DNA from: Solirubrobacterales bacterium
GTDB lineage: Bacteria; Actinomycetota; Thermoleophilia; Solirubrobacterales; 70-9
Assembly (NCBI GenBank): GCA_025936755.1
Contig: JAICSS010000018.1
Coordinates: 1 to 56,503 of the forward strand
Direction: 5' to 3'
Length of the DNA stretch: 56,503 bases
Of the stretch, positions 1-56,503 are shown one piece after another. Numbering within the stretch: the first letter of the stretch is position 1; each line of letters starts with the position of its first letter. The position numbers and the translations under genes were made by a program. A model generated the notes under the pieces. That model ran no database searches, was not told the DNA's origin, and saw only the letters and a program-made list of their open reading frames with translations.

Positions 1-740
<740 letters not shown>

Positions 741-796
741 TGAGTCCATCCTAGGAAAACGGAGGTGGGGGCGAGTCGGGCATCCCTCGCCCGGAC

Positions 797-825
797 AAAA
801 GCCGGCCTAATGAGGCCGGCTTTTT
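797..825 (-). terminator. Intrinsic terminator after the SDR gene (works in both directions)
   Basis: A perfect 12-bp stem (AAAAGCCGGCCT against AGGCCGGCTTTT) with a 4-nt AATG loop, carrying U-tracts on both strands. It lies 3' of the minus-strand SDR gene ending at 864 and 5' of aconitase, so it most likely ends the SDR transcript and insulates acnA. Confidence 0.85.
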
Positions 826-863
826 GAGTATCCGCCCGTTCGAGGAATGCCCGACTCGCTGAT

Positions 864-1667
864 TCAGCGCTTGTCGGAGCTGTGACCGTCGGCTATGGAC
901 TGAGCGGCCTTTTGACCCGCAGAGCCGGATTGGGCCTTGACGCCAAGGGAAGGGCTGACCAGGGCCAGGTGGGCTCCCGCTCGTTGGGGGAGGGGGGCGA
1001 CGGTCAGCTCGACCTTGTTGCGCTCTATCGCCTTGACGGTCGCGGCACCCACCTGCTCTGGAGTCGAGGTGCCCATTCCCGGCGGCGGCTTGGCTCCGGC
1101 GTCGGCGAACATGCCGGCTTCGCGGATGAAGCCCGGCGAGACGAGCGAGACGCCGATGCTGTGAGGGGTCAGGTCGGCGCGGAGGGCGAGGGCGAAGCCG
1201 CGGAGGCCGAACTTGGTCGCGTTGTAGATCGAGGAGCGGGGGCTGGCGGCCTTGCCGGAGAGGGAGGCGACGAAGACCAGGTGGCCGGACCCTGCCTCCA
1301 GCATCGCCGGGTAGAAGGCGCGGGCGAGCAGCATCGGCGCCTCGAGGTTGACGCGGAGGGCGCGCTTGACCTCCTCGGCGCTGAACTCCTCCAGTTTGCC
1401 GGCGCCGGGCAGGCCGGCGTTGGCGATGAGGATCTCGGTCCCGGCGGCTTCGGCGGCGAGGCGCTCGGCGGCGTCGGGCTCGGCGAGGTCGGCCGGGAGG
1501 ACGCCGTGGCCGCTGCCCGGCAGCTCCGACGCCATCTGCTCGAGCGCCTCGCGATTGCGGGCGCTGAGGGTGAGGACGGCGCCGCGCTCGGCCAGAGCCG
1601 TCGCGATCGCCCGTCCCAGGCCTCCCGTTGCCCCCGTGAGGAGCGTTTTGCGGCCCGAAAGGTTCAT
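864..1667 (-). CDS. Short-chain dehydrogenase/reductase (SDR)
   Basis: A cytoplasmic NAD(P)H-dependent oxidoreductase of the classical SDR fold, 267 residues, the usual family length. Seen: TGATGGLG dinucleotide-binding motif at 11-18, NAG at 83-85, catalytic Ser137, Tyr148 and Lys152 (YNATK), then SPGFIREAGMFADAG in the substrate loop. The sequence stops after a low-complexity polar tail. I chose the ATG at 1667 because its protein begins directly at the Rossmann strand; an upstream TTG at 1679 would add four residues. The substrate cannot be read. It appears monocistronic with its own terminator. Confidence 0.88.
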   Translation of the reverse strand: MNLSGRKTLLTGATGGLGRAIATALAERGAVLTLSARNREALEQMASELPGSGHGVLPADLAEPDAAERLAAEAAGTEILIANAGLPGAGKLEEFSAEEVKRALRVNLEAPMLLARAFYPAMLEAGSGHLVFVASLSGKAASPRSSIYNATKFGLRGFALALRADLTPHSIGVSLVSPGFIREAGMFADAGAKPPPGMGTSTPEQVGAATVKAIERNKVELTVAPLPQRAGAHLALVSPSLGVKAQSGSAGQKAAQSIADGHSSDKR

Positions 1668-1772
1668 CCCAGGACGCAAGCTACCAGGGGAGGTGTCGAA
1701 CAGATCCTCGATGGGTGCGGGATCTTTATCTAAATATTTGCGTTTTGTGAGTCATGACGCCGTGTAATCGTC

Positions 1773-1778
1773 TACACT
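1773..1778 (+). promoter_or_regulatory. Candidate -10 element for the riboswitch transcript
   Basis: TACACT lies about 20 bases before the first conserved riboswitch block and would place transcription start near 1785. No good -35 hexamer is seen at normal spacing, so the assignment rests on position. Confidence 0.4.
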
Positions 1779-1796
1779 GCCCGCGTTCGATAACCG

Positions 1797-1926
1797 GAAC
1801 GCCGAATCCTCAGCGCATAGGGCGCATGGGGAGCGGGGGAACCAAGTTTCCGGGGCTAACCCACCAGGTCCAAGGTGGGGGCGCAAGCTCCTTTCGCGCC
1901 AGCCCGACAGCTAACCCCGTAGGCCG
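1797..1926 (+). promoter_or_regulatory. c-di-AMP riboswitch (ydaO/yuaA type)
   Basis: The 5' leader of the NlpC/P60-like gene carries the diagnostic conserved blocks of this class in order: CGCCGAATCC at 1800-1809, GGGGGAACC near 1835-1843, CGGGGCTAACCC near 1851-1862 and GACAGCTAACCCCGTAGGC at 1906-1924. Between them lies a variable hairpin. The riboswitch ends only about five bases before the AGGAG ribosome binding site (1931-1935), so ligand binding could act on translation as well as on transcription. In actinobacteria this class commonly precedes cell-wall hydrolase genes, and c-di-AMP usually lowers expression. Confidence 0.93.
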
Positions 1927-1942
1927 ACGAAGGAGAATCGGT

Positions 1943-2497
1943 TTGCGTCACAACTTCAGGTTGGCTGGGCTCGCCCTTGTGGCTACCCTCCTCGCCGCCG
2001 TCCTAATCGCCCCTTCAGGCGCCTCCGCGCGCTGCACGAGCGGCGGCCTCTCGCCCTCGGAAGTCGACATGTGCACCCCGACCGCGAAGGCCAGGCTGCT
2101 CGCGGACGGGACGCTGGTCCCGCCGAAGAGCGCTCCCCCGCGGGTCAAGAAGGTGATCGCCGCGGCGAACAAGATCCGCACCAAACCGTACATCTGGGGC
2201 GGCGGCCACGCCCGCTGGTGGGACCGCGGCTACGACTGCTCCGGCTCTGTCTCCTTCGCCCTCCACGGCGGCAAATTCCTCGAAAGCCCCCTCCCCTCCG
2301 GTCCGATGATGAGTTGGGGAGAAGAAGGCGAAGGCCGCTGGATCACCGTCTACGCCAACGGCGGCCACGCCTACGCCGTGATTGCCGGCTTCCGCTGGGA
2401 CACCTCCGGCGACGGCGCCGGCGAAACCGGCCCCCGCTGGCACGAAGAACTGCGCGACAACGTCGGCTTCGTCGCGCGTCACCCGGCTGGTTACTAG
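1943..2497 (+). CDS. Secreted NlpC/P60-like cell-wall hydrolase
   Basis: Predicted exported peptidoglycan endopeptidase, 184 residues. A signal peptide (charged start, hydrophobic stretch 8-22, SGASA cut site near 29) precedes a compact NlpC/P60-like domain: YIWGGGHARWWDRGYDCSGS holds the catalytic Cys99, and GGHAYAVIAG supplies His142. The start is the TTG at 1943, seven bases after AGGAG; an in-frame ATG at 1754 would run through the riboswitch and is rejected. Control by c-di-AMP ties wall remodelling to osmotic or turgor signalling (inference). The domain is divergent, so the exact bond cut is unknown. Confidence 0.85.
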   Translation: MRHNFRLAGLALVATLLAAVLIAPSGASARCTSGGLSPSEVDMCTPTAKARLLADGTLVPPKSAPPRVKKVIAAANKIRTKPYIWGGGHARWWDRGYDCSGSVSFALHGGKFLESPLPSGPMMSWGEEGEGRWITVYANGGHAYAVIAGFRWDTSGDGAGETGPRWHEELRDNVGFVARHPAGY

Positions 2498-2553
2498 CAG
2501 CGCCTGGATGGAGCGAGGGCGGCGGGCTCTTTGCTCGAGGATCTCAGTGTGTA

Positions 2554-2597
2554 ATTGAGCACCTATACGGTGCTCGATCCGCCTCTCGATGCGCGAG
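2554..2597. repeat. Palindromic intergenic repeat, copy A
   Basis: A 10-bp stem (ATTGAGCACC against GGTGCTCGAT, one G-U pair) with loop TATAC, followed by GCCTCTCG and GCGCGAG. The same arrangement occurs at 26779-26825 with the loop in the opposite orientation. It sits between the convergent 3' ends of the NlpC-like and GrpB genes and probably terminates both transcripts, although there is no U-tract. Confidence 0.75.
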
Positions 2598-2603
2598 GGC
2601 CGG

Positions 2604-3110
2604 TCAGCGCCCTAGAGCCTCAGCGATGAAGCGGGCCTTGCCCTCCGTATAGGCATCGCGGTCGTCCGGATGGGCCTTGGCCAGCTCGCGCTTTAGAGCG
2701 AGGTAGCGATTGGCCAGCGCCGGATCGCTGCGGAGCCGGTCGCGGAAGGCCAGCTCGTCCCGGAATCGCCGAGATCCGAGCGGAACGAGGTGCAGGTGAT
2801 GCGTGCGGCGAGCGGGATGCGGCTTGCAGAACCAGTGCATCTCTTTCGGCAGGTACGGGGCGTAGAGGTAGCCGATATCGACCAGTGGGGCGAAGCAGGA
2901 CCGCGCCGTCGCCAGGTCGCGGACGCCGACCAGGATGTCGATGACCGGCTTTGCCTCCAAGCCCGGCACAGCCGTGCTCCCGACGTGATGGATGCCGCCC
3001 GGCGCCCACTCACCGATCACCCTCTCGAGCGCCTCCCGCTCCTCCTCGAACCGAGCCGCCCAACCCGGATCGTGCACCACCAACCGAATCCGTTCATCCG
3101 CCGCCACCAA
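2604..3110 (-). CDS. GrpB/UPF0157 family protein
   Basis: A cytoplasmic protein of 168 residues with the GrpB nucleotidyltransferase-like fold. The hallmark HHVGSTAVPGLEAKPVIDILVGV appears near residues 40-62, followed by HWFCKP and HHLHLVPLGS. The family has a polymerase-beta-like core but its substrate is not settled; some members are fused to CoaE. The start is TTG 3110 or the GTG three bases on; both give the same protein within one residue. It is divergent from the polyamine transporter operon, and nothing in the context indicates its role. Confidence 0.85.
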   Translation of the reverse strand: MVAADERIRLVVHDPGWAARFEEEREALERVIGEWAPGGIHHVGSTAVPGLEAKPVIDILVGVRDLATARSCFAPLVDIGYLYAPYLPKEMHWFCKPHPARRTHHLHLVPLGSRRFRDELAFRDRLRSDPALANRYLALKRELAKAHPDDRDAYTEGKARFIAEALGR

Positions 3111-3235
3111 GTAAAGGAATCACAAGATCACCCCAGGGGCCCCCAACCCCTCTCCGCCCCGATACTCCACTGCGGCTAAGACTCGGCGTCCACTTTGTCC
3201 TTGAATTCCGCACCTGCGCGGATAACGTCACGGGT

Positions 3236-4273
3236 ATAGACGCTGCAACCCCTGACATTCGCCTTTCCGGCCTCACCAAGCACTACGGGGAGGTGGCGGC
3301 GGTCGCGGGGGTCGACCTGGAGATCGCGCCGGGGGAGTTCTTCACGATGCTGGGGCCCTCGGGCTCGGGCAAGACGACGACGCTGCGGATGATCGCCGGC
3401 TTCGAGGACCCGACGGAGGGGTCGATCGAGCTGGCGGGCGAGGACGTCGCCGGCGTGCCGCCGTACGACCGCGCGGTCAACACCGTCTTCCAGGACTACG
3501 CGCTCTTCCCCCACATGAGCGTCGGCGAGAACGTCGCCTACGGGATGAAGGTCGCCGGCGTCGGCAGGGCCGAGCGGGCGCAGCGGCGCGACGAGGCCCT
3601 GGAGATGGTCCGCCTTCCCGGCTACGGCGACCGCAAGCCGGGCGAGCTCTCGGGCGGCCAGCGCCAGCGGGTAGCCCTGGCGCGGGCGATCGTCAACCGC
3701 CCGAAGGTGCTCCTCCTCGACGAGCCCCTGGGGGCGCTCGACCTGAAGCTGCGCGAGGAGATGCAGACGGAGCTGAAGACGATCCAGGGCGAGGTCGGGA
3801 TCACCTTCGTCTACGTGACCCACGACCAGGACGAGGCGCTGACGATGAGCGACCGAATCGCGGTCTTCAACGAAGGGCGGATCGAGCAGGTCAGCTCGCC
3901 GGTAGAGCTATACGAGCGGCCGGCGACGGAATTCGTGGCCGGCTTCGTCGGCGTCTCCAACCTGCTCGAGCGCGACGGCGAGCGGGTCACGATCCGCCCG
4001 GAGAAGATCGAGCTGCTCGAGCCGGGGGGCGCGACCGACGGCCTCCACACGGAGAGCGGCCGGGTCGTCGACGTCGCCTACGCCGGCATGGTCACCCGCT
4101 TCACGGTTCAGCTGGACACCGGGGAGAAGCTCCAGCTGGTCAGACAGAACGTGGAGAGCGCGTCCTCGGGCGCGTTGCCAGGGCAGGGAAACGAGGTCCT
4201 AGTCGGGTGGCGGCCGGAGCACGCGGCCGCCGTCGGCGGGAAGTCAACCAAGGAGGAGGTAGCACCATCATGA
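3236..4273 (+). CDS. potA: Polyamine-type ABC transporter ATP-binding protein (PotA-like)
   Basis: Energises uptake of spermidine/putrescine-like substrates from the cytoplasmic face. Seen in order: Walker A GPSGSGKTT, Q-loop FQDYALFPHM, signature LSGGQRQRVALARAI, Walker B VLLLDEPLGALD, switch His in VYVTHDQDEA, then a C-terminal TOBE-like domain with IRPEKIELL. The start is unresolved: between TTG 2951 (deep inside the antisense GrpB gene) and GTG 3293 (too late, inside the first fold element) I find no in-frame ATG, GTG or TTG. The family fold begins near 3254, so a rare start (ATA 3236 or ATT 3257) or a sequence error is likely; 3236 is a placeholder. The stop overlaps the next start (ATGA). 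Confidence 0.85.
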   Translation: MDAATPDIRLSGLTKHYGEVAAVAGVDLEIAPGEFFTMLGPSGSGKTTTLRMIAGFEDPTEGSIELAGEDVAGVPPYDRAVNTVFQDYALFPHMSVGENVAYGMKVAGVGRAERAQRRDEALEMVRLPGYGDRKPGELSGGQRQRVALARAIVNRPKVLLLDEPLGALDLKLREEMQTELKTIQGEVGITFVYVTHDQDEALTMSDRIAVFNEGRIEQVSSPVELYERPATEFVAGFVGVSNLLERDGERVTIRPEKIELLEPGGATDGLHTESGRVVDVAYAGMVTRFTVQLDTGEKLQLVRQNVESASSGALPGQGNEVLVGWRPEHAAAVGGKSTKEEVAPS

Positions 4274-5469
4274 GTAGAAGGGATGGCAACCCCGCCCGCA
4301 CGGCGTGGCTCGTCGTCGCCGGCCTGGTCGTGTTCATGCTCGCGCTCGCCGGTTGCGGCGGCGGCAGCGACACCACCGCCGGTGGCAGCAGCAGCGAAGC
4401 ACTGCAGAAGCTCGGCAAAGGCGAGGGCGAAGTCTCGCTGATCTCCTGGGCCGGCTACGTCGAACCCGGCTGGACCAAGCCGTTCGAACAGAAGACCGGC
4501 TGCAAGGTCAACGACAAGGAAGCCGGCACCTCCGACGAAATGGTCGAGCTGATGAAAACCGGCCAGTACGACGGCGTCTCGGCCTCCGGCAACGCCACCG
4601 CCCGGCTCGTCGCCGCCGGCCTCGTCGCCCCGGTCAACACCGACCTCGTCCCCAACTACAAGACGGTCTTCAGCGACCTCAAGGACCAGCCGTACAACAC
4701 CTTCGAAGGCGTCAACTACGGCATTCCCCACGGCCGCGGCGCCAACCTGCTGATGTGGAACGGCAACGACGTCAAGCCGGCGCCGGACTCCTGGAACGTG
4801 ATGTTCGATCCCAAGGTCGCCGCGAAGTACAAGGGCAAGATCAGCGTCTACGACGAATCCAGCTACATCGCCGACGCCGCCATGTACCTCAAGTTCCACC
4901 AGCCCGAACTGGGGATCGAAAACCCCTACGAGCTGAACGAAGAACAGTTCAACGCGGCGATCGACCTGCTGAAGGAACAGTCGCCGAACGTCGGCGAATA
5001 CTGGTCCGAAGCGGCGAAGCAGATCTCCGCCTTCGCCGGCGGCGACGTCACCGTCGGCACCACCTGGCAGTACCAGTACTTCGCGCTGAAGGAAGAAGGC
5101 GTGCCGGTGCAGGCGAGCCCGGCGAGCCAGGGCTTCCTGCCGAAGGAGGGCGCCACCGGCTGGTCGGACACCTGGATGATCGCCAAGGACGCCAAACATC
5201 CCAACTGCATGTACGAGTGGATGAACTGGATCATCGAACCGAAAGTCAACGCGGAAGTCGCCGAATGGTTCGGCGAGGCGCCGGCGCAGGAACTCGCCTG
5301 CAAGGAAACGGCGAACAAGAACTTCTGCGCCGAATACCACGCCGAAGAACCGGATTTCTGGAAGCGGGTCTACTACTGGGAAACCCCGCTGGCGGACTGC
5401 GGCAACGGCGAAGAAGACTGCATGGACTACAACGACTGGGTGAAGGCCTGGACGACGATCAAAGGCTAG
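4270..5469 (+). CDS. potD: Polyamine-type ABC transporter substrate-binding lipoprotein (PotD-like)
   Basis: Extracellular solute receptor of 399 residues, anchored by lipid. The start ATG at 4270 overlaps the ATPase stop codon and has a strong AAGGAGG ribosome binding site at 4249-4255. A lipobox LALAGC ends the signal sequence, followed by a Gly/Ser linker and a type II periplasmic-binding fold with VSLISWAGYVEPGW at the first strand and GTTWQYQYFA in the second lobe, as in PotD/PotF-like receptors. The ligand may be a polyamine or a related amine; ligand residues cannot be assigned with confidence by eye. Confidence 0.9.
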   Translation: MSRRDGNPARTAWLVVAGLVVFMLALAGCGGGSDTTAGGSSSEALQKLGKGEGEVSLISWAGYVEPGWTKPFEQKTGCKVNDKEAGTSDEMVELMKTGQYDGVSASGNATARLVAAGLVAPVNTDLVPNYKTVFSDLKDQPYNTFEGVNYGIPHGRGANLLMWNGNDVKPAPDSWNVMFDPKVAAKYKGKISVYDESSYIADAAMYLKFHQPELGIENPYELNEEQFNAAIDLLKEQSPNVGEYWSEAAKQISAFAGGDVTVGTTWQYQYFALKEEGVPVQASPASQGFLPKEGATGWSDTWMIAKDAKHPNCMYEWMNWIIEPKVNAEVAEWFGEAPAQELACKETANKNFCAEYHAEEPDFWKRVYYWETPLADCGNGEEDCMDYNDWVKAWTTIKG

Positions 5470-5485
5470 GAAGAGTCTCTAGCTG

Positions 5486-6373
5486 ATGGCATCCGAAGCG
5501 GTCGCGGAGAGGAGGTCGGCGGGCCATCGGCTCGCCGACCTCCTCCACGGCCGCGAGCGCCTGCAGGTAGGGGCGCTGCTGGCCGGCCCGGTCGGCTGGC
5601 TGGTGATCGGCTACCTGGGCTCGCTGGCCCTGCTGCTGGTCGCCGCCTTCTGGTCGGTCGACCCCTTGAGCGGGGCGACGATCAAGGAATTCACCCTCGA
5701 GAACTTCGAATCGCTGGTCAACGAACCGGTCTACCGGGACATCGTCTGGCGGACGGTCCGCACCGCGCTCCTGGTCACGCTCACCGACGCCGTGATCGCC
5801 TTCCCGATCGCCTTCTACATGGCGAAGCTGGCGAGCCGCCGAGGCAAGGCGCTGCTGGTGATCGGGATCCTGCTGCCGCTCTGGTCGAGCTACCTGGTCA
5901 AGGTCTACGCCTGGCGGACGCTGCTCTCGGCCAACGGGGCGATCAACTGGGCGCTCGACCCGATCGGGCTGCATGGCCCGGGCTACGGGATGACCGCGGT
6001 CTGGCTGGTGATGAGCTACCTCTGGCTGCCGTACATGATCCTGCCGATCTACGCCGGCCTGGAACGGATCCCGAACTCGCTGATCAGCGCCTCCGAGGAC
6101 CTCGGCGCCTCCCCCTTCACGACCTTCCGCCGGGTGATCCTGCCCCTCAGCTTCCCGGCCGTCGTCGCCGGCTCGATCTTCACCTTCTCGCTGACGCTGG
6201 GCGACTACATCACCCCGCGCCTGGTCTCCAACGACCAGTTCATCGGCAACGTCATCTTCAGCAACGTCGCCAACAACCAGCCGTTCGCCGCCGCCCTGGC
6301 GATCGTCCCGATCGTCGTCACCATCGCCTACCTCCTGGTCGCCCGCCGGCTGGGAGCCTTCGAGCACGTCTAG
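5486..6373 (+). CDS. potB: Polyamine-type ABC transporter permease (PotB-like)
   Basis: Inner membrane channel subunit, 295 residues, with about six transmembrane segments. The cytoplasmic EAA loop that docks on the ATPase is clear: ASEDLGASPFTTFRRVILPL near residues 203-222. The N-terminus has an extra charged stretch before the first helix, usual for PotB/PotH. It starts 16 bases after the receptor gene and precedes the second permease by 11 bases, so it is the third gene of the operon. Confidence 0.92.
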   Translation: MASEAVAERRSAGHRLADLLHGRERLQVGALLAGPVGWLVIGYLGSLALLLVAAFWSVDPLSGATIKEFTLENFESLVNEPVYRDIVWRTVRTALLVTLTDAVIAFPIAFYMAKLASRRGKALLVIGILLPLWSSYLVKVYAWRTLLSANGAINWALDPIGLHGPGYGMTAVWLVMSYLWLPYMILPIYAGLERIPNSLISASEDLGASPFTTFRRVILPLSFPAVVAGSIFTFSLTLGDYITPRLVSNDQFIGNVIFSNVANNQPFAAALAIVPIVVTIAYLLVARRLGAFEHV

Positions 6374-6384
6374 GGGGCGGCGCG

Positions 6385-7236
6385 ATGAGGCTCTCCCGAC
6401 GTTCGAGGATGCTGCTGCGGCTCGCGGTGGCGGCAGGGCTCGCCTTCATCTACGTGCCGCTGATCGTGATCGCGATCTACGCCTTCAACTCGAGCAAGAT
6501 CCTCGAATGGCCGCCGCCGGGCTTCACCACCCACTGGTTCAGCCAGGCGTTCAACAACGAAGCGGCGCGCGAAGCCTTCTTCACCTCGATCAAAGCCGGG
6601 GTCGCCGCCAGCGCGATCGCCCTCCTCCTCGGCACCCTCGCCTCGATCGCCGTGGCGCGGCACCGTTTCTTCGGACGGGAGACGATCTCCTTCCTCGTCA
6701 TCCTCCCGATCGCCCTGCCCGGCATCGTCACCGGCGTCGCGATCTCCAACACCTTCACCCAGGTCCTCAACGTCCCCCTCAGCCTCTTCACGGTGATCGT
6801 CGGCCACGCGACCTTCTGCATCGTCATCGTCTACAATAACGCCGTCGCCCGCCTCCGCCGCCTCTCCGGATCCTTCGAGGAGGCCTCCGCCGACCTCGGC
6901 GCCCACACCTGGCAGACCTTCCGCTACGTCACCTTCCCGGGGATGCGCAGCGCCCTGATCGCCGGCGGCCTGCTCGCCTTCGCCCTCTCCTTCGACGAGA
7001 TCATCGTCACCAACTTCACGATCGGCGCCGGCGAACAGACCCTGCCGATCTGGATCTACTCCAACCTCTTCCGCCCCCACGAACTCCCGATCGTCAACGC
7101 CGTCGCCGTACTGGTGATCCTGATCTCGATCCTCCCCGTCTACCTCGCCCACCGCCTCGGCGCCGAGGAGGGCGGCGCCACCGGCGGCCGCGCAGCCGGC
7201 GGCGGGGTGGAGACCGAGGCGACCGCGGTCCCCTGA
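6385..7236 (+). CDS. potC: Polyamine-type ABC transporter permease (PotC-like)
   Basis: Second membrane subunit, 283 residues, about six transmembrane helices. EAA loop EEASADLGAHTWQTFRYVTF near 166-185; the LSFDEIIVTNF segment afterwards is typical of PotC/PotI. The start ATG closely follows GGGGCGGCG. It completes the potABDC-type operon. The C-terminal tail is Gly/Ala/Glu rich and of no known role. The convergent carboxylase gene begins its stop codon 12 bases downstream, and no terminator is visible between them. Confidence 0.92.
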   Translation: MRLSRRSRMLLRLAVAAGLAFIYVPLIVIAIYAFNSSKILEWPPPGFTTHWFSQAFNNEAAREAFFTSIKAGVAASAIALLLGTLASIAVARHRFFGRETISFLVILPIALPGIVTGVAISNTFTQVLNVPLSLFTVIVGHATFCIVIVYNNAVARLRRLSGSFEEASADLGAHTWQTFRYVTFPGMRSALIAGGLLAFALSFDEIIVTNFTIGAGEQTLPIWIYSNLFRPHELPIVNAVAVLVILISILPVYLAHRLGAEEGGATGGRAAGGGVETEATAVP

Positions 7237-7248
7237 TCGGCTAAAGGC

Positions 7249-8817
7249 CTAGAGCGGGATGTTGCCGTGCTTGCGCTTCGGCTGGTCGACGCGCTTGGTC
7301 TGGAGCATGCGCAGGGCCCGGATCAGCTTCGGGCGGGTCTGGCGGGGCTCGATGACGTCGTCGATGTAGCCGCGCTCCGCCGCCGAGTAGGGGTTGGCGA
7401 AGTGGGCTTTGTAGTCGTCGATCAGTTTCTGGCGGCGCTCGTCGGGGGTCGGCGAGTTGGCGATGTCTTTGCGGTAGATGATGTTGACGGCGCCCTCGGG
7501 GCCCATGACGGCGACCTCGGCGGTCGGCCAGGCGACGTTGTAGTCGGCCAGCATGTGCTTGGAGTTCATCACGTCGTAGGCGCCGCCATAGGCCTTGCGG
7601 GTGACGACGGTGAGCTTCGGCACCGTCGCCTCGGTGAAGGCGTAGAGGAGCTTGGCGCCGTGGCGGATGATCCCGTTCCACTCCTGGTCGGTGCCGGGGA
7701 GGAAGCCCGGTACGTCGGTGAAGGTGAGGATCGGGATGTTGTAGCAATCGCAGGTGCGCACGAACCGGGCCGCCTTCTCGGAGGCCTCGATGTCGAGGAC
7801 GCCGGCGAGGAAGGCGGGCTGGTTGCCGACGATCCCGATCGGATAGCCGTCGAGCCGGGAGAAGCCGCAGACGATGTTCTTCGCGAAGTGCTCGTGGACC
7901 TCGAAGAACTCCTCGTCGTCGACGACCCGGGCGATCACGTTGCGCATGTCGTAGGGCTTCTGCGGGTCGTCGGGGACGAGCGTGTCGAGCTCAATGTCTT
8001 CGCGCTCGGGGTCGTCCGAGGGCTCGAACCGCGGCGGCGCCTCGAGGTTGTTCGAGGGCAGGAAGCTCATCAGGTAGCGCACGTCCTCGAGGCAGCTCTC
8101 CTCGTCCTCGGAGGCGAAGTGGGCGACGCCGGACTTCGAGTTGTGGCTCATCGCGCCGCCGAGCTCCTCGAACTCGACTTCCTCGCCGGTCACGGTTTTG
8201 ATCACTTCCGGGCCGGTGATGAACATGTGCGAGGTCTCTTTGACCATGAAGATGAAGTCGGTCATCGCCGGCGAGTAGACGGCGCCGCCGGCGCAGGGAC
8301 CCATGATCAGGCTGATCTGCGGGATCACGCCCGAGCACTGGACGTTGCGGACGAAGACGTCGCCGTAGGCGCCGAGCGAGACGACGCCCTCCTGGATCCG
8401 CGCCCCGCCGGAGTCGTTGATCCCGATCACCGGCGCCCCGACCTGGGCCGCCAGGTCCATCACCTTGCACATCTTCTCCGACATCACCTCGCCGAGGCTG
8501 CCGCCGAAGACGGTGAAGTCCTGGGAGAAGACGAAGACCGTGCGGCCGTCGATCGTCCCGTGCCCGGTGACGACGGCGTCGCCCCAGGGGCGGTTTTTCT
8601 GCATCTCGAAGTCGTAGGTGCGGTGGCGGACGAAGGTGTCGAGCTCCTCGAAGGAGCCGGGGTCGAGGAGCTTCTCGATCCGCTCGCGGGCGGTCATCTT
8701 GCCCTTGGCGTGCTGCTTCTCGACCGCCGCTTCGGAGGCCGAGTGGACCGCCGCCTCACGCAGCTCGCGCAGGTAGGCGAGCTTCTCGTCGTGCGTTTCG
8801 GGATTCCTCTCGCGCAT
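7249..8817 (-). CDS. Acyl-CoA carboxylase, carboxyltransferase beta subunit (propionyl-CoA carboxylase type)
   Basis: Transfers the carboxyl group from carboxybiotin to an acyl-CoA, most likely propionyl-CoA giving methylmalonyl-CoA. 522 residues, normal for PccB/AccD5/MmdA. Seen: [19 protein letters not shown] near 38-56, the acyl-CoA oxyanion-hole segment [28 protein letters not shown], and the second half [27 protein letters not shown] with [15 protein letters not shown] and [11 protein letters not shown]. Start ATG 8817; TAGACT lies ten bases upstream, suggesting a very short leader. A methylmalonyl-CoA mutase gene lies just upstream on the same strand, supporting the substrate assignment. 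The biotin-carrying alpha subunit is not in the window. Confidence 0.92.
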
Positions 8818-8865
8818 CGGGCGCGGAAGTCTATTTACGCCGCGGGCGCGGCGTCCCCAGACACA

Positions 8866-8893
8866 CGAAGGGCCCGCCGGAGCGGACCCTTCG
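8866..8893 (-). terminator. Hairpin between the small ORF and the carboxylase gene
   Basis: CGAAGGG and CCGC pair with GCGG and CCCTTCG around a CGGA loop with one C/A mismatch. On the minus strand it lies 3' of the 69-residue ORF and 50 bases before the carboxylase start, followed by GTGTGTCT. It could terminate or attenuate transcription between the two genes. Confidence 0.55.
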
Positions 8894-8954
8894 ATTCCAC
8901 GATGCGGGGTGAGGCTACCTAGATCTCGGCGCAGATCGCGTAGGCGAGGATCGC

Positions 8955-9164
8955 TCAGACGAACGGGCGCCGCTGCGGCTCCGCAAGGCGGTCGAGCACG
9001 GCCTCGAGGTCGGCCTCGGCGAGGCCGGTCTCCTCGCCGGCGCGGATCTCGACCCGGGTGCCGAAGCCCTTCTCGGCCATCGTCACCTCGACCCCCTCGA
9101 CGGCCGCGATCAGCTCCGCCAGCTCGGGTTCGGACTTCATCAGCGTCCTCGAAACCTCGATCAT
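8955..9164 (-). CDS. Small protein of unknown function between carboxylase and mutase genes
   Basis: A 69-residue ORF reading [19 protein letters not shown] at its start, with alternating charged and hydrophobic residues and good high-GC codon bias. I do not recognise a family. Its location between the acyl-CoA carboxylase beta gene and the mutase is where actinobacteria often carry a small carboxylase epsilon subunit, but no epsilon signature is visible, so that idea is only positional. ATG 9164 was chosen because the protein core begins there; an in-frame start at 9236 would add 24 residues, and the spacer lacks a strong ribosome binding site. Confidence 0.6.
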
Positions 9165-9398
9165 CGCCACCCGCTTCCACCGGAGTCTTCTCGTTCCTTC
9201 CCTATCCAGCGATTGGGACGGAAAGTTCAAATCCATGGGGTGGTCGGCGGGCAGGGGACGTGCGACTGAGGGCGGCTGTGGGCAAGCAGTTCAAGGACGC
9301 AGGGAGCCCGAATAGCAGCGCTATTTGGGCGACCGAGGACGCCGAAATGCGCCGCCCACAGGCGTCCTCAGGCGTGCGGACCCAACCGCCGCCCACCC

Positions 9399-11042
9399 TT
9401 AGAAAAACGCGCCGCCCTTGTATTCGCCGAAGACCTCGCGCATGGCGCCGCAGACCTCGCCGATCGAGGCGTTGGCTTTGAGGGCGGCGCGGATCGGGTG
9501 GAGGAGGTTGCCCTCGCCGCGGGCGACGTCGCGCAGGGACTCGAGCCTGGCGTCGACCTCGGCCTGGTCGCGGTTCTCCTTGAAGGCCGCGAGGCGGGCG
9601 AGCTGGCGCTGCTCGGCCTCGGGGTCGACCTTGAGGATGTCGACGTCGTCGACCTGGTCGGTGACGAACTTGTTGACGCCGACGATCACGTCCTGGCCGC
9701 TCTTGTAGCGCTCGTGGTAGCTCAGGGCCGACTCCTCGATCTCGCGCTGCATGAACTCCAGCGCCTCGACCGAGCCGCCGAGCTCTTCGACCTTGTCCAT
9801 CAGCTCCTTGGCCCGCAGCTCGATCTCGTCGGTCAGCGACTCGACGAAGTAGGACCCGGCGAAGGGGTCGACGGTGTCGGCGGCGCCGGACTCGTAGGCC
9901 AGCACCTGCTGGGTGCGGAGGGCGATCCGGGCCGAGCGCTCGGTCGGCAGCGCCAGCGCCTCGTCGAAGCCGTTGGTGTGCAGCGACTGGGTGCCGCCGC
10001 AGACGGCGGCGAAGCCCTGCAGGGCGACGCGGATGATGTTGACCTCGGGCTGCTGCGCCTGCAGCGTCACGCCACCGGTCTGGGTGTGGAAGCGGATCTG
10101 CATCGATTTCGGGTTCTCGGCCCCGAAGCGGTCCTTGACGATCTCCGCCCACATCCGCCGCACCGCGCGGAACTTGGCGATCTCCTGGAAGACGTTGTTG
10201 TGGCCGTTGAAGAAGAAGGCGAGCCGGGGGGCGAATTCGTCGATCTTCAGGCCGCGGGCAAGCGCGGCTTCGACGTAGGCGATCGCGTTGGAGAGGGTGA
10301 AGGCGACCTCCTGCACAGCGGAGCAGCCCTTCTCGCGGATGTGGTACCCGGAGATCGAGATCGTGTTCCATTTCGGCACGTTCTCGTTGCAGTACTCGAA
10401 GATGTCGGTGGTCAGCCGCATCGTCGGCTCGGCGGGGTAGATGTAGTTCCCGCGCGCCATGTACTCCTTCAGCACGTCGTTCTGGACGGTGCCGCGGAGC
10501 TGCTCGGAGGGCACTCCCTGCTCCTCGCCGACCAGCTCGTAGAGCAGCAGCAGGATCGCCGCCGGCGCGTTGATCGTCATCGAGGTGGAGACGCCGTCGA
10601 GCGGGATCTGGTCGAAGCAGATCCGCATGTCCTCGATCGTGTCGATCGGCACGCCGGTGCGGCCGACCTCGCCGTGGCAGAGCGGGTCGTCGGAGTCGCG
10701 GCCGAGCTGGGTCGGCAGGTCGAAGGCCATCGAGAGCCCCGTGGAGCCGTGCTCGATCAGGTAGCGGTAGCGCTCGTTGGTGTCCTCGGGCGAGGCGAAG
10801 CCGGCGTACTGGCGCATCGTCCAGAGCCGGTCCCGGTACATGCCCTCGTGGATGCCGCGGGTGAACGGCGGCGCACCCGGCTCGCCGAGCCGCTCCTCGA
10901 GGCCAGGGGCGACGTCGCCCTCGTCGTACAGGGGCTTGACCTCGATCCCGGAGTCGGTGAAGACGCGCTCGTCGTCGGGGCCGACCAGGGGCGCGATCGT
11001 GCGGTGCGCCTCCTGGGCGCCGGAGCTGTCGCTGATCGCCAT
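9399..11042 (-). CDS. Methylmalonyl-CoA mutase, catalytic large subunit (two-gene type)
   Basis: Carries the substrate-binding TIM barrel of B12-dependent methylmalonyl-CoA mutase; 547 residues and no DxHxxG cobalamin domain, so a separate B12-binding subunit is needed and must be encoded elsewhere. Seen: [25 protein letters not shown] with the Tyr that distinguishes methylmalonyl- from isobutyryl-CoA mutases, [32 protein letters not shown] and [16 protein letters not shown] with the catalytic His. TATCCT lies eight bases before the ATG, pointing to a near-leaderless transcript. With the carboxylase it forms the methylmalonyl-CoA route between propionyl-CoA and succinyl-CoA. Confidence 0.93.
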
Positions 11043-11141
11043 CGCCCGGGAGGATATTGAGGCGGCCGCTCCGGGAGCGGGCCGCCGGCTGACCGGCGTC
11101 TGCTGTCACGCGGGGACCGGAACATCGGTCCAGTTGCAGGG

Positions 11142-11171
11142 TTGTAAAAGCAGGATCAGCGGGAATAACCT
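11142..11171 (+). promoter_or_regulatory. Promoter of the HtaA-like gene
   Basis: TTGTAA at 11142-11147 and TAACCT at 11166-11171 with an 18-base spacer make a plausible housekeeping promoter about 70 bases before the start codon at 11241, in the 198-base region shared with the divergent mutase gene. The rest of that gap shows nothing else. Confidence 0.55.
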
Positions 11172-11240
11172 GTTCAGACAAGTCAACTCGCCGTCAGTCG
11201 CCTAAGACAGCAGGGGGCGGCAGCATCGGAGGACACATAC

Positions 11241-12530
11241 ATGACTGAAGCAACCCAGCCACGGATGGCTAGGGGGACGAAACTGCCTTTGGCCGTTCTC
11301 GCGGCTGCGCTGTTCGCGCTGCTGGCGTTCGCTCCCTTCGCCTCTGCCGCACCCGACCCGGTCGAAAGCGGATCGGCCACCGTCACCCTCAACAACGGCT
11401 TCGTCAAGTCGCTGAAGAAGCGCGGGGTGAAGATCGTCAAGATCAAGCCCGCCAAGCTGAAGGGCAAGAAGGCCACCTTCCCCGTCGTCGGCGGTGAAAT
11501 GGACCCGACCACCGGCGCCGGAACGCTCAGGCTCGGCGGCGGCCTCAAGTTCAAGCACGGCAAGAAGAAGGCTCCAGTCAAGGCCCTCGTGGTCGACACC
11601 AAGAAGAAGGGGCTCTTCGCCAAGGTCGCGGGCAAGAAGGTGAAGCTCGCCACCCTCGCCGGCTGGACCTACACCCGGGCCGGCTTCGGCGTCGCCCTCA
11701 ACGCGAAAAAGCTGAAGCTGACCAAGGCGGCGGCCAAGAAGCTGAACAAGAAGCTCGGCTTCAAAAAGGGCAAGAAGCCGTTCAAGGGAAACCGCAAGAT
11801 GGGCTCGGCTGTCGCTGAAGAGCAGCCGGCGACCGTCACCGTCCTACCCGGCGGCAACGTCAGCTTCAAAGCCGACCAGGGACTGCTGCTGAAGCTGAAA
11901 GACGTCGAAACCGAAGCGAAAGTCATCGCCCCGACCACCGAAAAAGGCCTGGGCAACTACGAACTCCCGATCACCGGGGGGACGATCGCTCCCAGCGGCG
12001 CCGCAGGCGTCGTCCAGACCGCCGGCGGCCTCCTGCTGACGCAGAAACTCCCGACCGGCCCGAGCTCGGCGCTGGAAACGGAAATCACCCTCGGCAACAT
12101 GTGGCTCGACCTCTCGGCCAAAACCGTCACGGTCGAAGTGATCGCTCACTCGAATGCCGAAAGCGAAGGCAAAAAGCCGCTCGATCTCGGCAACCTCGGT
12201 CGCAGCTCGATCGCGGACCTGACCATCACCGGTGTGACCGCCGACGCAGCGGCCCGCACCGTCAGCGTCAGCTCCTCGGCGGCACTGCAGCCGATCTCGG
12301 CTGAAGTGCTGGAGGGCTTCGTCAAGGTCTACCAGGGCTACTACGAAGCCATCTTCTACGGCACTGCGTGTGCCACGGATCCGAGTTTCCCGGGTCATTG
12401 CGCAACGGAAGAAGAAAAAGCAATCGCCAAAGCGGCAGCCAAGAAAGCAGCCGAAGAACGCGTGGCCAAAGACCACATCTCCGCCGGCGACCCGCTGGGC
12501 ACCTTCTCCTTCACCGCCCAGACCCAGTAG
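11241..12530 (+). CDS. Secreted HtaA-like domain protein
   Basis: A 429-residue exported protein with a signal peptide (AVLAAALFALLAFAPFASA, cut near residue 36). The mature part resembles HtaA-type beta repeats: GSATVTLNNGFVKSLKKRGVKI near 43-64 followed by FPVVGGEMDPTTGAGTLRLGGGLKF near 80-104, and a second related unit near 195-300 (ATVTVLPGG, LPITGGTIAP, AGVVQTAGGLLL). In corynebacteria HtaA domains bind haem; here the haem Tyr/His ligands are not evident, so haem binding is unproven. The middle is very Lys-rich (about residues 140-190). GGAGG lies nine bases before the ATG and a strong terminator follows. Confidence 0.75.
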   Translation: MTEATQPRMARGTKLPLAVLAAALFALLAFAPFASAAPDPVESGSATVTLNNGFVKSLKKRGVKIVKIKPAKLKGKKATFPVVGGEMDPTTGAGTLRLGGGLKFKHGKKKAPVKALVVDTKKKGLFAKVAGKKVKLATLAGWTYTRAGFGVALNAKKLKLTKAAAKKLNKKLGFKKGKKPFKGNRKMGSAVAEEQPATVTVLPGGNVSFKADQGLLLKLKDVETEAKVIAPTTEKGLGNYELPITGGTIAPSGAAGVVQTAGGLLLTQKLPTGPSSALETEITLGNMWLDLSAKTVTVEVIAHSNAESEGKKPLDLGNLGRSSIADLTITGVTADAAARTVSVSSSAALQPISAEVLEGFVKVYQGYYEAIFYGTACATDPSFPGHCATEEEKAIAKAAAKKAAEERVAKDHISAGDPLGTFSFTAQTQ

Positions 12531-12556
12531 TCAACCAAGCTCGCTGCATCGCGAGA

Positions 12557-12585
12557 GGGGGCGGCCTCCGGGCCGCCCCTTTTTT
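12557..12585 (+). terminator. Intrinsic terminator of the HtaA-like gene
   Basis: GGGGCGGCC (12558-12566) pairs perfectly with GGCCGCCCC (12571-12579) around a TCCG loop, followed by six T residues: a textbook rho-independent terminator 27 bases after the stop codon. Confidence 0.95.
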
Positions 12586-12588
12586 CGT

Positions 12589-12633
12589 GAGACCGCAAAA
12601 ACCCGTATACAGCCCGGGCTTTTGCGGTTTCGC
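12589..12633. repeat. Palindromic element, family shared with 31646-31694
   Basis: The arms GAGACCGCAAAAACCCG and CGGGCTTTTGCGGTTTC form a 17-bp stem with one G-U pair and one A/C mismatch around TATACAGC. The GAGACCGCAAAAA arm and the TTTTGCGGT-TCG partner are repeated inside the FAD/Fe-S dehydrogenase gene at 31.65 kb. Here it lies between the convergent ends of the HtaA-like and epimerase genes, and may terminate the latter. Confidence 0.7.
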
Positions 12634-12651
12634 GCCGCCGCTTGCGGCGCT

Positions 12652-13599
12652 TTAGTCCGAAGCGCCGACCAGGCGCTCGACGCCGCTCTGCTCGATCGTC
12701 CGGCGCAGGCCTTCGCTGAGGGCGATCTTCGGTTCCCAGCCGAGCAGGTCGCGGGCGCGGCCGATGTCGGGGCGGCGCTGCTTCGGGTCGTCGGTGGGAA
12801 GGGCCTCGTAGACGATCTCCGAGCGGGAGTCGGTCAGCTCGATCACGGTCTTCGCCAGTTCCAGCAGCGTGAACTCGTTCGGGTTGCCGATGTTGACGGG
12901 TGAGTGGACGTCGGACTCGGCGAGGCGGACGATGCCGTCGATCAGGTCGTCGACGTAACAGAAGCTGCGGGTCTGGCTGCCGTCGCCGAAGACGGTCAGC
13001 GGCCGGTCCTGCAGCGCCTGGCGCAGGAAGGTCGGGATCGCGCGGCCGTCGTGGGCGCGCATCCGCGGGCCGTAGGTGTTGAAGATCCGGACCATCGCCG
13101 TGTCGACCCCCTGCTGGCGGTGGTAGGCCATCGTCAGCGCCTCGGCGTAGCGCTTGGCCTCGTCGTAGACGCCGCGCGGGCCGATCGGGTTGACGTGCCC
13201 CCAGTAGTCCTCCTTCTGGGGATGGACCTCAGGGTCGCCGTAGACCTCGCTGGTCGAGGCGATCAGGAAGCGGGCGCGCTTCCACTTCGCAACGCCGAGC
13301 ATGTGGTGGGTGCCGTGGGAGCCGACCTTGAGCGTGTGCAGCGGCAGCCGCAGGTAGTCGATCGGGCTCGCCGGGGAGGCGAGATGGTAGACGAAGTCGA
13401 CGTCCTCGGGGATGTCGACCTTCTCCGTGATGTCGATGTTGCGGAACTGGAACGCATCGTCACGGATGTGGGCGATGTTCTCCAACGACCCCGTCTCGAG
13501 GTTGTCGATGCAGATCACCCGGTGCCCGTCCCCGAGCAGGCGTTCGCAGAGGTGGGACCCGAGGAAGCCGGCGCCGCCGGTGACTACGCAGGTGCTCAC
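12652..13599 (-). CDS. NAD-dependent sugar epimerase/dehydratase, UDP-glucuronate decarboxylase-like
   Basis: Extended SDR enzyme acting on a nucleotide sugar, 315 residues. Seen: [15 protein letters not shown] near 8-22, [15 protein letters not shown] (near 72-86, characteristic of UXS-type UDP-xylose synthases), STSEVYGDP near 116-124, YDEAKRYAE with the catalytic Tyr/Lys, [10 protein letters not shown] and the C-terminal [19 protein letters not shown]. It probably converts UDP-glucuronate to UDP-xylose for surface polysaccharide. The GTG start at 13599 is preceded by TAGGAT six bases upstream, so the mRNA is likely leaderless. It is divergent from the sigma/anti-sigma operon. Confidence 0.88.
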
Positions 13600-13772
13600 G
13601 CCGCGATCCTACCGTCCCGGGGCTCCCCTGGACGTTCCTCGGAGCCGTTCTGCAATTTCCGGCCTTCGCGGCTGAGGCATCCGTCCAATCGGGGGGAGAG
13701 ATATGCCTCCCTCGTGCCTCGCGTTGGCAGTGTCCGATGCGAAGAGCCAAACCAGCAGGGGGAATTTGACCG

Positions 13773-14993
13773 GTGGAAGATGACGCGGCCCGCCAGCGAG
13801 CGGCTGTGGAGACCTACGCGCGAAACGAGACGAGTCTGCGACGGACCGCCCGCCGCTTCTCGCTCTGTCACGACGACGCCGAGGAAGCTCTCCAGCGCAG
13901 CCTCGAGATCCTCCTCCGCAAGGCCCCCGGCGACGACCCGCGGCACCTGGTCAAGTGGATGCAGACGGTCGTCAAGCGAGAGGCGATGGCGTTGCGCCGG
14001 GACCGGGAGCGCATTCTCGCCGGCCCGGCCGCGCTCGAGCCGGAGCCCGGGATGGACGACTGGGTCTCCCTCCTCCCCGCAGATGGCGACGAGCCGCCGG
14101 AGCGGGCCGAGCGGCAGGAGGCGGTCGCCCGCAGCCGCGAGGCGCTGGGGGCTCTGAAGCCGCACGAGCTGCGGGCGCTGTCGCTGCTGGCTCACGGTTA
14201 CTCCTACGTGGAGATCGGCGAGATCACCGGCTTCAGCGCGACGAAGATCAATCGCTCGCTTGCCGAGGGGCGCGAGCGGTTCCGGCGGATGGTCGCGCGC
14301 AGCGAGGGGGGCGAGCGCTGCCTGGAGATGAAGCCGCTGCTCTCGGCCTTCTGCGACGGCGCGGTGACGGCGGCCGAGATGGCCGAGCTGCGGGAGCACC
14401 TGCGCGCCTGCGCCCACTGCCGGGCGACGCTGCGGGCCTACCGGGCGGCGCCGGCGGCCGCGGCTGCGCTGGCTCCCGCGCTGCCGCTGCACCGCTCGCT
14501 GTGGGAACGGGCCCACGATGCCTTCGGTGAGCTGGCCGGGCGCTTCGGCGGCGGTGGGGCGGCCGCCGGAAGCGGCGTCGGCGGAACCGGGCTCGCCGGT
14601 TTGGCGAAGGTGACGGCGCTCTGCATCGGCACCGCGGCCGGTGCGGCGGTCTGCGTCGCCGGCGGCATCGTGCCCTCGCCGCTCGCCGCCCGGCATGAGC
14701 GCCCGGCCCAGGCGGAGCGGCACCTGACGGAGGCGCCGACGCGACGAGCTCGGATCGCCAAGGTCGAGTACGGGACGGCGCCGGCCCCCGCGCCCGAACC
14801 GAAACCCTCGCCCAAGCCGAAGTCGTCTCCCTCCTCGCCGGAGCCGCCCGCCGAGAGCGAACCGGCGCCCGAACCCGCTCCGGTCCTCAGCAGCGAAACG
14901 GTCGAATACGAACCGTCTCCGGCCCCCGAACCCGAACCCGCTCCGGTCGCCAGCCCCGCCGGCGACACGCCGGCGGGCGAGTTCGGCCCATGA
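13773..14993 (+). CDS. ECF sigma factor fused to a zinc anti-sigma-like, membrane-anchored, Pro/Glu-rich tail
   Basis: A 406-residue fusion. Residues 12-75 resemble sigma region 2, and 121-175 region 4 with the helix-turn-helix YVEIGEITGFSATKINRSL. Next comes a short HxxxCxxC module (His209, Cys213, Cys216) like the zinc finger of anti-sigma factors, a hydrophobic segment 276-300 able to span the membrane, and a Pro/Glu/Ser-rich tail (331-406) with a duplicated PEPAPV unit, which would lie outside the cell. The GTG start has AGGGGG upstream. ATGA overlap couples it to the next gene. It may be a one-protein sensor whose sigma part is held at the membrane until released (inference). The 173-base gap before it, shared with the divergent epimerase gene, shows no assignable ECF promoter. 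Confidence 0.8.
   Translation: MEDDAARQRAAVETYARNETSLRRTARRFSLCHDDAEEALQRSLEILLRKAPGDDPRHLVKWMQTVVKREAMALRRDRERILAGPAALEPEPGMDDWVSLLPADGDEPPERAERQEAVARSREALGALKPHELRALSLLAHGYSYVEIGEITGFSATKINRSLAEGRERFRRMVARSEGGERCLEMKPLLSAFCDGAVTAAEMAELREHLRACAHCRATLRAYRAAPAAAAALAPALPLHRSLWERAHDAFGELAGRFGGGGAAAGSGVGGTGLAGLAKVTALCIGTAAGAAVCVAGGIVPSPLAARHERPAQAERHLTEAPTRRARIAKVEYGTAPAPAPEPKPSPKPKSSPSSPEPPAESEPAPEPAPVLSSETVEYEPSPAPEPEPAPVASPAGDTPAGEFGP
14955..14977 (+). promoter_or_regulatory. Perfect 9-bp hairpin before the coupled start codon
   Basis: CCCGCCGGC and GCCGGCGGG flank a GACAC loop inside the last codons of the sigma fusion, 12 bases before the ATG at 14990. No ribosome binding site is seen there, so translation of the next gene probably depends on ribosomes unfolding this hairpin while finishing the first gene. 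Confidence 0.5.
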
Positions 14994-16903
14994 GCGCTCT
15001 TCGCGACAGAGCCATCCTCGCGCTCACCGCGGCTCTGGCCGCGCTTCTCATCGCTTCCGCCTCGGTCAGCGCGGCCTCGGCTGCGGAGTCGTGGCAGGCC
15101 GGCAACGTGTTCGAAATCGTCCCCCAGCAGGTTCCCGGCAGCGCCGCGGGCGCAACCAACGCCTTCTACCGACTCCGTAACGAAGAGGGCGAGCAGCTCG
15201 GGGTGGTGGTGGAACGATCGATGATCGACCTGGTCAAGCGGCTGGAAGTGCCGCCCGTGCCGGGTGTCTACTCCTTGGAGGCCTGGCTGGAGAACGCAAG
15301 AGGCGAAGAGCTGCGGCGGGCGACGGCGACGCTGCGCTTCGACGACGTCGCGCCCTCGCCGCCTCGGCCCGAAGCCCCTGACCGCTGGCTGCTGGCCACC
15401 GAGCCGGCTCCGCTGCGGATCGGCCATCCGGCGACGCCGCTGCCGATCTCGGGCCTCCGCGGCTACGCGGTCTCCCTCGACCGCGGCGGCGGCAGCTACC
15501 CCTGCGCCGTACCCGGCCTCTGCGAGGCCGGGGAGACCGATCTCGCCGGCGGGATCGCCGACGACCACCTCTCCCTCGGGACCCTGCCCGAGGGACTCAC
15601 CTACGCCCGCGTCGTCGCCGTCTCCGGCGCCGGGGTCGCCTCGCCGCCGCAGACCGCCGTCTTCAGGGTCGACGCGACGCTGCCGCAGGTCTCCCTGGCG
15701 GGGGCACCGAGCGGCTGGAGCTCCGGGCCGGTGAAGCTGGCGGCGCGGGCGTCCGACTCGCTGTCCGGGATGACGGCGGCCGGCCCGACCGGTCCGTTCA
15801 CGGCGCTCGCCGTCGACGGCGGCGCTCCCACCATCGCCGCGGGCGACACCGCGAGCGCCTGGATCGGCGGCAGCGGCGTCCACAGGGTCGTCTTCTACGC
15901 CCGCGACGCCGCCGGCAACGTCGCCGACGGGTCCGCGGGAGGGCCGGCGCCGCAGACGGCGCTCGTCCGGATCGACGAAACGCCGCCCGAGGTCGAGTTC
16001 GCCCGCGCGCAGGACCCGGCCGACCCGGAGCGGATCGAAGCGACCGTCGGCGACGCGCTTTCCGGGCCGAGCCCGAGCCGGGGCTCGATCGGGGTCCGCC
16101 CGGCCGGGACCCGAGCCGGTTTCGAGCAGCTTCCGACGCGGGTGGAGGGCAACCGGCTGGTCGCCCGCTGGCGCTCCGACGATTACCCGGAGGGCAAGTA
16201 CGAGTTCCTCGCCACCGGCTTCGACCTCGCCGGCAACGCCGGCAGCGGCGCCGACCGCGCCCGCGGCGGCCGGATGGTCCTGGTCAACCCGCTGAAGACG
16301 CCGGTGGCGCTGACGGCGGAGCTCTCCGGCCGCCGCCTGGACGGGCGCCTGCGGCGCGCAGGGGGCGGCGCGCTCGCCGGGCAGGAGGTGGCGATCGCCG
16401 AGACCTTCGCCGACGGCGCCGCGCCGGCCCAGAGAACGACGCTCCTCCGCACCCGCGCCGACGGGACCTTCACGCTGCGCCTTCGCAGGGGGCCGAGCCG
16501 GGAGCTGTCCGCCAGCTTCGCCGGCACGCACCTGTTCAGCCGTGCCATGGCGCCGGCGGTCCGGCTGGCGGCGAGCAGCGAGCTCCGGTTCCGAGCCTCG
16601 GCCGCGAGCGCCAGGGTCGGCGGCCGGCCGGTCGTCTTCAGCGGCAGGGTCGCGACCAGGGGAACCGAGGCCGGCGCCGGCGCGAAGCTGCCGGTCGAGC
16701 TGCAGTTCCGCTACCGCGGCGCCCCCTGGTCGGAGTTCCGCACGGTCGAGACCGACGCCCGCGGCCGCTTCCGCTACGCCTACCGCTTCAGCGACGACGA
16801 CAGCCGCGGCGTCCGCTTCCGGTTCCGCGCCTACGTCAAAGGCCGCGAGGGCTGGCCCTATGAGCCAAGCGCCTCGCGGCCGGTGACGGTTACCGGTCGC
16901 TAG
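14990..16903 (+). CDS. Secreted Ig-like repeat protein coupled to the sigma fusion
   Basis: A 637-residue exported protein: signal peptide 1-31 (LALTAALAALLIASASVSAASA), then beta-rich Ig/fibronectin-like modules. Repeated marks are DATLPQVSLAGAPSGWSSGPVKL and VRIDETPPEVEFARA (the start of successive modules) and GVHRVVFYARDAAGNVADGS and GKYEFLATGFDLAGNAGSG (their ends). The C-terminal third (about 430-637) holds two carboxypeptidase-regulatory-like folds (GTFTLRLRRG, GRFRYAYRF). It overlaps the sigma gene by ATGA, so the surface protein is probably made in step with its regulator. No catalytic motif is seen; adhesion or signal sensing is a guess. Its stop shares CTAG with the convergent gene. 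Confidence 0.8.
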   Translation: MSALRDRAILALTAALAALLIASASVSAASAAESWQAGNVFEIVPQQVPGSAAGATNAFYRLRNEEGEQLGVVVERSMIDLVKRLEVPPVPGVYSLEAWLENARGEELRRATATLRFDDVAPSPPRPEAPDRWLLATEPAPLRIGHPATPLPISGLRGYAVSLDRGGGSYPCAVPGLCEAGETDLAGGIADDHLSLGTLPEGLTYARVVAVSGAGVASPPQTAVFRVDATLPQVSLAGAPSGWSSGPVKLAARASDSLSGMTAAGPTGPFTALAVDGGAPTIAAGDTASAWIGGSGVHRVVFYARDAAGNVADGSAGGPAPQTALVRIDETPPEVEFARAQDPADPERIEATVGDALSGPSPSRGSIGVRPAGTRAGFEQLPTRVEGNRLVARWRSDDYPEGKYEFLATGFDLAGNAGSGADRARGGRMVLVNPLKTPVALTAELSGRRLDGRLRRAGGGALAGQEVAIAETFADGAAPAQRTTLLRTRADGTFTLRLRRGPSRELSASFAGTHLFSRAMAPAVRLAASSELRFRASAASARVGGRPVVFSGRVATRGTEAGAGAKLPVELQFRYRGAPWSEFRTVETDARGRFRYAYRFSDDDSRGVRFRFRAYVKGREGWPYEPSASRPVTVTGR

Positions 16904-17427
16904 CGGATCGAGGCCAGCTGGCTGCTGACGGTGCCGACGAGATCCGTGGCGCGGGAGGTCTGCTCGTCGATCGCCCTGCGGACGCGCTGCTCGACCTCGC
17001 TGCGGTTCCGCTTCAGGGTCGTCTCGACCTCGCGGCGGCGGTTGCGGGCCTCGCGCTCGACCTGGTTGCGGGTCTTGCGGGCCTCGGTGATCGCCCGGCG
17101 GCGAGCGGTGCTGCCCCGGCGCTCGGTCCGTTTCAGGGATTTGCGCAGGGAGCTGCGATAGCTCTTGATCTGCCGCTCGGCCTTGCTGCGGTCGGTCCAG
17201 GGCTCGACCAGCTCGCCGACACGGTCGCTGACGGCGAGGACGGCGCCGACGGGCACGTCGACGGCGGTCTCGACGACAGTCTGGACCTGGTTCTTCTCGG
17301 CGGCGGCCGTCCTGGTGGCGGCGCGTTTCGAAGCTTTGGCGGTCTTCACCGCGGACTTCTTCGCTTCGGTGGTCGCACGCTTGGCCTGCGTTTTCGATTT
17401 GCTGCCGTTGCTTCTGCTTTCAGCCAT
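16900..17427 (-). CDS. Basic Lys/Ala/Arg-rich coiled-coil protein
   Basis: 175 residues with no signal peptide. The N-terminal 50 residues are Lys/Ala/Ser/Thr rich (KTQAKRATTEAKKSAVKTAK), like histone H1 or HU tails; a short hydrophobic stretch VDVPVGAVLAVSDRV follows (about 56-70), then a long Arg-rich helix (80-165) predicted to coil. It could bind DNA or polyphosphate, or coat granules in the manner of phasins. I do not recognise a defined family. GAGGTG precedes the ATG. A perfect LexA-type box overlaps the likely promoter, suggesting damage induction, which favours a DNA-related role. Confidence 0.75.
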   Translation of the reverse strand: MAESRSNGSKSKTQAKRATTEAKKSAVKTAKASKRAATRTAAAEKNQVQTVVETAVDVPVGAVLAVSDRVGELVEPWTDRSKAERQIKSYRSSLRKSLKRTERRGSTARRRAITEARKTRNQVEREARNRRREVETTLKRNRSEVEQRVRRAIDEQTSRATDLVGTVSSQLASIR

Positions 17428-17483
17428 GAAGAAAACACCTCTTCAGTCTCGTTTTGGGGGCTTGGGGAAGTGCCCGAGTGTAA

Positions 17484-17497
17484 CGAACATAAGTTCG
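17484..17497 (-). promoter_or_regulatory. LexA (SOS) box overlapping the -10 element
   Basis: CGAACATAAGTTCG is an exact match to the Gram-positive/actinobacterial SOS box CGAAC-N4-GTTCG, here within a 16-bp palindrome. On the minus strand it overlaps TTATGT (17492-17487), which lies 18 bases after TTACAA (17516-17511). That promoter reads into the basic protein gene starting at 17427. Confidence 0.75.
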
Positions 17498-17511
17498 TGG
17501 GAACAGACGTT

Positions 17512-17538
17512 TGTAAACCCCTTGAGAAGAAGGGTTAC
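17512..17538 (-). terminator. Imperfect hairpin at the end of the IMPase-like gene
   Basis: GTAA-A-CCC-C-TT pairs with AAGGGTTAC across GAGAAG, with two bulges. It includes the stop codon of the phosphatase gene and overlaps the promoter of the downstream basic protein gene. No U-tract is seen, so termination is uncertain. Confidence 0.35.
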
Positions 17539-18371
17539 GCGGTGCGCGCCATTTGCGCCGTGCGAACCGTGGCGAGGCCCGCCTCGCCGTTGCCGGCCGC
17601 CATCGGGTAGCGCGACTCGAGGTCGAGCATCGCCTCCCTCAGCTCGCCGGCTCCGAAGGCGACCGCCCCCCCGGCCTCGCGGACGATCAGCTGGGCGGCG
17701 GCGGCGTCGACCGAGCGGCAGGCGCGCAGGCTCAACATCGCGTCGAAGCGCCCGGCGGCGACGTAGGCGGCGGAGATCGCGATCGCGCCGACAACCCGCA
17801 GGCGGAAGACCTTGCCGGCGAGGGCTTCGAAGGGGGCCCGCGACCACTCCGGCTCGGCGGACTCGACCCCGACCACCTCGAGCCGCTCGGCCGCGGCGGA
17901 GACCCGCGCCGGCCGCTGGTTCAGCTGCGCGCCCTCGCCGCGGCTGGCGAGGAACTCCTCGTCGGCGCCGAAGTCGTGGACGAAGCCGAACTCGACGTCG
18001 GCCATCGAGGGTCCGGAGGCGACGGCGATCGAGACCGCGAAGGAGGGGATCGTCCGCCGCGCGTTGAGCGAGCCGTCGATCGGGTCGATCACCACCCGCG
18101 CCTCGCCGCCGGAGCCGAAGGAGACTTCGCCCCGCTCCTCGGAGACGGCGACGAAGGAGGCGCCTTCGGAGGCGAGCCGGTCCAGCTCGGCGAAGACGAC
18201 GTCCTCGCATTCGCGGTCGATCGCGAGGGTGCGGTCGCCGCCCTCGCCGACCCCCTCGTAGACGGTGCGCTCCTCGCTGGTCCGCGCCCGCGCGAAGATC
18301 GGGCGCTGGGCGGCGGCGATGCGGCGGCAGATCGCCGGCCAGTCGGCGGAGAGGACGTCCATCGGCCGCAT
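17535..18371 (-). CDS. Inositol monophosphatase family phosphatase
   Basis: Mg-dependent phosphatase of the IMPase/FBPase fold, 278 residues. The metal motif IDPIDGSLNARRTIPSFAVSIAV lies near 95-117, with SEERGE upstream (near 77-82) supplying acidic ligands; the late WDxAA motif is altered to RSVDAAAAQLIVREAGG, keeping the Asp. Such proteins act on inositol-1-phosphate, fructose-1,6-bisphosphate or PAP; substrate cannot be told here, though archaeal-type bifunctional enzymes share this look. ATG at 18371 or 18362 is possible. Only 21 to 24 bases separate it from the divergent helicase-nuclease gene. Confidence 0.85.
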   Translation of the reverse strand: MRPMDVLSADWPAICRRIAAAQRPIFARARTSEERTVYEGVGEGGDRTLAIDRECEDVVFAELDRLASEGASFVAVSEERGEVSFGSGGEARVVIDPIDGSLNARRTIPSFAVSIAVASGPSMADVEFGFVHDFGADEEFLASRGEGAQLNQRPARVSAAAERLEVVGVESAEPEWSRAPFEALAGKVFRLRVVGAIAISAAYVAAGRFDAMLSLRACRSVDAAAAQLIVREAGGAVAFGAGELREAMLDLESRYPMAAGNGEAGLATVRTAQMARTA

Positions 18372-18392
18372 GCTACGTACCGTTAGCTTTGG

Positions 18393-21371
18393 GTGGTGCG
18401 CGAGGACCGACCAGCCGAGACCGCCGCTTCGGAGCGCGATCGAGCGATCGCGCACGAGAGCGGGCCGCTGCTGATCGTCGGCGCCCCCGGCACCGGCAAG
18501 ACCGAGCTGCTCGCCCGCCGTCTCGCCCAGCTGGTCGCCGCCGGGACGCAGCCGGAGAGCGTCCTCATGATCGCCTCCCGCCAGGCCACCGCGGCGCGCC
18601 TGCGGGAACGCTGCGAGGCGCTCCTGACCGGCTCCTACGAGGAGCTCTGGATCGGCAGCTGGGACGCGCTCGGCGGCCGCCTGCTGCGCGAGCACTCCGA
18701 GGAGGCGGGCCTCGACCCCTTCTTCGACATCCTCAGCCGGGCCGAGCGACTGGCGCTGCTGCTCGACCGCCTCGACCGCCTGCCGCTGCGCCGGCACGAG
18801 ATCCGCGGCAACCCGACCGGGCTGCTGGCCCGGCTGCTGGCCCGGATCGACCGGCTGAAGGCCGAACGGGTCGGCCCGACGACGCTCTCGGAGCGGGCGG
18901 GGGGGCAGGAGGAGACGGCGGGCGACGAGGCCGAGCGCGAGGCGGTCCGCCGCGAGCTCGAGTTCGCCGAGCTCTACGCGACCCACGACCGCATCCTCGC
19001 CGAGTCCGGCAGCCTCGACCGCGGCGACGTCTTCCTCGCCCTCGACTGCCTGCTGGTCGAGCGTCCCGACGTGAGGCGGCAAATCGCCGAGCGCTTCGGC
19101 CAGGTGATGGTCGACGAGCTCGAGGAGGCGACGCCGGCCGAGCGCTCGGTCCTCGAGTCGCTCGCCGGCGAGACCCCGAACCAGGTCCTCGCCCTGGAGA
19201 TCGGCTCCGCGGCGGAGGTGACGCCGGCCGAGGAGTGGTTCGACTCCGTCCACCCCGGCGGCGACCGCCTCCTCCTCGTCGACCGCTTCCGCGATCCCCG
19301 GCTCGGCTTCTGGCGCTGCAGCAACGAGCGCGCCCAGGCCCAGGCGGTGGCGCGGTCGGTCGAGCACCTGGTCGCCGCGGGCACGGCGGCGGAGGAGATC
19401 TGCGTCCTCGTCGAGGACCCGGCCGAGCAGGGCGGCGCCGTCGCCGCGGCGATGGAAGAGCGCGGCATCCCCTTCCACCTCTCCGGGCCGACGGCGCTGT
19501 TCCAGCGGCCGGAGGTGCGGGACGCGATCGCCTGGCTGCGGGTGCTGGCCGATCCCGGCGACTCGGCGGCGGCGGCGCGGGCGCTGACCCGGCCGCCGGT
19601 CGAGCTGCGCTCGGGCGACCTGGCGCGGCTGACGACGATCGCCCGGCGGCGCAAGCAGGACATGGTCGCCGCCTGCGAGGCCGCCCTCGACAGCCCTCAG
19701 TTCCAGCCCGAGGCGCGGGAGCGGATCCAGGCCTTCCTCAAGCTCTACGGCGGCGCCGCGGCGGTGATGGAGGAACGGCGGGCCGACGTCTTCGTGCGGC
19801 GGCTGATCGAGCAGGTGGGGCTGCGGCGGCAGCGCCTCTTCGCCGCCCAGCCGGAGGTGGCGGAGCGGCTGCTCGGCCTCTCCCACCTGGCCGAGCTGGC
19901 GACCGCCTGGGCGCGGCGCGAACCGCACGGCTCGACCCGCGACTTCGTCGCCTACCTCAGCGCCGTCGCCGAGGCGGGGACCGAGCCGGAGGAGACCGAG
20001 CACCAGCACTCGCCCGGCGCCGTGAACGTGATGGCGGCCTCGGCGGTGAAGGGGCTCGGCTTCGACCACGTCTTCGTCCTCGGGCTGGAGGAGGAGGGCG
20101 CCTGGGAGCAGATCGGCTGGCCGGCGCGCAGCGGCCTCGTCCTCTCGCGGCTGGAGCGGAGCGCCGAGGGCGAGGCGGCGCGGCCCTCGCGCTACTACGA
20201 GCAGGCGCTGGAAGGGGCAGGCGCCGAAGGCGCTCCTGAGGAGTCGCACGAGGAGGAGCTGTTCGGCCCGGCCGAGGGGCTGCACGCGACCTACCGCGCC
20301 CTGCGCGAGCAGGTGCTGGAGGCCTCCTGGCGGGCGGGGCGGGAGCTGTCGGAGCCGCGCCTCGACACCGCGATCGACGTCAACCGGGCGATCGCCCGCT
20401 ACCTGGAGCTGCTGAAGCTGGCGGCGCTGGCGCAGCGGCCGGGCGAGGAGACGACGGCGGAGGCGATCGAGGCCGTCAACGGGCTGCTGCGGCAGGTGGC
20501 GAGCGCCGAGCAGCAGGCCGAGCTCGACGCCTCGGCGCTGGACGCCTACCTGCTCGACTCCGAGCGCGAGGGCGGCCGGCGCCTGGAGCTGATCGCGGCC
20601 CGCGAGGAGCCGTCGCTGGCGGCGTTCCTGCCCAAGCGCGGCGACGGCAAGCTCAGCCTCTCGGCCTCCGACCTCTCGCTCTACCTCACCTGCCCGCTCA
20701 AGTACAAGTTCGCCCGCGTCTTCGGCATCCCCCAGGAGCCGACGATCAACCAGCGCTTCGGGATCCTCTTCCACAACGTCCTCGAGCGCTTCCACAAGGA
20801 ACCGCCGGAGGACCCCGCGGAAGGCTTGGGTGTCCTCAACCGGCTCTTCGAGGCCGGCTGGCGGCGGACCGGCTTCGGCTCCAGCGACGACGAGCTGCAG
20901 TTCCGCGACCGGGCCCGGGAGGCGCTGCGGCTCTACTGGGAACGCGAGCGCGAGTCCGAGGGCGAGCCGGTCTGGCTGGAGAAGAAGTTCGACTTCAGGG
21001 TCGGCGACCACCACGTCCGCGGCCGCGTCGACCGCGTCGACCGCCTCCCCGACGGCGACTACGAGCTGATCGACTACAAGACCGGCGAGCGCAAGAGCGA
21101 AGAGGACCTCGACGACGACCTCCAGCTCGCCCTCTACCGGCTCGCCGCCCGCGAGGCCTGGGGAATCGAGGCCGGCAGCGGCAGCTACTACTACGTGCTC
21201 GACGCCGAGAAGGTGCCGGCGCCGACGCGGCCCGACGACGCCGAGCGGGTCGAGCGCACCGTCCTGCAGGTCGGCGAGGGAATCCTCAGCCAGGACTTCG
21301 AGCCCCGCCCCTCTCCCAGCGTCTGCGGCTGGTGCGACTACCGGCTGATCTGCCCGGCCGCCGAAGCCTAG
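18393..21371 (+). CDS. UvrD/AddB-like helicase fold with C-terminal PD-(D/E)XK Fe-S nuclease
   Basis: A 992-residue recombination or repair protein. The N-terminus has Walker A GAPGTGKT (30-37); the DExQD box is replaced by VMVDELEEATPAE and the late helicase motif reads MAASAVKGLGFDHVFVLG instead of the usual HKSKGLEF. The C-terminal nuclease shows GRVDRVDRLPDGDYELIDYKTG with Asp894 and Lys896, and cysteines 767, 978, 981 and 987 matching the AddB/Cas4 four-Cys iron-sulfur pattern. The resemblance is to the AddB/AdnA-type subunits that work in a pair at DNA double-strand breaks; no partner gene lies in the window. TAGCTT lies six bases before the second GTG (18396), which may be the true leaderless start. 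Confidence 0.85.
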   Translation: MVREDRPAETAASERDRAIAHESGPLLIVGAPGTGKTELLARRLAQLVAAGTQPESVLMIASRQATAARLRERCEALLTGSYEELWIGSWDALGGRLLREHSEEAGLDPFFDILSRAERLALLLDRLDRLPLRRHEIRGNPTGLLARLLARIDRLKAERVGPTTLSERAGGQEETAGDEAEREAVRRELEFAELYATHDRILAESGSLDRGDVFLALDCLLVERPDVRRQIAERFGQVMVDELEEATPAERSVLESLAGETPNQVLALEIGSAAEVTPAEEWFDSVHPGGDRLLLVDRFRDPRLGFWRCSNERAQAQAVARSVEHLVAAGTAAEEICVLVEDPAEQGGAVAAAMEERGIPFHLSGPTALFQRPEVRDAIAWLRVLADPGDSAAAARALTRPPVELRSGDLARLTTIARRRKQDMVAACEAALDSPQFQPEARERIQAFLKLYGGAAAVMEERRADVFVRRLIEQVGLRRQRLFAAQPEVAERLLGLSHLAELATAWARREPHGSTRDFVAYLSAVAEAGTEPEETEHQHSPGAVNVMAASAVKGLGFDHVFVLGLEEEGAWEQIGWPARSGLVLSRLERSAEGEAARPSRYYEQALEGAGAEGAPEESHEEELFGPAEGLHATYRALREQVLEASWRAGRELSEPRLDTAIDVNRAIARYLELLKLAALAQRPGEETTAEAIEAVNGLLRQVASAEQQAELDASALDAYLLDSEREGGRRLELIAAREEPSLAAFLPKRGDGKLSLSASDLSLYLTCPLKYKFARVFGIPQEPTINQRFGILFHNVLERFHKEPPEDPAEGLGVLNRLFEAGWRRTGFGSSDDELQFRDRAREALRLYWERERESEGEPVWLEKKFDFRVGDHHVRGRVDRVDRLPDGDYELIDYKTGERKSEEDLDDDLQLALYRLAAREAWGIEAGSGSYYYVLDAEKVPAPTRPDDAERVERTVLQVGEGILSQDFEPRPSPSVCGWCDYRLICPAAEA

Positions 21372-22237
21372 TTCTGCTGGTCGCCGCGCTGGCGCAGGAA
21401 GCGCTGGAACTCGCGGGCGAGGGTGTCGGCGTTGGGGAGGTCGCCTTCCTCGTCGAGGAGGTCGACCTGTTCGGCCTCGATCCGGGAGACCAGCTCTTCG
21501 ATCTCCGGGTTGGCGGAGACCGCACGGCCGATCTGCTCCTCGTAGTCGGCGGTTTCCTCCTCCAGCTCGGAGGCCTCGACGGCGATCCCGGTCAGGCCCT
21601 CGAGCCGGCGCAGCAGCGCCAGCGCCGCCTTCGGGTTGGGGACGGCGGCGACGTAGTGGGGCACCGCGGCCCAGAGCGAGGCGGAGTCGATGCCGTTGCG
21701 GCGGCAGAGATCGTGGACGACGCCGACGATCCCGGTCGGCCCCTCGTAGTTGGAACGCTCGAGTTCCAGCTCCTCGACCAGCTCGGCGCTGGAGGCGAGA
21801 CCGGTGATCGGCACCGGCAGGGTGTGGGAGACCTCGGCGATCAGGGCGCCGAGGGTGATGACCATCTCCACCCCGAGGGCGTCGGCGACGGTGGCGATCG
21901 TCTCCGAGAAGGTGCGCCAGCGCAGGTTCGGCTCGGTCCCGTCGAGCAGGACCAGGTCGCGGTCGGCGCTGGGGACGCGGACGGCGAAGACGTTGTTCTC
22001 CGGCCACTCGACGTGGCGCGTCTGGCCTTCGTCCATGCTGATCGTCGGCCGGGTCGACTGGAAGTCGAAGAACTCCTCCGGGTCGACCTGGGCGAGGAGC
22101 TCGGCGTCGAGCGAGTTGGCGACCGCGGTCAGCGCCGTCGAGGCGGCCGCGGCGGCGTCGTTCCAGCCGCGAAAGGCGCAGACCATCACCGGCGAGCGCA
22201 GGTGCGGCAGGTCACTCTCCCAGGTCAGAGCATCCAC
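21368..22237 (-). CDS. PAC2 family protein
   Basis: 289 residues with the PAC2 fold, the bacterial relatives of proteasome assembly chaperone 2. Seen: SPVMVCAFRGWNDAAAAASTAL near 15-36, RPTISMDEGQTRHVEWPENN near 63-82 and VITLGALIAEVSHTLPVPITG near 126-146; the C-terminal part (about 225-289) is acidic and helical. Actinobacteria carry these genes widely and some link them to proteasome or ATP-grasp functions, but the role is unsettled. The GTG start has TACGCT seven bases upstream, consistent with a leaderless mRNA. The stop codon shares CTAG with the convergent nuclease gene. Confidence 0.88.
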   Translation of the reverse strand: MDALTWESDLPHLRSPVMVCAFRGWNDAAAAASTALTAVANSLDAELLAQVDPEEFFDFQSTRPTISMDEGQTRHVEWPENNVFAVRVPSADRDLVLLDGTEPNLRWRTFSETIATVADALGVEMVITLGALIAEVSHTLPVPITGLASSAELVEELELERSNYEGPTGIVGVVHDLCRRNGIDSASLWAAVPHYVAAVPNPKAALALLRRLEGLTGIAVEASELEEETADYEEQIGRAVSANPEIEELVSRIEAEQVDLLDEEGDLPNADTLAREFQRFLRQRGDQQN

Positions 22238-22274
22238 GCTTTCGAGCGTAGACCATCAAGCTGACCCGCCCGGC

Positions 22275-22640
22275 TCAAACGGTGCGGGCGCGGCGGACCA
22301 GCTGGGCGGCCATGAACAGGGCCAGGGCGGCGAAGGAGAGCTGCAGGGTGCGCTCGGAGACGTGGTTGGCGACGGTGACGCCGATCCAGACGCCGAGCGG
22401 GGAGAGGGCGCCGACGATCAGCGCCTCGCGGACGCGGACGTTGCCGTAGCCGTTCTGGCGGTAGGCGCCGACCAAAGCGACGAGGACGATCATCAGCAGC
22501 GAGGTCGACTCGGCCTCGACCTGGCCGAGGCCGATGAAGATCGTCAGCGCCGGGACGAAGAGGACGCCGCCGCCGACTCCGACGAGGCCGCCGGTGAGGC
22601 CGCCGAAAACGCAGATCAGGACTGCGATGGCCTCGTTCAC
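22275..22640 (-). CDS. Half-size TSUP (TauE/SafE) transporter, second half
   Basis: 121 residues, three to four hydrophobic segments. The repeat hallmark GGLTGGLVGVGGGVLFVPALTIF lies near 14-36, then VGAYRQNGYGNVRV. Full TSUP permeases have two such halves fused in about 250 residues. The GTG start overlaps the stop codon of the upstream half (GTGA), so both are made together and probably form a heterodimer. Substrates of the family include sulfite, sulfoacetate and other sulfur or organic anions; none is indicated here. Translational coupling makes the lack of a separate ribosome binding site unimportant. Confidence 0.85.
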   Translation of the reverse strand: MNEAIAVLICVFGGLTGGLVGVGGGVLFVPALTIFIGLGQVEAESTSLLMIVLVALVGAYRQNGYGNVRVREALIVGALSPLGVWIGVTVANHVSERTLQLSFAALALFMAAQLVRRARTV

Positions 22641-23017
22641 GAGAGGATCAGCTCCACCGCGATCGCCACCAGCAGCAGGGCGAAGAGGTAGGAGACGGCG
22701 CGCTGGGGGATCCGCTGCTGGATCGCGGTGCCGAGGAGGACGCCGGCGATCGCCGGGATCGCCAGCAGCAGGCCGGTGAGGACGTGGACGTTGCCGTAGA
22801 TCCCGCCCTGGGCAATCGTCCCGAGCAGGCCGATGAGGACGATCGCGGCGAGGCTGGTGCCGGTGGCGAGGCGCTCGCCGTAGGCGAACCAGAAGATCAG
22901 CAGCGGCACGATGATCGTCCCGCCGCCGACGCCGAAGAGGCCGCTGAAGACTCCGGCCAGGGTCCCGATCGCCGCCAGCTTCCAGATCGCGTGGTCCGGG
23001 GTCGCGGCGGCGGGCAT
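22637..23017 (-). CDS. Half-size TSUP (TauE/SafE) transporter, first half
   Basis: 126 residues with the same hallmark GVFSGLFGVGGGTIIVPLLIF near 22-42 and GGIYGNVHVLTGLLL in the second half, and about four hydrophobic helices. It corresponds to one repeat of a normal TSUP permease and overlaps the second half by GTGA. TAGTAT lies exactly six bases before the ATG at 23017, with no ribosome binding site, so the mRNA is probably leaderless. GTG 23020 is an alternative start one codon earlier. Confidence 0.85.
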   Translation of the reverse strand: MPAAATPDHAIWKLAAIGTLAGVFSGLFGVGGGTIIVPLLIFWFAYGERLATGTSLAAIVLIGLLGTIAQGGIYGNVHVLTGLLLAIPAIAGVLLGTAIQQRIPQRAVSYLFALLLVAIAVELILS

Positions 23018-23034
23018 CACGCGATACTAAGGCC
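23018..23034. promoter_or_regulatory. Back-to-back leaderless promoters in a 17-base gap
   Basis: ATACTA (23024-23029) reads TAGTAT on the minus strand, six bases before the TSUP start; GATACT (23023-23028) is six bases before the GTG of the phosphatase on the plus strand. The two -10 elements occupy the same base pairs, so polymerase can serve only one gene at a time. Confidence 0.7.
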
Positions 23035-23868
23035 GTGCCACAGGACCCAGAGAGCGGGGAGGGCGACTGGGCGGCGCGCCTGGAGCCGCTGCGCCGGGAG
23101 CCCGGGCGGGCCGCCGTCCTCTCCGACGTCGACGGCACCCTGGCGCCGATCGTCGAGCGGGCCGCCGACGCGGCGGTCCCGGCGGCTGCACGGGAAGCGC
23201 TGGCGGCGCTCGCCGAGCGCTACGCGCTGGTCGGCTGCATCTCCGGGCGGCGGGCGATCGAGGCGCGGCGGCTGGTCGGCCTCGACACCCTCGCCTACGC
23301 CGGCAACCACGGGCTGGAGCTGCTGCTGCCGGGAGAGGAGACGCCGCGGGCGGATCCGTCGGTCGCCGGGCGCGAGAGCGAAGCCGCGGAGTTCCTCGAC
23401 ATCGTGGACGGGCGGCTGGAGGCCGCCGGGCTGCGGCGCGAGGACAAGGGACCGATCCAGGCCCTGCACTGGCGCGGGGCCGAGGACGAGGCGACGGCCG
23501 AGAGCCGCGCCCGGGAGATCGCCAACGAGGCGGGGCGGGCCGGACTGGAACCGCGCTGGGGGCGCAAGGTGCTGGAGCTGCGGCCGGCCGGGGGCGGGGG
23601 CAAGGACGGGGCGGTCGCCTCGCTGCTCGCCGACGAGCGCCTCGACCGCGCCGCCTACGCCGGCGACGACCGCACCGACCTAGACGCCTTCCGGCGCCTG
23701 CGCGGGCTGCGGGAGGAGGGGCGACTGAGCGCGGCGGTCTGCGTCGGTGTGCTCTCGGCGGAGGCGCCGGCGGAGCTGGCCGAGGAGTCCGACGTCACCG
23801 TCGGCGGCCTCGACGGCTGGCTGGCGATCCTCGAGTGGCTGGCGGCGCCCGAAGGATCGGCCGCCTGA
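23035..23868 (+). CDS. otsB: Trehalose-6-phosphate phosphatase-like HAD hydrolase
   Basis: HAD-superfamily phosphatase, 277 residues. Nucleophile motif LSDVDGTLAPIVERA with Asp31 and Asp33, motif II near CISGRRAIEARRLVG, the cap segment YAGNHGLELL typical of OtsB, and the metal motif YAGDDRTDLDAFRRL near 205-219. It would release trehalose from trehalose-6-phosphate; a synthase gene is not in the window. The leaderless GTG start shares its promoter base pairs with the divergent TSUP gene. The following membrane protein gene starts four bases after the stop codon, so they form an operon. Confidence 0.88.
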   Translation: MPQDPESGEGDWAARLEPLRREPGRAAVLSDVDGTLAPIVERAADAAVPAAAREALAALAERYALVGCISGRRAIEARRLVGLDTLAYAGNHGLELLLPGEETPRADPSVAGRESEAAEFLDIVDGRLEAAGLRREDKGPIQALHWRGAEDEATAESRAREIANEAGRAGLEPRWGRKVLELRPAGGGGKDGAVASLLADERLDRAAYAGDDRTDLDAFRRLRGLREEGRLSAAVCVGVLSAEAPAELAEESDVTVGGLDGWLAILEWLAAPEGSAA

Positions 23869-23872
23869 GGCG

Positions 23873-24385
23873 ATGACCTACACCGACCTGCTCCGCGCCA
23901 GCGTCTTCATCACCGCCGCCGAGGCAACCGTGCTCGGGACGATCGCCGCGGTCGCCGCCAACCGCGACGGCGAAACCATGATCGCCCTCGTCGCCGCCGG
24001 CTGGTGGCTGCTGGCGCTGGCGATCGGCGTCTACCTGAGCCGGCCGCAGCGGGCGGCGGCCGGCGTCCGCGACGCCCTCGCCCGCGCCAAGACCGCGACC
24101 TCGCTGCCGGAGCAGAGCCCGGCCCGGATCGCCTTCACCCGCCTCTGGCCGATCGCCTTCACCGCCCTGGCCGCCGGCCTCCTCGGCGTCTACTTCCCTG
24201 GCGTCGCCGCCGTCGGCGCCGGCTACGCCCTGATCGTCTCCCTCGCCTGGCACACCCGCGAGGCGGCGGTGCTGGCGATCGAGCAGCGCGACGGCGTCAA
24301 GTTCTACGTCCTCCCCACGCCCGCCCTGCGCCCGGTCGAGCTGGTACGGGCGCCGGGCCTGCGGAGCGACCGCGCCCTGACCTGA
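23873..24385 (+). CDS. Membrane protein of unknown function
   Basis: 170 residues with about four hydrophobic helices (LVAAGWWLLALAIGVYL, IAFTALAAGLLGVYFPG, VAAVGAGYALIVSLAWH). I do not recognise a family. It starts four bases after the trehalose-phosphatase stop codon with GAGGCG as ribosome binding site, so it is co-transcribed. The C-terminal stretch EQRDGVKFYVLPTPALRPVELVRAPG is soluble and probably cytoplasmic. Its stop codon lies in a hairpin shared with the convergent polX gene. Confidence 0.75.
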   Translation: MTYTDLLRASVFITAAEATVLGTIAAVAANRDGETMIALVAAGWWLLALAIGVYLSRPQRAAAGVRDALARAKTATSLPEQSPARIAFTRLWPIAFTALAAGLLGVYFPGVAAVGAGYALIVSLAWHTREAAVLAIEQRDGVKFYVLPTPALRPVELVRAPGLRSDRALT

Positions 24386-24397
24386 AAGTCGTTCAGG
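24381..24397. terminator. Short hairpin spanning both convergent stop codons
   Basis: CCTGAA-AGTCG-TTCAGG is a perfect 6-bp stem containing the TGA of the membrane protein gene and the TGA of polX on the other strand. The intergenic distance is seven bases. There is no U-tract, so it may pause rather than terminate. Confidence 0.4.
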
Positions 24398-26123
24398 CCT
24401 TCGTCAACTTCTCGAACTGCGCCCAGCTCCGGGTGTTCGCCACGTCGTCGGCGGTGAGCCGGGCGCGGCGGGCGCTGGCGACGGCGTAGGCCATGTTGTC
24501 GAGGGTGTCGACGCCGTGGGCGTCGGTGTTGAGGACGATCTTGACCCCGGCCTCCACGGCGAGGCGGGCGTGGAGGTCGGAGAGGTCGCGGCGGTTGGGG
24601 TTGCCGTTGATCTCGATCGTCGTGCCGGTGCGGGCGGCCGCCTCGGCGACGGCCTCGACGTCGATGCCGTAGGGCTCGCGGCGGCCGATCAGGCGGCCGG
24701 TGAGGTGGCCGATGCAGTCGACGCCGGGGTTTTCGATCGCGGTGACGACGCGCTCGGTCATCTGCTTTTCGGAGACGTTGAAGGAGGTGTGGACGGAGGC
24801 GACGACCCAGTCGAGGGCGGCGACGAGATCCTCCGGGTAGTCGAGCGAGCCGTCGAGGCCGATGTTGATCTCCGAGCCGGAGAGGAGGCGGAAATCCTTT
24901 TTCCCGTAGTCCTTGTTCCAGGCCCGCACCTCCTCGATCCGCTCCCAGAGCCGCTCGGCGGTGACGTGGTCGCCGAAGCCGTGGCTGGCCGAGTGGTCGG
25001 TGATCGCCAGGTAGGCGTAGCCGCGCTCGCGCGCCGCCTCGGCCATCTCCCCGAGGCTGTTGCGGCCGTCGGAGAGGGTGGTATGGGAGTGGAGATCGCC
25101 CTTGACGTCGCCGATCTCGACGAGGCCGGGGAGCTTGCCTTCGCGCGCCGCCTTCAGCTCGCCGCGGCCCTCGCGCAGCTCCGGCTCGATGTAGTCGTAG
25201 CCGAGCCGCTCGTAGACCTCGGCCTCGGTCGCGCAGGTCTGGACGTCGCCGCTCTCGGTCTCGGTGATCCCGTGCTCGGAGACCGAGAGGCCGCGGCCGA
25301 CCGCCTCTTCGCGCAGCTGCACGTTGTGGGCCTGGGAGCCGGTGAAGTGCTGGAGCAGGTTGCCGAAGGCGGCGGGCGCGACGATCCGCAGGTCGACCGA
25401 GACGCCGTTGTGGGTCTGGGCGCGGACGCCGTTGGGGCCGGGAGCGCCGGCGGCGGCGGTCAGCGGGTGGGCGGCGAGGTGCTCGGCCAGCGCCGCCGGC
25501 TCCTCGGCGGTGGCGATCAGGTCGATGTCCTTGCAGGTCTCCCCCCAGCGGCGGACCGAGCCGGCGACCTCGACCCGGCTGGCGGCCGGGTGCTCGCGCA
25601 GCGCCGCGGCCAGCTCCTCGGCGATCGGCTTCACCTTCGAGAGCAGGAGACGGCCGGGGCCCTCGCCGGGCTCGCCGAGCCGCTCCAGCGCCGCGAGGAT
25701 GTTTTCCTCGGCCTTCGGGCCGAGCCCTTTGACCTCGCGGATCTTCTCCGCCTCTGCCGCGGCTTTCAGGTCCTCCATCGAGGAGATCTCCAGCTCCTCG
25801 AAGAGGCGGCGGGCGGTTTTCGGGCCGACGCCGGGGACGCGGGTGACCTCGATCAGGGTCGGGGGGAACTTCGCCTTCAGCTTCACCGCGGCCGGGATCT
25901 CGCCGGTCTCGATCAGCGCGTCGATCTTTTCCGCCAGCGTCTTGCCGACGCCGGGGACCTTCGTCGCCTCCCCCCGGGCCGCCAGCTCGGCGACCGAGAC
26001 CGGGCTCTCGCGGATCGCCTTGGCGGCGGTGCTGTAGGCCAGGACGCGGTATTTGACCGCCCCGTCGAGCTCGTAGAGGATGCCCAGCTCTTCCAGGGCG
26101 GCGGCGATCTCCGCGTTCGTCAC
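24393..26123 (-). CDS. polX: DNA polymerase/3'-5' exonuclease PolX
   Basis: Family X repair polymerase with C-terminal PHP domain, 576 residues. Helix-hairpin-helix DNA-binding segments (TKVPGVGKTLAEKI near 48-61, RVPGVGPKTARRLFEEL near 92-108), the nucleotidyltransferase core (VEVAGSVRRWGETCKDIDLIAT near 183-204, with the two Asp ligands, and VSVDLRIV), then the PHP nuclease with GDLHSHTTLSDG near 338-349, AITDHSASHGFGDH, GSEINI, ASVHTSF, CIGHLTGR and NTDAHG. These fill gaps in base-excision and end-joining repair. GTG 26123 is the chosen start because the conserved N-terminus VTNAEIAAALEELG begins there; TATTCC sits seven bases upstream. Confidence 0.93.
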   Translation of the reverse strand: MTNAEIAAALEELGILYELDGAVKYRVLAYSTAAKAIRESPVSVAELAARGEATKVPGVGKTLAEKIDALIETGEIPAAVKLKAKFPPTLIEVTRVPGVGPKTARRLFEELEISSMEDLKAAAEAEKIREVKGLGPKAEENILAALERLGEPGEGPGRLLLSKVKPIAEELAAALREHPAASRVEVAGSVRRWGETCKDIDLIATAEEPAALAEHLAAHPLTAAAGAPGPNGVRAQTHNGVSVDLRIVAPAAFGNLLQHFTGSQAHNVQLREEAVGRGLSVSEHGITETESGDVQTCATEAEVYERLGYDYIEPELREGRGELKAAREGKLPGLVEIGDVKGDLHSHTTLSDGRNSLGEMAEAARERGYAYLAITDHSASHGFGDHVTAERLWERIEEVRAWNKDYGKKDFRLLSGSEINIGLDGSLDYPEDLVAALDWVVASVHTSFNVSEKQMTERVVTAIENPGVDCIGHLTGRLIGRREPYGIDVEAVAEAAARTGTTIEINGNPNRRDLSDLHARLAVEAGVKIVLNTDAHGVDTLDNMAYAVASARRARLTADDVANTRSWAQFEKLTKA

Positions 26124-26197
26124 CTGCCAAGGAATACCATCGCGGCGCAGACGGGTAGGGGAAGCAGACGCCCTTTTCCGACCTTGACCAGTGCCGC

Positions 26198-26203
26198 TAT
26201 ACT
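26198..26203 (+). promoter_or_regulatory. -10 element for the thioredoxin gene
   Basis: TATACT, 48 bases before the GTG start; a weak TTTCCG lies at about the right distance upstream. It sits in the 127-base gap between polX and thioredoxin, which is otherwise empty. Confidence 0.5.
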
Positions 26204-26250
26204 TTCTGAAGTATTGAGCTGAAGCCGAAACCTCGACCGGGAGACCGAAC

Positions 26251-26577
26251 GTGACTGGCAAATTGACGGACGTGACCGACGCCACCTTCAAAACCGACGT
26301 GCTCGACGCCGAGGGCCCTGTCCTCGTCGACTTCTGGGCGCCCTGGTGCGGTCCGTGCCGCGTCGTCCACCCGGTCCTCGAGGAGATGGACTCCGAGCGC
26401 GACGACCTCAAGATCGTCTCGATCAACGTCGACGAGAACCAGCAGACGGCGGCCAACTACGAAGTCCTCTCGATCCCGACGATGATCCTCTTCAAGGACG
26501 GCGCGATCGCGAAGAAAGTCGTCGGGGCGATGCCGAAGCGCCGCCTCGAGGCCGAGCTGGAGCCGGCGCTCGCCTAA
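26251..26577 (+). CDS. trxA: Thioredoxin
   Basis: Cytoplasmic dithiol-disulfide oxidoreductase, 108 residues, standard length. The active site WAPWCGPCRVVHP has Cys33 and Cys36; the cis-proline loop is SIPTMI near 75-80; DFW and the central INVDENQQTAANYEV complete the fold. GTG 26251 is the start, after ACCGGGAG. A 4-oxalocrotonate tautomerase-like gene begins eight bases after the stop, probably in the same mRNA. It depends on a thioredoxin reductase, not encoded here. Confidence 0.95.
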   Translation: MTGKLTDVTDATFKTDVLDAEGPVLVDFWAPWCGPCRVVHPVLEEMDSERDDLKIVSINVDENQQTAANYEVLSIPTMILFKDGAIAKKVVGAMPKRRLEAELEPALA

Positions 26578-26585
26578 CCGCCTCG

Positions 26586-26765
26586 ATGCCGTTCGTTCAC
26601 GTCCACTGGTACGAGGGCCGCTCCGACGAGCAGAAGGCGGAGATCGCCAAGCGCATCGAAGAGGCCCTCGTCGAGGTCGCCGGCGTCTCGCCCGACCACT
26701 GCTGGGTGAAGTTCGACGACTCCTCCAAAGCCGACTTCATCATCGGCGAGAAGACCGATCAATAA
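26586..26765 (+). CDS. 4-oxalocrotonate tautomerase-like protein
   Basis: 59 residues, the size of a 4-OT monomer. The start MPFVHVHWYEGRSDEQKAEI puts a proline directly after the removable Met, the catalytic base of the family, and the following beta-alpha-beta pattern is right (KRIEEALVEVAG, HCWVKFDD). The Arg in position 11-12 is retained. These proteins form hexamers and isomerise 2-oxo acids; the substrate is unknown. It follows thioredoxin by eight bases. The next feature is the shared intergenic palindrome. Confidence 0.85.
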   Translation: MPFVHVHWYEGRSDEQKAEIAKRIEEALVEVAGVSPDHCWVKFDDSSKADFIIGEKTDQ

Positions 26766-26778
26766 ACCCAGTGGTTAG

Positions 26779-26825
26779 TTGAGCACCGTATAGGTGCTCA
26801 ATGCGCCTCTCGTTTGGCGCGCGAG
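26779..26825. repeat. Palindromic intergenic repeat, copy B
   Basis: TTGAGCACC-GTATA-GGTGCTCAA, a perfect 9-bp stem, followed by TGCGCCTCTCG and GCGCGCGAG as in copy A at 2554-2597. The loop GTATA is the reverse complement of the loop in copy A. The element contains the ileS stop codon and its last codons, and lies at the convergent ends of the tautomerase and ileS genes. Confidence 0.75.
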
Positions 26826-29800
26826 ACGCCGATGCCGAGGTCGCGGCCGTCGATCTTGGCGGCATCGCCGCCGGCGGCGCCGTCGTAGGAGACGGAGGTG
26901 GCGAGGACCTCGTCCGCAAGGTAGTTCTGGTGGGCCTGGGCCGCTGCAAGGAGGTCGGGGTCACCGCTCAGGGTGAGGTCGATGCGGTCGGTGATCTCCA
27001 GGCCGGCGGCTTTGCGGGCGTTCTGGACGGCGTGGACGATCTCGCGGGCGAGGCCCTCGCGGCGGAGCTCGTCGTCCCGCTCGAGCTGGAGGGCGACGGC
27101 GTGGCCGGCCTCGGCCTCGACCTCGTAGCCCTCGAGGGGCTGCAGGGCGAGGGTGATGTCGTCGGGGCCGAGGCTGTGGTCGCTGCCGTCGATCGAGATC
27201 CCGACCTCGCCGCCCTCGGCGAGGACGGCGGCGACGCGGGCGGCGTCGAGGGCCTCGACCGCGGCGGCGACCTGGGGCATGCTCTTGCCGAAGCGCGGGC
27301 CGAGGGCGCGGTAGTTGGGCTTGGCGGAGTAGCTGACCAGCTCGGACTCGTCGCTGACGAAGTCGAGCTCCTTGACGTTGAGCTCGGCGGTGACGAGGCC
27401 GGCGCGGGCTTCGATCGCGGCGCGCTCGGCCTCGTTGGCGACGATCACGGCGCGGCGCAGCGGCTGGCGCACCTTCGCCTTCGCCTGGGCGCGGGCGGCG
27501 CGGCCGAGCTCGACGGTGAGGCGGACCGCCTCCATCCCCCGCTCGAGGTCGGGATCGGCAAGCGTCTCGTCGGCCTCGGGGAAGTCGCGCAGGTGGACCG
27601 AGGGCGCGGCGTCGTCGCCGGCGAGGTTGCGGTGGATCTCGTCGGCGAGGAAGGGGGTGAAGGGCGCCAGCATCGCCACCGTCTCCAGCAGGCAGTGGCG
27701 GAGGGTCGCGAAGGCGGCGCGGTCGCCTTCCCAGAAGCGGCGGCGGCTGAGGCGCACGTACCAGTTGGAGAGCTCCTCGACGTAATCGGCGATCGCCCGC
27801 CCGGCGGCGGTGCAGTCGTACTCGTCCATCCGCTCGCGCACGGTCGCCGTCGTCGCCTGCAAGCGCGAGAGCGCCCAGCGGTCGAGGTCGTTCCCCTGTT
27901 CCTTTTCGTTGCCATCCCCCGAAAAGGAACGGACGAAGTCCTCGGGACCGAGGTTCTCCGCGTTCGCGTACAGCACCCAGAACGAGTAGGTGTTCCACAG
28001 CGTCAGCAGGAACTGGCGGACCGACTCGCCGACGGTGTCGACGCTGAAGCGGTAGCCGGCCCAGGGCTGCTGGGCGGTCAGGTAGTACCAGCGGAAGGCG
28101 TCGGCGCCGTGGGTGTCGAGCACGTCCCAGGGGTCGACGACGTTGCCGCGGCTCTTCGACATCTTCTGTCCCTCGGGGTCGAGGATGAGGCCGAGGCAGA
28201 CGCAGTTGCGGTAGCTGGAGGTGCCGAAGAGCAGGGTCGACTCGGCGAGCAGGGTGTAGAACCAGCCGCGGGTCTGGTCCTGGGCCTCGCAGATGTAGTC
28301 GGCCGGGAAGCGCTCCTCGAACTCCTCCTTGCCCTCGAACGGGTAGTGGAACTGGGCGAAGGGCATCGCGCCGCTGTCGTACCAGGTGTCGATCACCGAG
28401 GCGACCCGGCCCATGACGCCGCCGCACTGATCGCAGTCGAGGGTGACGCCGTCGATGTAGGGGCGGTGCAGGTCCTCGGGGACGGCCTCCCGAGCCCGCT
28501 CCTTCAGCTCGGCCACCGATCCGGCGCAGAAGCGCCCGTCGCAGCCGTCCGCGGTGCACTCCCAGATCGGCAGCGGCGTCCCCCAGTAGCGGTCGCGCGA
28601 GAGCGCCCAGTCGACGTTGTTCTCCAGCCATTTGCCGAAGCGGCCGTGCTTGATGTGCTCGGGGTGCCAGCCGATCTCCTCGTTGTTGGCAAGCAGCTCG
28701 TCCCGCGCCTGCGAGGTGGCGACGTACCAGCTGGACTTCGCGTAGTAGAGGAGCGGCGTGCCGCAGCGCCAGCAGTGCGGGTAGGCGTGCTCGTAGACCT
28801 GCTCGCGGAAGAGCAGGCCGCGCTGGTCGAGGTCGGCGATCAGGGCGGCGGTGACCTCGGGGTCCTTGACGAACCTGCCCTCGAAGCCGCGGACCTGGGA
28901 GGTGAACTTGCCGTCGAGGCCGACCGGGTTGTAGAGGGTGCCCGCGTCGGTCGGGTCGAAGATCCCGGCCTCGGCGGCGACCCGGTAGTCGTCTTCGCCG
29001 AAGGCGGGGGCGATGTGGACGAGGCCGGTGCCGTCGTCGGTGGTGACGAAGTCGCCGGCGAGGACCCGGAAGGCGTCGGCGGGTCCGCCGTCCGAGAGCT
29101 CGAAGACAGGTGCCTCGTAGCTGCGGCCGACCAGATCGCTCCCAGGAAAGCGGTCCAGGACCACGGCTCCCTCACCAAGGACCTTCTCGACCAGCGCCTC
29201 GGCCAGGATCACCGTTTCGCCGTCGACCCTCGCCCGGACATAGGCGACCTCAGGAGCGACCGCGACCGCGACGTTCCCTGGGAGGGTCCAAGGCGTCGTC
29301 GTCCAGACCAGCATCGATTCCCTCGATCCCCCCTCCCCGCTTGCGAGCGGGAACCGCACGTAGATCGACGGGTCCCTGACGTCCTCGTAGCCGAGCGCCA
29401 CCTCGTGCGAGGAGAGCGCGGTGCCGCAGCGCGGACAGTAGGGGACGACCTTGTGGCCCTCGTAGAGGCGGCCCTTGTCCCAGAGCTGGCGCAGCGACCA
29501 CCAGACGGACTCGATGTAGTCGTCCTCGAGGGTGACGTAGGGATCGTCGAGGTCGATCCAGAAGCCGATCCGCTCGGTCAGCCTGTTCCAGTCCTCGACG
29601 TACTCGAAGACCGACTCGCGGCAGCGGCGGTTGAACTCGGCGATCCCGAACTCCTCGATCTCCTGCTTGGAGGAGATCCCCAGCTGCTTTTCGACCTCGA
29701 GCTCGACCGGGAGGCCGTGGCAGTCCCAGCCCGCCTTGCGCGGGACCCGGAGCCCGCACATCGTCTTGTAGCGCGGGTAGACGTCCTTGAAGACGCGGGC

Positions 29801-29986
29801 GAGGACGTGGTGGGAGCCGGGGCGGCCGTTGGCGGTCGGCGGGCCCTCGTAGAAGCTCCAGACCGGGGCGCCCTCGCGCTGGGCGAGCGAGCGCTCGAAG
29901 ACCCCCTCCTCGCGCCAGCGCGCGAGGATCCGCTGCTCCAGCTCGGGGAAGGACTGCTTCGGGTCGACGGGCTCGAATCCGGGCAT
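26798..29986 (-). CDS. ileS: Isoleucyl-tRNA synthetase, type 2, with swapped GXHH signature
   Basis: Charges tRNA-Ile; 1062 residues. The class I catalytic core shows YEGPPTANGRPGSHHVLARV near 39-58: where HXGH is expected the four residues read G-S-H-H. KAGWDCHGLPVELEVEKQLG, the CP1 editing domain (TTTPWTLPGNVAVAVAPEV, DDGTGLVHIAPAFGEDD) and KMSKSRGNVVDPWDVLDTHGADAFR all follow, then the anticodon-binding and C-terminal domains of the type 2 (IleRS2) branch. ATG 29986 begins at the conserved N-terminus; TAGAAT lies ten bases upstream. The stop codon lies within the palindromic repeat. Confidence 0.96.
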   Translation of the reverse strand: MPGFEPVDPKQSFPELEQRILARWREEGVFERSLAQREGAPVWSFYEGPPTANGRPGSHHVLARVFKDVYPRYKTMCGLRVPRKAGWDCHGLPVELEVEKQLGISSKQEIEEFGIAEFNRRCRESVFEYVEDWNRLTERIGFWIDLDDPYVTLEDDYIESVWWSLRQLWDKGRLYEGHKVVPYCPRCGTALSSHEVALGYEDVRDPSIYVRFPLASGEGGSRESMLVWTTTPWTLPGNVAVAVAPEVAYVRARVDGETVILAEALVEKVLGEGAVVLDRFPGSDLVGRSYEAPVFELSDGGPADAFRVLAGDFVTTDDGTGLVHIAPAFGEDDYRVAAEAGIFDPTDAGTLYNPVGLDGKFTSQVRGFEGRFVKDPEVTAALIADLDQRGLLFREQVYEHAYPHCWRCGTPLLYYAKSSWYVATSQARDELLANNEEIGWHPEHIKHGRFGKWLENNVDWALSRDRYWGTPLPIWECTADGCDGRFCAGSVAELKERAREAVPEDLHRPYIDGVTLDCDQCGGVMGRVASVIDTWYDSGAMPFAQFHYPFEGKEEFEERFPADYICEAQDQTRGWFYTLLAESTLLFGTSSYRNCVCLGLILDPEGQKMSKSRGNVVDPWDVLDTHGADAFRWYYLTAQQPWAGYRFSVDTVGESVRQFLLTLWNTYSFWVLYANAENLGPEDFVRSFSGDGNEKEQGNDLDRWALSRLQATTATVRERMDEYDCTAAGRAIADYVEELSNWYVRLSRRRFWEGDRAAFATLRHCLLETVAMLAPFTPFLADEIHRNLAGDDAAPSVHLRDFPEADETLADPDLERGMEAVRLTVELGRAARAQAKAKVRQPLRRAVIVANEAERAAIEARAGLVTAELNVKELDFVSDESELVSYSAKPNYRALGPRFGKSMPQVAAAVEALDAARVAAVLAEGGEVGISIDGSDHSLGPDDITLALQPLEGYEVEAEAGHAVALQLERDDELRREGLAREIVHAVQNARKAAGLEITDRIDLTLSGDPDLLAAAQAHQNYLADEVLATSVSYDGAAGGDAAKIDGRDLGIGVSRAKREAH

Positions 29987-30063
29987 GAGGGGCACGATTC
30001 TATGAGCGTCGGGAAACCCTGACCCGAATCGGATTTGCGACCGACTGGTTAGTGTGCGGACCG

Positions 30064-30942
30064 ATGGAGCGTTATGACCTGAACGGCAAGGTCGCACTGG
30101 TGACCGGCGCCGCCCGCGGCATCGGCTTCGAGACCGCGCGGCAGATGCACCTGCGCGGGGCCTCGGTCGCCGTTCTCGACCTCGACGCCGGCGAGGCGCA
30201 CGAGGCGGCGGAGCGGATCGGGCCGCGGGCGATCGGGCTCGGCGGCGACGTCACCGACCAGAGCGCGCTGATGAACGCCGTCGCCGAGATCGTCGAACGG
30301 CTCGGCGGGCTCGACGTCGCCGTCGCCAACGCCGGCATCGCCCAGAAGCAGTTCGCGACCGTGCGCGGGATCTCCGGCGAGGAATGGGAACGCGTCTTCG
30401 AGGTCGACATGCTCGGCGTCTGGCGCACGGTGCGCGCGGCCCTGCCGCAGATCGTCGAGCGCAAAGGGCAGATGGTCGTCGTCTCCTCCGTCTACGCCTT
30501 CGCCAACGGCTTCGGCAACAGCCCCTACGCGGTCGCCAAGGCCGGGGTCGAGTCCCTGGGCCGGGCGCTGCGGGTCGAGCTGAAGCCGCACGGCGCCAGC
30601 GCCAGCGTCGCCTACTTCGGCTGGGTCGACACGAAACTGGTGCAGGACGCCTTCTCCCAGGAGACCTCGCCGCGGGTCCGCGAGCTGAGTCCGGAGTGGC
30701 TGCTGAAACGGATCACGCCGGCCGAGGCGGGCGCCGGCCTGGTGCGCGGGATCGAGGAACGGGCGCCGCGGATCTTCGTCCCCAAGTGGTGGCGCTACGT
30801 CTCGGCGCTGCGCGGGGTGGTCAACCCGCTGCTCGACAAGCGGATGGAGACCGAACCGAAATTCGCGGCCCTGGTCCGGGACATCGACGCGGAAACGGTC
30901 GACGCGGTCAAGGCGCGGACGGCCGAGGGACAGAGCGCCTAG
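30064..30942 (+). CDS. Short-chain dehydrogenase/reductase (SDR)
   Basis: 292 residues with TGAARGIGFETARQM (near 14-28), NAGIA near 92-96, catalytic SSVYAF and PYAVAKAGV (Tyr/Lys), and GWVDTKL at the substrate loop. The long C-terminus WWRYVSALRGVVNPLLDKRM resembles lipid- or steroid-acting SDRs but no substrate is certain. ATG 30064 is the start; TAGTGT eight bases upstream fits a near-leaderless mRNA, and a GTG at 30052 is a weaker alternative. Its stop codon is immediately followed by a strong palindrome. Confidence 0.88.
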   Translation: MERYDLNGKVALVTGAARGIGFETARQMHLRGASVAVLDLDAGEAHEAAERIGPRAIGLGGDVTDQSALMNAVAEIVERLGGLDVAVANAGIAQKQFATVRGISGEEWERVFEVDMLGVWRTVRAALPQIVERKGQMVVVSSVYAFANGFGNSPYAVAKAGVESLGRALRVELKPHGASASVAYFGWVDTKLVQDAFSQETSPRVRELSPEWLLKRITPAEAGAGLVRGIEERAPRIFVPKWWRYVSALRGVVNPLLDKRMETEPKFAALVRDIDAETVDAVKARTAEGQSA

Positions 30943-30944
30943 GT

Positions 30945-30994
30945 CCGAACTTCCTCAACCTCAGCTTGGCTGGGTGGAGGTTGAGGAAGTTCGG
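30945..30994. repeat. Perfect 18-bp inverted repeat at convergent gene ends
   Basis: An 18-bp arm (30945-30962, starting CCGAACTTCC) is matched perfectly by its complement at 30977-30994 around a 14-base loop. It begins right after the SDR stop codon and contains the last codons and stop codon of the FAD/Fe-S dehydrogenase gene on the other strand. Probably a bidirectional terminator or a mobile palindromic element; no U-tract. Confidence 0.8.
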
Positions 30995-33921
30995 GTGAGG
31001 CGCTCTAGGAGGGACACCACCGACTCGTAAGGTTGGCCGGTGGCGCGCTCCATCGCAATCTCGCAGGTGCGGTTGCTGGAGAGGTGGGCGTCGAAGGTGC
31101 GGCCCGCTAACTCTTCGGCTTGAGGGCGGGTGGCCGAGGCGGTGAGCTCGGGATGGGAGATGCCGCGATCGCCTGCGAAGGCGCAGCAGGTGGCGGAGGG
31201 AGCGACGTAGACGTCGTCGGCGAGGGCGGCGCTGAGGGCGCGGAGCGGGTGGGCGAGACCAAGGCGGCGGGTCGCGCAGGTCGGGTGGACGGTGGCCGAA
31301 GCGACCTTCTCCTCGATCTCCAGGTTCGGCAGCAGCCGCAGCCCCCAGGCAACCGAGTCGACGATCTCGATCTTCCCGAGCCGCTCCGCATTCTCCTCTA
31401 AGAGCACACCATCAGCCGGATCAGCAATCGCCCCCGTACAAGACGCCGCATCGATCACCACCGGCAACGCCCCTTCCCGACTCCACCCCCAAAGCCGCTC
31501 GACCATCTCGTTCGCCTTGTGCGCATGCGCCGCCGCAAACCCTTTCGAGCTCCAGGGCAACCCGCAGCAACTCCCCGCCACATCCCCCGGCACCCAAACC
31601 GGAGCCCCCGCCCGAGCCGAAACCGCCACCAGCGCCTCCACCACTCCGCGAGACCGCAAAAAGGGTTCCCCAAGAGCCTTTTTTGCGGTCTCGGCGGAAG
31701 AGGAGCCGAAGATGCGGTTGGTGCAGCTCGGCACGTACACCGCTGCGGCCTTGGATGGAGGAGTGGGTGACCCTTTCTCGGCCCTCCCCGCTGTTGCCGA
31801 GAAAGGGTCACCCACTCCTCCCCCAACGGCTGGTCCCGGAAGTCCCTTCCCGCGCCTCGTCCTTCTCGCCAAGGGACCGCCCACCTTCAGCGCCACCCGC
31901 GACGCCTTCTCGACCGTCCCCCACCTCTTCGCCGCCGCCAACGCCGCCCTTTCGGCCCGCTCGCCGTGCTGCGCCACCCGCAGCTCCTTGACCATCCGCC
32001 CGGTGTCGATCCCCAGCGGGCAGGCGAGCTGGCAGGAGCCGTCGGTGGCGCAGGTCTCGATCGCGTCGTAGTCGTACTCGGCCAGCAGCGCCCGCTGGAC
32101 CGGCGAGCCCTCGGGCTGGCGGGCCATCTCGCGGCGCAGGACGATCCGCTGGCGCGGGGTCGTCGTCAGGTTGCGGCTGGGGCAGACCGGCTCGCAGAAG
32201 CCGCACTCGACGCACGTCGTCGCGCCGCCCCAGTCCTCGATCGCCGGGGTCGTTTTGAGGTTGCGGAGATGGATGCCGGCGTCGCGGCTGAGGAGGACGC
32301 CGGGCGAGAGCACTCCATCGGGGTCGGCCAGACTCTTGATCCGCCACATCAGCTCCGTCGCCTTCTCGCCCCACTCGCGCTCGACGTAGGGCGCCATGTT
32401 CACCCCGGTGCCGTGCTCGGCCTTGAGCGAGCCGTCGTACTTGCCGACGATCAGCTCGACCAGGCCGCCCATGAAGGCCTCGTAGCGCTCGAGGTCCTCC
32501 TGCTTGGCGAAGTCCGGGGTCAGCATGAAGTGGAGGTTCCCGGCCGAGGCGTGGCCGGCGACGCCGGGGAGGAAGCCGTGCTCGCCGAGCAGCGCCTGCA
32601 GGTCCTTGGCCCCTTCGGCGATCCGCGCCGGCGGCACGCAGACGTCCTCGACGATCAGGGCCGTCCCCTCCGGCCGCACCCGGCCGATCAGCCCGTGCAG
32701 GCCCTCGCGCACCCGCCAGGCCAGCTCGATCGCCTCCGGCTCGCGGGCGAACTCGATCGGCCGGATGGTCTGGTGCGAGCCGAGGACCGCTTCGGCACGC
32801 AGGACCTGCGCGGCGAGGTCGCCCTCGTCGGCACCGCCGAACTCGACCAGCAGAACGGCGGACTCCGGCGGCAGCTCTTTCCACTCCTGCGGCGCCCCGA
32901 CCATGTTCCAGGCGGCGGTGATCAGCGCCGGCGCGACCATCAGCTCGACCGCCGTCGCCCCGCAGGCGACCAGGTCCCGAACCGGGGCGATCGCCTCGTC
33001 GATGCCGGGAAAGTGGACCCAGGCGGTGGTCGTCACCGGCGGCTGCGGCACGGTCTCGAAGACGACCTCGGCGATGAAGGCGAGCGTTCCCTCCGAGCCG
33101 ACGAGGAGGCGGCGGAAGATCTCCAGCGGCTCCTCGGCGTCGAGGAAGGCGCAGAGGCGGTAGCCGGTCGTGTTCTTGATCTCGAACTTGCGGCGGATCC
33201 GCTCGGCCAGCTCGGCGTCGGCGCGGATCTCGTCGCGGATCGCCTCCAGGCCGGCGACCAGCTCCGGCTCGGCGGCGGCGAAGCGCTCGGCCGCGCCCGG
33301 CGCGCCGGTGTCGATCACGGTCCCCGAGGGCAGGACGAAGGTCAGCTCGCGCACCGTCGAGTAGGAGTCCTTGCTGACGCCGCAGCGCATCCCGCCGGAG
33401 TTGTTGGCGACGACGCCGCCGACGGTGCAGACGTCGGTGCTGGCCGGGTCGGGGCCGAGCTTGCGGCCGTGCGGGGCGAGGACGCGGTTGGCGTGGCCGA
33501 GGATCGTCCCCGGCTTCACCCGGGCGCGGGCGCCGTCCTCCTCCACCCGCACCCCGCCCCAGTGCTTGCGGACGTCGACGAGGATGCCGTCGCCCTGCCC
33601 CTGCCCGTTGAGGCTGGTGCCGCCGGCGCGGAAGGTGACGGGCAGGGAGCGCTGGCGGCCGAAGCGCAGGACCTTCGCCACGTCGTCGGCGTCGCGGGCC
33701 TCGACCACCGCCCGCGGGAAGCGCCGGTAGGGGCTGGCGTCGGAGGCGTAGGCGACGAGGTCTGAGACGCGATGGAGGACGCGGTCGGCGCCGAGCAGCC
33801 CCTCGAGGTCGCGCCGCAGCGACGCCTCGACCCCGCCGGCGAGCTCGTCCGGGGCCCGATCCGGCGCCGGCTGGCTGGGCGGCGGCGGAACCTCGGAGCG
33901 GGTGCGCTGCAGCAGGGCCAT
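30961..33921 (-). CDS. FAD-linked, Fe-S-containing 2-hydroxyacid dehydrogenase (GlcD-GlpC fusion type)
   Basis: 986 residues in three parts. N-terminal FAD-binding PCMH/type 4 domain (VTFRAGGTSLNGQGQGDGILVDV, NNSGGMRCGVSKDSY) with oxidase C-terminal domain; a double 4Fe-4S ferredoxin module with Cys570/573/576/580 and Cys624/630/634; and a GlpC/HdrD-like CCG domain (CCGLPWSSKG and CCAFAGDRG). The family oxidises D-lactate, glycolate or related acids and passes electrons to quinone. It follows the benzoylformate-decarboxylase-like gene by 24 bases, so a mandelate-like substrate is a reasonable guess. The linker at residues 701-759 is encoded by two long palindromes (see repeats), and the very C-terminus by another. 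Confidence 0.88.
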   Translation of the reverse strand: MALLQRTRSEVPPPPSQPAPDRAPDELAGGVEASLRRDLEGLLGADRVLHRVSDLVAYASDASPYRRFPRAVVEARDADDVAKVLRFGRQRSLPVTFRAGGTSLNGQGQGDGILVDVRKHWGGVRVEEDGARARVKPGTILGHANRVLAPHGRKLGPDPASTDVCTVGGVVANNSGGMRCGVSKDSYSTVRELTFVLPSGTVIDTGAPGAAERFAAAEPELVAGLEAIRDEIRADAELAERIRRKFEIKNTTGYRLCAFLDAEEPLEIFRRLLVGSEGTLAFIAEVVFETVPQPPVTTTAWVHFPGIDEAIAPVRDLVACGATAVELMVAPALITAAWNMVGAPQEWKELPPESAVLLVEFGGADEGDLAAQVLRAEAVLGSHQTIRPIEFAREPEAIELAWRVREGLHGLIGRVRPEGTALIVEDVCVPPARIAEGAKDLQALLGEHGFLPGVAGHASAGNLHFMLTPDFAKQEDLERYEAFMGGLVELIVGKYDGSLKAEHGTGVNMAPYVEREWGEKATELMWRIKSLADPDGVLSPGVLLSRDAGIHLRNLKTTPAIEDWGGATTCVECGFCEPVCPSRNLTTTPRQRIVLRREMARQPEGSPVQRALLAEYDYDAIETCATDGSCQLACPLGIDTGRMVKELRVAQHGERAERAALAAAKRWGTVEKASRVALKVGGPLARRTRRGKGLPGPAVGGGVGDPFSATAGRAEKGSPTPPSKAAAVYVPSCTNRIFGSSSAETAKKALGEPFLRSRGVVEALVAVSARAGAPVWVPGDVAGSCCGLPWSSKGFAAAHAHKANEMVERLWGWSREGALPVVIDAASCTGAIADPADGVLLEENAERLGKIEIVDSVAWGLRLLPNLEIEEKVASATVHPTCATRRLGLAHPLRALSAALADDVYVAPSATCCAFAGDRGISHPELTASATRPQAEELAGRTFDAHLSSNRTCEIAMERATGQPYESVVSLLERLTRTSSTSTQPS
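31646..31694. repeat. In-frame palindromic element, GAGACCGCAAAAA family
   Basis: CCGCGAGACCGCAAAAAGG (31646-31664) pairs with CCTTTTTTGCGGTCTCGG (31677-31694) apart from one bulged T, loop of 12 bases. The arm GAGACCGCAAAAA and its partner recur at 12589-12633. It lies inside the dehydrogenase gene and encodes residues about 743-759. Confidence 0.8.
31757..31821. repeat. Perfect 26-bp inverted repeat inside the dehydrogenase gene
   Basis: The arms 31757-31782 and 31796-31821 are exact reverse complements across a 13-base loop. The reading frame passes through it and yields a Gly/Pro/Ser-rich linker (GVGDPFSATAGRAEKGSPTP) near residues 701-722, between the Fe-S module and the CCG domain. Confidence 0.9.
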
Positions 33922-33945
33922 CGTCCTAGTGCAGCAGAGTCTCGC

Positions 33946-35544
33946 CTAGAAGAGGGACATCCCCGGCGCGACCGGGACTTCGACCAGCTCCGGCGCCGAG
34001 GAGGCGAGCGCCGAGGCAAGCGCGCCGGCGACCTCGTCGCGGCTCTTCGCCCGGTGAGCCTTCACTCCGTAGCCCTCGGCGACGGCGGCGACGTCGAGCT
34101 TCGGCAGGTCGAGGCCGGGCGCGGCGTCCACCTGCTCGACTTCGGCGAACCACTTGAGGATCGCGTACTCCTGGTTCTGGAGGACGAGGAAGGTGACCGG
34201 CGCCCGGTAGGCGACAGCGCTCCAGAAGGCGGTGATCGCGTACTGGGCCGAGCCCTCGCCGAGCACGCAGACGACCGGGCGGTCGGGCTGGGCGAGCTGC
34301 ACCCCGACCGAGGCGGCGAGGCCGAAGCCGAGGCCGCCGCCGGCGCTGAAGTAGTAGCTGCCGGGGCGCGAGATCCGCAGCTGGTTGCGCAGCGCCAGGG
34401 TGCTCGAGGGGGACTCGAGGACGACGATCGCGTCCTCGGGCATCACCTCGGCCAGGGCGCTGTGGACGGTCGAGGGGTTGAGCGGGTCCTCGGCCGGGAT
34501 TTCCCCCGGCCCCGGGTTCGGCTCCGGCGCCGGCCGCGAGGACTCCGGCACCGCCTCCAGCAGCGCCGACAGGGTGAGGCCGACGTCGGCGACGATCGCG
34601 TCGCCCATCGGCGCCCGCACCGCCTCGTCGTGGTCGCTGGTGATCGCCACCAGCTGCGCTCCCTCGGGCAGCAGCGGCCCGGGGATGTGCGGGTAGTAGG
34701 GGAAGACCGAGCTGCCGGCGACGAGGATCAGGTCATGGCCCTCGAGCGTCTGCCCGACCGGGCCGATCGCCGGCGGCAGGACGCCGCGGAAGTTGGGGTG
34801 GTTCTCCGGGAAGCCGAGGCGGACGCCGCCGGTCGCGGGCGAGGCCCAGACCGGCAGCCGCTGGCGCTCGGCGAGGGCGACGGCGGTGTCCCAGGCGCCG
34901 GCGGTGTCGATGTCGGGCCCGGCGACGAGGACCGGGTTGGAGGCGCTGTCGAGGCGCTCGGCGAGGGCGCGCACCGCCTCGGGGTCGGCGACGGCGCGGC
35001 CGTCGACCTGGCGTTCGATCGCCGCGTTGGCATCGGCCTCGTCGACCTCGGCGTACCAGTCGTCCATCGGCAGCGAGACGAAGACCGGCCCGCGCGGCGC
35101 CAGGCCCGCGAGGTGGGCGCCGTGGCCGAGCGCCAGCGGCACGTCCTCGGCCCGCGGCGGCTCGTAGGACCACTTGACCAGCGGGTGCGGCATCCGGGTC
35201 GCGTCGCGGTTGGTCAGGTTCGCCTGCAGGGTGATCTGCGCCCGCGCCTGCTGGCCGGCGGTGATCAGCAGCGGCGAGTGGTTGGCCTGGGCGTTGAAGA
35301 TCGCCCCCATCGCGTTGCCGACCCCCGGCGCGGTGTGGAGGTTGACGACGGTGACGCGGCCCGAGGCCTGGGCGTAGCCGTCGGCCATCCCCACCACCAC
35401 GGCCTCCTGCAGCCCCAGCACGTAGCGGAAGTCGCTCGGGAAGTCGGCCAGCATCGGCAGCTCGGTCGAGCCCGGGTTGCCGAACATCGTCGTCATCCCG
35501 TGGGCGCGGAAGAGGTCGAAGGCGGCTTCGCGGACCGTAGGCAC
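33946..35544 (-). CDS. mdlC: Thiamine-diphosphate 2-oxoacid decarboxylase, benzoylformate decarboxylase-like
   Basis: 532 residues, collinear with the known Pseudomonas benzoylformate decarboxylase. Seen: MFGNPGSTELPMLADFPSDF with the active-site Ser near 26, LGLQEAVVVGMADGYAQ with the ThDP-activating Glu near 47, VNLHTAPGVGNAMG with His near 70, PHPLVKWSYEP, SNPVLVAGPDID, APMGDAIVADVG and GSYYFSAGGGLGFGLAASVGVQLA. The metal motif reads GEGSAQYAITA (GDG became GEG). It would turn 2-oxo-aryl acids into aldehydes and CO2. GTG 35544 has TAGGGT seven bases upstream: leaderless. It is the first gene of an operon with the FAD/Fe-S dehydrogenase. Confidence 0.88.
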   Translation of the reverse strand: MPTVREAAFDLFRAHGMTTMFGNPGSTELPMLADFPSDFRYVLGLQEAVVVGMADGYAQASGRVTVVNLHTAPGVGNAMGAIFNAQANHSPLLITAGQQARAQITLQANLTNRDATRMPHPLVKWSYEPPRAEDVPLALGHGAHLAGLAPRGPVFVSLPMDDWYAEVDEADANAAIERQVDGRAVADPEAVRALAERLDSASNPVLVAGPDIDTAGAWDTAVALAERQRLPVWASPATGGVRLGFPENHPNFRGVLPPAIGPVGQTLEGHDLILVAGSSVFPYYPHIPGPLLPEGAQLVAITSDHDEAVRAPMGDAIVADVGLTLSALLEAVPESSRPAPEPNPGPGEIPAEDPLNPSTVHSALAEVMPEDAIVVLESPSSTLALRNQLRISRPGSYYFSAGGGLGFGLAASVGVQLAQPDRPVVCVLGEGSAQYAITAFWSAVAYRAPVTFLVLQNQEYAILKWFAEVEQVDAAPGLDLPKLDVAAVAEGYGVKAHRAKSRDEVAGALASALASSAPELVEVPVAPGMSLF

Positions 35545-35643
35545 GAATCGAACCCTATCCGGCCGTGCTGGAGCTACCTCATGCCGGTGAGGATTCCTCG
35601 GCAGGATTCAAGACCCCGACGTCGTAGGGCCGATAAGGCTGGG

Positions 35644-36345
35644 GTGAGCCACCGCCTCCGCGCCCGCGCCTGGACCCGCTTCCTCGCCGTCTTCGCCGCC
35701 TCGCTGGCGCCGCTGCTGGCGATCTGCGCCTACGCCGAGGCGGCGCCGCTCCCGACCAGGATCGTCTACGGCACCGGCAAGATCGTCCCGATCCCCGCCT
35801 CGATCCCCCACGCCGAAGGCGACATGGTCGACCAGCGGATCGTCCCCAACCTGCGCTGGATCGCGAAGCGGTATCCGATCTACATCACCGACGGCTACTC
35901 CGGCCCGCTGCCGAACGGCGAACACGTCGGCTGCAACGGCTGCCACGTCAAGGGCTCCGACCACTACAACGGCCTCGCCGTCGACATCGTCCCGACCGAC
36001 CCCAGCTCCACCTGCGACGCCAACTGGGCCCCGATCACCCGGCTCGCCCTCTGGGCCGAGCCGGTCCAGGAACAGCCGCGCCCGCCCTTCCGCTGGGTCG
36101 GCTACGACGGCGACGCCGGCCACGGCTGCGGCAACCACCTCCACCTCTCCTGGAACCACGCCAGCGCGCCGATGTTCCAGCTCGCCGAATGGGTCGAAGT
36201 CCTCGCCGTCAACCCGGCCGTCAAACCGGGTGCGGCGCCCAAGAAGAAGAAGCCGCGCTCGGCCCCCCGCGCCCCCGCCGGCCCTCCCGGCGGCATCTCC
36301 CAGGTCACCACCGGCGGCGTCTCCGCCCGCCTGGCCGGCGACTAG
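35644..36345 (+). CDS. Secreted M15-like zinc D,D-peptidase (putative)
   Basis: 233 residues. A signal peptide (WTRFLAVFAASLAPLLAICAYA, cut near 34) precedes a domain with GSDHYNGLAVDIVP (His107, Asp114) and HGCGNHLHLSW (His165, His167), the His-x6-Asp ... His-x-His zinc pattern of peptidase family M15/LAS enzymes that cut peptidoglycan cross-bridges. Four cysteines could form disulfides. The tail from about 205 is Lys/Pro/Ala-rich. GTG 35644 was chosen because it directly precedes the signal peptide and has AAGGCTGGG upstream; ATG 35581 would add 21 residues. It is divergent from the decarboxylase operon, 99 bases away. Confidence 0.7.
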   Translation: MSHRLRARAWTRFLAVFAASLAPLLAICAYAEAAPLPTRIVYGTGKIVPIPASIPHAEGDMVDQRIVPNLRWIAKRYPIYITDGYSGPLPNGEHVGCNGCHVKGSDHYNGLAVDIVPTDPSSTCDANWAPITRLALWAEPVQEQPRPPFRWVGYDGDAGHGCGNHLHLSWNHASAPMFQLAEWVEVLAVNPAVKPGAAPKKKKPRSAPRAPAGPPGGISQVTTGGVSARLAGD

Positions 36346-36390
36346 GAACCCTCCCTAAACCCGGATCGGGCCGGTCCATAGGATGCGGCG

Positions 36391-36858
36391 ATGCGCCTCG
36401 CCGCCGCCCTGCCGCTCCTCGCCCTCGCGCTGCTCGCCGGCTGCGGCAGCGCCGACGACTCGACGCCCGCCGCCTGCCTGGAAGGGACCGGGGCCTACGA
36501 ACGGGCGCTGGCGGCCGCGCCCGGCGAAGTGCTGCTGGAGGGGGAGACGCCGATCAGCGAATGCCTCCCCCGCAACCAGACCGGCGGCGACCTCTCGCGG
36601 GTCGGCGAAGCGATGCTGGAGACCGCGACCGCGCTCAACGCCGAAGCGCGGAAGGACCCCGCCGCCGCCGCCGCGCTGCGGCTCGGCTACCTGCTCGGCG
36701 CCGTCCAGCGCGGCGGCGGCGAGAGCGAAGGGATCCACTCCGAGCTCATCCGCCGCCTCGCCGTCGCCGCCCGCTATGCCCCCGGCAAGCAGCCGCTGGC
36801 GCAGCGGTTCCTCTCCGCCTACCGCGAAGGCTTCGACGCGGGGCGCGCCGGCGGCTAA
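36391..36858 (+). CDS. Lipoprotein of unknown function
   Basis: 155 residues with a clean lipobox LLALALLAGC (Cys18) after a short signal sequence. The mature part is helical with two further cysteines (Cys29, Cys58). It does not match a family I recognise. TAGGAT lies exactly six bases before the ATG, so a leaderless mRNA is likely. It stands alone between the M15-like peptidase and fumarase genes on the same strand. Confidence 0.8.
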   Translation: MRLAAALPLLALALLAGCGSADDSTPAACLEGTGAYERALAAAPGEVLLEGETPISECLPRNQTGGDLSRVGEAMLETATALNAEARKDPAAAAALRLGYLLGAVQRGGGESEGIHSELIRRLAVAARYAPGKQPLAQRFLSAYREGFDAGRAGG

Positions 36859-36903
36859 CGGGCAATACGCTCCAGCCTCAACGATCTTCGACGGAGGCTT
36901 GAC

Positions 36904-38217
36904 TTGACTGAGCAGTTGTGGGGCGGCGAGACGACCAAGGCAGTAGACAACTTCCCGGTCTCGGGCGAGCGGGTGCCGGTGCCGGTGGTGCGGTGGCTGG
37001 GGCGGATCAAGGGCGCGGCGGCGGAGGCCAACGGCGCCCTCGGCCAGCTCGACGGCGACCTCGCGGAGCGGATCGCCGCCGCCGGCAGGTCGATCGCCGA
37101 GGGCGAGCACGACGACCAGTTCCCGGTCGACGTCTTCCAGACCGGGTCCGGCACCTCCTCGAACATGAACGCCAACGAGGTGATCGCCAACCTCGCCGGC
37201 GAGGGCGCCCACGCCAACGACCACGTCAACATGGGCCAGTCCTCCAACGACGTCTTCCCCTCCGCCGTCCACCTGGCGGCGCTGGACGAGGTGACGCACG
37301 ACCTGCTGCCGGCGATGGGCGGGCTCGAGGGCGCCCTGGGAGAGAAGGCGCAGGAGTTCGCCGACGTCGTCAAGGCCGGGCGCACCCACCTGATGGACGC
37401 GGTCCCGGTCACGCTCGGCCAGGAGTTCGGCGGCTACGCGGCGCAGGTGCGGCTCGGCGTCCAGCGGGTCGAGGGAACGCTGCGGCGGGTCGGCCAGATC
37501 CCGCTCGGCGGCACCGCCACCGGCACCGGCCTCAACACCCACCCCGAGTTCGCCGCCAAGGTGCGGGAGCGCCTCGCCGCCGACACCGGCCTGGAGATCT
37601 CCGGCCCCCTCGACGCCTTCGAGGCGCAGGGAAACCGCGACGCGCTGGTCGAGCTCTCGGGCGCGCTCAAGGTCTACGCCGTCTCCCTCAACAAGATCGC
37701 CAACGACCTGGCGCTGATGGGCTCCGGCCCCCGCGCCGGCCTCGCCGAGCTGCGCCTGCCGGAGCTGCAGAAGGGCTCCTCGATCATGCCCGGCAAGGTC
37801 AACCCGGTGATCCCCGAGGTCGTGATCCAGGTCGCCGCCCAGGTGATCGGCAACGACGCCGCGATCACCGTCGCCGGCAGCCAGGGCCAGTTCGAGCTCA
37901 ACGTCCGCGTGCCGCTGATCGCCCGCAACCTGCTCGACTCGATCAAGCTGCTCGCCTCCGCCTCGCGCCTGCTGAACGAGAAGTGCGTCGCCGGCCTGGA
38001 GGCGAACGAGGAGATGACCAACCGCCACGCCGAGGCGACGCTGGCGACGGCCACCGCCCTCAATCCCCACATCGGCTACGACCGCGCCGCCGACATCGTC
38101 AAGACCGCGGCCGAGTCGGGCCGCTCCCTGCGCGAGGTGGCGCTGGAGCAGGGCGTCGAGCCCTCGGTCCTCGAGGAGGCGCTGGACCACCGCCGGATGG
38201 CGCGGCCGCACGAGTAG
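36904..38217 (+). CDS. fumC: Fumarate hydratase, class II
   Basis: Interconverts fumarate and malate in the TCA cycle; iron-free, homotetrameric. 437 residues, slightly shorter than the usual 460. Seen: TGSGTSSNMNANEVIAN near 81-97, HVNMGQSSNDVFPSA near 107-121, AGRTHLMDAVPVTLGQEFGGYAAQ near 159-182 and the lyase signature GSSIMPGKVNPV near 293-304. TTG 36904 is the start, with GGAGG ten bases upstream. Together with the aconitase fragment it gives the window two TCA genes, not adjacent. Confidence 0.96.
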   Translation: MTEQLWGGETTKAVDNFPVSGERVPVPVVRWLGRIKGAAAEANGALGQLDGDLAERIAAAGRSIAEGEHDDQFPVDVFQTGSGTSSNMNANEVIANLAGEGAHANDHVNMGQSSNDVFPSAVHLAALDEVTHDLLPAMGGLEGALGEKAQEFADVVKAGRTHLMDAVPVTLGQEFGGYAAQVRLGVQRVEGTLRRVGQIPLGGTATGTGLNTHPEFAAKVRERLAADTGLEISGPLDAFEAQGNRDALVELSGALKVYAVSLNKIANDLALMGSGPRAGLAELRLPELQKGSSIMPGKVNPVIPEVVIQVAAQVIGNDAAITVAGSQGQFELNVRVPLIARNLLDSIKLLASASRLLNEKCVAGLEANEEMTNRHAEATLATATALNPHIGYDRAADIVKTAAESGRSLREVALEQGVEPSVLEEALDHRRMARPHE

Positions 38218-38243
38218 GCACGCTACTCCCGAAGAAATTATAT

Positions 38244-38264
38244 CTCCAAAGCCGGAGTTTTTTT
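38244..38264 (+). terminator. Weak terminator after fumC
   Basis: A 4-bp CTCC/GGAG stem with a six-base loop followed by seven T residues, inside the 86-base AT-rich gap before the ATPase gene. The stem is short, so efficiency is doubtful. Confidence 0.45.
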
Positions 38265-38303
38265 ACTCTAGGAAGCGGAGAAATAGTATTGTAAAGGCCG
38301 CTG

Positions 38304-39575
38304 ATGGCCTACCTGAAGCGGATTTTGGACAACGAGCTCGGCGAGCTGCAGGCCTCGCTCTCTGCGATAGCGCTCGAGGGGCCGAAAGCGGTGGGGAAGA
38401 CCGAGACCGCCTCGCGTCGGGCAGGGACGGTGCAAGCGCTGGACGACCCGGCCCGCTTGGACTTGGCCAAGGCCGACCCGAGTCGACTGCTCCGAGGAGA
38501 CCCGCCGATCTTGATCGACGAGTGGCAGCGACTGCCGGAGGTCTGGGATCTGATTCGTCGGGCCGTCGACTCTGAATCGACGCCCGGCCGTTACCTGCTC
38601 ACCGGCTCGGCTTCCCCTGAGGAGACCGGGACGCACTCGGGCGCCGGCCGCATCGCGAGCATCCGGATGCGCCCGATGTCCCTGATCGAGCGCACTGGGA
38701 TCGACGGATCCGTCAGCCTCGGAAGGATTCTGGAGGGCGACAGGCCGAGCCTTTCCGGCGACAGCGCGATGGGGCTCGAGGACTACGCCGACGAGATCCT
38801 CGGCTCCGGGTTCCCGGCGATGAGGAGCCTGACCGGTCGCGCGCTGCGGACGCAGCTCGACGGTTACCTGTCTCGCATAGTCGACAAAGACTTCCCCGAG
38901 CTCGGGCACCGGGTTCGCAACCCGTCTGGCTTGCGGCGCTGGATGACTGCCTACGCAGCAGCCTCCTCGACCGCGATGAGCTTCGAGAAGATCCGGGATG
39001 CTGCTACGGGAGGGGAAGGCGAGAAACCCTCCAACAGCGCAGCGAGGCCATACCGCGATGCGCTGGAACGGCTCTGGATCCTCGATCCAGTGCCAGCCTG
39101 GCAGCCGACCCTGCGCCATCTCTCGAAGCTGACGGCGGCGCCCAAGCACCAGCTGGCCGATCCGGCCCTCGCCGCACGCCTACTCGGGGCTGACGTTTCC
39201 TCTCTGCTCGATGGCAAGCCTCTCGGTCCACCCGTACCCCGCGACGGATCGCTGCTGGGTGCCCTTTTCGAGTCCCTCGTCACCCTTTGCGTGCGCGTCT
39301 ACGCCCAGGATGCCGAGGCAACCGTGGGTCATTTGCGCACCTTCTCGGGGGAACACGAGGTCGACCTCATCGTCCGCCGGGGTGACGGCCGCGTCGTCGC
39401 GATCGAGGTCAAGCTGGCCCCCACCGTAGGCGACGACGACGTGCGACAGTTGCGGTGGCTCGCGGGACGCATCGGCGACGAACTTCTCGACTCCCTGGTC
39501 ATCACCACCGGCGCTGCCGCCTACCGTCGCCCGGACGGAATCGGCGTCGTTCCCGCGGCACTCCTGGGACCGTGA
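38304..39575 (+). CDS. AAA+ ATPase with DUF4143 domain
   Basis: 423 residues. N-terminal P-loop ATPase: LEGPKAVGKTETASRRAGT (Walker A 26-33), ILIDEWQRLPEVWDLIRRAVD (Walker B near 70), and LLTGSAS as sensor 1; C-terminal DUF4143-type region with a restriction-endonuclease-like core VGHLRTFSGEHEVDLIVRRGDGRVVAIEVKLAP near 353-385 (E, D, ExK). The family is widespread on variable chromosomal islands with unknown role. The gene is isolated, its upstream region is AT-rich, its codon use is less GC-biased than neighbours and it has its own terminator: signs of transfer. Confidence 0.85.
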   Translation: MAYLKRILDNELGELQASLSAIALEGPKAVGKTETASRRAGTVQALDDPARLDLAKADPSRLLRGDPPILIDEWQRLPEVWDLIRRAVDSESTPGRYLLTGSASPEETGTHSGAGRIASIRMRPMSLIERTGIDGSVSLGRILEGDRPSLSGDSAMGLEDYADEILGSGFPAMRSLTGRALRTQLDGYLSRIVDKDFPELGHRVRNPSGLRRWMTAYAAASSTAMSFEKIRDAATGGEGEKPSNSAARPYRDALERLWILDPVPAWQPTLRHLSKLTAAPKHQLADPALAARLLGADVSSLLDGKPLGPPVPRDGSLLGALFESLVTLCVRVYAQDAEATVGHLRTFSGEHEVDLIVRRGDGRVVAIEVKLAPTVGDDDVRQLRWLAGRIGDELLDSLVITTGAAAYRRPDGIGVVPAALLGP

Positions 39576-39578
39576 ATG

Positions 39579-39608
39579 CCGTCTCTCTTGATGAGAAACG
39601 GTTTTCTT
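39579..39608 (+). terminator. Terminator after the DUF4143 ATPase gene
   Basis: CCGT-C-TCTC-TTGAT-GAGA-A-ACGG with one mismatch, followed by TTTTCTT, four bases past the stop codon. Confidence 0.65.
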
Positions 39609-39613
39609 CGTCC

Positions 39614-41059
39614 CTACCCCTGCAAGGTCACAAACCGCTCCTCGGTCAGCTCGTAGACCGCGTAGGCCGGGCCCTCGCGGGTGTTGCCCGAGTCCTTGAC
39701 GCCGCCGTAGGGCTGCTGGTCGGCGCGGAAGGTCGGCACCTCGTTGATCAGGACGCCGCCGAACTCAAGGGTGCGGCCGGCCCGCAGGCCGCGGCCGATG
39801 TCGCGGGTGAAGACGCCGGCCTGGAGGCCGAACTTGGAGTCGTTGGCGAGGCGGAGCGCCTCGTCGAAGTCGGCGAAGGTGTCGATCGTCGCCACCGGGC
39901 CGAAGATCTCCTCGCACCAGACCTTCGCCGCTTTCGGCGGCGCCTTCAGCAGGGTCGGCGCCAGGCAGCGGCCCTCGTCGACGAGCTCGCCGCCGGTCAG
40001 CAGCTCGGCCCCGCCGGCGACCGCCTCCCCGACCCATTCCTTGACCCGGTCGCGGTCCTCGGGGGTGATCAGCGGCCCGACGTCGGTGCTCTCGTCGAGC
40101 GGGTCGCCGACGGTCAGCTTCTCGACGTTGGCCACCAGCCGCTGCGTGAAGCCCTCGGCGACGTCCTCGTGGACGAGGATCCGCTGGATCGAGATGCAGC
40201 TCTGGCCGGCGTGGCTGAAGGCGTGGATCTGGGCTTTGTCGGCGGCCGCTTCCCAGTCGCCGTCGGCGTTGACGATCAGCGGCGCGTTCGATCCCAGCTC
40301 CAGGTTGACCTTCTTGTGCGGGACCTTGGAGCGGATGTCCCAGCCGACCGGCGCCGAGCCGGTGAAGGTGATCGCCCTGGTCAGCGGGTGCTCGACGATC
40401 TTGTTGCCGACCTTGGAGCCCGGCCCCGGGACGACCGAGAGCCAGCTCTCCGGCAGCCCCGCCTCGAGCAGGATCCCGGCCAGCTTCAGGGCCGAGATCG
40501 GCGTCTGCCCGGCGGGCTTCAAGACGATCGCGTTGCCGGCGGCGATCGCCGGGCCGAGCTTGTGGGCGACGAGGTTGAGCGGGAAGTTGAAGGGGCTGAT
40601 CGCGCCGACGACCCCGTAGGGGACGCGCAGCATCACCCCGAGCTTGCCGGCCCCGGCGGAGGCGGCGTCCATCGGCACCGTGCCGCCGGTCAGCTTGCGC
40701 GCCTCGACGGCGGAGAACTCCAGCGTGGAGACGCAGCGTTCGGCCTCGACCGTCGCCGTCTTGATCGGCTTGCCGGCCTCGGCGGCGATCGTCATCGCCA
40801 GCTCGTCGCGGCGCTCGGCGACCAGCTCGGCCGCCCGCTCCAGCACCGCCGCCCGCCGGTGCTGGGGGAAGTCGGTCTGCTCGAAGGCCTCGTGCGCGGC
40901 CTCGATCGCCCGCTCGGCCAGCGCTTCGTCGGCCTGCGCGACCCGGCCGACGACGCTGCCGTCGTAGGGGCTCTTCACCTCGCCCCACTCGCCGGTCTCG
41001 GTCCACCCACCGGCGGCGAGGAGCTTGTGGTCGGTTGCCTCTACGGTCTGCGTCGCCAT
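39614..41059 (-). CDS. NAD(P)-dependent aldehyde dehydrogenase
   Basis: 481 residues. Rossmann and catalytic parts are typical of non-phosphorylating ALDH: SPFNFPLNLVAHKLGPAIAAGNAIVLKPA near 154-182, FTGSAPVGWDI near 229-239, LELGSNAPLIV with the general-base Glu near 251, HAGQSCISIQR with catalytic Cys near 284, EEIFGPVATIDTF and NDSKFGLQAGVFT. Closest in look to lactaldehyde/phosphonoacetaldehyde-type enzymes. It could oxidise the aldehyde made by the decarboxylase operon, but it is 4 kb away. GAGGAGGG precedes the ATG: a normal leader. Confidence 0.92.
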   Translation of the reverse strand: MATQTVEATDHKLLAAGGWTETGEWGEVKSPYDGSVVGRVAQADEALAERAIEAAHEAFEQTDFPQHRRAAVLERAAELVAERRDELAMTIAAEAGKPIKTATVEAERCVSTLEFSAVEARKLTGGTVPMDAASAGAGKLGVMLRVPYGVVGAISPFNFPLNLVAHKLGPAIAAGNAIVLKPAGQTPISALKLAGILLEAGLPESWLSVVPGPGSKVGNKIVEHPLTRAITFTGSAPVGWDIRSKVPHKKVNLELGSNAPLIVNADGDWEAAADKAQIHAFSHAGQSCISIQRILVHEDVAEGFTQRLVANVEKLTVGDPLDESTDVGPLITPEDRDRVKEWVGEAVAGGAELLTGGELVDEGRCLAPTLLKAPPKAAKVWCEEIFGPVATIDTFADFDEALRLANDSKFGLQAGVFTRDIGRGLRAGRTLEFGGVLINEVPTFRADQQPYGGVKDSGNTREGPAYAVYELTEERFVTLQG

Positions 41060-41149
41060 CGCGCCCTCCTCAAGATTGCGTGCACATCCAGGGTACGCCC
41101 CCGCTCGTGCAGGCCGCTACTCCGCAACGTTGAATCTGTTGGCTCAGAG

Positions 41150-42283
41150 ATGTCCAAGATCGTCAACAGGATCAGCGTGAGATCGATCCTGGTGGGGCTG
41201 CTCCTCACCCTCGTCTACCCGCTGGGGGCCCAGGCCAGCGTCAGCTGGGTCGTCCACGGGCGCGGCTTCGGCCACGGGGTCGGGATGAGCGCCTACGGCG
41301 CCTACGGCTACGCCGAGCACGGCAAGGGCTACCGCTTCATCCTCGGCCACTACTTCACCGGGACCGGCATCGGCGCCGTGCAGAAGACGCACGTCGTCCG
41401 CGTCCTCCTCGACATCTCCCCCGGCGACGTCGGCTTCAGCGGCGCCACCAGCGCCTGCGGCGAGAGCCTCGACCCGGGCCGCAGCTACGAGGCCCACCGC
41501 AACGGCAGTTCGGTCCGGCTGCGGAGCAGCGGCGGCAAGACGCTCGCCAACTGCGGGCGGCGACTGCGGGCGGCGGGGCGGGGCAGGATCTCGATCGCCG
41601 GCGAGGGCACCTACCGCGGGGCGCTGGAGACGGTGCCGACCGAAAGCCAGGCCGGCTCCCTGAACGTCGTCAACGCGCTCGCCCTCGAGCAGTACGTCAA
41701 AGGCGTGATGCCGAACGAGGTCCCCCCCTCCTGGCCGGCGGAGGAGCTGAAGGCGCAGGCGGTCGCGGTGCGCTCGATCGCCCTCACCGGCGACGTCGGC
41801 GGCAACGGCTTCGACCTCTACTCCGACACCCGCAGCCAGGTCTACGGCGGGCTGGAAAGCGAGTACGCCAGCACCAACGAAGCGGTCGCCGCGACCCGCG
41901 GCCAGGTCGTCACCTACCAGGGCGACGTCGCCCAGACCCTCTACTCGGCCTGCTCGGGCGGCCACACCGAGAGCGCCGTCAACGTCTTCGGCTCCCCCGT
42001 CCCCTACCTGGTCGGCGTCCCCGACCCCTACGACTACTACTGCCCGCTGCACAAGTGGACGCTGAACTTCACCGGGCCCGAAATCAGCTCCCGCCTCGGC
42101 GGCTACCTGGAGGGGAAGCTGAAACGGGTGGTGATCACCAAGACCGGCGTCTCGCCGCGGATCCTCAGCGCCACCCTCGTCGGCACCGGCGGCAACTCGA
42201 CCGTCACCGGCTCGGAGCTCTCGGCCGCCCTCGGCGGCTACGACACCTGGATGACCTTCGAAAAGGTCCTCGGCGGCAGCTAG
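41150..42283 (+). CDS. Secreted SpoIID/LytB domain protein
   Basis: 377 residues. Signal peptide 1-30 (ILVGLLLTLVYPLGAQA), an N-terminal GRGFGHGVGMSAYGAYGYAEHG motif usual in actinobacterial members, and a SpoIID core: NVVNALALEQYVKGVMPNEVPPSWPAEELKAQAVAVRSIAL near 171-211, YSACSGGHTES near 262-272. SpoIID proteins are lytic transglycosylases acting on denuded glycan; the catalytic Glu in VMPNEVP is present. ATG 41150 fits the signal peptide. The stop shares CTAG with the convergent gene. Confidence 0.88.
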   Translation: MSKIVNRISVRSILVGLLLTLVYPLGAQASVSWVVHGRGFGHGVGMSAYGAYGYAEHGKGYRFILGHYFTGTGIGAVQKTHVVRVLLDISPGDVGFSGATSACGESLDPGRSYEAHRNGSSVRLRSSGGKTLANCGRRLRAAGRGRISIAGEGTYRGALETVPTESQAGSLNVVNALALEQYVKGVMPNEVPPSWPAEELKAQAVAVRSIALTGDVGGNGFDLYSDTRSQVYGGLESEYASTNEAVAATRGQVVTYQGDVAQTLYSACSGGHTESAVNVFGSPVPYLVGVPDPYDYYCPLHKWTLNFTGPEISSRLGGYLEGKLKRVVITKTGVSPRILSATLVGTGGNSTVTGSELSAALGGYDTWMTFEKVLGGS

Positions 42284-43284
42284 CCGTCGGGGTAGGGCTG
42301 GATCGGGATGCCATGGTCCTGTCGATGACCTGGGGTCTCGCGCATCCCCAGCTCATAGGCGCCGCCTCCGGGCAGGGACAGCTGGCGCGGCGGCAGGCCG
42401 GGGCGTTCGACGGTCAGCTCGAGGTCGGCGACCGAGCAGTTGACGGTGTGGTGCTCGGGGCCGGCCGGGTCGGCGTAGACCCAGCCGACGAAGTCCTTCT
42501 CAGGGGCGGAGACGCGGCCGTGGACGACGACGTCCTTGCCGGGGAGGTGGAAGCTGCAGACCGAGGGCTGCTCTTCGATCCGGGCCGAGCGGATCGCGCC
42601 GAGGCCGCCGAGGCGGTGACGCTCGCCGTCGAGGACGAGCATCCCCGAGGGGATCCAGGGGCTGACGCGGGAGCCGAGGCGGACCCGGGCGGCGCCGGCG
42701 TCGAAGTAGGTGTCGGGCGCGTCCGGGAAGCCGGTGCCCTCGAGCCAGACCCAGCGCTCGGCGTGCTCGGTCCCCCAGTTGTGGCCGATCATCCCCGGCC
42801 AGCCGTTGAGCTCGTACGGCTCGTCGTCGACGACCAGCCGGCCGGCGAAGCGAGCGTCGGGGAACGGCGCCAGGAACTTCGTCTTCGGCAGCGGCGCGCC
42901 GTACAGCCAGTCGGCCGGCAGGTACTTGCAGGGCTCGGCGTCGCCGGCGAAGGTAAGCGACCAGGCTGCGGTCAGCGCCTCGGTCTCGACCGAGCCCTCG
43001 GCGCGGCCGGGGCCGATCTCGGCGTCGGCGACGCGGATCCAGGAGCCGGCCGGGGTCGAGAGCTCCGCCGCCGGCGCCGTCGCCTTCGTCGCCCGCGGCC
43101 CCGCCGCCGCGCGGTCGAAGAGGCAGAACCAGACCGAGGCGTTCGGTTCGGCGCCCGGGCGCTTGTGGACCGTGTGGCGGATCCAGACGCCCTGGCCGCC
43201 GTCGGGCCGGCAGGCCTTGACGTAGAAGCTCTCGTAGTGGCCGGCCTTGGCGCCGACCTCGGGGAACCGCGCCCGTTCCTCCAT
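42280..43284 (-). CDS. AttH/CrtC-like lipocalin-fold protein (putative)
   Basis: 334 residues without signal peptide or membrane helices. GMIGHNWGTEHAERWVWLEGTGF near 164-186 and YGAPLPKTKFLAPFPDARFAGRLVVDDEPYEL near 126-157 recall the AttH/CrtC-type beta-barrel pair, some of which hydrate carotenoids, but most actinobacterial members are uncharacterised. I place it there tentatively. TAGGGT six bases before the ATG indicates a leaderless mRNA. Confidence 0.6.
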   Translation of the reverse strand: MEERARFPEVGAKAGHYESFYVKACRPDGGQGVWIRHTVHKRPGAEPNASVWFCLFDRAAAGPRATKATAPAAELSTPAGSWIRVADAEIGPGRAEGSVETEALTAAWSLTFAGDAEPCKYLPADWLYGAPLPKTKFLAPFPDARFAGRLVVDDEPYELNGWPGMIGHNWGTEHAERWVWLEGTGFPDAPDTYFDAGAARVRLGSRVSPWIPSGMLVLDGERHRLGGLGAIRSARIEEQPSVCSFHLPGKDVVVHGRVSAPEKDFVGWVYADPAGPEHHTVNCSVADLELTVERPGLPPRQLSLPGGGAYELGMRETPGHRQDHGIPIQPYPDG

Positions 43285-43342
43285 CCCCCAACCCTACGCG
43301 GCGTGTCGCTTTATGCGCCCATATGGACGCAGGAGGCGACAG

Positions 43343-43984
43343 TCAGCCGCGCAGCGGCGGCGCCGGCGGCGACTCGAAGCCGAGCATCGCCACCGTCGCC
43401 GGGATCACCGCCTCGCCGGAGGCGGCGAGGCGGTCGCTGGCGTCGTGGCGGATCTGGGTCAGCTCGGCGAAGGTCGCGGCGAGCGCGGCGACCACTTCCC
43501 CCCAGCCGCGCTCGTCCAGCTGCATCGGCACCCAGGTGAGGTGGCGGTCGGCGCGGGCGTCGAAGGTGTCCTCGCGGATCGCCCGGTCGGCCCGCGCCAC
43601 CATCCCCTGGAGGGAGATCCGCGAGAGCTGGCGCCGGTCCTGCCGCGGCATCTCTTCGAATTCGCGGTCGTTGACGAAGACGCGGGCGAGGCCGCGGTAG
43701 ACGTGCTCGACGGCGCCGCGGCGGGGGATCGATTCGATGATCTCCAGGCAGCCTTCCTTCTCCAGCTCGCGGAAGTGGTAGGAGGCGAGCGAGAGCGCCT
43801 GCTGGTAGCTGTTGAAGAGTTCCTTCGGGATCAGCCCTTCCTCGACGAACTGGCTGGGGCTGCGCGGGCCTTCGTTGAGGACTTCGAGGATCCGTACCCG
43901 CAGCGGGTGCTTGAGCACGGTGCAGATGGTCTCGGCGGGCGTCCTGTCGCCGCCCCCTTTCCTCGCGTCACCTCTCTCCGCCAT
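43343..43984 (-). CDS. ArsR-like winged-helix transcription regulator
   Basis: 213 residues. The N-terminal 95 residues form a winged helix: ETICTVLKHPLRVRILEVLNEGPRSPSQFVEEGL and then the recognition helix region NSYQQALSLASYHFRELEKEGCLEII, followed by a wing hairpin (RRGAVEHVYRGLA). The C-terminal half (about 110-213) is helical and without a recognised ligand domain. No metal-binding cysteine pair is visible, so it is unlikely to be a metal sensor. ATG 43984 with GAAAGGG upstream is preferred to 44035. Confidence 0.82.
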   Translation of the reverse strand: MAERGDARKGGGDRTPAETICTVLKHPLRVRILEVLNEGPRSPSQFVEEGLIPKELFNSYQQALSLASYHFRELEKEGCLEIIESIPRRGAVEHVYRGLARVFVNDREFEEMPRQDRRQLSRISLQGMVARADRAIREDTFDARADRHLTWVPMQLDERGWGEVVAALAATFAELTQIRHDASDRLAASGEAVIPATVAMLGFESPPAPPLRG

Positions 43985-44149
43985 CCCCGAGCCCTTTCGA
44001 TTGTTCGATTCCAAGGCAGCGCCACGATAGGGCATAAATGCTCGGAGGATGCGGGAAAATGGCTAGCCAGAGCCCTTTACTAGGACCGGTCGAAGTAATA
44101 GGAACCAGTCTGTCGCCGCGAAGGACGCTTCGGGCGCGGAGAGGAGGTG

Positions 44150-44215
44150 ATGCGTATGCAGTTCAGCGGATGCGGCCATGCCTACCCCGCCACCTCCATT
44201 CACAAGGGAGGCTGA
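44150..44215 (+). CDS. Very small ORF with strong ribosome binding site (candidate leader peptide)
   Basis: AGGAGGTG at 44042 + 100 (44142-44149) is followed by ATG 44150 and, at better spacing, ATG 44156, which opens MQFSGCGHAYPATSIHKGG and a TGA at 44213. It lies in a 306-base gap between the ArsR-like gene and ychF, both on the minus strand. A small hairpin (CGAAG-GACG-CTTCG, 44119-44132) precedes the ribosome site, and a long hairpin (44210-44273) starts at the stop codon. No family recognised; it may be a leader peptide, a small protein, or chance. Confidence 0.4.
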   Translation: MRMQFSGCGHAYPATSIHKGG

Positions 44216-44273
44216 GGCCTGACAGCTACCGCCCCGATGCAGCACCGATCGGCGGGGCGGTCAGGTCTCAGCC
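44210..44273 (+). repeat. Long hairpin after the tiny ORF
   Basis: GGCTGAGGCCTGAC pairs with GTCAGGTCTCAGCC (one G-U), enclosing a second stem ACCGCCCCG/CGGGGCGGT. It also lies 3' of ychF on the minus strand and may terminate it; neither strand shows a U-tract. Confidence 0.65.
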
Positions 44274-44290
44274 CGTGTGGCGGCGGCGGC

Positions 44291-45364
44291 TCAGACCTTG
44301 ATCGTGATCACGTCGCCGTCGGCGACGGGGTAGTCGCGGCCCTCGATCCGCAGCTGCCCCTTGTCACGGGCCGGCGCGTAGCCGCCGGCCGCGACCAGCT
44401 GCTCCCAGCCGATCACCTCGGCTTTGACGAACGCTTCCATGATCTCCGTATGAATGGTTCCTGCCGCTTCGAGGGCGGTGGCGCCCCGGCGCAGCGGCCG
44501 CGCCACCGCCTCCTTGCCCTCGCCGGCGGTGAAGAAGGTGATCAGCTCCAGCAGCTCGTAGGCGGCGCGGACCAGGCGGGCCAGCCCCGAGCCCTCGACC
44601 CCGTAGGACTCGCGCATCTCCTCGGCTTCCTCGGCGTCGAGCTCGGCCAGCTCGCCCTCGATCCGGGCGCTGACCGCGACCACGCCGGCGCCGACCGAGT
44701 TGGCGTGGGAGACGACCGCTTCCGGCGCGGTGGCGTCGCCCTCGTCGACGTTGGCGACGTAGAGGATCGGCTTCGTGGTCAGCGACTGGAGGTTCTGGGC
44801 CGCCTGCGGCGCGGCGTCGGGGACGGGGATCGTGCGGGCGGGACGGCCGGCGGCGAGCGCCTCGTGGACCGCGGTCAGCCAGCCGTGCTCGGCGATCGCC
44901 TCGACGTCACCGGACTTCGCCTGCTTGCCGACGCGGCCGAGCCGCCGTTCGACCTGCTCGTAGTCGGCGAGGACGAGCTCGGTCTCGATCGTCTCGATGT
45001 CGGCGAGCGGGTCGACGCGGCCGTCGGGGTGGGGGACGCCGGACTCGGTGTGGCAGCGGACGACGTGGCAGATCGCGTCGGTCTCGCGGATCGAGGCGAG
45101 GAACTGGTTGCCGAGCCCCTCGCCTTCGGAGGCGCCTTTGACCAGGCCGGCGATGTCGTGGAAGTCGATTTTGGCCGGGACCAGCTCGGAGGCGCCGACG
45201 GTCGCGGCCACCTGCTCCAGGCGCTCGTCGGGGACCTGGGCGACGGCGACGTTCGGCTCGATCGTCGTGAACGGGTAGTCGCCGGTCTGGGCGCCGCCCT
45301 TGGTCAGGGCGTTGAAGAGGGTCGACTTGCCCGCGTTCGGCAGCCCGACGATCCCGACCTTCAT
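44291..45364 (-). CDS. ychF: Ribosome-binding ATPase YchF
   Basis: OBG-family P-loop protein of 357 residues that binds ATP and ribosomes. G1 GLPNAGKSTLFNALTKGG near 6-23, effector region DYPFTTIEPNVAVAQVPD near 33-50, G3 DIAGLVKGASEGEGLGNQFL near 70-89, coiled arm QVERRLGR near 135-142, the adenine-specifying NVDEGDA near 205-211 in place of NKxD, and a C-terminal TGS domain (TFFTAGEGKEAVARPLRRG to VADGDVITIKV). It is 13 bases downstream of a PAP2 gene and probably co-transcribed with it. Confidence 0.96.
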   Translation of the reverse strand: MKVGIVGLPNAGKSTLFNALTKGGAQTGDYPFTTIEPNVAVAQVPDERLEQVAATVGASELVPAKIDFHDIAGLVKGASEGEGLGNQFLASIRETDAICHVVRCHTESGVPHPDGRVDPLADIETIETELVLADYEQVERRLGRVGKQAKSGDVEAIAEHGWLTAVHEALAAGRPARTIPVPDAAPQAAQNLQSLTTKPILYVANVDEGDATAPEAVVSHANSVGAGVVAVSARIEGELAELDAEEAEEMRESYGVEGSGLARLVRAAYELLELITFFTAGEGKEAVARPLRRGATALEAAGTIHTEIMEAFVKAEVIGWEQLVAAGGYAPARDKGQLRIEGRDYPVADGDVITIKV

Positions 45365-45377
45365 CAGGCGCCTTCCC

Positions 45378-45872
45378 TCATGACGGCAGCGGCACGATCA
45401 GGCCGAGGAGGACGCCGAGGAAGGCGCCGGCGAGGACGTCGGAGGGGTAGTGCATGCCGAGGTAGGGGCGGCCGAGCGAGATCAGGGCGGCGACGAGGAA
45501 GGCGCCGGCCATCGCCGGGTCGACCCGGACCATCGCCGTCGCCACCGCGAAGGAGGAGGTGGCGTGGGCGGAGGGGAAGCTGAGCGAGCTCGGCGCGCCG
45601 CCGAGCGGCGGCAGCCCCTCGAGCACCGGCCGCGGTCGCTTCGCCAGCAGCTTGACCGCGTAGTTGAGGCCGATCGCGACGGGGCCGAGCAGGGCGCAGA
45701 CGAGCCACTGCTGCCAGCGCGAGCTGTCGATCGCGACCAGGGCGAGGCCGAGGATGAGCCAGATCAGGCCGTTGTTGCCGACCTTGCCCAGGGCGACGGC
45801 GGCGCCCTCGGCGCCCGGCGAGTGGCCGTGGGTGCGCATCCAGCGCAGCAGCTTGCGGTCGAGGTCGCGCAT
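45378..45872 (-). CDS. PAP2-family membrane phosphatase
   Basis: 164 residues with about five hydrophobic helices. The three phosphatase motifs are intact: KLLAKRPRP near 73-81, SFPSAHATSSFAVAT near 99-113 (PSGH-like with Ala for Gly) and SLGRPYLGMHYPSDVLAG near 131-148. It would dephosphorylate a lipid phosphate such as undecaprenyl diphosphate or phosphatidate at the membrane. ATG 45872 gives the family's usual start MRDLDRKLLRWM. First gene of a likely operon with ychF. Confidence 0.88.
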   Translation of the reverse strand: MRDLDRKLLRWMRTHGHSPGAEGAAVALGKVGNNGLIWLILGLALVAIDSSRWQQWLVCALLGPVAIGLNYAVKLLAKRPRPVLEGLPPLGGAPSSLSFPSAHATSSFAVATAMVRVDPAMAGAFLVAALISLGRPYLGMHYPSDVLAGAFLGVLLGLIVPLPS

Positions 45873-45925
45873 CGGCGCGGGAGGATGACGGAACCCGAGG
45901 CGTCGTGTCGGGTCAGAATGGCTCT

Positions 45926-46900
45926 GTGCCAACCGTTCCCGGCTTCGTCCACACCCCCGGCAACCACTGCGGCTCGACCGCGCTGCGCAACCTGCTCGCC
46001 TTCCACGGGGTCGGGATCAGCGAGGAGATGGCCTTCGGGCTCGGCGCCGGCGCCGGCTTCTACTACCTGGCGCTCGAGGACGGCTCGCCGACGCGCTGGT
46101 TCAACGGCCGCACCGCGCGGCTGGAGGAGAGCTTCCGGGAGCTGACCGGGGCGGCACTGGAGCTGCGGACCTTCGCCGAGCCCGACGGCGAGGCGGCCTG
46201 GGAGGCGGCGCGCGCGACGGTGGACGCAGGGCGGCCGGCGCTGCTCCTCACCGACATCTACCACCTCGACCACTACGGCGACTCGGCCCACTTCCCGGGC
46301 CACGCGGTGGTCCTGGCCGGCTACGACGACGAGGTCGCCCGGCTCTCCGACACCGCCTTCGAGGAGCTGCAGGCGACCCGGCTGGAGAACCTGGCGCGGG
46401 CGCGGCACAGCGGCCACCCCGCCTACCCGCTCGAAGGCCACATGTTCACCGTCGCCGAGGCGATCGACCGGGCGCAGCTCGAGGCGGCGGCGCCGCGGGC
46501 GATCGAGCGGGCCGTCGCCGAGATGCTCGAGCCGCCCTTCGGCGAGTTCGCCGGCGTGCCGGCGCTGGAGCGCCTGGCGGCCGAGGCCGGCTCCTGGCCG
46601 GAGGCGGTCGCGGACTGGCAGTGGTGCGCCCGCTTCGCCTATCAGGTGATCGAGCGCCGCGGCACCGGCGGCGGCTGCTTCCGCCTGATGTACTCGCGCT
46701 TCCTCGCCGAGGCGGGACGCGAGGAGGCGCCGCTGGCGGCGGAAGCGGCCGCGCGCTGGTCCGAGCTGGCCGAGGCGTTCAAGGCGGCGAGCGAGAACGA
46801 GGAGCCCGAGCCGCGGCTGTGGCAAGCGGTCGACGCGGGCGCCAAAGGCGTGCTCGAGGCCGAGCGCCGGCTCTGGACGTTGCTCGGAAACTCCGGCTAG
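45926..46900 (+). CDS. BtrH-like domain protein
   Basis: 324 residues. PGFVHTPGNHCGSTALRNLLAFHG near 5-28 places a Cys (residue 15) and next to it His14 at the start of a helix, as in BtrH N-terminal domains (papain-like acyltransferase fold used in butirosin biosynthesis); a His in DIYHLDHYGDSAHFPGHAVVLAGYDD near 112-137 completes the likely dyad. The C-terminal half resembles DUF4872 helices. Acyl transfer from a carrier protein or peptide cleavage are both possible. GTG 45926 lies six bases after CAGAAT, so it is taken as a leaderless start; GTG 45905 would precede the -10. Confidence 0.7.
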   Translation: MPTVPGFVHTPGNHCGSTALRNLLAFHGVGISEEMAFGLGAGAGFYYLALEDGSPTRWFNGRTARLEESFRELTGAALELRTFAEPDGEAAWEAARATVDAGRPALLLTDIYHLDHYGDSAHFPGHAVVLAGYDDEVARLSDTAFEELQATRLENLARARHSGHPAYPLEGHMFTVAEAIDRAQLEAAAPRAIERAVAEMLEPPFGEFAGVPALERLAAEAGSWPEAVADWQWCARFAYQVIERRGTGGGCFRLMYSRFLAEAGREEAPLAAEAAARWSELAEAFKAASENEEPEPRLWQAVDAGAKGVLEAERRLWTLLGNSG

Positions 46901-46906
46901 CTCTTC

Positions 46907-46956
46907 GTCGTTTCCAGACTTTTGGTTGCCACCGCAACGCCAATGCTGGAAACGAT
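46907..46956 (+). terminator. Long two-part hairpin after the BtrH-like gene
   Basis: CGTTTCCAG pairs with CTGGAAACG (11 bp with flanking pairs), and inside it TTGG-TTGC pairs with GCAA-(CG)-CCAA around CACC. Six bases after the stop codon and 49 bases before the next start. No U-tract; possible terminator or processing signal. Confidence 0.5.
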
Positions 46957-47004
46957 CGTCCACCGCTTCGTTTTGTCGATCCAACCCCGGGGTACCCGGC
47001 TCCC

Positions 47005-47268
47005 ATGACTATCGGAGCAGGCATCTTCCTCATCGCGGTTGGAGCGATCCTCAAGTTCGCCACCAACTTCCACATCCAGGGCATCTACGTCGACACCATC
47101 GGCGTGATCCTGATGATCGCCGGAGCAGTCGGCCTCCTGATCGGCCTCTTCCAGGAAATCGTCTGGTCCCGCCGCGCCCGCCCCCTCGCCCCCGGCGAAG
47201 CGCCGCCGGTGGAAGAACGTCGCGAAGTCCGGGATCCGGCCTACCGCGAACAGCCGCCGCGCTACTAA
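47005..47268 (+). CDS. Small membrane protein (DUF6458-like)
   Basis: 87 residues with two hydrophobic helices (GAGIFLIAVGAILKFAT, VDTIGVILMIAGAVGLLIGLFQEI) and a charged Arg/Pro/Glu tail, as in the short actinobacterial family beginning MTIGxxIFLIAVGAIL. Function unknown. ATG 47005 matches the family start. It follows the BtrH-like gene by 104 bases that hold the hairpin. Confidence 0.8.
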   Translation: MTIGAGIFLIAVGAILKFATNFHIQGIYVDTIGVILMIAGAVGLLIGLFQEIVWSRRARPLAPGEAPPVEERREVRDPAYREQPPRY

Positions 47269-47275
47269 CGGTCAT

Positions 47276-47656
47276 CTAACCGTCAGCGGGCCCCCTCGCC
47301 TTGGCAGTACCGGCGATTCGCTTCTGCTCCCGCGCCAGCCAGGGCGGCGGCGGCGGGTCGTCGGCCGCGGGCCCGCCGTGGCGATCCTCGTAGGGGATTG
47401 CCACCAGGGAGAAGCGAAGCCCGAGGGCATGACCGAGCGAGGCAAGAGTCCCGAGGGTCGCGTTCTCTCGCCCGCTGAGGATCCTGCTGACCCGCGCCTC
47501 TCCGACCCCTAGGCGCTGGGCCAGCTCCCGCTGGCTGATGCCGAGATCTTTCAGCATCCCGCCGACCATCTCCACAGCTTCGCCACGAAGCAGCTCTTCC
47601 TCGTATGCAAGGCGGGGGGACTCAGCGACTCCTCCTTTCCTGCCCACGGTCTTCAT
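47276..47656 (-). CDS. HTH (XRE-type) antitoxin
   Basis: 126 residues. A Cro/C1-type helix-turn-helix lies near 38-80 (KDLGISQRELAQRLGVGEARVSRILSGRENATLGTLASLGHALG), preceded by a short N-terminal helix and followed by a Pro/Asp-rich tail, as in HigA/MqsA-like antitoxins. Its first 35 bases overlap the end of the RelE/Gp49-like gene, the typical toxin-first arrangement. It probably neutralises that toxin and represses the operon through the upstream palindrome. Confidence 0.85.
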   Translation of the reverse strand: MKTVGRKGGVAESPRLAYEEELLRGEAVEMVGGMLKDLGISQRELAQRLGVGEARVSRILSGRENATLGTLASLGHALGLRFSLVAIPYEDRHGGPAADDPPPPPWLAREQKRIAGTAKARGPADG

Positions 47657-48026
47657 CGTGTCCCTTCCGGTAGGCGAGGATCGCGCCTTCGGCAGCCTCG
47701 ACCTCGTCCCGCGGAAGCCGTCGGCCCCGCTTCTCGAATGCCCTTGCGCAGAGGATCCGGCTTCGCTCGCGGACGCAGATCATCCGTAGCTGCGGCCCGC
47801 CGCCGGGCAGCGTCGCCTTGAACTCGAAGAGACCTCCGATCTTCGCTCCTCGGATGCGCTCTGACCGGCCTGAAGGACGGCCGCTCGCGAAGGAGGCGGC
47901 GAGGATCCTTGCCCCCGCCTCCAGGCGCGCCCGATCCACCTTCGAGAGGTTTGCCAGGAACTCGGAGGTTTGCTTGCTGATCGAACAAAATTGAAAGGAA
48001 GAACAGGTGAGAAATGGCGAATTCAT
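47622..48026 (-). CDS. RelE/Gp49-like toxin
   Basis: 134 residues. SKQTSEFLANLSKVDRARLEAGARILAASF near 19-48 and RIRGAKIGGLFEFKATLPGGGPQLRMICVRERSRILCARAFEKRGRRLPRDEVEAAEGAILAYRKG near 57-122 match the phage-derived Gp49/HigB-type fold (DUF891), ribosome-dependent mRNA interferases. ATG 48026 has GAGGAG at good spacing, better than ATG 48032. The first 20 residues are atypical and encoded in lower-GC DNA, hinting at acquisition. It overlaps the antitoxin gene by 35 bases. Confidence 0.8.
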   Translation of the reverse strand: MNSPFLTCSSFQFCSISKQTSEFLANLSKVDRARLEAGARILAASFASGRPSGRSERIRGAKIGGLFEFKATLPGGGPQLRMICVRERSRILCARAFEKRGRRLPRDEVEAAEGAILAYRKGHDEDRGQERRSR

Positions 48027-48062
48027 GCCCATCTCCTCTTGGAGGGAGACGGGCCTTGGCGC

Positions 48063-48782
48063 TCACGCCTGGATTGCCGCCGGCTCGCCCCCGATTACAG
48101 GTTTCGAGTGGAGGGGAAGCCCGTTCGGAGGGTTGGGATGGATGACGGGGGTGATCCGCTTGCGCATCCAGTCGAAGACGCGCGTAATCGAAAGCTTGCG
48201 AGGCCGGCGCCGGAAACGTCGCTTGCCGCGCGGAACCGATTCGACGATCGTCAAGACCTGGCTCGCACCAACGCCTTCTCGCAGCGCCTGGAGAGCGACC
48301 TGCCGCCAGGTTTGGAACCACCAGCGGACACCGGCTCCCTTTCTCGCAATTGCGGGATGGCGATGGGCGTTCTCGAGATAGTCGATGAAGTCCAGGGAGG
48401 CGGGGCGATAAGCCGCCCCCGAATCGTCTTGGAAAGACCGGAAGCGGCTGTACGCCGTTCGTGGCGGCGGTTTGGGCCCGAGGACGATCTGTGCCTGGAC
48501 CAGCTGGTCCCAGGTGAAGATGACGCGGCGCAGTCGCGACCGCTGGGCCGCGTCGAGCGTCTGGGTTGCTTCCTCGAGCCGTCGCGCTTCCATTTCCCTG
48601 GCACGTCTTTCCTGGAACGAGGCGATCTGCCGCAGCGTCCGCTGAACCTCAGCTTGTTCCTGGAGATCGCGCCGGGCGCGTTGTGCGACCTGCATCGACT
48701 GCCGCAGTTGCTCCATCGCCGAAGAGTTCGAGAGGGCGGTCGTGGCCCTGGCGATCTGGGCAGAGAGTTCAGCTGGCGTCAT
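48063..48782 (-). CDS. Unknown protein, first gene of the toxin-antitoxin operon
   Basis: 239 residues. The N-terminal 80 form a charged coiled coil (SMQVAQRARRDLQEQAEVQRTLRQIASFQERRAREMEARRLEEATQ); the rest is basic with many Trp/Arg (VRWWFQTWRQVALQALREG, RGKRRFRRRPRKLSITRVFDWMRKR), suggesting nucleic acid binding. I do not recognise a family. Only 36 bases separate it from the toxin gene, and the operator palindrome lies directly in front of it, so it belongs to the same transcript. Confidence 0.65.
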   Translation of the reverse strand: MTPAELSAQIARATTALSNSSAMEQLRQSMQVAQRARRDLQEQAEVQRTLRQIASFQERRAREMEARRLEEATQTLDAAQRSRLRRVIFTWDQLVQAQIVLGPKPPPRTAYSRFRSFQDDSGAAYRPASLDFIDYLENAHRHPAIARKGAGVRWWFQTWRQVALQALREGVGASQVLTIVESVPRGKRRFRRRPRKLSITRVFDWMRKRITPVIHPNPPNGLPLHSKPVIGGEPAAIQA

Positions 48783-48793
48783 CTCCCCTTTAC

Positions 48794-48809
48794 TTTACTT
48801 ATCAGTAAA
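48794..48809 (-). promoter_or_regulatory. Palindromic operator of the toxin-antitoxin operon
   Basis: TTTACTTATCAGTAAA, a 6-4-6 palindrome in an AT-rich patch 11 bases upstream of the first start codon (48782). A TAAGTAAAGT stretch overlapping it could be the -10. It is the natural target for the XRE antitoxin. Confidence 0.6.
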
Positions 48810-48860
48810 CCACCTGTCAAGGCCGGCGCGTGATCGCTGACGAACCGGATGCCGTCCCGT

Positions 48861-49406
48861 TTATGACGCCGCTATCTGGAGCATCCCCCCCAGCAGGAAG
48901 ACCACCCCCACGATCGGCCATGGCCACTCGCTGCTCCTCAGCCGAGCGCGCAGGGCGATCAGGGCTCTTCCCCGGGGGGCGTCGGCGTTGCCGGCCAGCC
49001 TGACGGCGCCGAACATCACCAAAGCGAGTAGCAGGACGACCGCGCCGATCATGAAGACCACGAGCAGACCGATGACTAGCGGCCAACCAACTACCGCGGG
49101 CAGGTCCGAGTCGCTCGCCAGCTTCAGCGCTTGGTCTGCTGCCAGGTACCAAACGGACGCGAGCAAGAACGACCGAAGCCGTCCGTCCAGCAGACCGGCA
49201 ACCCCCCACCGGTTCCGTTCGATCTGGCGCGCACACCACCTGAGCAGGGAGTCGGAGGGAGAGTTCGCCCAGAGCTGGACGCTTGCGAAGAACCCGGCCA
49301 ACGTTTGCATCGCTATGCCGGTTGCCGCAGCGGGATGCTCCGCCGATCGGATCCAGAGATACACGATCGTCAGGAAAAGCACCGCCGCTGCCGTCGCAAT
49401 GCTCAT
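48861..49406 (-). CDS. Membrane protein of unknown function
   Basis: 181 residues with four hydrophobic segments (ATAAAVLFLTIVYLWIR, GIAMQTLAGFFASVQLW, WPLVIGLLVVFMIGAVVLLLALVMF, WPIVGVVFLLGGMLQI). No family recognised. Translation from an upstream in-frame start would read through the tRNA gene and is rejected; ATG 49406 lies 28 bases after the tRNA's 3' end, so the gene is probably transcribed together with tRNA-Asp. Confidence 0.7.
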   Translation of the reverse strand: MSIATAAAVLFLTIVYLWIRSAEHPAAATGIAMQTLAGFFASVQLWANSPSDSLLRWCARQIERNRWGVAGLLDGRLRSFLLASVWYLAADQALKLASDSDLPAVVGWPLVIGLLVVFMIGAVVLLLALVMFGAVRLAGNADAPRGRALIALRARLRSSEWPWPIVGVVFLLGGMLQIAAS

Positions 49407-49434
49407 TTCCAGGCGTTCGGAATGCAAGAGGGAG

Positions 49435-49508
<74 letters not shown>

Positions 49509-49615
49509 AGGGACGGGCGGAACGCCCGGGGTCGGGCATTATCTCAGGCGCGGTGGGTCGGCGGGGCGTCCCCGGTGCGCGGGGACGGATGCCCATCGTC
49601 GGTTAGGGTGCGCGC

Positions 49616-50470
49616 GTGAGGCTGCTGACGTTCGACGCCGGCGACGGAGCGCGCGCCGGGGTGCTGGAGGAAGGGCGGGTCGTCGATGCCTGGGCGCTGC
49701 TGGGGGAGCCGCACCGGGGGTCGCTGCGGGAGCTGATCGCCGCGGGTCGCCTGGACGATCTCCAGGGGCGGCTCGGGGACACGGGCGCTCCGTCGCATCC
49801 CCTCTCGGCGGTGGAGCTGCTGCCGCCGGTCCCGGACCCGGACAAGATCGTCTGCATCGGGCTGAACTACCGCAGGCACGCGGCTGAGGTCGGGGTCGAC
49901 GTCGATGCCCTGCCCGAGGTGCCGACGATCTTCGCCAAGTACCCGAACGCCCTGGTGCCGGACGGGGCGACGGTGGCGGTGCCGACGGCGAAGACCGACT
50001 TCGAGGCGGAGGTCGCGTTCGTGGTCGGCAGGCGGGCGAAGGACGTCGAGGAGGGCGAGGCGCTCGACCACGTCGCCGGCTACACGCTGCTGAACGACCT
50101 CTCGGCCCGCGACCTGCAGGGGGCGACGCCGCAGTGGATGCCGGGCAAGGTCTTCGACGGCTCGGCGCCCTGCGGCCCCTGGCTGGTGACGCCGGAGGAG
50201 GCGGGGCCGGCCGACCGGATCGGGATCCGCCTCACCCTCAACGGCGAGGAGATGCAGAGCGGCGCCACCGACGACCTCATCTTCAGCGTGCCGCAGCTCG
50301 TCGTCCAGCTCTCGCGGCTGATGACGCTCGAGCCGGGGGACGTCGTCTCCACCGGCACCCCCGAGGGGGTCGGCATGGGCCGCCAGCCCCGCGTCTGGCT
50401 CGCCGGCGGCGACGAGGTCGTGGTCGAGTCGCCGACCCTCGGCCGGCTGACGACGCGGATCGCTCGCTAG
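49616..50470 (+). CDS. Fumarylacetoacetate hydrolase (FAH) family protein
   Basis: 284 residues: an N-terminal accessory domain and the FAH catalytic fold. VCIGLNYRRHAAEVGV near 80-95, FEAEVAFVVGRRAKDV near 125-140 with metal-binding Glu, GYTLLNDLSARDLQ near 151-164 with Asp, KVFDGSAPCGPWLV near 177-190 and STGTPEGVGMGRQP near 245-258. Members cleave or hydrate 2-oxo and 3-oxo acids in aromatic breakdown, or decarboxylate oxaloacetate. TAGGGT lies six bases before the GTG start, indicating a leaderless mRNA. Confidence 0.92.
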   Translation: MRLLTFDAGDGARAGVLEEGRVVDAWALLGEPHRGSLRELIAAGRLDDLQGRLGDTGAPSHPLSAVELLPPVPDPDKIVCIGLNYRRHAAEVGVDVDALPEVPTIFAKYPNALVPDGATVAVPTAKTDFEAEVAFVVGRRAKDVEEGEALDHVAGYTLLNDLSARDLQGATPQWMPGKVFDGSAPCGPWLVTPEEAGPADRIGIRLTLNGEEMQSGATDDLIFSVPQLVVQLSRLMTLEPGDVVSTGTPEGVGMGRQPRVWLAGGDEVVVESPTLGRLTTRIAR

Positions 50471-50474
50471 CGCA

Positions 50475-51734
50475 TCAGGGGCGTGGACCGGGCGGGATCT
50501 CGTAGGCCTTGGCCGGCAGGCTCGCCGAGAGCGGCCTGCTCGCCGGACGCTCTCGTCTCCGCATACCGGGAACGAGTGCGCTCGTCCTCGCCGCCGCCGA
50601 GCTCGCGCCGGCCGCGGTCCAGCGCGGGCGATACGGGGTGAAGGCAAGCAGGGCGTTCCAGGTTTCGGTGTCGACGATGGCGTCGGCGGGGAGGCCGTGG
50701 GCTTCCTTGAAGAGGTGGACGGCGCGGGCGGTCTGGCGGCCGAAGACCCCCGTCACCGGCAGTTCGGCGCCGGCGGCGATCAGGTGCTCCTGCGCCCAGA
50801 CGACGAGGTCGCCGCTGCTTTTGCGCTGCAGCTGCGGGTAGACGACTTCCTGGCGGTAGCCGGCGACCGGCCGGGTGGCGCTGTCGGCGCCGACCGCCCC
50901 CCACTCCTGGCTGTTGGTCTCCTGCCAGGACCACCAGCTCGGCGGCAGCCCGCCGTAGCTGGCGGCGAAGCGGCGGAAGAGCCGGATCGAGGCGCTGCCG
51001 GGGGCTTCGTAGGTCTGGCCGATCGGGTAGATCGGGTGGCCGTAGACGCGGTTGTAGAGGTAGGTGTGCTCGTAGACGGCGCGGACCGAGGTGCCGATCG
51101 TCTTCCAGTACATCTGCGGCTGGTTGTAGGTGGCGCCGCCCGGCCCGAAGAAGACCGAATAGGGAAAGGAGGGGTGGTAGTCGACGTAGGGGAAGCCGGC
51201 GAGGGCGACCGGGAAGGTGGCGCCGATGCGGGCGCGGAGGGCGCGGACGTAGCGGTCGGCGGCGGCGTACTTGCCCTCGTAGTCGGCCTCGGCGTCGATC
51301 ACGAAGCAGTCGGCGCCCTTCTTCACCGCCGCCGCGGCGGCCTTGGCCTCGGCGACCGGGGCGTCGCCGTAGACGAACTGCCAGGCGCAGACGCTGAGGC
51401 CCCCGCGGTGCAGCGCCTCGACCAGCCCCTTGCTGAACTGGCTCCAGCTGCCGCCGCCGTCGGCCGCCTTTACGTAGACGGTGCCGACGTCGTTGCGCTT
51501 GGCGCGGGCGACGATCGCGCCGATGCTGCCGCCCTCGGAGTGGGAGACGTACCAGACCCACATCCCCTGCCGGTCGAAGGCGCTGTTGCTGACGTTGCCG
51601 CCGGCTTCGACCTGGCCGGCGCCGCCGGTCTCGGCGCTGCCGGGGGCGGGACCGAAAAGCGCGGCGGCCACGAGGGCGGCGAGGGCAGCGGCCAGCGCCA
51701 GCGCGCCGCTTCTCCTTTGACTGCGAAAGCTCAC
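50475..51734 (-). CDS. Secreted glycosidase-like TIM-barrel protein with peptidoglycan-binding domain
   Basis: 419 residues. Signal peptide (SGALALAAALAALVAAALFGPAPGSA), then a TIM-barrel-like domain: GMWVWYVSHSEGGSIGAIVARAKRNDVGTVYVKAADGG near 58-95, VCAWQFVYG, and DCFVIDAEADYEGKY with acidic residues placed as in GH25-like catalytic strands. From about 316 a PG_binding_1 domain follows (LVVWAQEHLIAAGAELPVTGVFGRQTARAVHLFKEAHG). GTG 51734 fits the signal peptide. It likely hydrolyses or binds cell-wall glycan; catalytic residues are inferred only. Confidence 0.78.
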   Translation of the reverse strand: MSFRSQRRSGALALAAALAALVAAALFGPAPGSAETGGAGQVEAGGNVSNSAFDRQGMWVWYVSHSEGGSIGAIVARAKRNDVGTVYVKAADGGGSWSQFSKGLVEALHRGGLSVCAWQFVYGDAPVAEAKAAAAAVKKGADCFVIDAEADYEGKYAAADRYVRALRARIGATFPVALAGFPYVDYHPSFPYSVFFGPGGATYNQPQMYWKTIGTSVRAVYEHTYLYNRVYGHPIYPIGQTYEAPGSASIRLFRRFAASYGGLPPSWWSWQETNSQEWGAVGADSATRPVAGYRQEVVYPQLQRKSSGDLVVWAQEHLIAAGAELPVTGVFGRQTARAVHLFKEAHGLPADAIVDTETWNALLAFTPYRPRWTAAGASSAAARTSALVPGMRRRERPASRPLSASLPAKAYEIPPGPRP

Positions 51735-51934
51735 AACCGGTCTCAACAAGGTAGAGGTCGAAGTGGTGCGGGGAGCCTCGGCGCCCGCCCGCGGACTTAA
51801 CACCGACAGCCTCGCGCAAGCCGCCGCCAGGCACCCGGACGTCGCCCCTTCCCGCAAGATCCTGTGCGCCGCCGCCCTTGCCGCGGGGGCGATGCTGCTG
51901 CTCCCGGCCCGGTCGGCCCCCGCGCCGAGGCGAT
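51735..51934. other. Intergenic stretch, possible gene remnant
   Basis: 200 bases between two minus-strand genes. On the plus strand a reading frame from 51763 includes a signal-peptide-like KILCAAALAAGAMLLLPARSA, but it continues as the antisense of the next gene and shows no mature domain. It may be a remnant of a secreted protein. Nothing else is seen. Confidence 0.3.
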
Positions 51935-52615
51935 CTAGAGGCGGAACCTGTCTTCGGCGCGCCGGCGCTGCAGGTACTCGCCGAGGTTCGAGTCGATTCG
52001 CCTATAGCCGCCGAGGACGGGCAGGGCAGCCCAGGCGATCACTCCGATTAGGGAGGCATAGACCAGGTAGAAGACCGGCTGCTGCATCCCGTGCAGCTCC
52101 AAGCCGCTGTAGTAGACGATCCCGATCAGGAGCAGCAGCGGCAGGGAGAACATGATCGTCCAGAGCACGGCCCCGGCGAAGTCGTGATGGACGCGCTGCT
52201 GCAGGTGATAGGTCGAGTGAATGGGGATCTCTTCCGTACCGAGCCGGTAGCCCTGCTTCAGCTCCTCCGACAGCGCCACCTCGACCGCCAGCAGGATCCG
52301 CCCGCGAATCGTGGCCCCGATCGCTTGCTGCACCAGCAGCGCCGTCACGCACAGCGAGGGCGCCGGCAGCAGCATGTAGATCCCGGTCGGATAGGACACC
52401 CCGCTGCCGCCATCCAGTCCGCTGCCCCGGAGCAGGAAGAAGACGCTCGTGCCACCGATCACGGCGGCGGCGCTCGCCATCGCCACCATCACCGCCGGAT
52501 AGGAGCGATCGTCCTCCCGCAGCTGCTCGTACTCCCGCGCCAGCGCGTCGAGGCGCTGCCGGCCGCGGCTGGCAGACGCCAGCGACGAAGCGTGATTTCT
52601 CTGGCGCCAGGACAT
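51935..52615 (-). CDS. Membrane protein of unknown function
   Basis: 226 residues with four hydrophobic helices (AVMVAMASAAAVIGGTSVFFL, GIYMLLPAPSLCVTALLV, VLWTIMFSLPLLLLIGIVYY, FYLVYASLIGVIAWAALPVLGG), a basic helical N-terminus and an Arg-rich C-terminus. No family recognised. The ATG at 52615 lies near a perfect palindrome that also lies upstream of the divergent hydrolase gene. Confidence 0.72.
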   Translation of the reverse strand: MSWRQRNHASSLASASRGRQRLDALAREYEQLREDDRSYPAVMVAMASAAAVIGGTSVFFLLRGSGLDGGSGVSYPTGIYMLLPAPSLCVTALLVQQAIGATIRGRILLAVEVALSEELKQGYRLGTEEIPIHSTYHLQQRVHHDFAGAVLWTIMFSLPLLLLIGIVYYSGLELHGMQQPVFYLVYASLIGVIAWAALPVLGGYRRIDSNLGEYLQRRRAEDRFRL

Positions 52616-52627
52616 AAATTCGAGGAA

Positions 52628-52643
52628 GCGGTACCCCTACCGC
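52628..52643. promoter_or_regulatory. Palindromic operator candidate in a divergent promoter region
   Basis: GCGGTA-CCCC-TACCGC, a perfect 6-4-6 palindrome within the 59-base gap between the divergent membrane protein and alpha/beta hydrolase genes. Its regulator is not known. Confidence 0.45.
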
Positions 52644-52674
52644 GCGAGAAGCTTATGCACTGTAGAGGCAACAA

Positions 52675-53481
52675 TTGAGCGTCACTCGGCAACCGCTGCT
52701 GCTGGTCCACGGCCTCGGTGGCACCCGCAGCATCTGGGAGCCGGTGATCCCGCGGCTCGAGGGCGAGCGCGAGGTCCACGCGATCGACATGCCGGGGTTC
52801 GGGGGGACGCCGCCGCTGCCGGCGGGCGAAGAGCCGACCGCGGCTAACCTCGCCCGCGCCGTCCACGAGGAGTGCGCCCGCAACGGGGTCGGGCGCCCCC
52901 ACGTCGCCGGCAACTCGCTCGGCGGCTGGGTGGCGCTGGAGATGGGCCGCCGGGGCTGGGCCGCCTCGGTGACGACCCTCTCCCCCGCCGGCCTCTGGTC
53001 GCGGCCGCTCGGCGAACCGGCCGGCGGCGGCGCCCGCATGCTGCTGCGCGGCTCGCCCTGGCTGAAGGCGGCGCGCCCCCTCCTCGGTCTCGCCCTCCAG
53101 TTCCCGCAGACGCGCCACGCCGCCTTCCAGTCGATCGCCGCCCATCCCGAGCGGATCCCGCCCGACGCGGCGCGGGCGCTCGCCCTCGGCTGGCTCGACG
53201 GCGAGGGCTACGACGCCGCCAACCGGGCGATGCGCAGCCACGTCTTCGACCCGGCCGGCTACCCCGAGGACGTGCCGGTGACGATCGCCTGGTGCGAGAA
53301 GGACCGCCTGCTCGGCCCGCCGAAGCCGCACCGCCGCCCGGCCGGCGCCCGCTTCCTCGTCCTCCCCGGCGTCGGCCACACCCCCACCTGGGACGACCCC
53401 GAGCTGGTCGCCCGCACCCTGCTCGAGGGCAGCGCCGTAACCTCCCCGGCAGCCGTTTCCGCGAACGAGGAGGAGCAGTGA
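52675..53481 (+). CDS. Alpha/beta hydrolase
   Basis: 268 residues, complete fold: oxyanion motif LLVHGLGGTRSIWEPVI near 9-25, nucleophile GNSLGGWVALEM near 79-90 (Ser81), cap domain about 115-200, acid region WCEKDRLLG, and GVGHTPTWDDPEL with the catalytic His near 242. A carboxylesterase or C-C hydrolase is possible. TTG 52675 is the start: AGAGG at six-base spacing. Its stop overlaps the next GTG start, so it is coupled to the MBL-fold gene. Confidence 0.9.
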   Translation: MSVTRQPLLLVHGLGGTRSIWEPVIPRLEGEREVHAIDMPGFGGTPPLPAGEEPTAANLARAVHEECARNGVGRPHVAGNSLGGWVALEMGRRGWAASVTTLSPAGLWSRPLGEPAGGGARMLLRGSPWLKAARPLLGLALQFPQTRHAAFQSIAAHPERIPPDAARALALGWLDGEGYDAANRAMRSHVFDPAGYPEDVPVTIAWCEKDRLLGPPKPHRRPAGARFLVLPGVGHTPTWDDPELVARTLLEGSAVTSPAAVSANEEEQ

Positions 53482-54221
53482 TCGTCGAGAGGACCGAGAA
53501 CCCGATGTGGCTGTCCAACGCCTACCTGGTCGCCGACCCCGGCCGCGGCAGCGGCGTCCTGATCGACGGCAACGACGAGCTGGGGCCGCTGCTGGAGCGG
53601 GCGGAGCGGGACGGGATCGAAATCACCCACGTCCTCGTCACCCACCCCCACGCCGACCACGTCGCCGGCCTCGCCGAGGCGCGGGCGCAGCTCGGCAACC
53701 CGCCGCTGGTCGCCCACGAGGCCTGCGCGGCGGAGCTCGACGAGGAGGTTGAGATCCTCCTCGGCGACGGCGAGAAGCTCGACGCAGGCGGACTGCAGGT
53801 CGAGGCCCTCTACACCCCCGGCCACGCCGCCGGCCACCTCGCCTACCTGGTCGACGCCTCCGACGTCTTCACCGCCGACGTCCTCTTCAAGGGGACGGTG
53901 GGCGGGACGATGGCGCCCGGCGCCAGCGGCTTCGACGACCTCAAGGCCTCGGTGCTGCGGCTGCTGGAGCTGCCGCCGAGCACGACCGTCCACCCCGGCC
54001 ACAAGGAGCCGACCACGGTCGCCGAGGAGCAGGAGACCAACCCCTTCGTGCGGATCTGGCGCGGCCTCGACTCGCCCGGCGAGGAGCGGGTGACGGTCTG
54101 GGGCCGGCCGGCGACGCTGAAGCTCTGGGCCCCCGACTACGACGGCGGCAACAAGGCCTGGGTCGTCTTCGGCGATTCCGGCGAGGACGCCATCGTCGGC
54201 GGCTCGCAGGTCGAGCGGTAA
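53478..54221 (+). CDS. MBL-fold metallohydrolase (glyoxalase II-like)
   Basis: 247 residues. The di-metal motif THPHADHVAGL near 55-65, a later His in YTPGHAAGHLAYLV near 113-126, Asp in FTADVLFKGTVGG near 132-144 and VHPGHKEPTT near 173-182 fit the MBL hydrolase fold closest to hydroxyacylglutathione hydrolases. The C-terminal 50 residues form an extra beta-rich tail. GTG 53478 overlaps the hydrolase stop (GTGA) with AGGAGG upstream. Thioester or lactone substrates are plausible. Confidence 0.88.
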   Translation: MIVERTENPMWLSNAYLVADPGRGSGVLIDGNDELGPLLERAERDGIEITHVLVTHPHADHVAGLAEARAQLGNPPLVAHEACAAELDEEVEILLGDGEKLDAGGLQVEALYTPGHAAGHLAYLVDASDVFTADVLFKGTVGGTMAPGASGFDDLKASVLRLLELPPSTTVHPGHKEPTTVAEEQETNPFVRIWRGLDSPGEERVTVWGRPATLKLWAPDYDGGNKAWVVFGDSGEDAIVGGSQVER

Positions 54222-54309
54222 CGCGCTCCAGGCACGACCTTTAGCCCTATCCCCACATTTGGACGGATGTGCGATGGGGGAATCGCGGTTTTGTCTCCAC
54301 ACTGCCTGG

Positions 54310-55860
54310 ATGGCCACCAACGTGCAGGAATTCTTTTTCAACTGGTACCCCGTCTTCGGGGTCATCTTCATGTCGATCCTCTGCTTCGTCTTCCTGAAAA
54401 TGATGCGGGGGATGATGGGGACGACGAAGCCGGAGACGGTGAAGGCGTCCCGGACCGAGCCGGTCCTCTGGGACCAGGTCCAGGGCGTCGACGCCGCCAA
54501 GGAGGAGCTGATGGACGTCGCCGCCTGGCTGCGCGAACCCGAACGCTTCTCCGCCCTCGGCGCCCAGGCGCCGCGCGGCGTCCTCCTCCACGGCCCGCCC
54601 GGGACCGGCAAGACGATGCTCGCCCGCGCCGTCGCCGCCCAGGCCGGGGTCGACTTCTTCGCCGCTTCCGGCTCGAGCTTCGTCGAGATGTTCGTCGGCC
54701 GCGGCGCCGCCCGCATCCGCCGCCTCTTCAAGGAGGCGCGCAAGTCCGGCCGCGCCGTCATCTTCATCGACGAGCTCGACGCGATCGGCGGCTCCCGCTC
54801 GGGCGGCGGCGGCGACGGCGGCACCAGCGAGCGCGAGCAGGCGCTGAACCAGCTGCTGGTCGAGCTCGACGGCTTCGAGAAGGACCCGGGGATGGTGATC
54901 GTGATCGCCGCCTCCACCTACGTCGAAAAGCTCGACCGGGCGCTGCTGCGGCCGGGCCGCTTCGACCGCCTCGTCCTCGTCTCCCCGCCCGACCGCGCCG
55001 GCCGCGAGGCGATCCTCCGCAGCCACGCCCGCAACAAGCCGCTCGCCCCCGACCTCGATCTCGGCGACGTCGCCCGCAAGACGACCGGGCTGACCGGCGC
55101 CCAGCTCGCCAACGCCCTCAACGAGGGGGCGATCATCGCCGGCCGCGCGGGGCGCTGGGCGATGACCCGCGATGACCTCGACGAGGCGCTGCTGCGCCAA
55201 GCGGTCGGCTCCCAGCAGGCGCGCCGCCTCAGTGGAAAGGAGCGGCGGATCGTCGCCTACCACGAGGCCGGCCACGCGCTCTGCCGCAAGCTGCTCGGCC
55301 TCGACCCGCCGGAGATCCTCAGCATCGTCCCGCGCGGGCCGGCGCTCGGCTTCGTCGCCCACTCGCCGTCCGAGGACACCTACCTGAAGTCACGCGACGA
55401 GCTGCTCGACGAGGTGGTGACCCTGCTGGGCGGCCGCGCCGCCGAGGAGGTCGTGCTCGGCGAGAGCTACTCCGGCGCCTCCGACGACCTCAACCGCGTC
55501 CACCTCGTCTGCAAGCAGATGGCGGCGGAATTCGGGATGGGGGTGGCGCTCGACCACGACGGGCCGGCGCCGATCTCGCTGCCGACCAGCGACTACGCCG
55601 TCTCCGACCAGACCCGCCGCGAAGTCGACCAGGCGGCGATGACCCTCGCCCGCGAGGCCTACCGCCGCGCCCGCGCCTTGATCTCGGCCAACCTCGAGGT
55701 CGTCGACCACCTGGCCGTGCTCGCGCTCGAGCGCGAGACCCTGACCCGCGAGGAACTCGACGAGATCTTCGCCGCGCACGAGCTCCGCGGCCTCGCCGCC
55801 CCGCGCTCGGGCTCCGCCCTGGTGGCGCTGAGCCGCGAAGCGCAAACTCCCGGCGCATAG
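54310..55860 (+). CDS. FtsH-like membrane AAA+ metalloprotease, compact form
   Basis: 516 residues. One N-terminal hydrophobic helix (FNWYPVFGVIFMSILCFVFLKMM) anchors it; FtsH usually has two with a periplasmic domain, which is missing here. The AAA domain is complete: GPPGTGKTMLARAV, pore loop SSFVEMFVG, Walker B IFIDELDAIG, arginine fingers LRPGRFDR. The zinc protease motif YHEAGHAL and the third ligand region GASDDLNRV are intact. It would degrade membrane or short-lived cytoplasmic proteins. The N-terminus is uncertain (ATG 54274 or TTG 54259 would extend it by up to 17 residues). Confidence 0.92.
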   Translation: MATNVQEFFFNWYPVFGVIFMSILCFVFLKMMRGMMGTTKPETVKASRTEPVLWDQVQGVDAAKEELMDVAAWLREPERFSALGAQAPRGVLLHGPPGTGKTMLARAVAAQAGVDFFAASGSSFVEMFVGRGAARIRRLFKEARKSGRAVIFIDELDAIGGSRSGGGGDGGTSEREQALNQLLVELDGFEKDPGMVIVIAASTYVEKLDRALLRPGRFDRLVLVSPPDRAGREAILRSHARNKPLAPDLDLGDVARKTTGLTGAQLANALNEGAIIAGRAGRWAMTRDDLDEALLRQAVGSQQARRLSGKERRIVAYHEAGHALCRKLLGLDPPEILSIVPRGPALGFVAHSPSEDTYLKSRDELLDEVVTLLGGRAAEEVVLGESYSGASDDLNRVHLVCKQMAAEFGMGVALDHDGPAPISLPTSDYAVSDQTRREVDQAAMTLAREAYRRARALISANLEVVDHLAVLALERETLTREELDEIFAAHELRGLAAPRSGSALVALSREAQTPGA

Positions 55861-55905
55861 GGAATCCGTCTGCGCGGTTTTCGAGCGCCAAAAATCCATT
55901 AGTCT

Positions 55906-55919
55906 TGGCCAGACGGCCA
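55906..55919. promoter_or_regulatory. Palindromic operator candidate before the oxygenase gene
   Basis: TGGCC-AGAC-GGCCA lies between a possible -10 TAGTCT (55900-55905) and the GTG start at 55920, a position where a bound repressor would block transcription. Confidence 0.45.
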
Positions 55920-56503
55920 GTGAGCGACCAGCATTACTTTCCGCCCGGCCAGTCGATGGCTCGGCGGGTGCATGGGGAGAGGTCCGTAGGCTTGCTCTAC
56001 GGTCAGCGGGCGCTGCTGATCGGGGCGCTGGAACCGCTGACCTATACCGGCACGATGCTTTCGACCCACGCCGGCGACCATCCCTTCACCCGCCTCGCCC
56101 GCACGGCGAAGATCCAGGAGACGGTCTTCCTCGGCACCAAGGCCGAAGCCGATAGGGCGCTGGCGGCGGTCCATCGCCTCCACGAGCGCATCAAAGGAGA
56201 GCTGCCCGAGGCCGCCGGCGCCCATCCCGCCGGTAGCGCCTACTCGGCCTTCGACCCGGAGCTGATGCTGTGGACGCTGGCGGTCATCGCCGACTCCGGC
56301 CGGGCGATGTACGAAGCGATGGTCCGCCCGCTTGCAGACAGAGAGCGCGAAGCGCTGTGGCAGGACTACGTCCGCTTCGGCGAGCTCTTCCTGCTGCCCC
56401 GCGCGGCGGTGCCGGCGACCTACCGCGAGTTCCAGGCCTGGTTCGACGAAAAACTCGCCTCCCCCGACCTCCACGCCACGGCGCATGCGCTGGAGATGGC
56501 TCC
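55920..56503 (+). CDS. MpaB/DUF2236 oxygenase family protein, N-terminal part (runs off the window)
   Basis: 194 residues visible on the plus strand from GTG 55920. ERSVGLLYGQRALLIGALEPLTYTG near 19-43, HPFTRLARTAKIQETVFLGTKAEADRALAAVHRLHERIKG near 49-88 and SAFDPELMLWTLAVIADSGRAMYE near 102-125 match the haem-dependent MpaB/latex-clearing-protein family (DUF2236), whose His and Arg ligands lie partly downstream. In actinobacteria these are oxygenases of unknown substrate. The gene is cut by the window end. Confidence 0.85.
   Translation, partial: MSDQHYFPPGQSMARRVHGERSVGLLYGQRALLIGALEPLTYTGTMLSTHAGDHPFTRLARTAKIQETVFLGTKAEADRALAAVHRLHERIKGELPEAAGAHPAGSAYSAFDPELMLWTLAVIADSGRAMYEAMVRPLADREREALWQDYVRFGELFLLPRAAVPATYREFQAWFDEKLASPDLHATAHALEMA

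What the first reader, a model, noticed from the sequence alone, without database searches (positions are those of the whole stretch)
13773..16903. Sigma factor fused to its own anti-sigma-like anchor, coupled to a surface protein
One chain carries sigma regions 2 and 4, an HxxxCxxC zinc module, a membrane helix and a Pro/Glu-rich outer tail. The next gene, overlapping by ATGA, encodes a secreted multi-domain Ig-like protein. The pair suggests a two-protein envelope-sensing unit in which the secreted partner may touch the outer tail and trigger release of the sigma part.
Basis: partly seen in the sequence, partly recalled or inferred. Interest (0 to 1): 0.6.

Follow-up and report, generated by a model that had tools for sequence, protein, structure and literature searches.

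The report
Membrane-tethered sigma factor with docking tail
A bacterial gene switch and its own membrane leash are made as one protein whose outer tail ends in a short hook (EFGP) kept across a whole bacterial class, and in most relatives the next gene makes a secreted rod-like protein that may grip that hook; the general design is known, but the hook and its paired secreted protein appear not to have been described.

Summary
13773-14993 encodes ECF sigma regions 2 and 4, a CHCC zinc anti-sigma domain, one membrane helix and a Pro/Glu tail. ATGA (14990-14993) overlaps a secreted multi-Ig-like protein (14990-16903). A sigma factor fused to a zinc anti-sigma and membrane anchor is a known kind (ECF48/52/53; SCO4117).

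What looks new: (1) across class Thermoleophilia these fusions end in a conserved C-terminal motif, (E/Q)-F-G-(x)-P or close variants, with E[FY]xP copies inside an otherwise unalignable tail (34 seen, 1.6 expected). It persists where no partner gene overlaps, so it is selected as protein. (2) The Ig-like partner lies directly downstream in all 11 same-genus genomes and in several deeply diverged fusion lineages with EFGP-like ends; one genome has at least five pairs. (3) A more distant actinobacterium carries sigma, zinc domain, membrane segments and Ig domain in one chain. (4) A clade that lost the anti-sigma/membrane/tail also lacks the adjacent partner.

The pairing is not universal: Thermoleophilaceae-like and lake Solirubrobacteraceae loci keep the motif without an adjacent partner. 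Binding, proteolysis and regulon are untested. Best model: a tethered sigma factor whose hook is read by the secreted partner, then released by proteolysis. Verdict: new variant of a known kind.

The parts
13773..14993 (+). Fusion gene: ECF sigma factor + class I zinc anti-sigma domain + membrane helix + outer tail (406 aa, GTG start)
13803..14018 (+). Sigma region 2 (about residues 11-82)
   Evidence: Pfam r2 sub-threshold, TIGR02937 near cut-off, AF2 helices at pLDDT over 90
14094..14309 (+). Sigma region 4 (about residues 108-179), helix-turn-helix
14319..14420 (+). Zinc anti-sigma motif C183-x25-H209-x3-C213-x2-C216 (zf-HC2)
   Evidence: Pfam E 2.2e-7; all four ligands invariant in 22 orthologs; same spacing as RsrA Cys11/His37/Cys41/Cys44 (PMC4960319)
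14499..14549 (+). Predicted fourth anti-sigma helix (residues 243-259), moderate confidence
   Evidence: AF2 helix, pLDDT about 65-70; helix 4 of class I anti-sigma domains contacts sigma2 (PMC7406223)
14586..14672 (+). Membrane helix (about residues 272-300)
   Evidence: Kyte-Doolittle peak 2.05 at 282-300; AF2 helix 272-296
14673..14975 (+). Pro/Glu-rich disordered outer tail
   Evidence: unalignable between orthologs; low pLDDT
14904..14915 (+). Internal copy of the tail motif (E-Y-E-P)
   Evidence: E[FY]xP in 40 tails: 34 observed, 1.56 expected from shuffles
14976..14990 (+). C-terminal hook motif GEFGP-COOH
   Evidence: conserved across the class; codons for EFGP followed by TAA or TGA occur once in the own genome
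14990..14993 (+). ATGA stop/start overlap (translational coupling)
   Evidence: 40 of 50 partner-bearing fusions end in ATGA, GTGA or TTGA
14990..16903 (+). Secreted partner: signal peptide + several Ig-like beta-sandwich domains (637 aa)
13652..13698 (+). Conserved upstream blocks GCAATTT...GGGGGAG (promoter or leader candidate) in the divergent intergenic region
   Evidence: conserved in same-family upstream alignments; one exact match in the own genome

Best explanation
The fusion is a membrane-tethered ECF sigma factor held inactive in cis by its own zinc anti-sigma domain. One helix crosses the membrane (N-terminus in, C-terminus out), and a disordered Pro/Glu tail reaches into or through the wall and displays an EFGP hook plus internal E[FY]xP copies. 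The co-translated, secreted, rod-like Ig protein is the extracytoplasmic sensor or cap and binds the hook. When that contact changes (envelope damage, ligand, or loss of the partner), the tail is cut outside and then in the membrane by site-1 and site-2-type proteases, and the sigma part is freed. Shown by sequence or model: domain order, membrane helix, secretion signal, conserved motif, conserved coupling, paralogous pairs. Inferred: topology, hook-partner binding, proteolysis, target genes.
For: Architecture. CHCC spacing equals RsrA's. The C-terminal motif is conserved while the rest of the tail is not and stays with other codons, TAG stops and no overlapping gene (L028-L031). All called genes ending E[FLM]xP in the fetched DNA were fusions. 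Partner adjacent in 11 of 11 congeners. Deeply diverged fusion lineages carry both partner and motif: NQEFGP, QREFGP, EEFGP, EEFGIE, QEFTP, PQFGGP. A group of sigma-zinc-membrane fusions without the motif has no such partner (19 rows, one group in the tree). Single-chain version with a Big_7 Ig domain beyond the membrane segments (L251). Stand-alone sigma at the same epimerase locus lacks tail and partner. The genome encodes two M50 (site-2) and one S41 protease. Precedent: proteolytic release is experimentally characterised for IutY and expected for ECF52 (PMC8999054).
Against: The motif also survives where no partner is adjacent (27 of 69 motif-bearing fusions), so the neighbour cannot be its only reader. 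The independent-pairs test of motif against partner is not significant. No complex was modelled. The sigma domain scores below curated cut-offs, so DNA binding is not assured. M50 and S41 proteases are widespread (14 and 10 of 14 control genomes), so they are only permissive evidence.
Confidence: 0.5

Rival explanations
1. The EFGP end is a docking tag for a protease (tail-specific or PDZ-type site-1 protease) or another envelope receptor. The Ig protein is a co-expressed surface protein that is an output rather than the reader.
For: The motif sits at the extreme C-terminus and persists without an adjacent partner. Other envelope-stress systems use C-terminal signals read by PDZ domains (DegS; PMC10202637). 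An S41 protease is present.
Against: A terminal Pro is unusual for PDZ ligands (own knowledge); internal E[FY]xP copies are not C-terminal; the Ig partner and motif recur together in diverged lineages and the overlap suggests coupled synthesis.
Confidence: 0.25
2. Redox control: the CHCC zinc site is the sensor, as in RsrA, and the membrane helix and tail only localise the protein.
For: Exact RsrA ligand spacing with Cys at the first position, invariant in 22 orthologs; that Cys makes RsrA redox-sensitive (PMC4960319).
Against: It does not explain the conserved outer end, the secreted partner or the coupling. The zinc motif may be structural in membrane-bound anti-sigmas (PMC7406223).
Confidence: 0.12
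3. The sigma part is degenerate and no longer drives transcription; the pair is a surface structure with a vestigial cytoplasmic domain.
For: Sigma r2 and r4 score below curated cut-offs, and r2 is not detected at all in the diverged pairs tested.
Against: Region 2 and 4 core residues are invariant or nearly so, the fold is predicted confidently, and one clade keeps only the sigma part as a free protein.
Confidence: 0.09
4. The conserved C-terminal GEFGP is a by-product of the partner's ribosome-binding site (ggGGAG) and the ATGA overlap, not a protein motif.
For: In congeners the codons ggg-gag-ttc-ggc-cca-tga place a GGGGAG about 8 nt before the partner start.
Against: Loci with no overlapping gene and with TAG or TGA stops still encode (G/S)EFGP with other codons (L028-L031); L097 keeps EFGP with ccc-gag; internal E[FY]xP copies are in excess.
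Confidence: 0.04

Closest known systems
ECF52 sigma factors (SCO4117, Streptomyces coelicolor)
   Same: One chain: ECF sigma, zinc finger, membrane helix, Pro-rich outer extension; proteolytic activation is the supported model (PMC5826349, PMC8999054).
   Different: ECF52 ends in a fused carbohydrate-binding module. Here there is none: the tail ends in EFGP and a separate secreted Ig-like protein is encoded next door.
ECF48 / ECF53 sigma factors (Actinobacteria)
   Same: C-terminal fusion with a zinc anti-sigma-like domain and one or two membrane helices (PMC8999054).
   Different: No C-terminal motif or secreted partner is described for them in the review read; group HMMs were not available, so placement is open.
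IutY (ECF243, Pseudomonas putida)
   Same: Sigma and membrane anti-sigma in one chain, released by Prc and RseP (PMC8999054).
   Different: IutY belongs to an iron-starvation cell-surface signalling system responding to aerobactin; the window partner is a multi-Ig secreted protein.
RsgI of Bacillus subtilis (SigI system)
   Same: [quoted passage not shown] a works-like analogy only.
   Different: Separate sigma factor; from own knowledge no zinc anti-sigma domain and no known EFGP motif or Ig partner.
RsrA (zinc anti-sigma of Streptomyces SigR)
   Same: CHCC zinc ligands with identical spacing (PMC4960319).
   Different: RsrA is a separate 105-aa protein sensing disulfide stress in the cytoplasm; here the domain is fused and membrane-anchored.

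Membership tests
ECF sigma factors | sigma2 and sigma4 domains | tested here: met
   TIGR02937 E 1.5e-10, though 40.9 against cut-off 42.9 bits; AF2 fold and Foldseek hits are ECF sigmas
ECF sigma factors | directs RNA polymerase to promoters | not testable with these tools
   needs biochemistry or RNA-seq
Class I zinc anti-sigma domain (ZAS/ASDI) | Hx3Cx2C motif in a helical domain | tested here: met
   zf-HC2 E 2.2e-7; C183/H209/C213/C216 invariant; helices 187-236 in the model
Class I zinc anti-sigma domain (ZAS/ASDI) | fourth helix that binds sigma2 | tested here: inconclusive
   a helix at 243-259 is predicted at moderate confidence; its contact was not tested
ECF52 | sigma + zinc finger + membrane helix + Pro-rich extension | tested here: met
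ECF52 | C-terminal carbohydrate-binding module after the Pro-rich region | tested here: not met
   no domain after the membrane helix; tail ends GEFGP
ECF48/ECF53 | placement by group-specific HMM or phylogeny | not tested
   ECF group HMMs and reference sequences not held; the classification paper is not in the library
Fused sigma/anti-sigma activated by proteolysis (IutY type) | regulated cleavage releases the sigma part | not testable with these tools
   M50 and S41 genes present but cleavage not shown

The most novel reading that the evidence does not exclude
A class-wide envelope-signalling module in Thermoleophilia: in-cis sigma/anti-sigma proteins carry a multivalent outer short linear motif (E[FY]xP repeats ending in EFGP-COOH) read by co-translated, secreted multi-Ig proteins, with several paralogous pairs per genome acting as insulated parallel sensors.
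Probability: 0.4. Interest if true: 0.75.

Novelty: new variant of a known kind. Interest (0 to 1): 0.56.

Why it matters
Fused sigma/anti-sigma proteins are known, but what their outer parts sense is mostly unknown. A conserved C-terminal hook plus a co-translated secreted protein gives a concrete, peptide-sized, testable input for a poorly studied bacterial class, and the repeated paralogous pairs could show how parallel envelope sensors stay insulated.

Tried and rejected
A ribosome-binding-site artefact for EFGP was considered and disfavoured. I first thought the window-type pair and the diverged pairs were mutually exclusive between genomes; one search disproved this (G007, G009 and G011 have both). 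A separate anti-sigma gene next to the stand-alone sigmas was looked for and not found. A genome search with the conserved upstream blocks gave only the window itself, so no regulon was inferred. The count-based link between motif and partner (Fisher p 1e-4) is not claimed as independent evidence because the phylogenetic pairs test was not significant. No relative in plasmid records. Papers on this motif or partner in Thermoleophilia were sought and not found.

Full report
Observation. The two genes are as described: 13773-14993 (406 aa) and 14990-16903 (637 aa), overlapping by ATGA, both with genuine codon-position bias. The first chain has zf-HC2 above cut-off and sigma regions 2 and 4 slightly below theirs. 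AlphaFold2 with 22 orthologs gives confident sigma2, sigma4 and zinc-domain helices, a moderate-confidence fourth anti-sigma helix (243-259), a membrane helix at 272-296 and a disordered tail. Foldseek finds ECF sigmas, including the SigE/RseA, SigK/RskA and SigW/RsiW entries. The zinc ligands C183, H209, C213 and C216 are invariant in the alignment and have the spacing of RsrA Cys11/His37/Cys41/Cys44.

The partner has a signal peptide and a chain of Ig-like sandwiches (PDB matches are generic multi-Ig/FnIII rods). Orthologs in other genera and families are often longer (about 950 aa) and match Big_13, with weaker carboxypeptidase-regulatory-like hits.

Conservation. Fusion relatives occur in 54 of 61 related genomes; comparing the two tables, the partner is adjacent in all 11 other same-genus genomes, with the fusion split over two contigs in one. 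Named records place the family in Solirubrobacterales, Thermoleophilaceae, Solirubrobacteraceae and Miltoncostaeaceae. In a phylum sample, hits outside the class are weak. Of 50 partner-bearing fusions, 40 end in ATGA, GTGA or TTGA.

The hook. The outer tails cannot be aligned except at the very end, where GEFGP is the consensus. E[FY]xP occurs 34 times in 40 tails against 1.56 expected from shuffles; the sequences are related, so this is not a formal probability. Among 89 unique complete fusions 47 end in E[FLMY]xP and others in EFxPE, EMGLE, FGFE or GLAP; every called gene ending E[FLM]xP in the fetched DNA was a fusion. The window is the only place in its genome with codons for EFGP followed by TAA or TGA. 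In congeners the codons overlap a plausible ribosome-binding site, but loci without an overlapping gene keep EFGP with other codons and stops, so selection acts on the protein.

Paralogous pairs. Fusions whose sigma part is hardly recognisable (in G012, G014, G022, G044, G037) end in EEFGP, NQEFGP, QREFGP, EEFGIE or QEFTP and have the Ig-like partner next to them. In the window's own genus and one related genus a further set ends in PQFGGP with the partner next door; G007 has four of these besides the ortholog of the window's pair.

Controls. A separate group of sigma-zinc-membrane fusions, including two in the own genome (L063, L064), has tails without the motif and no Ig-like partner of this family. 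In one clade of the same family the sigma stands alone at the same epimerase locus, without anti-sigma, membrane helix, tail or adjacent partner. A distant actinobacterium carries sigma, zf-HC2, hydrophobic segments and a Big_7 Ig domain in one chain (L251), a natural fusion suggesting that Ig domains serve as the outer part of such sensors.

Limits. The adjacent partner is missing in Thermoleophilaceae-like and lake Solirubrobacteraceae loci that keep the motif, so the motif may have another or an unlinked reader. The motif-partner association is strong in counts (Fisher p 1e-4) but not after controlling for ancestry; the long branches of the diverged pairs make their place in the tree unsure. 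No interaction, cleavage or DNA binding was measured.

Mechanism. Most likely the sigma factor is held by its own anti-sigma domain at the membrane, the Pro/Glu tail extends into or through the wall, the EFGP hook is bound by the secreted Ig-like partner, and a change in that contact exposes the tail to site-1 and site-2 proteolysis. M50 and S41 protease genes are present; release by proteolysis is characterised for IutY and expected for ECF48/52/53 (PMC8999054; PMC5826349). The binding and cleavage steps here are inference. The main rival is that the hook is read by a protease or another receptor and the Ig protein is an output.

Novelty. The architecture is that of ECF48/52/53, so the fusion is not new. 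The EFGP hook, its internal copies and the conserved secreted Ig-like partner were not found in the papers searched. The main ECF classification paper was not available, so this is absence of evidence only.

Noticed in passing
13652-13698: Two blocks, GCAATTT and GGGGGAG, conserved upstream of the fusion in same-family genomes within the divergent intergenic region; one exact match in the own genome.
   Followed up: partly
12652-13599: Divergently transcribed NAD-dependent sugar epimerase/dehydratase that stays next to the fusion and next to the stand-alone sigma in several genera; possible shared regulation.
   Followed up: partly
L222:7409-8035, L224:7780-8361, L223 (downstream of the partner), L072:5639-6070: A small secreted protein starting like 'YANVTATLALFVALGGGAYA' or 'PSPAMV' follows the partner in several loci; no Pfam or NCBIfam match for those tested.
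   Followed up: partly
L064:4793-7027: One of the two other sigma-zinc-membrane fusions of the own genome is followed by a secreted 744-aa protein with a GH26-like stretch (Pfam E 2.9e-11): another candidate sigma/secreted-protein pair.
   Followed up: no
L065:105-2816: A partner paralog in the own genome without a fusion gene directly upstream.
   Followed up: partly
L151, L153, L157, L185, L198: Public contigs titled 'Bifidobacterium breve' carry Thermoleophilia-type fusions and group with Thermoleophilia sequences in the tree: probably mislabelled metagenome bins.
   Followed up: no
11241-12530: Secreted protein with an HtaA domain near the pair; a methylmalonyl-CoA mutase-like gene (9399-11042) has look-alikes near f3 fusions too (L105, L106).
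   Followed up: no
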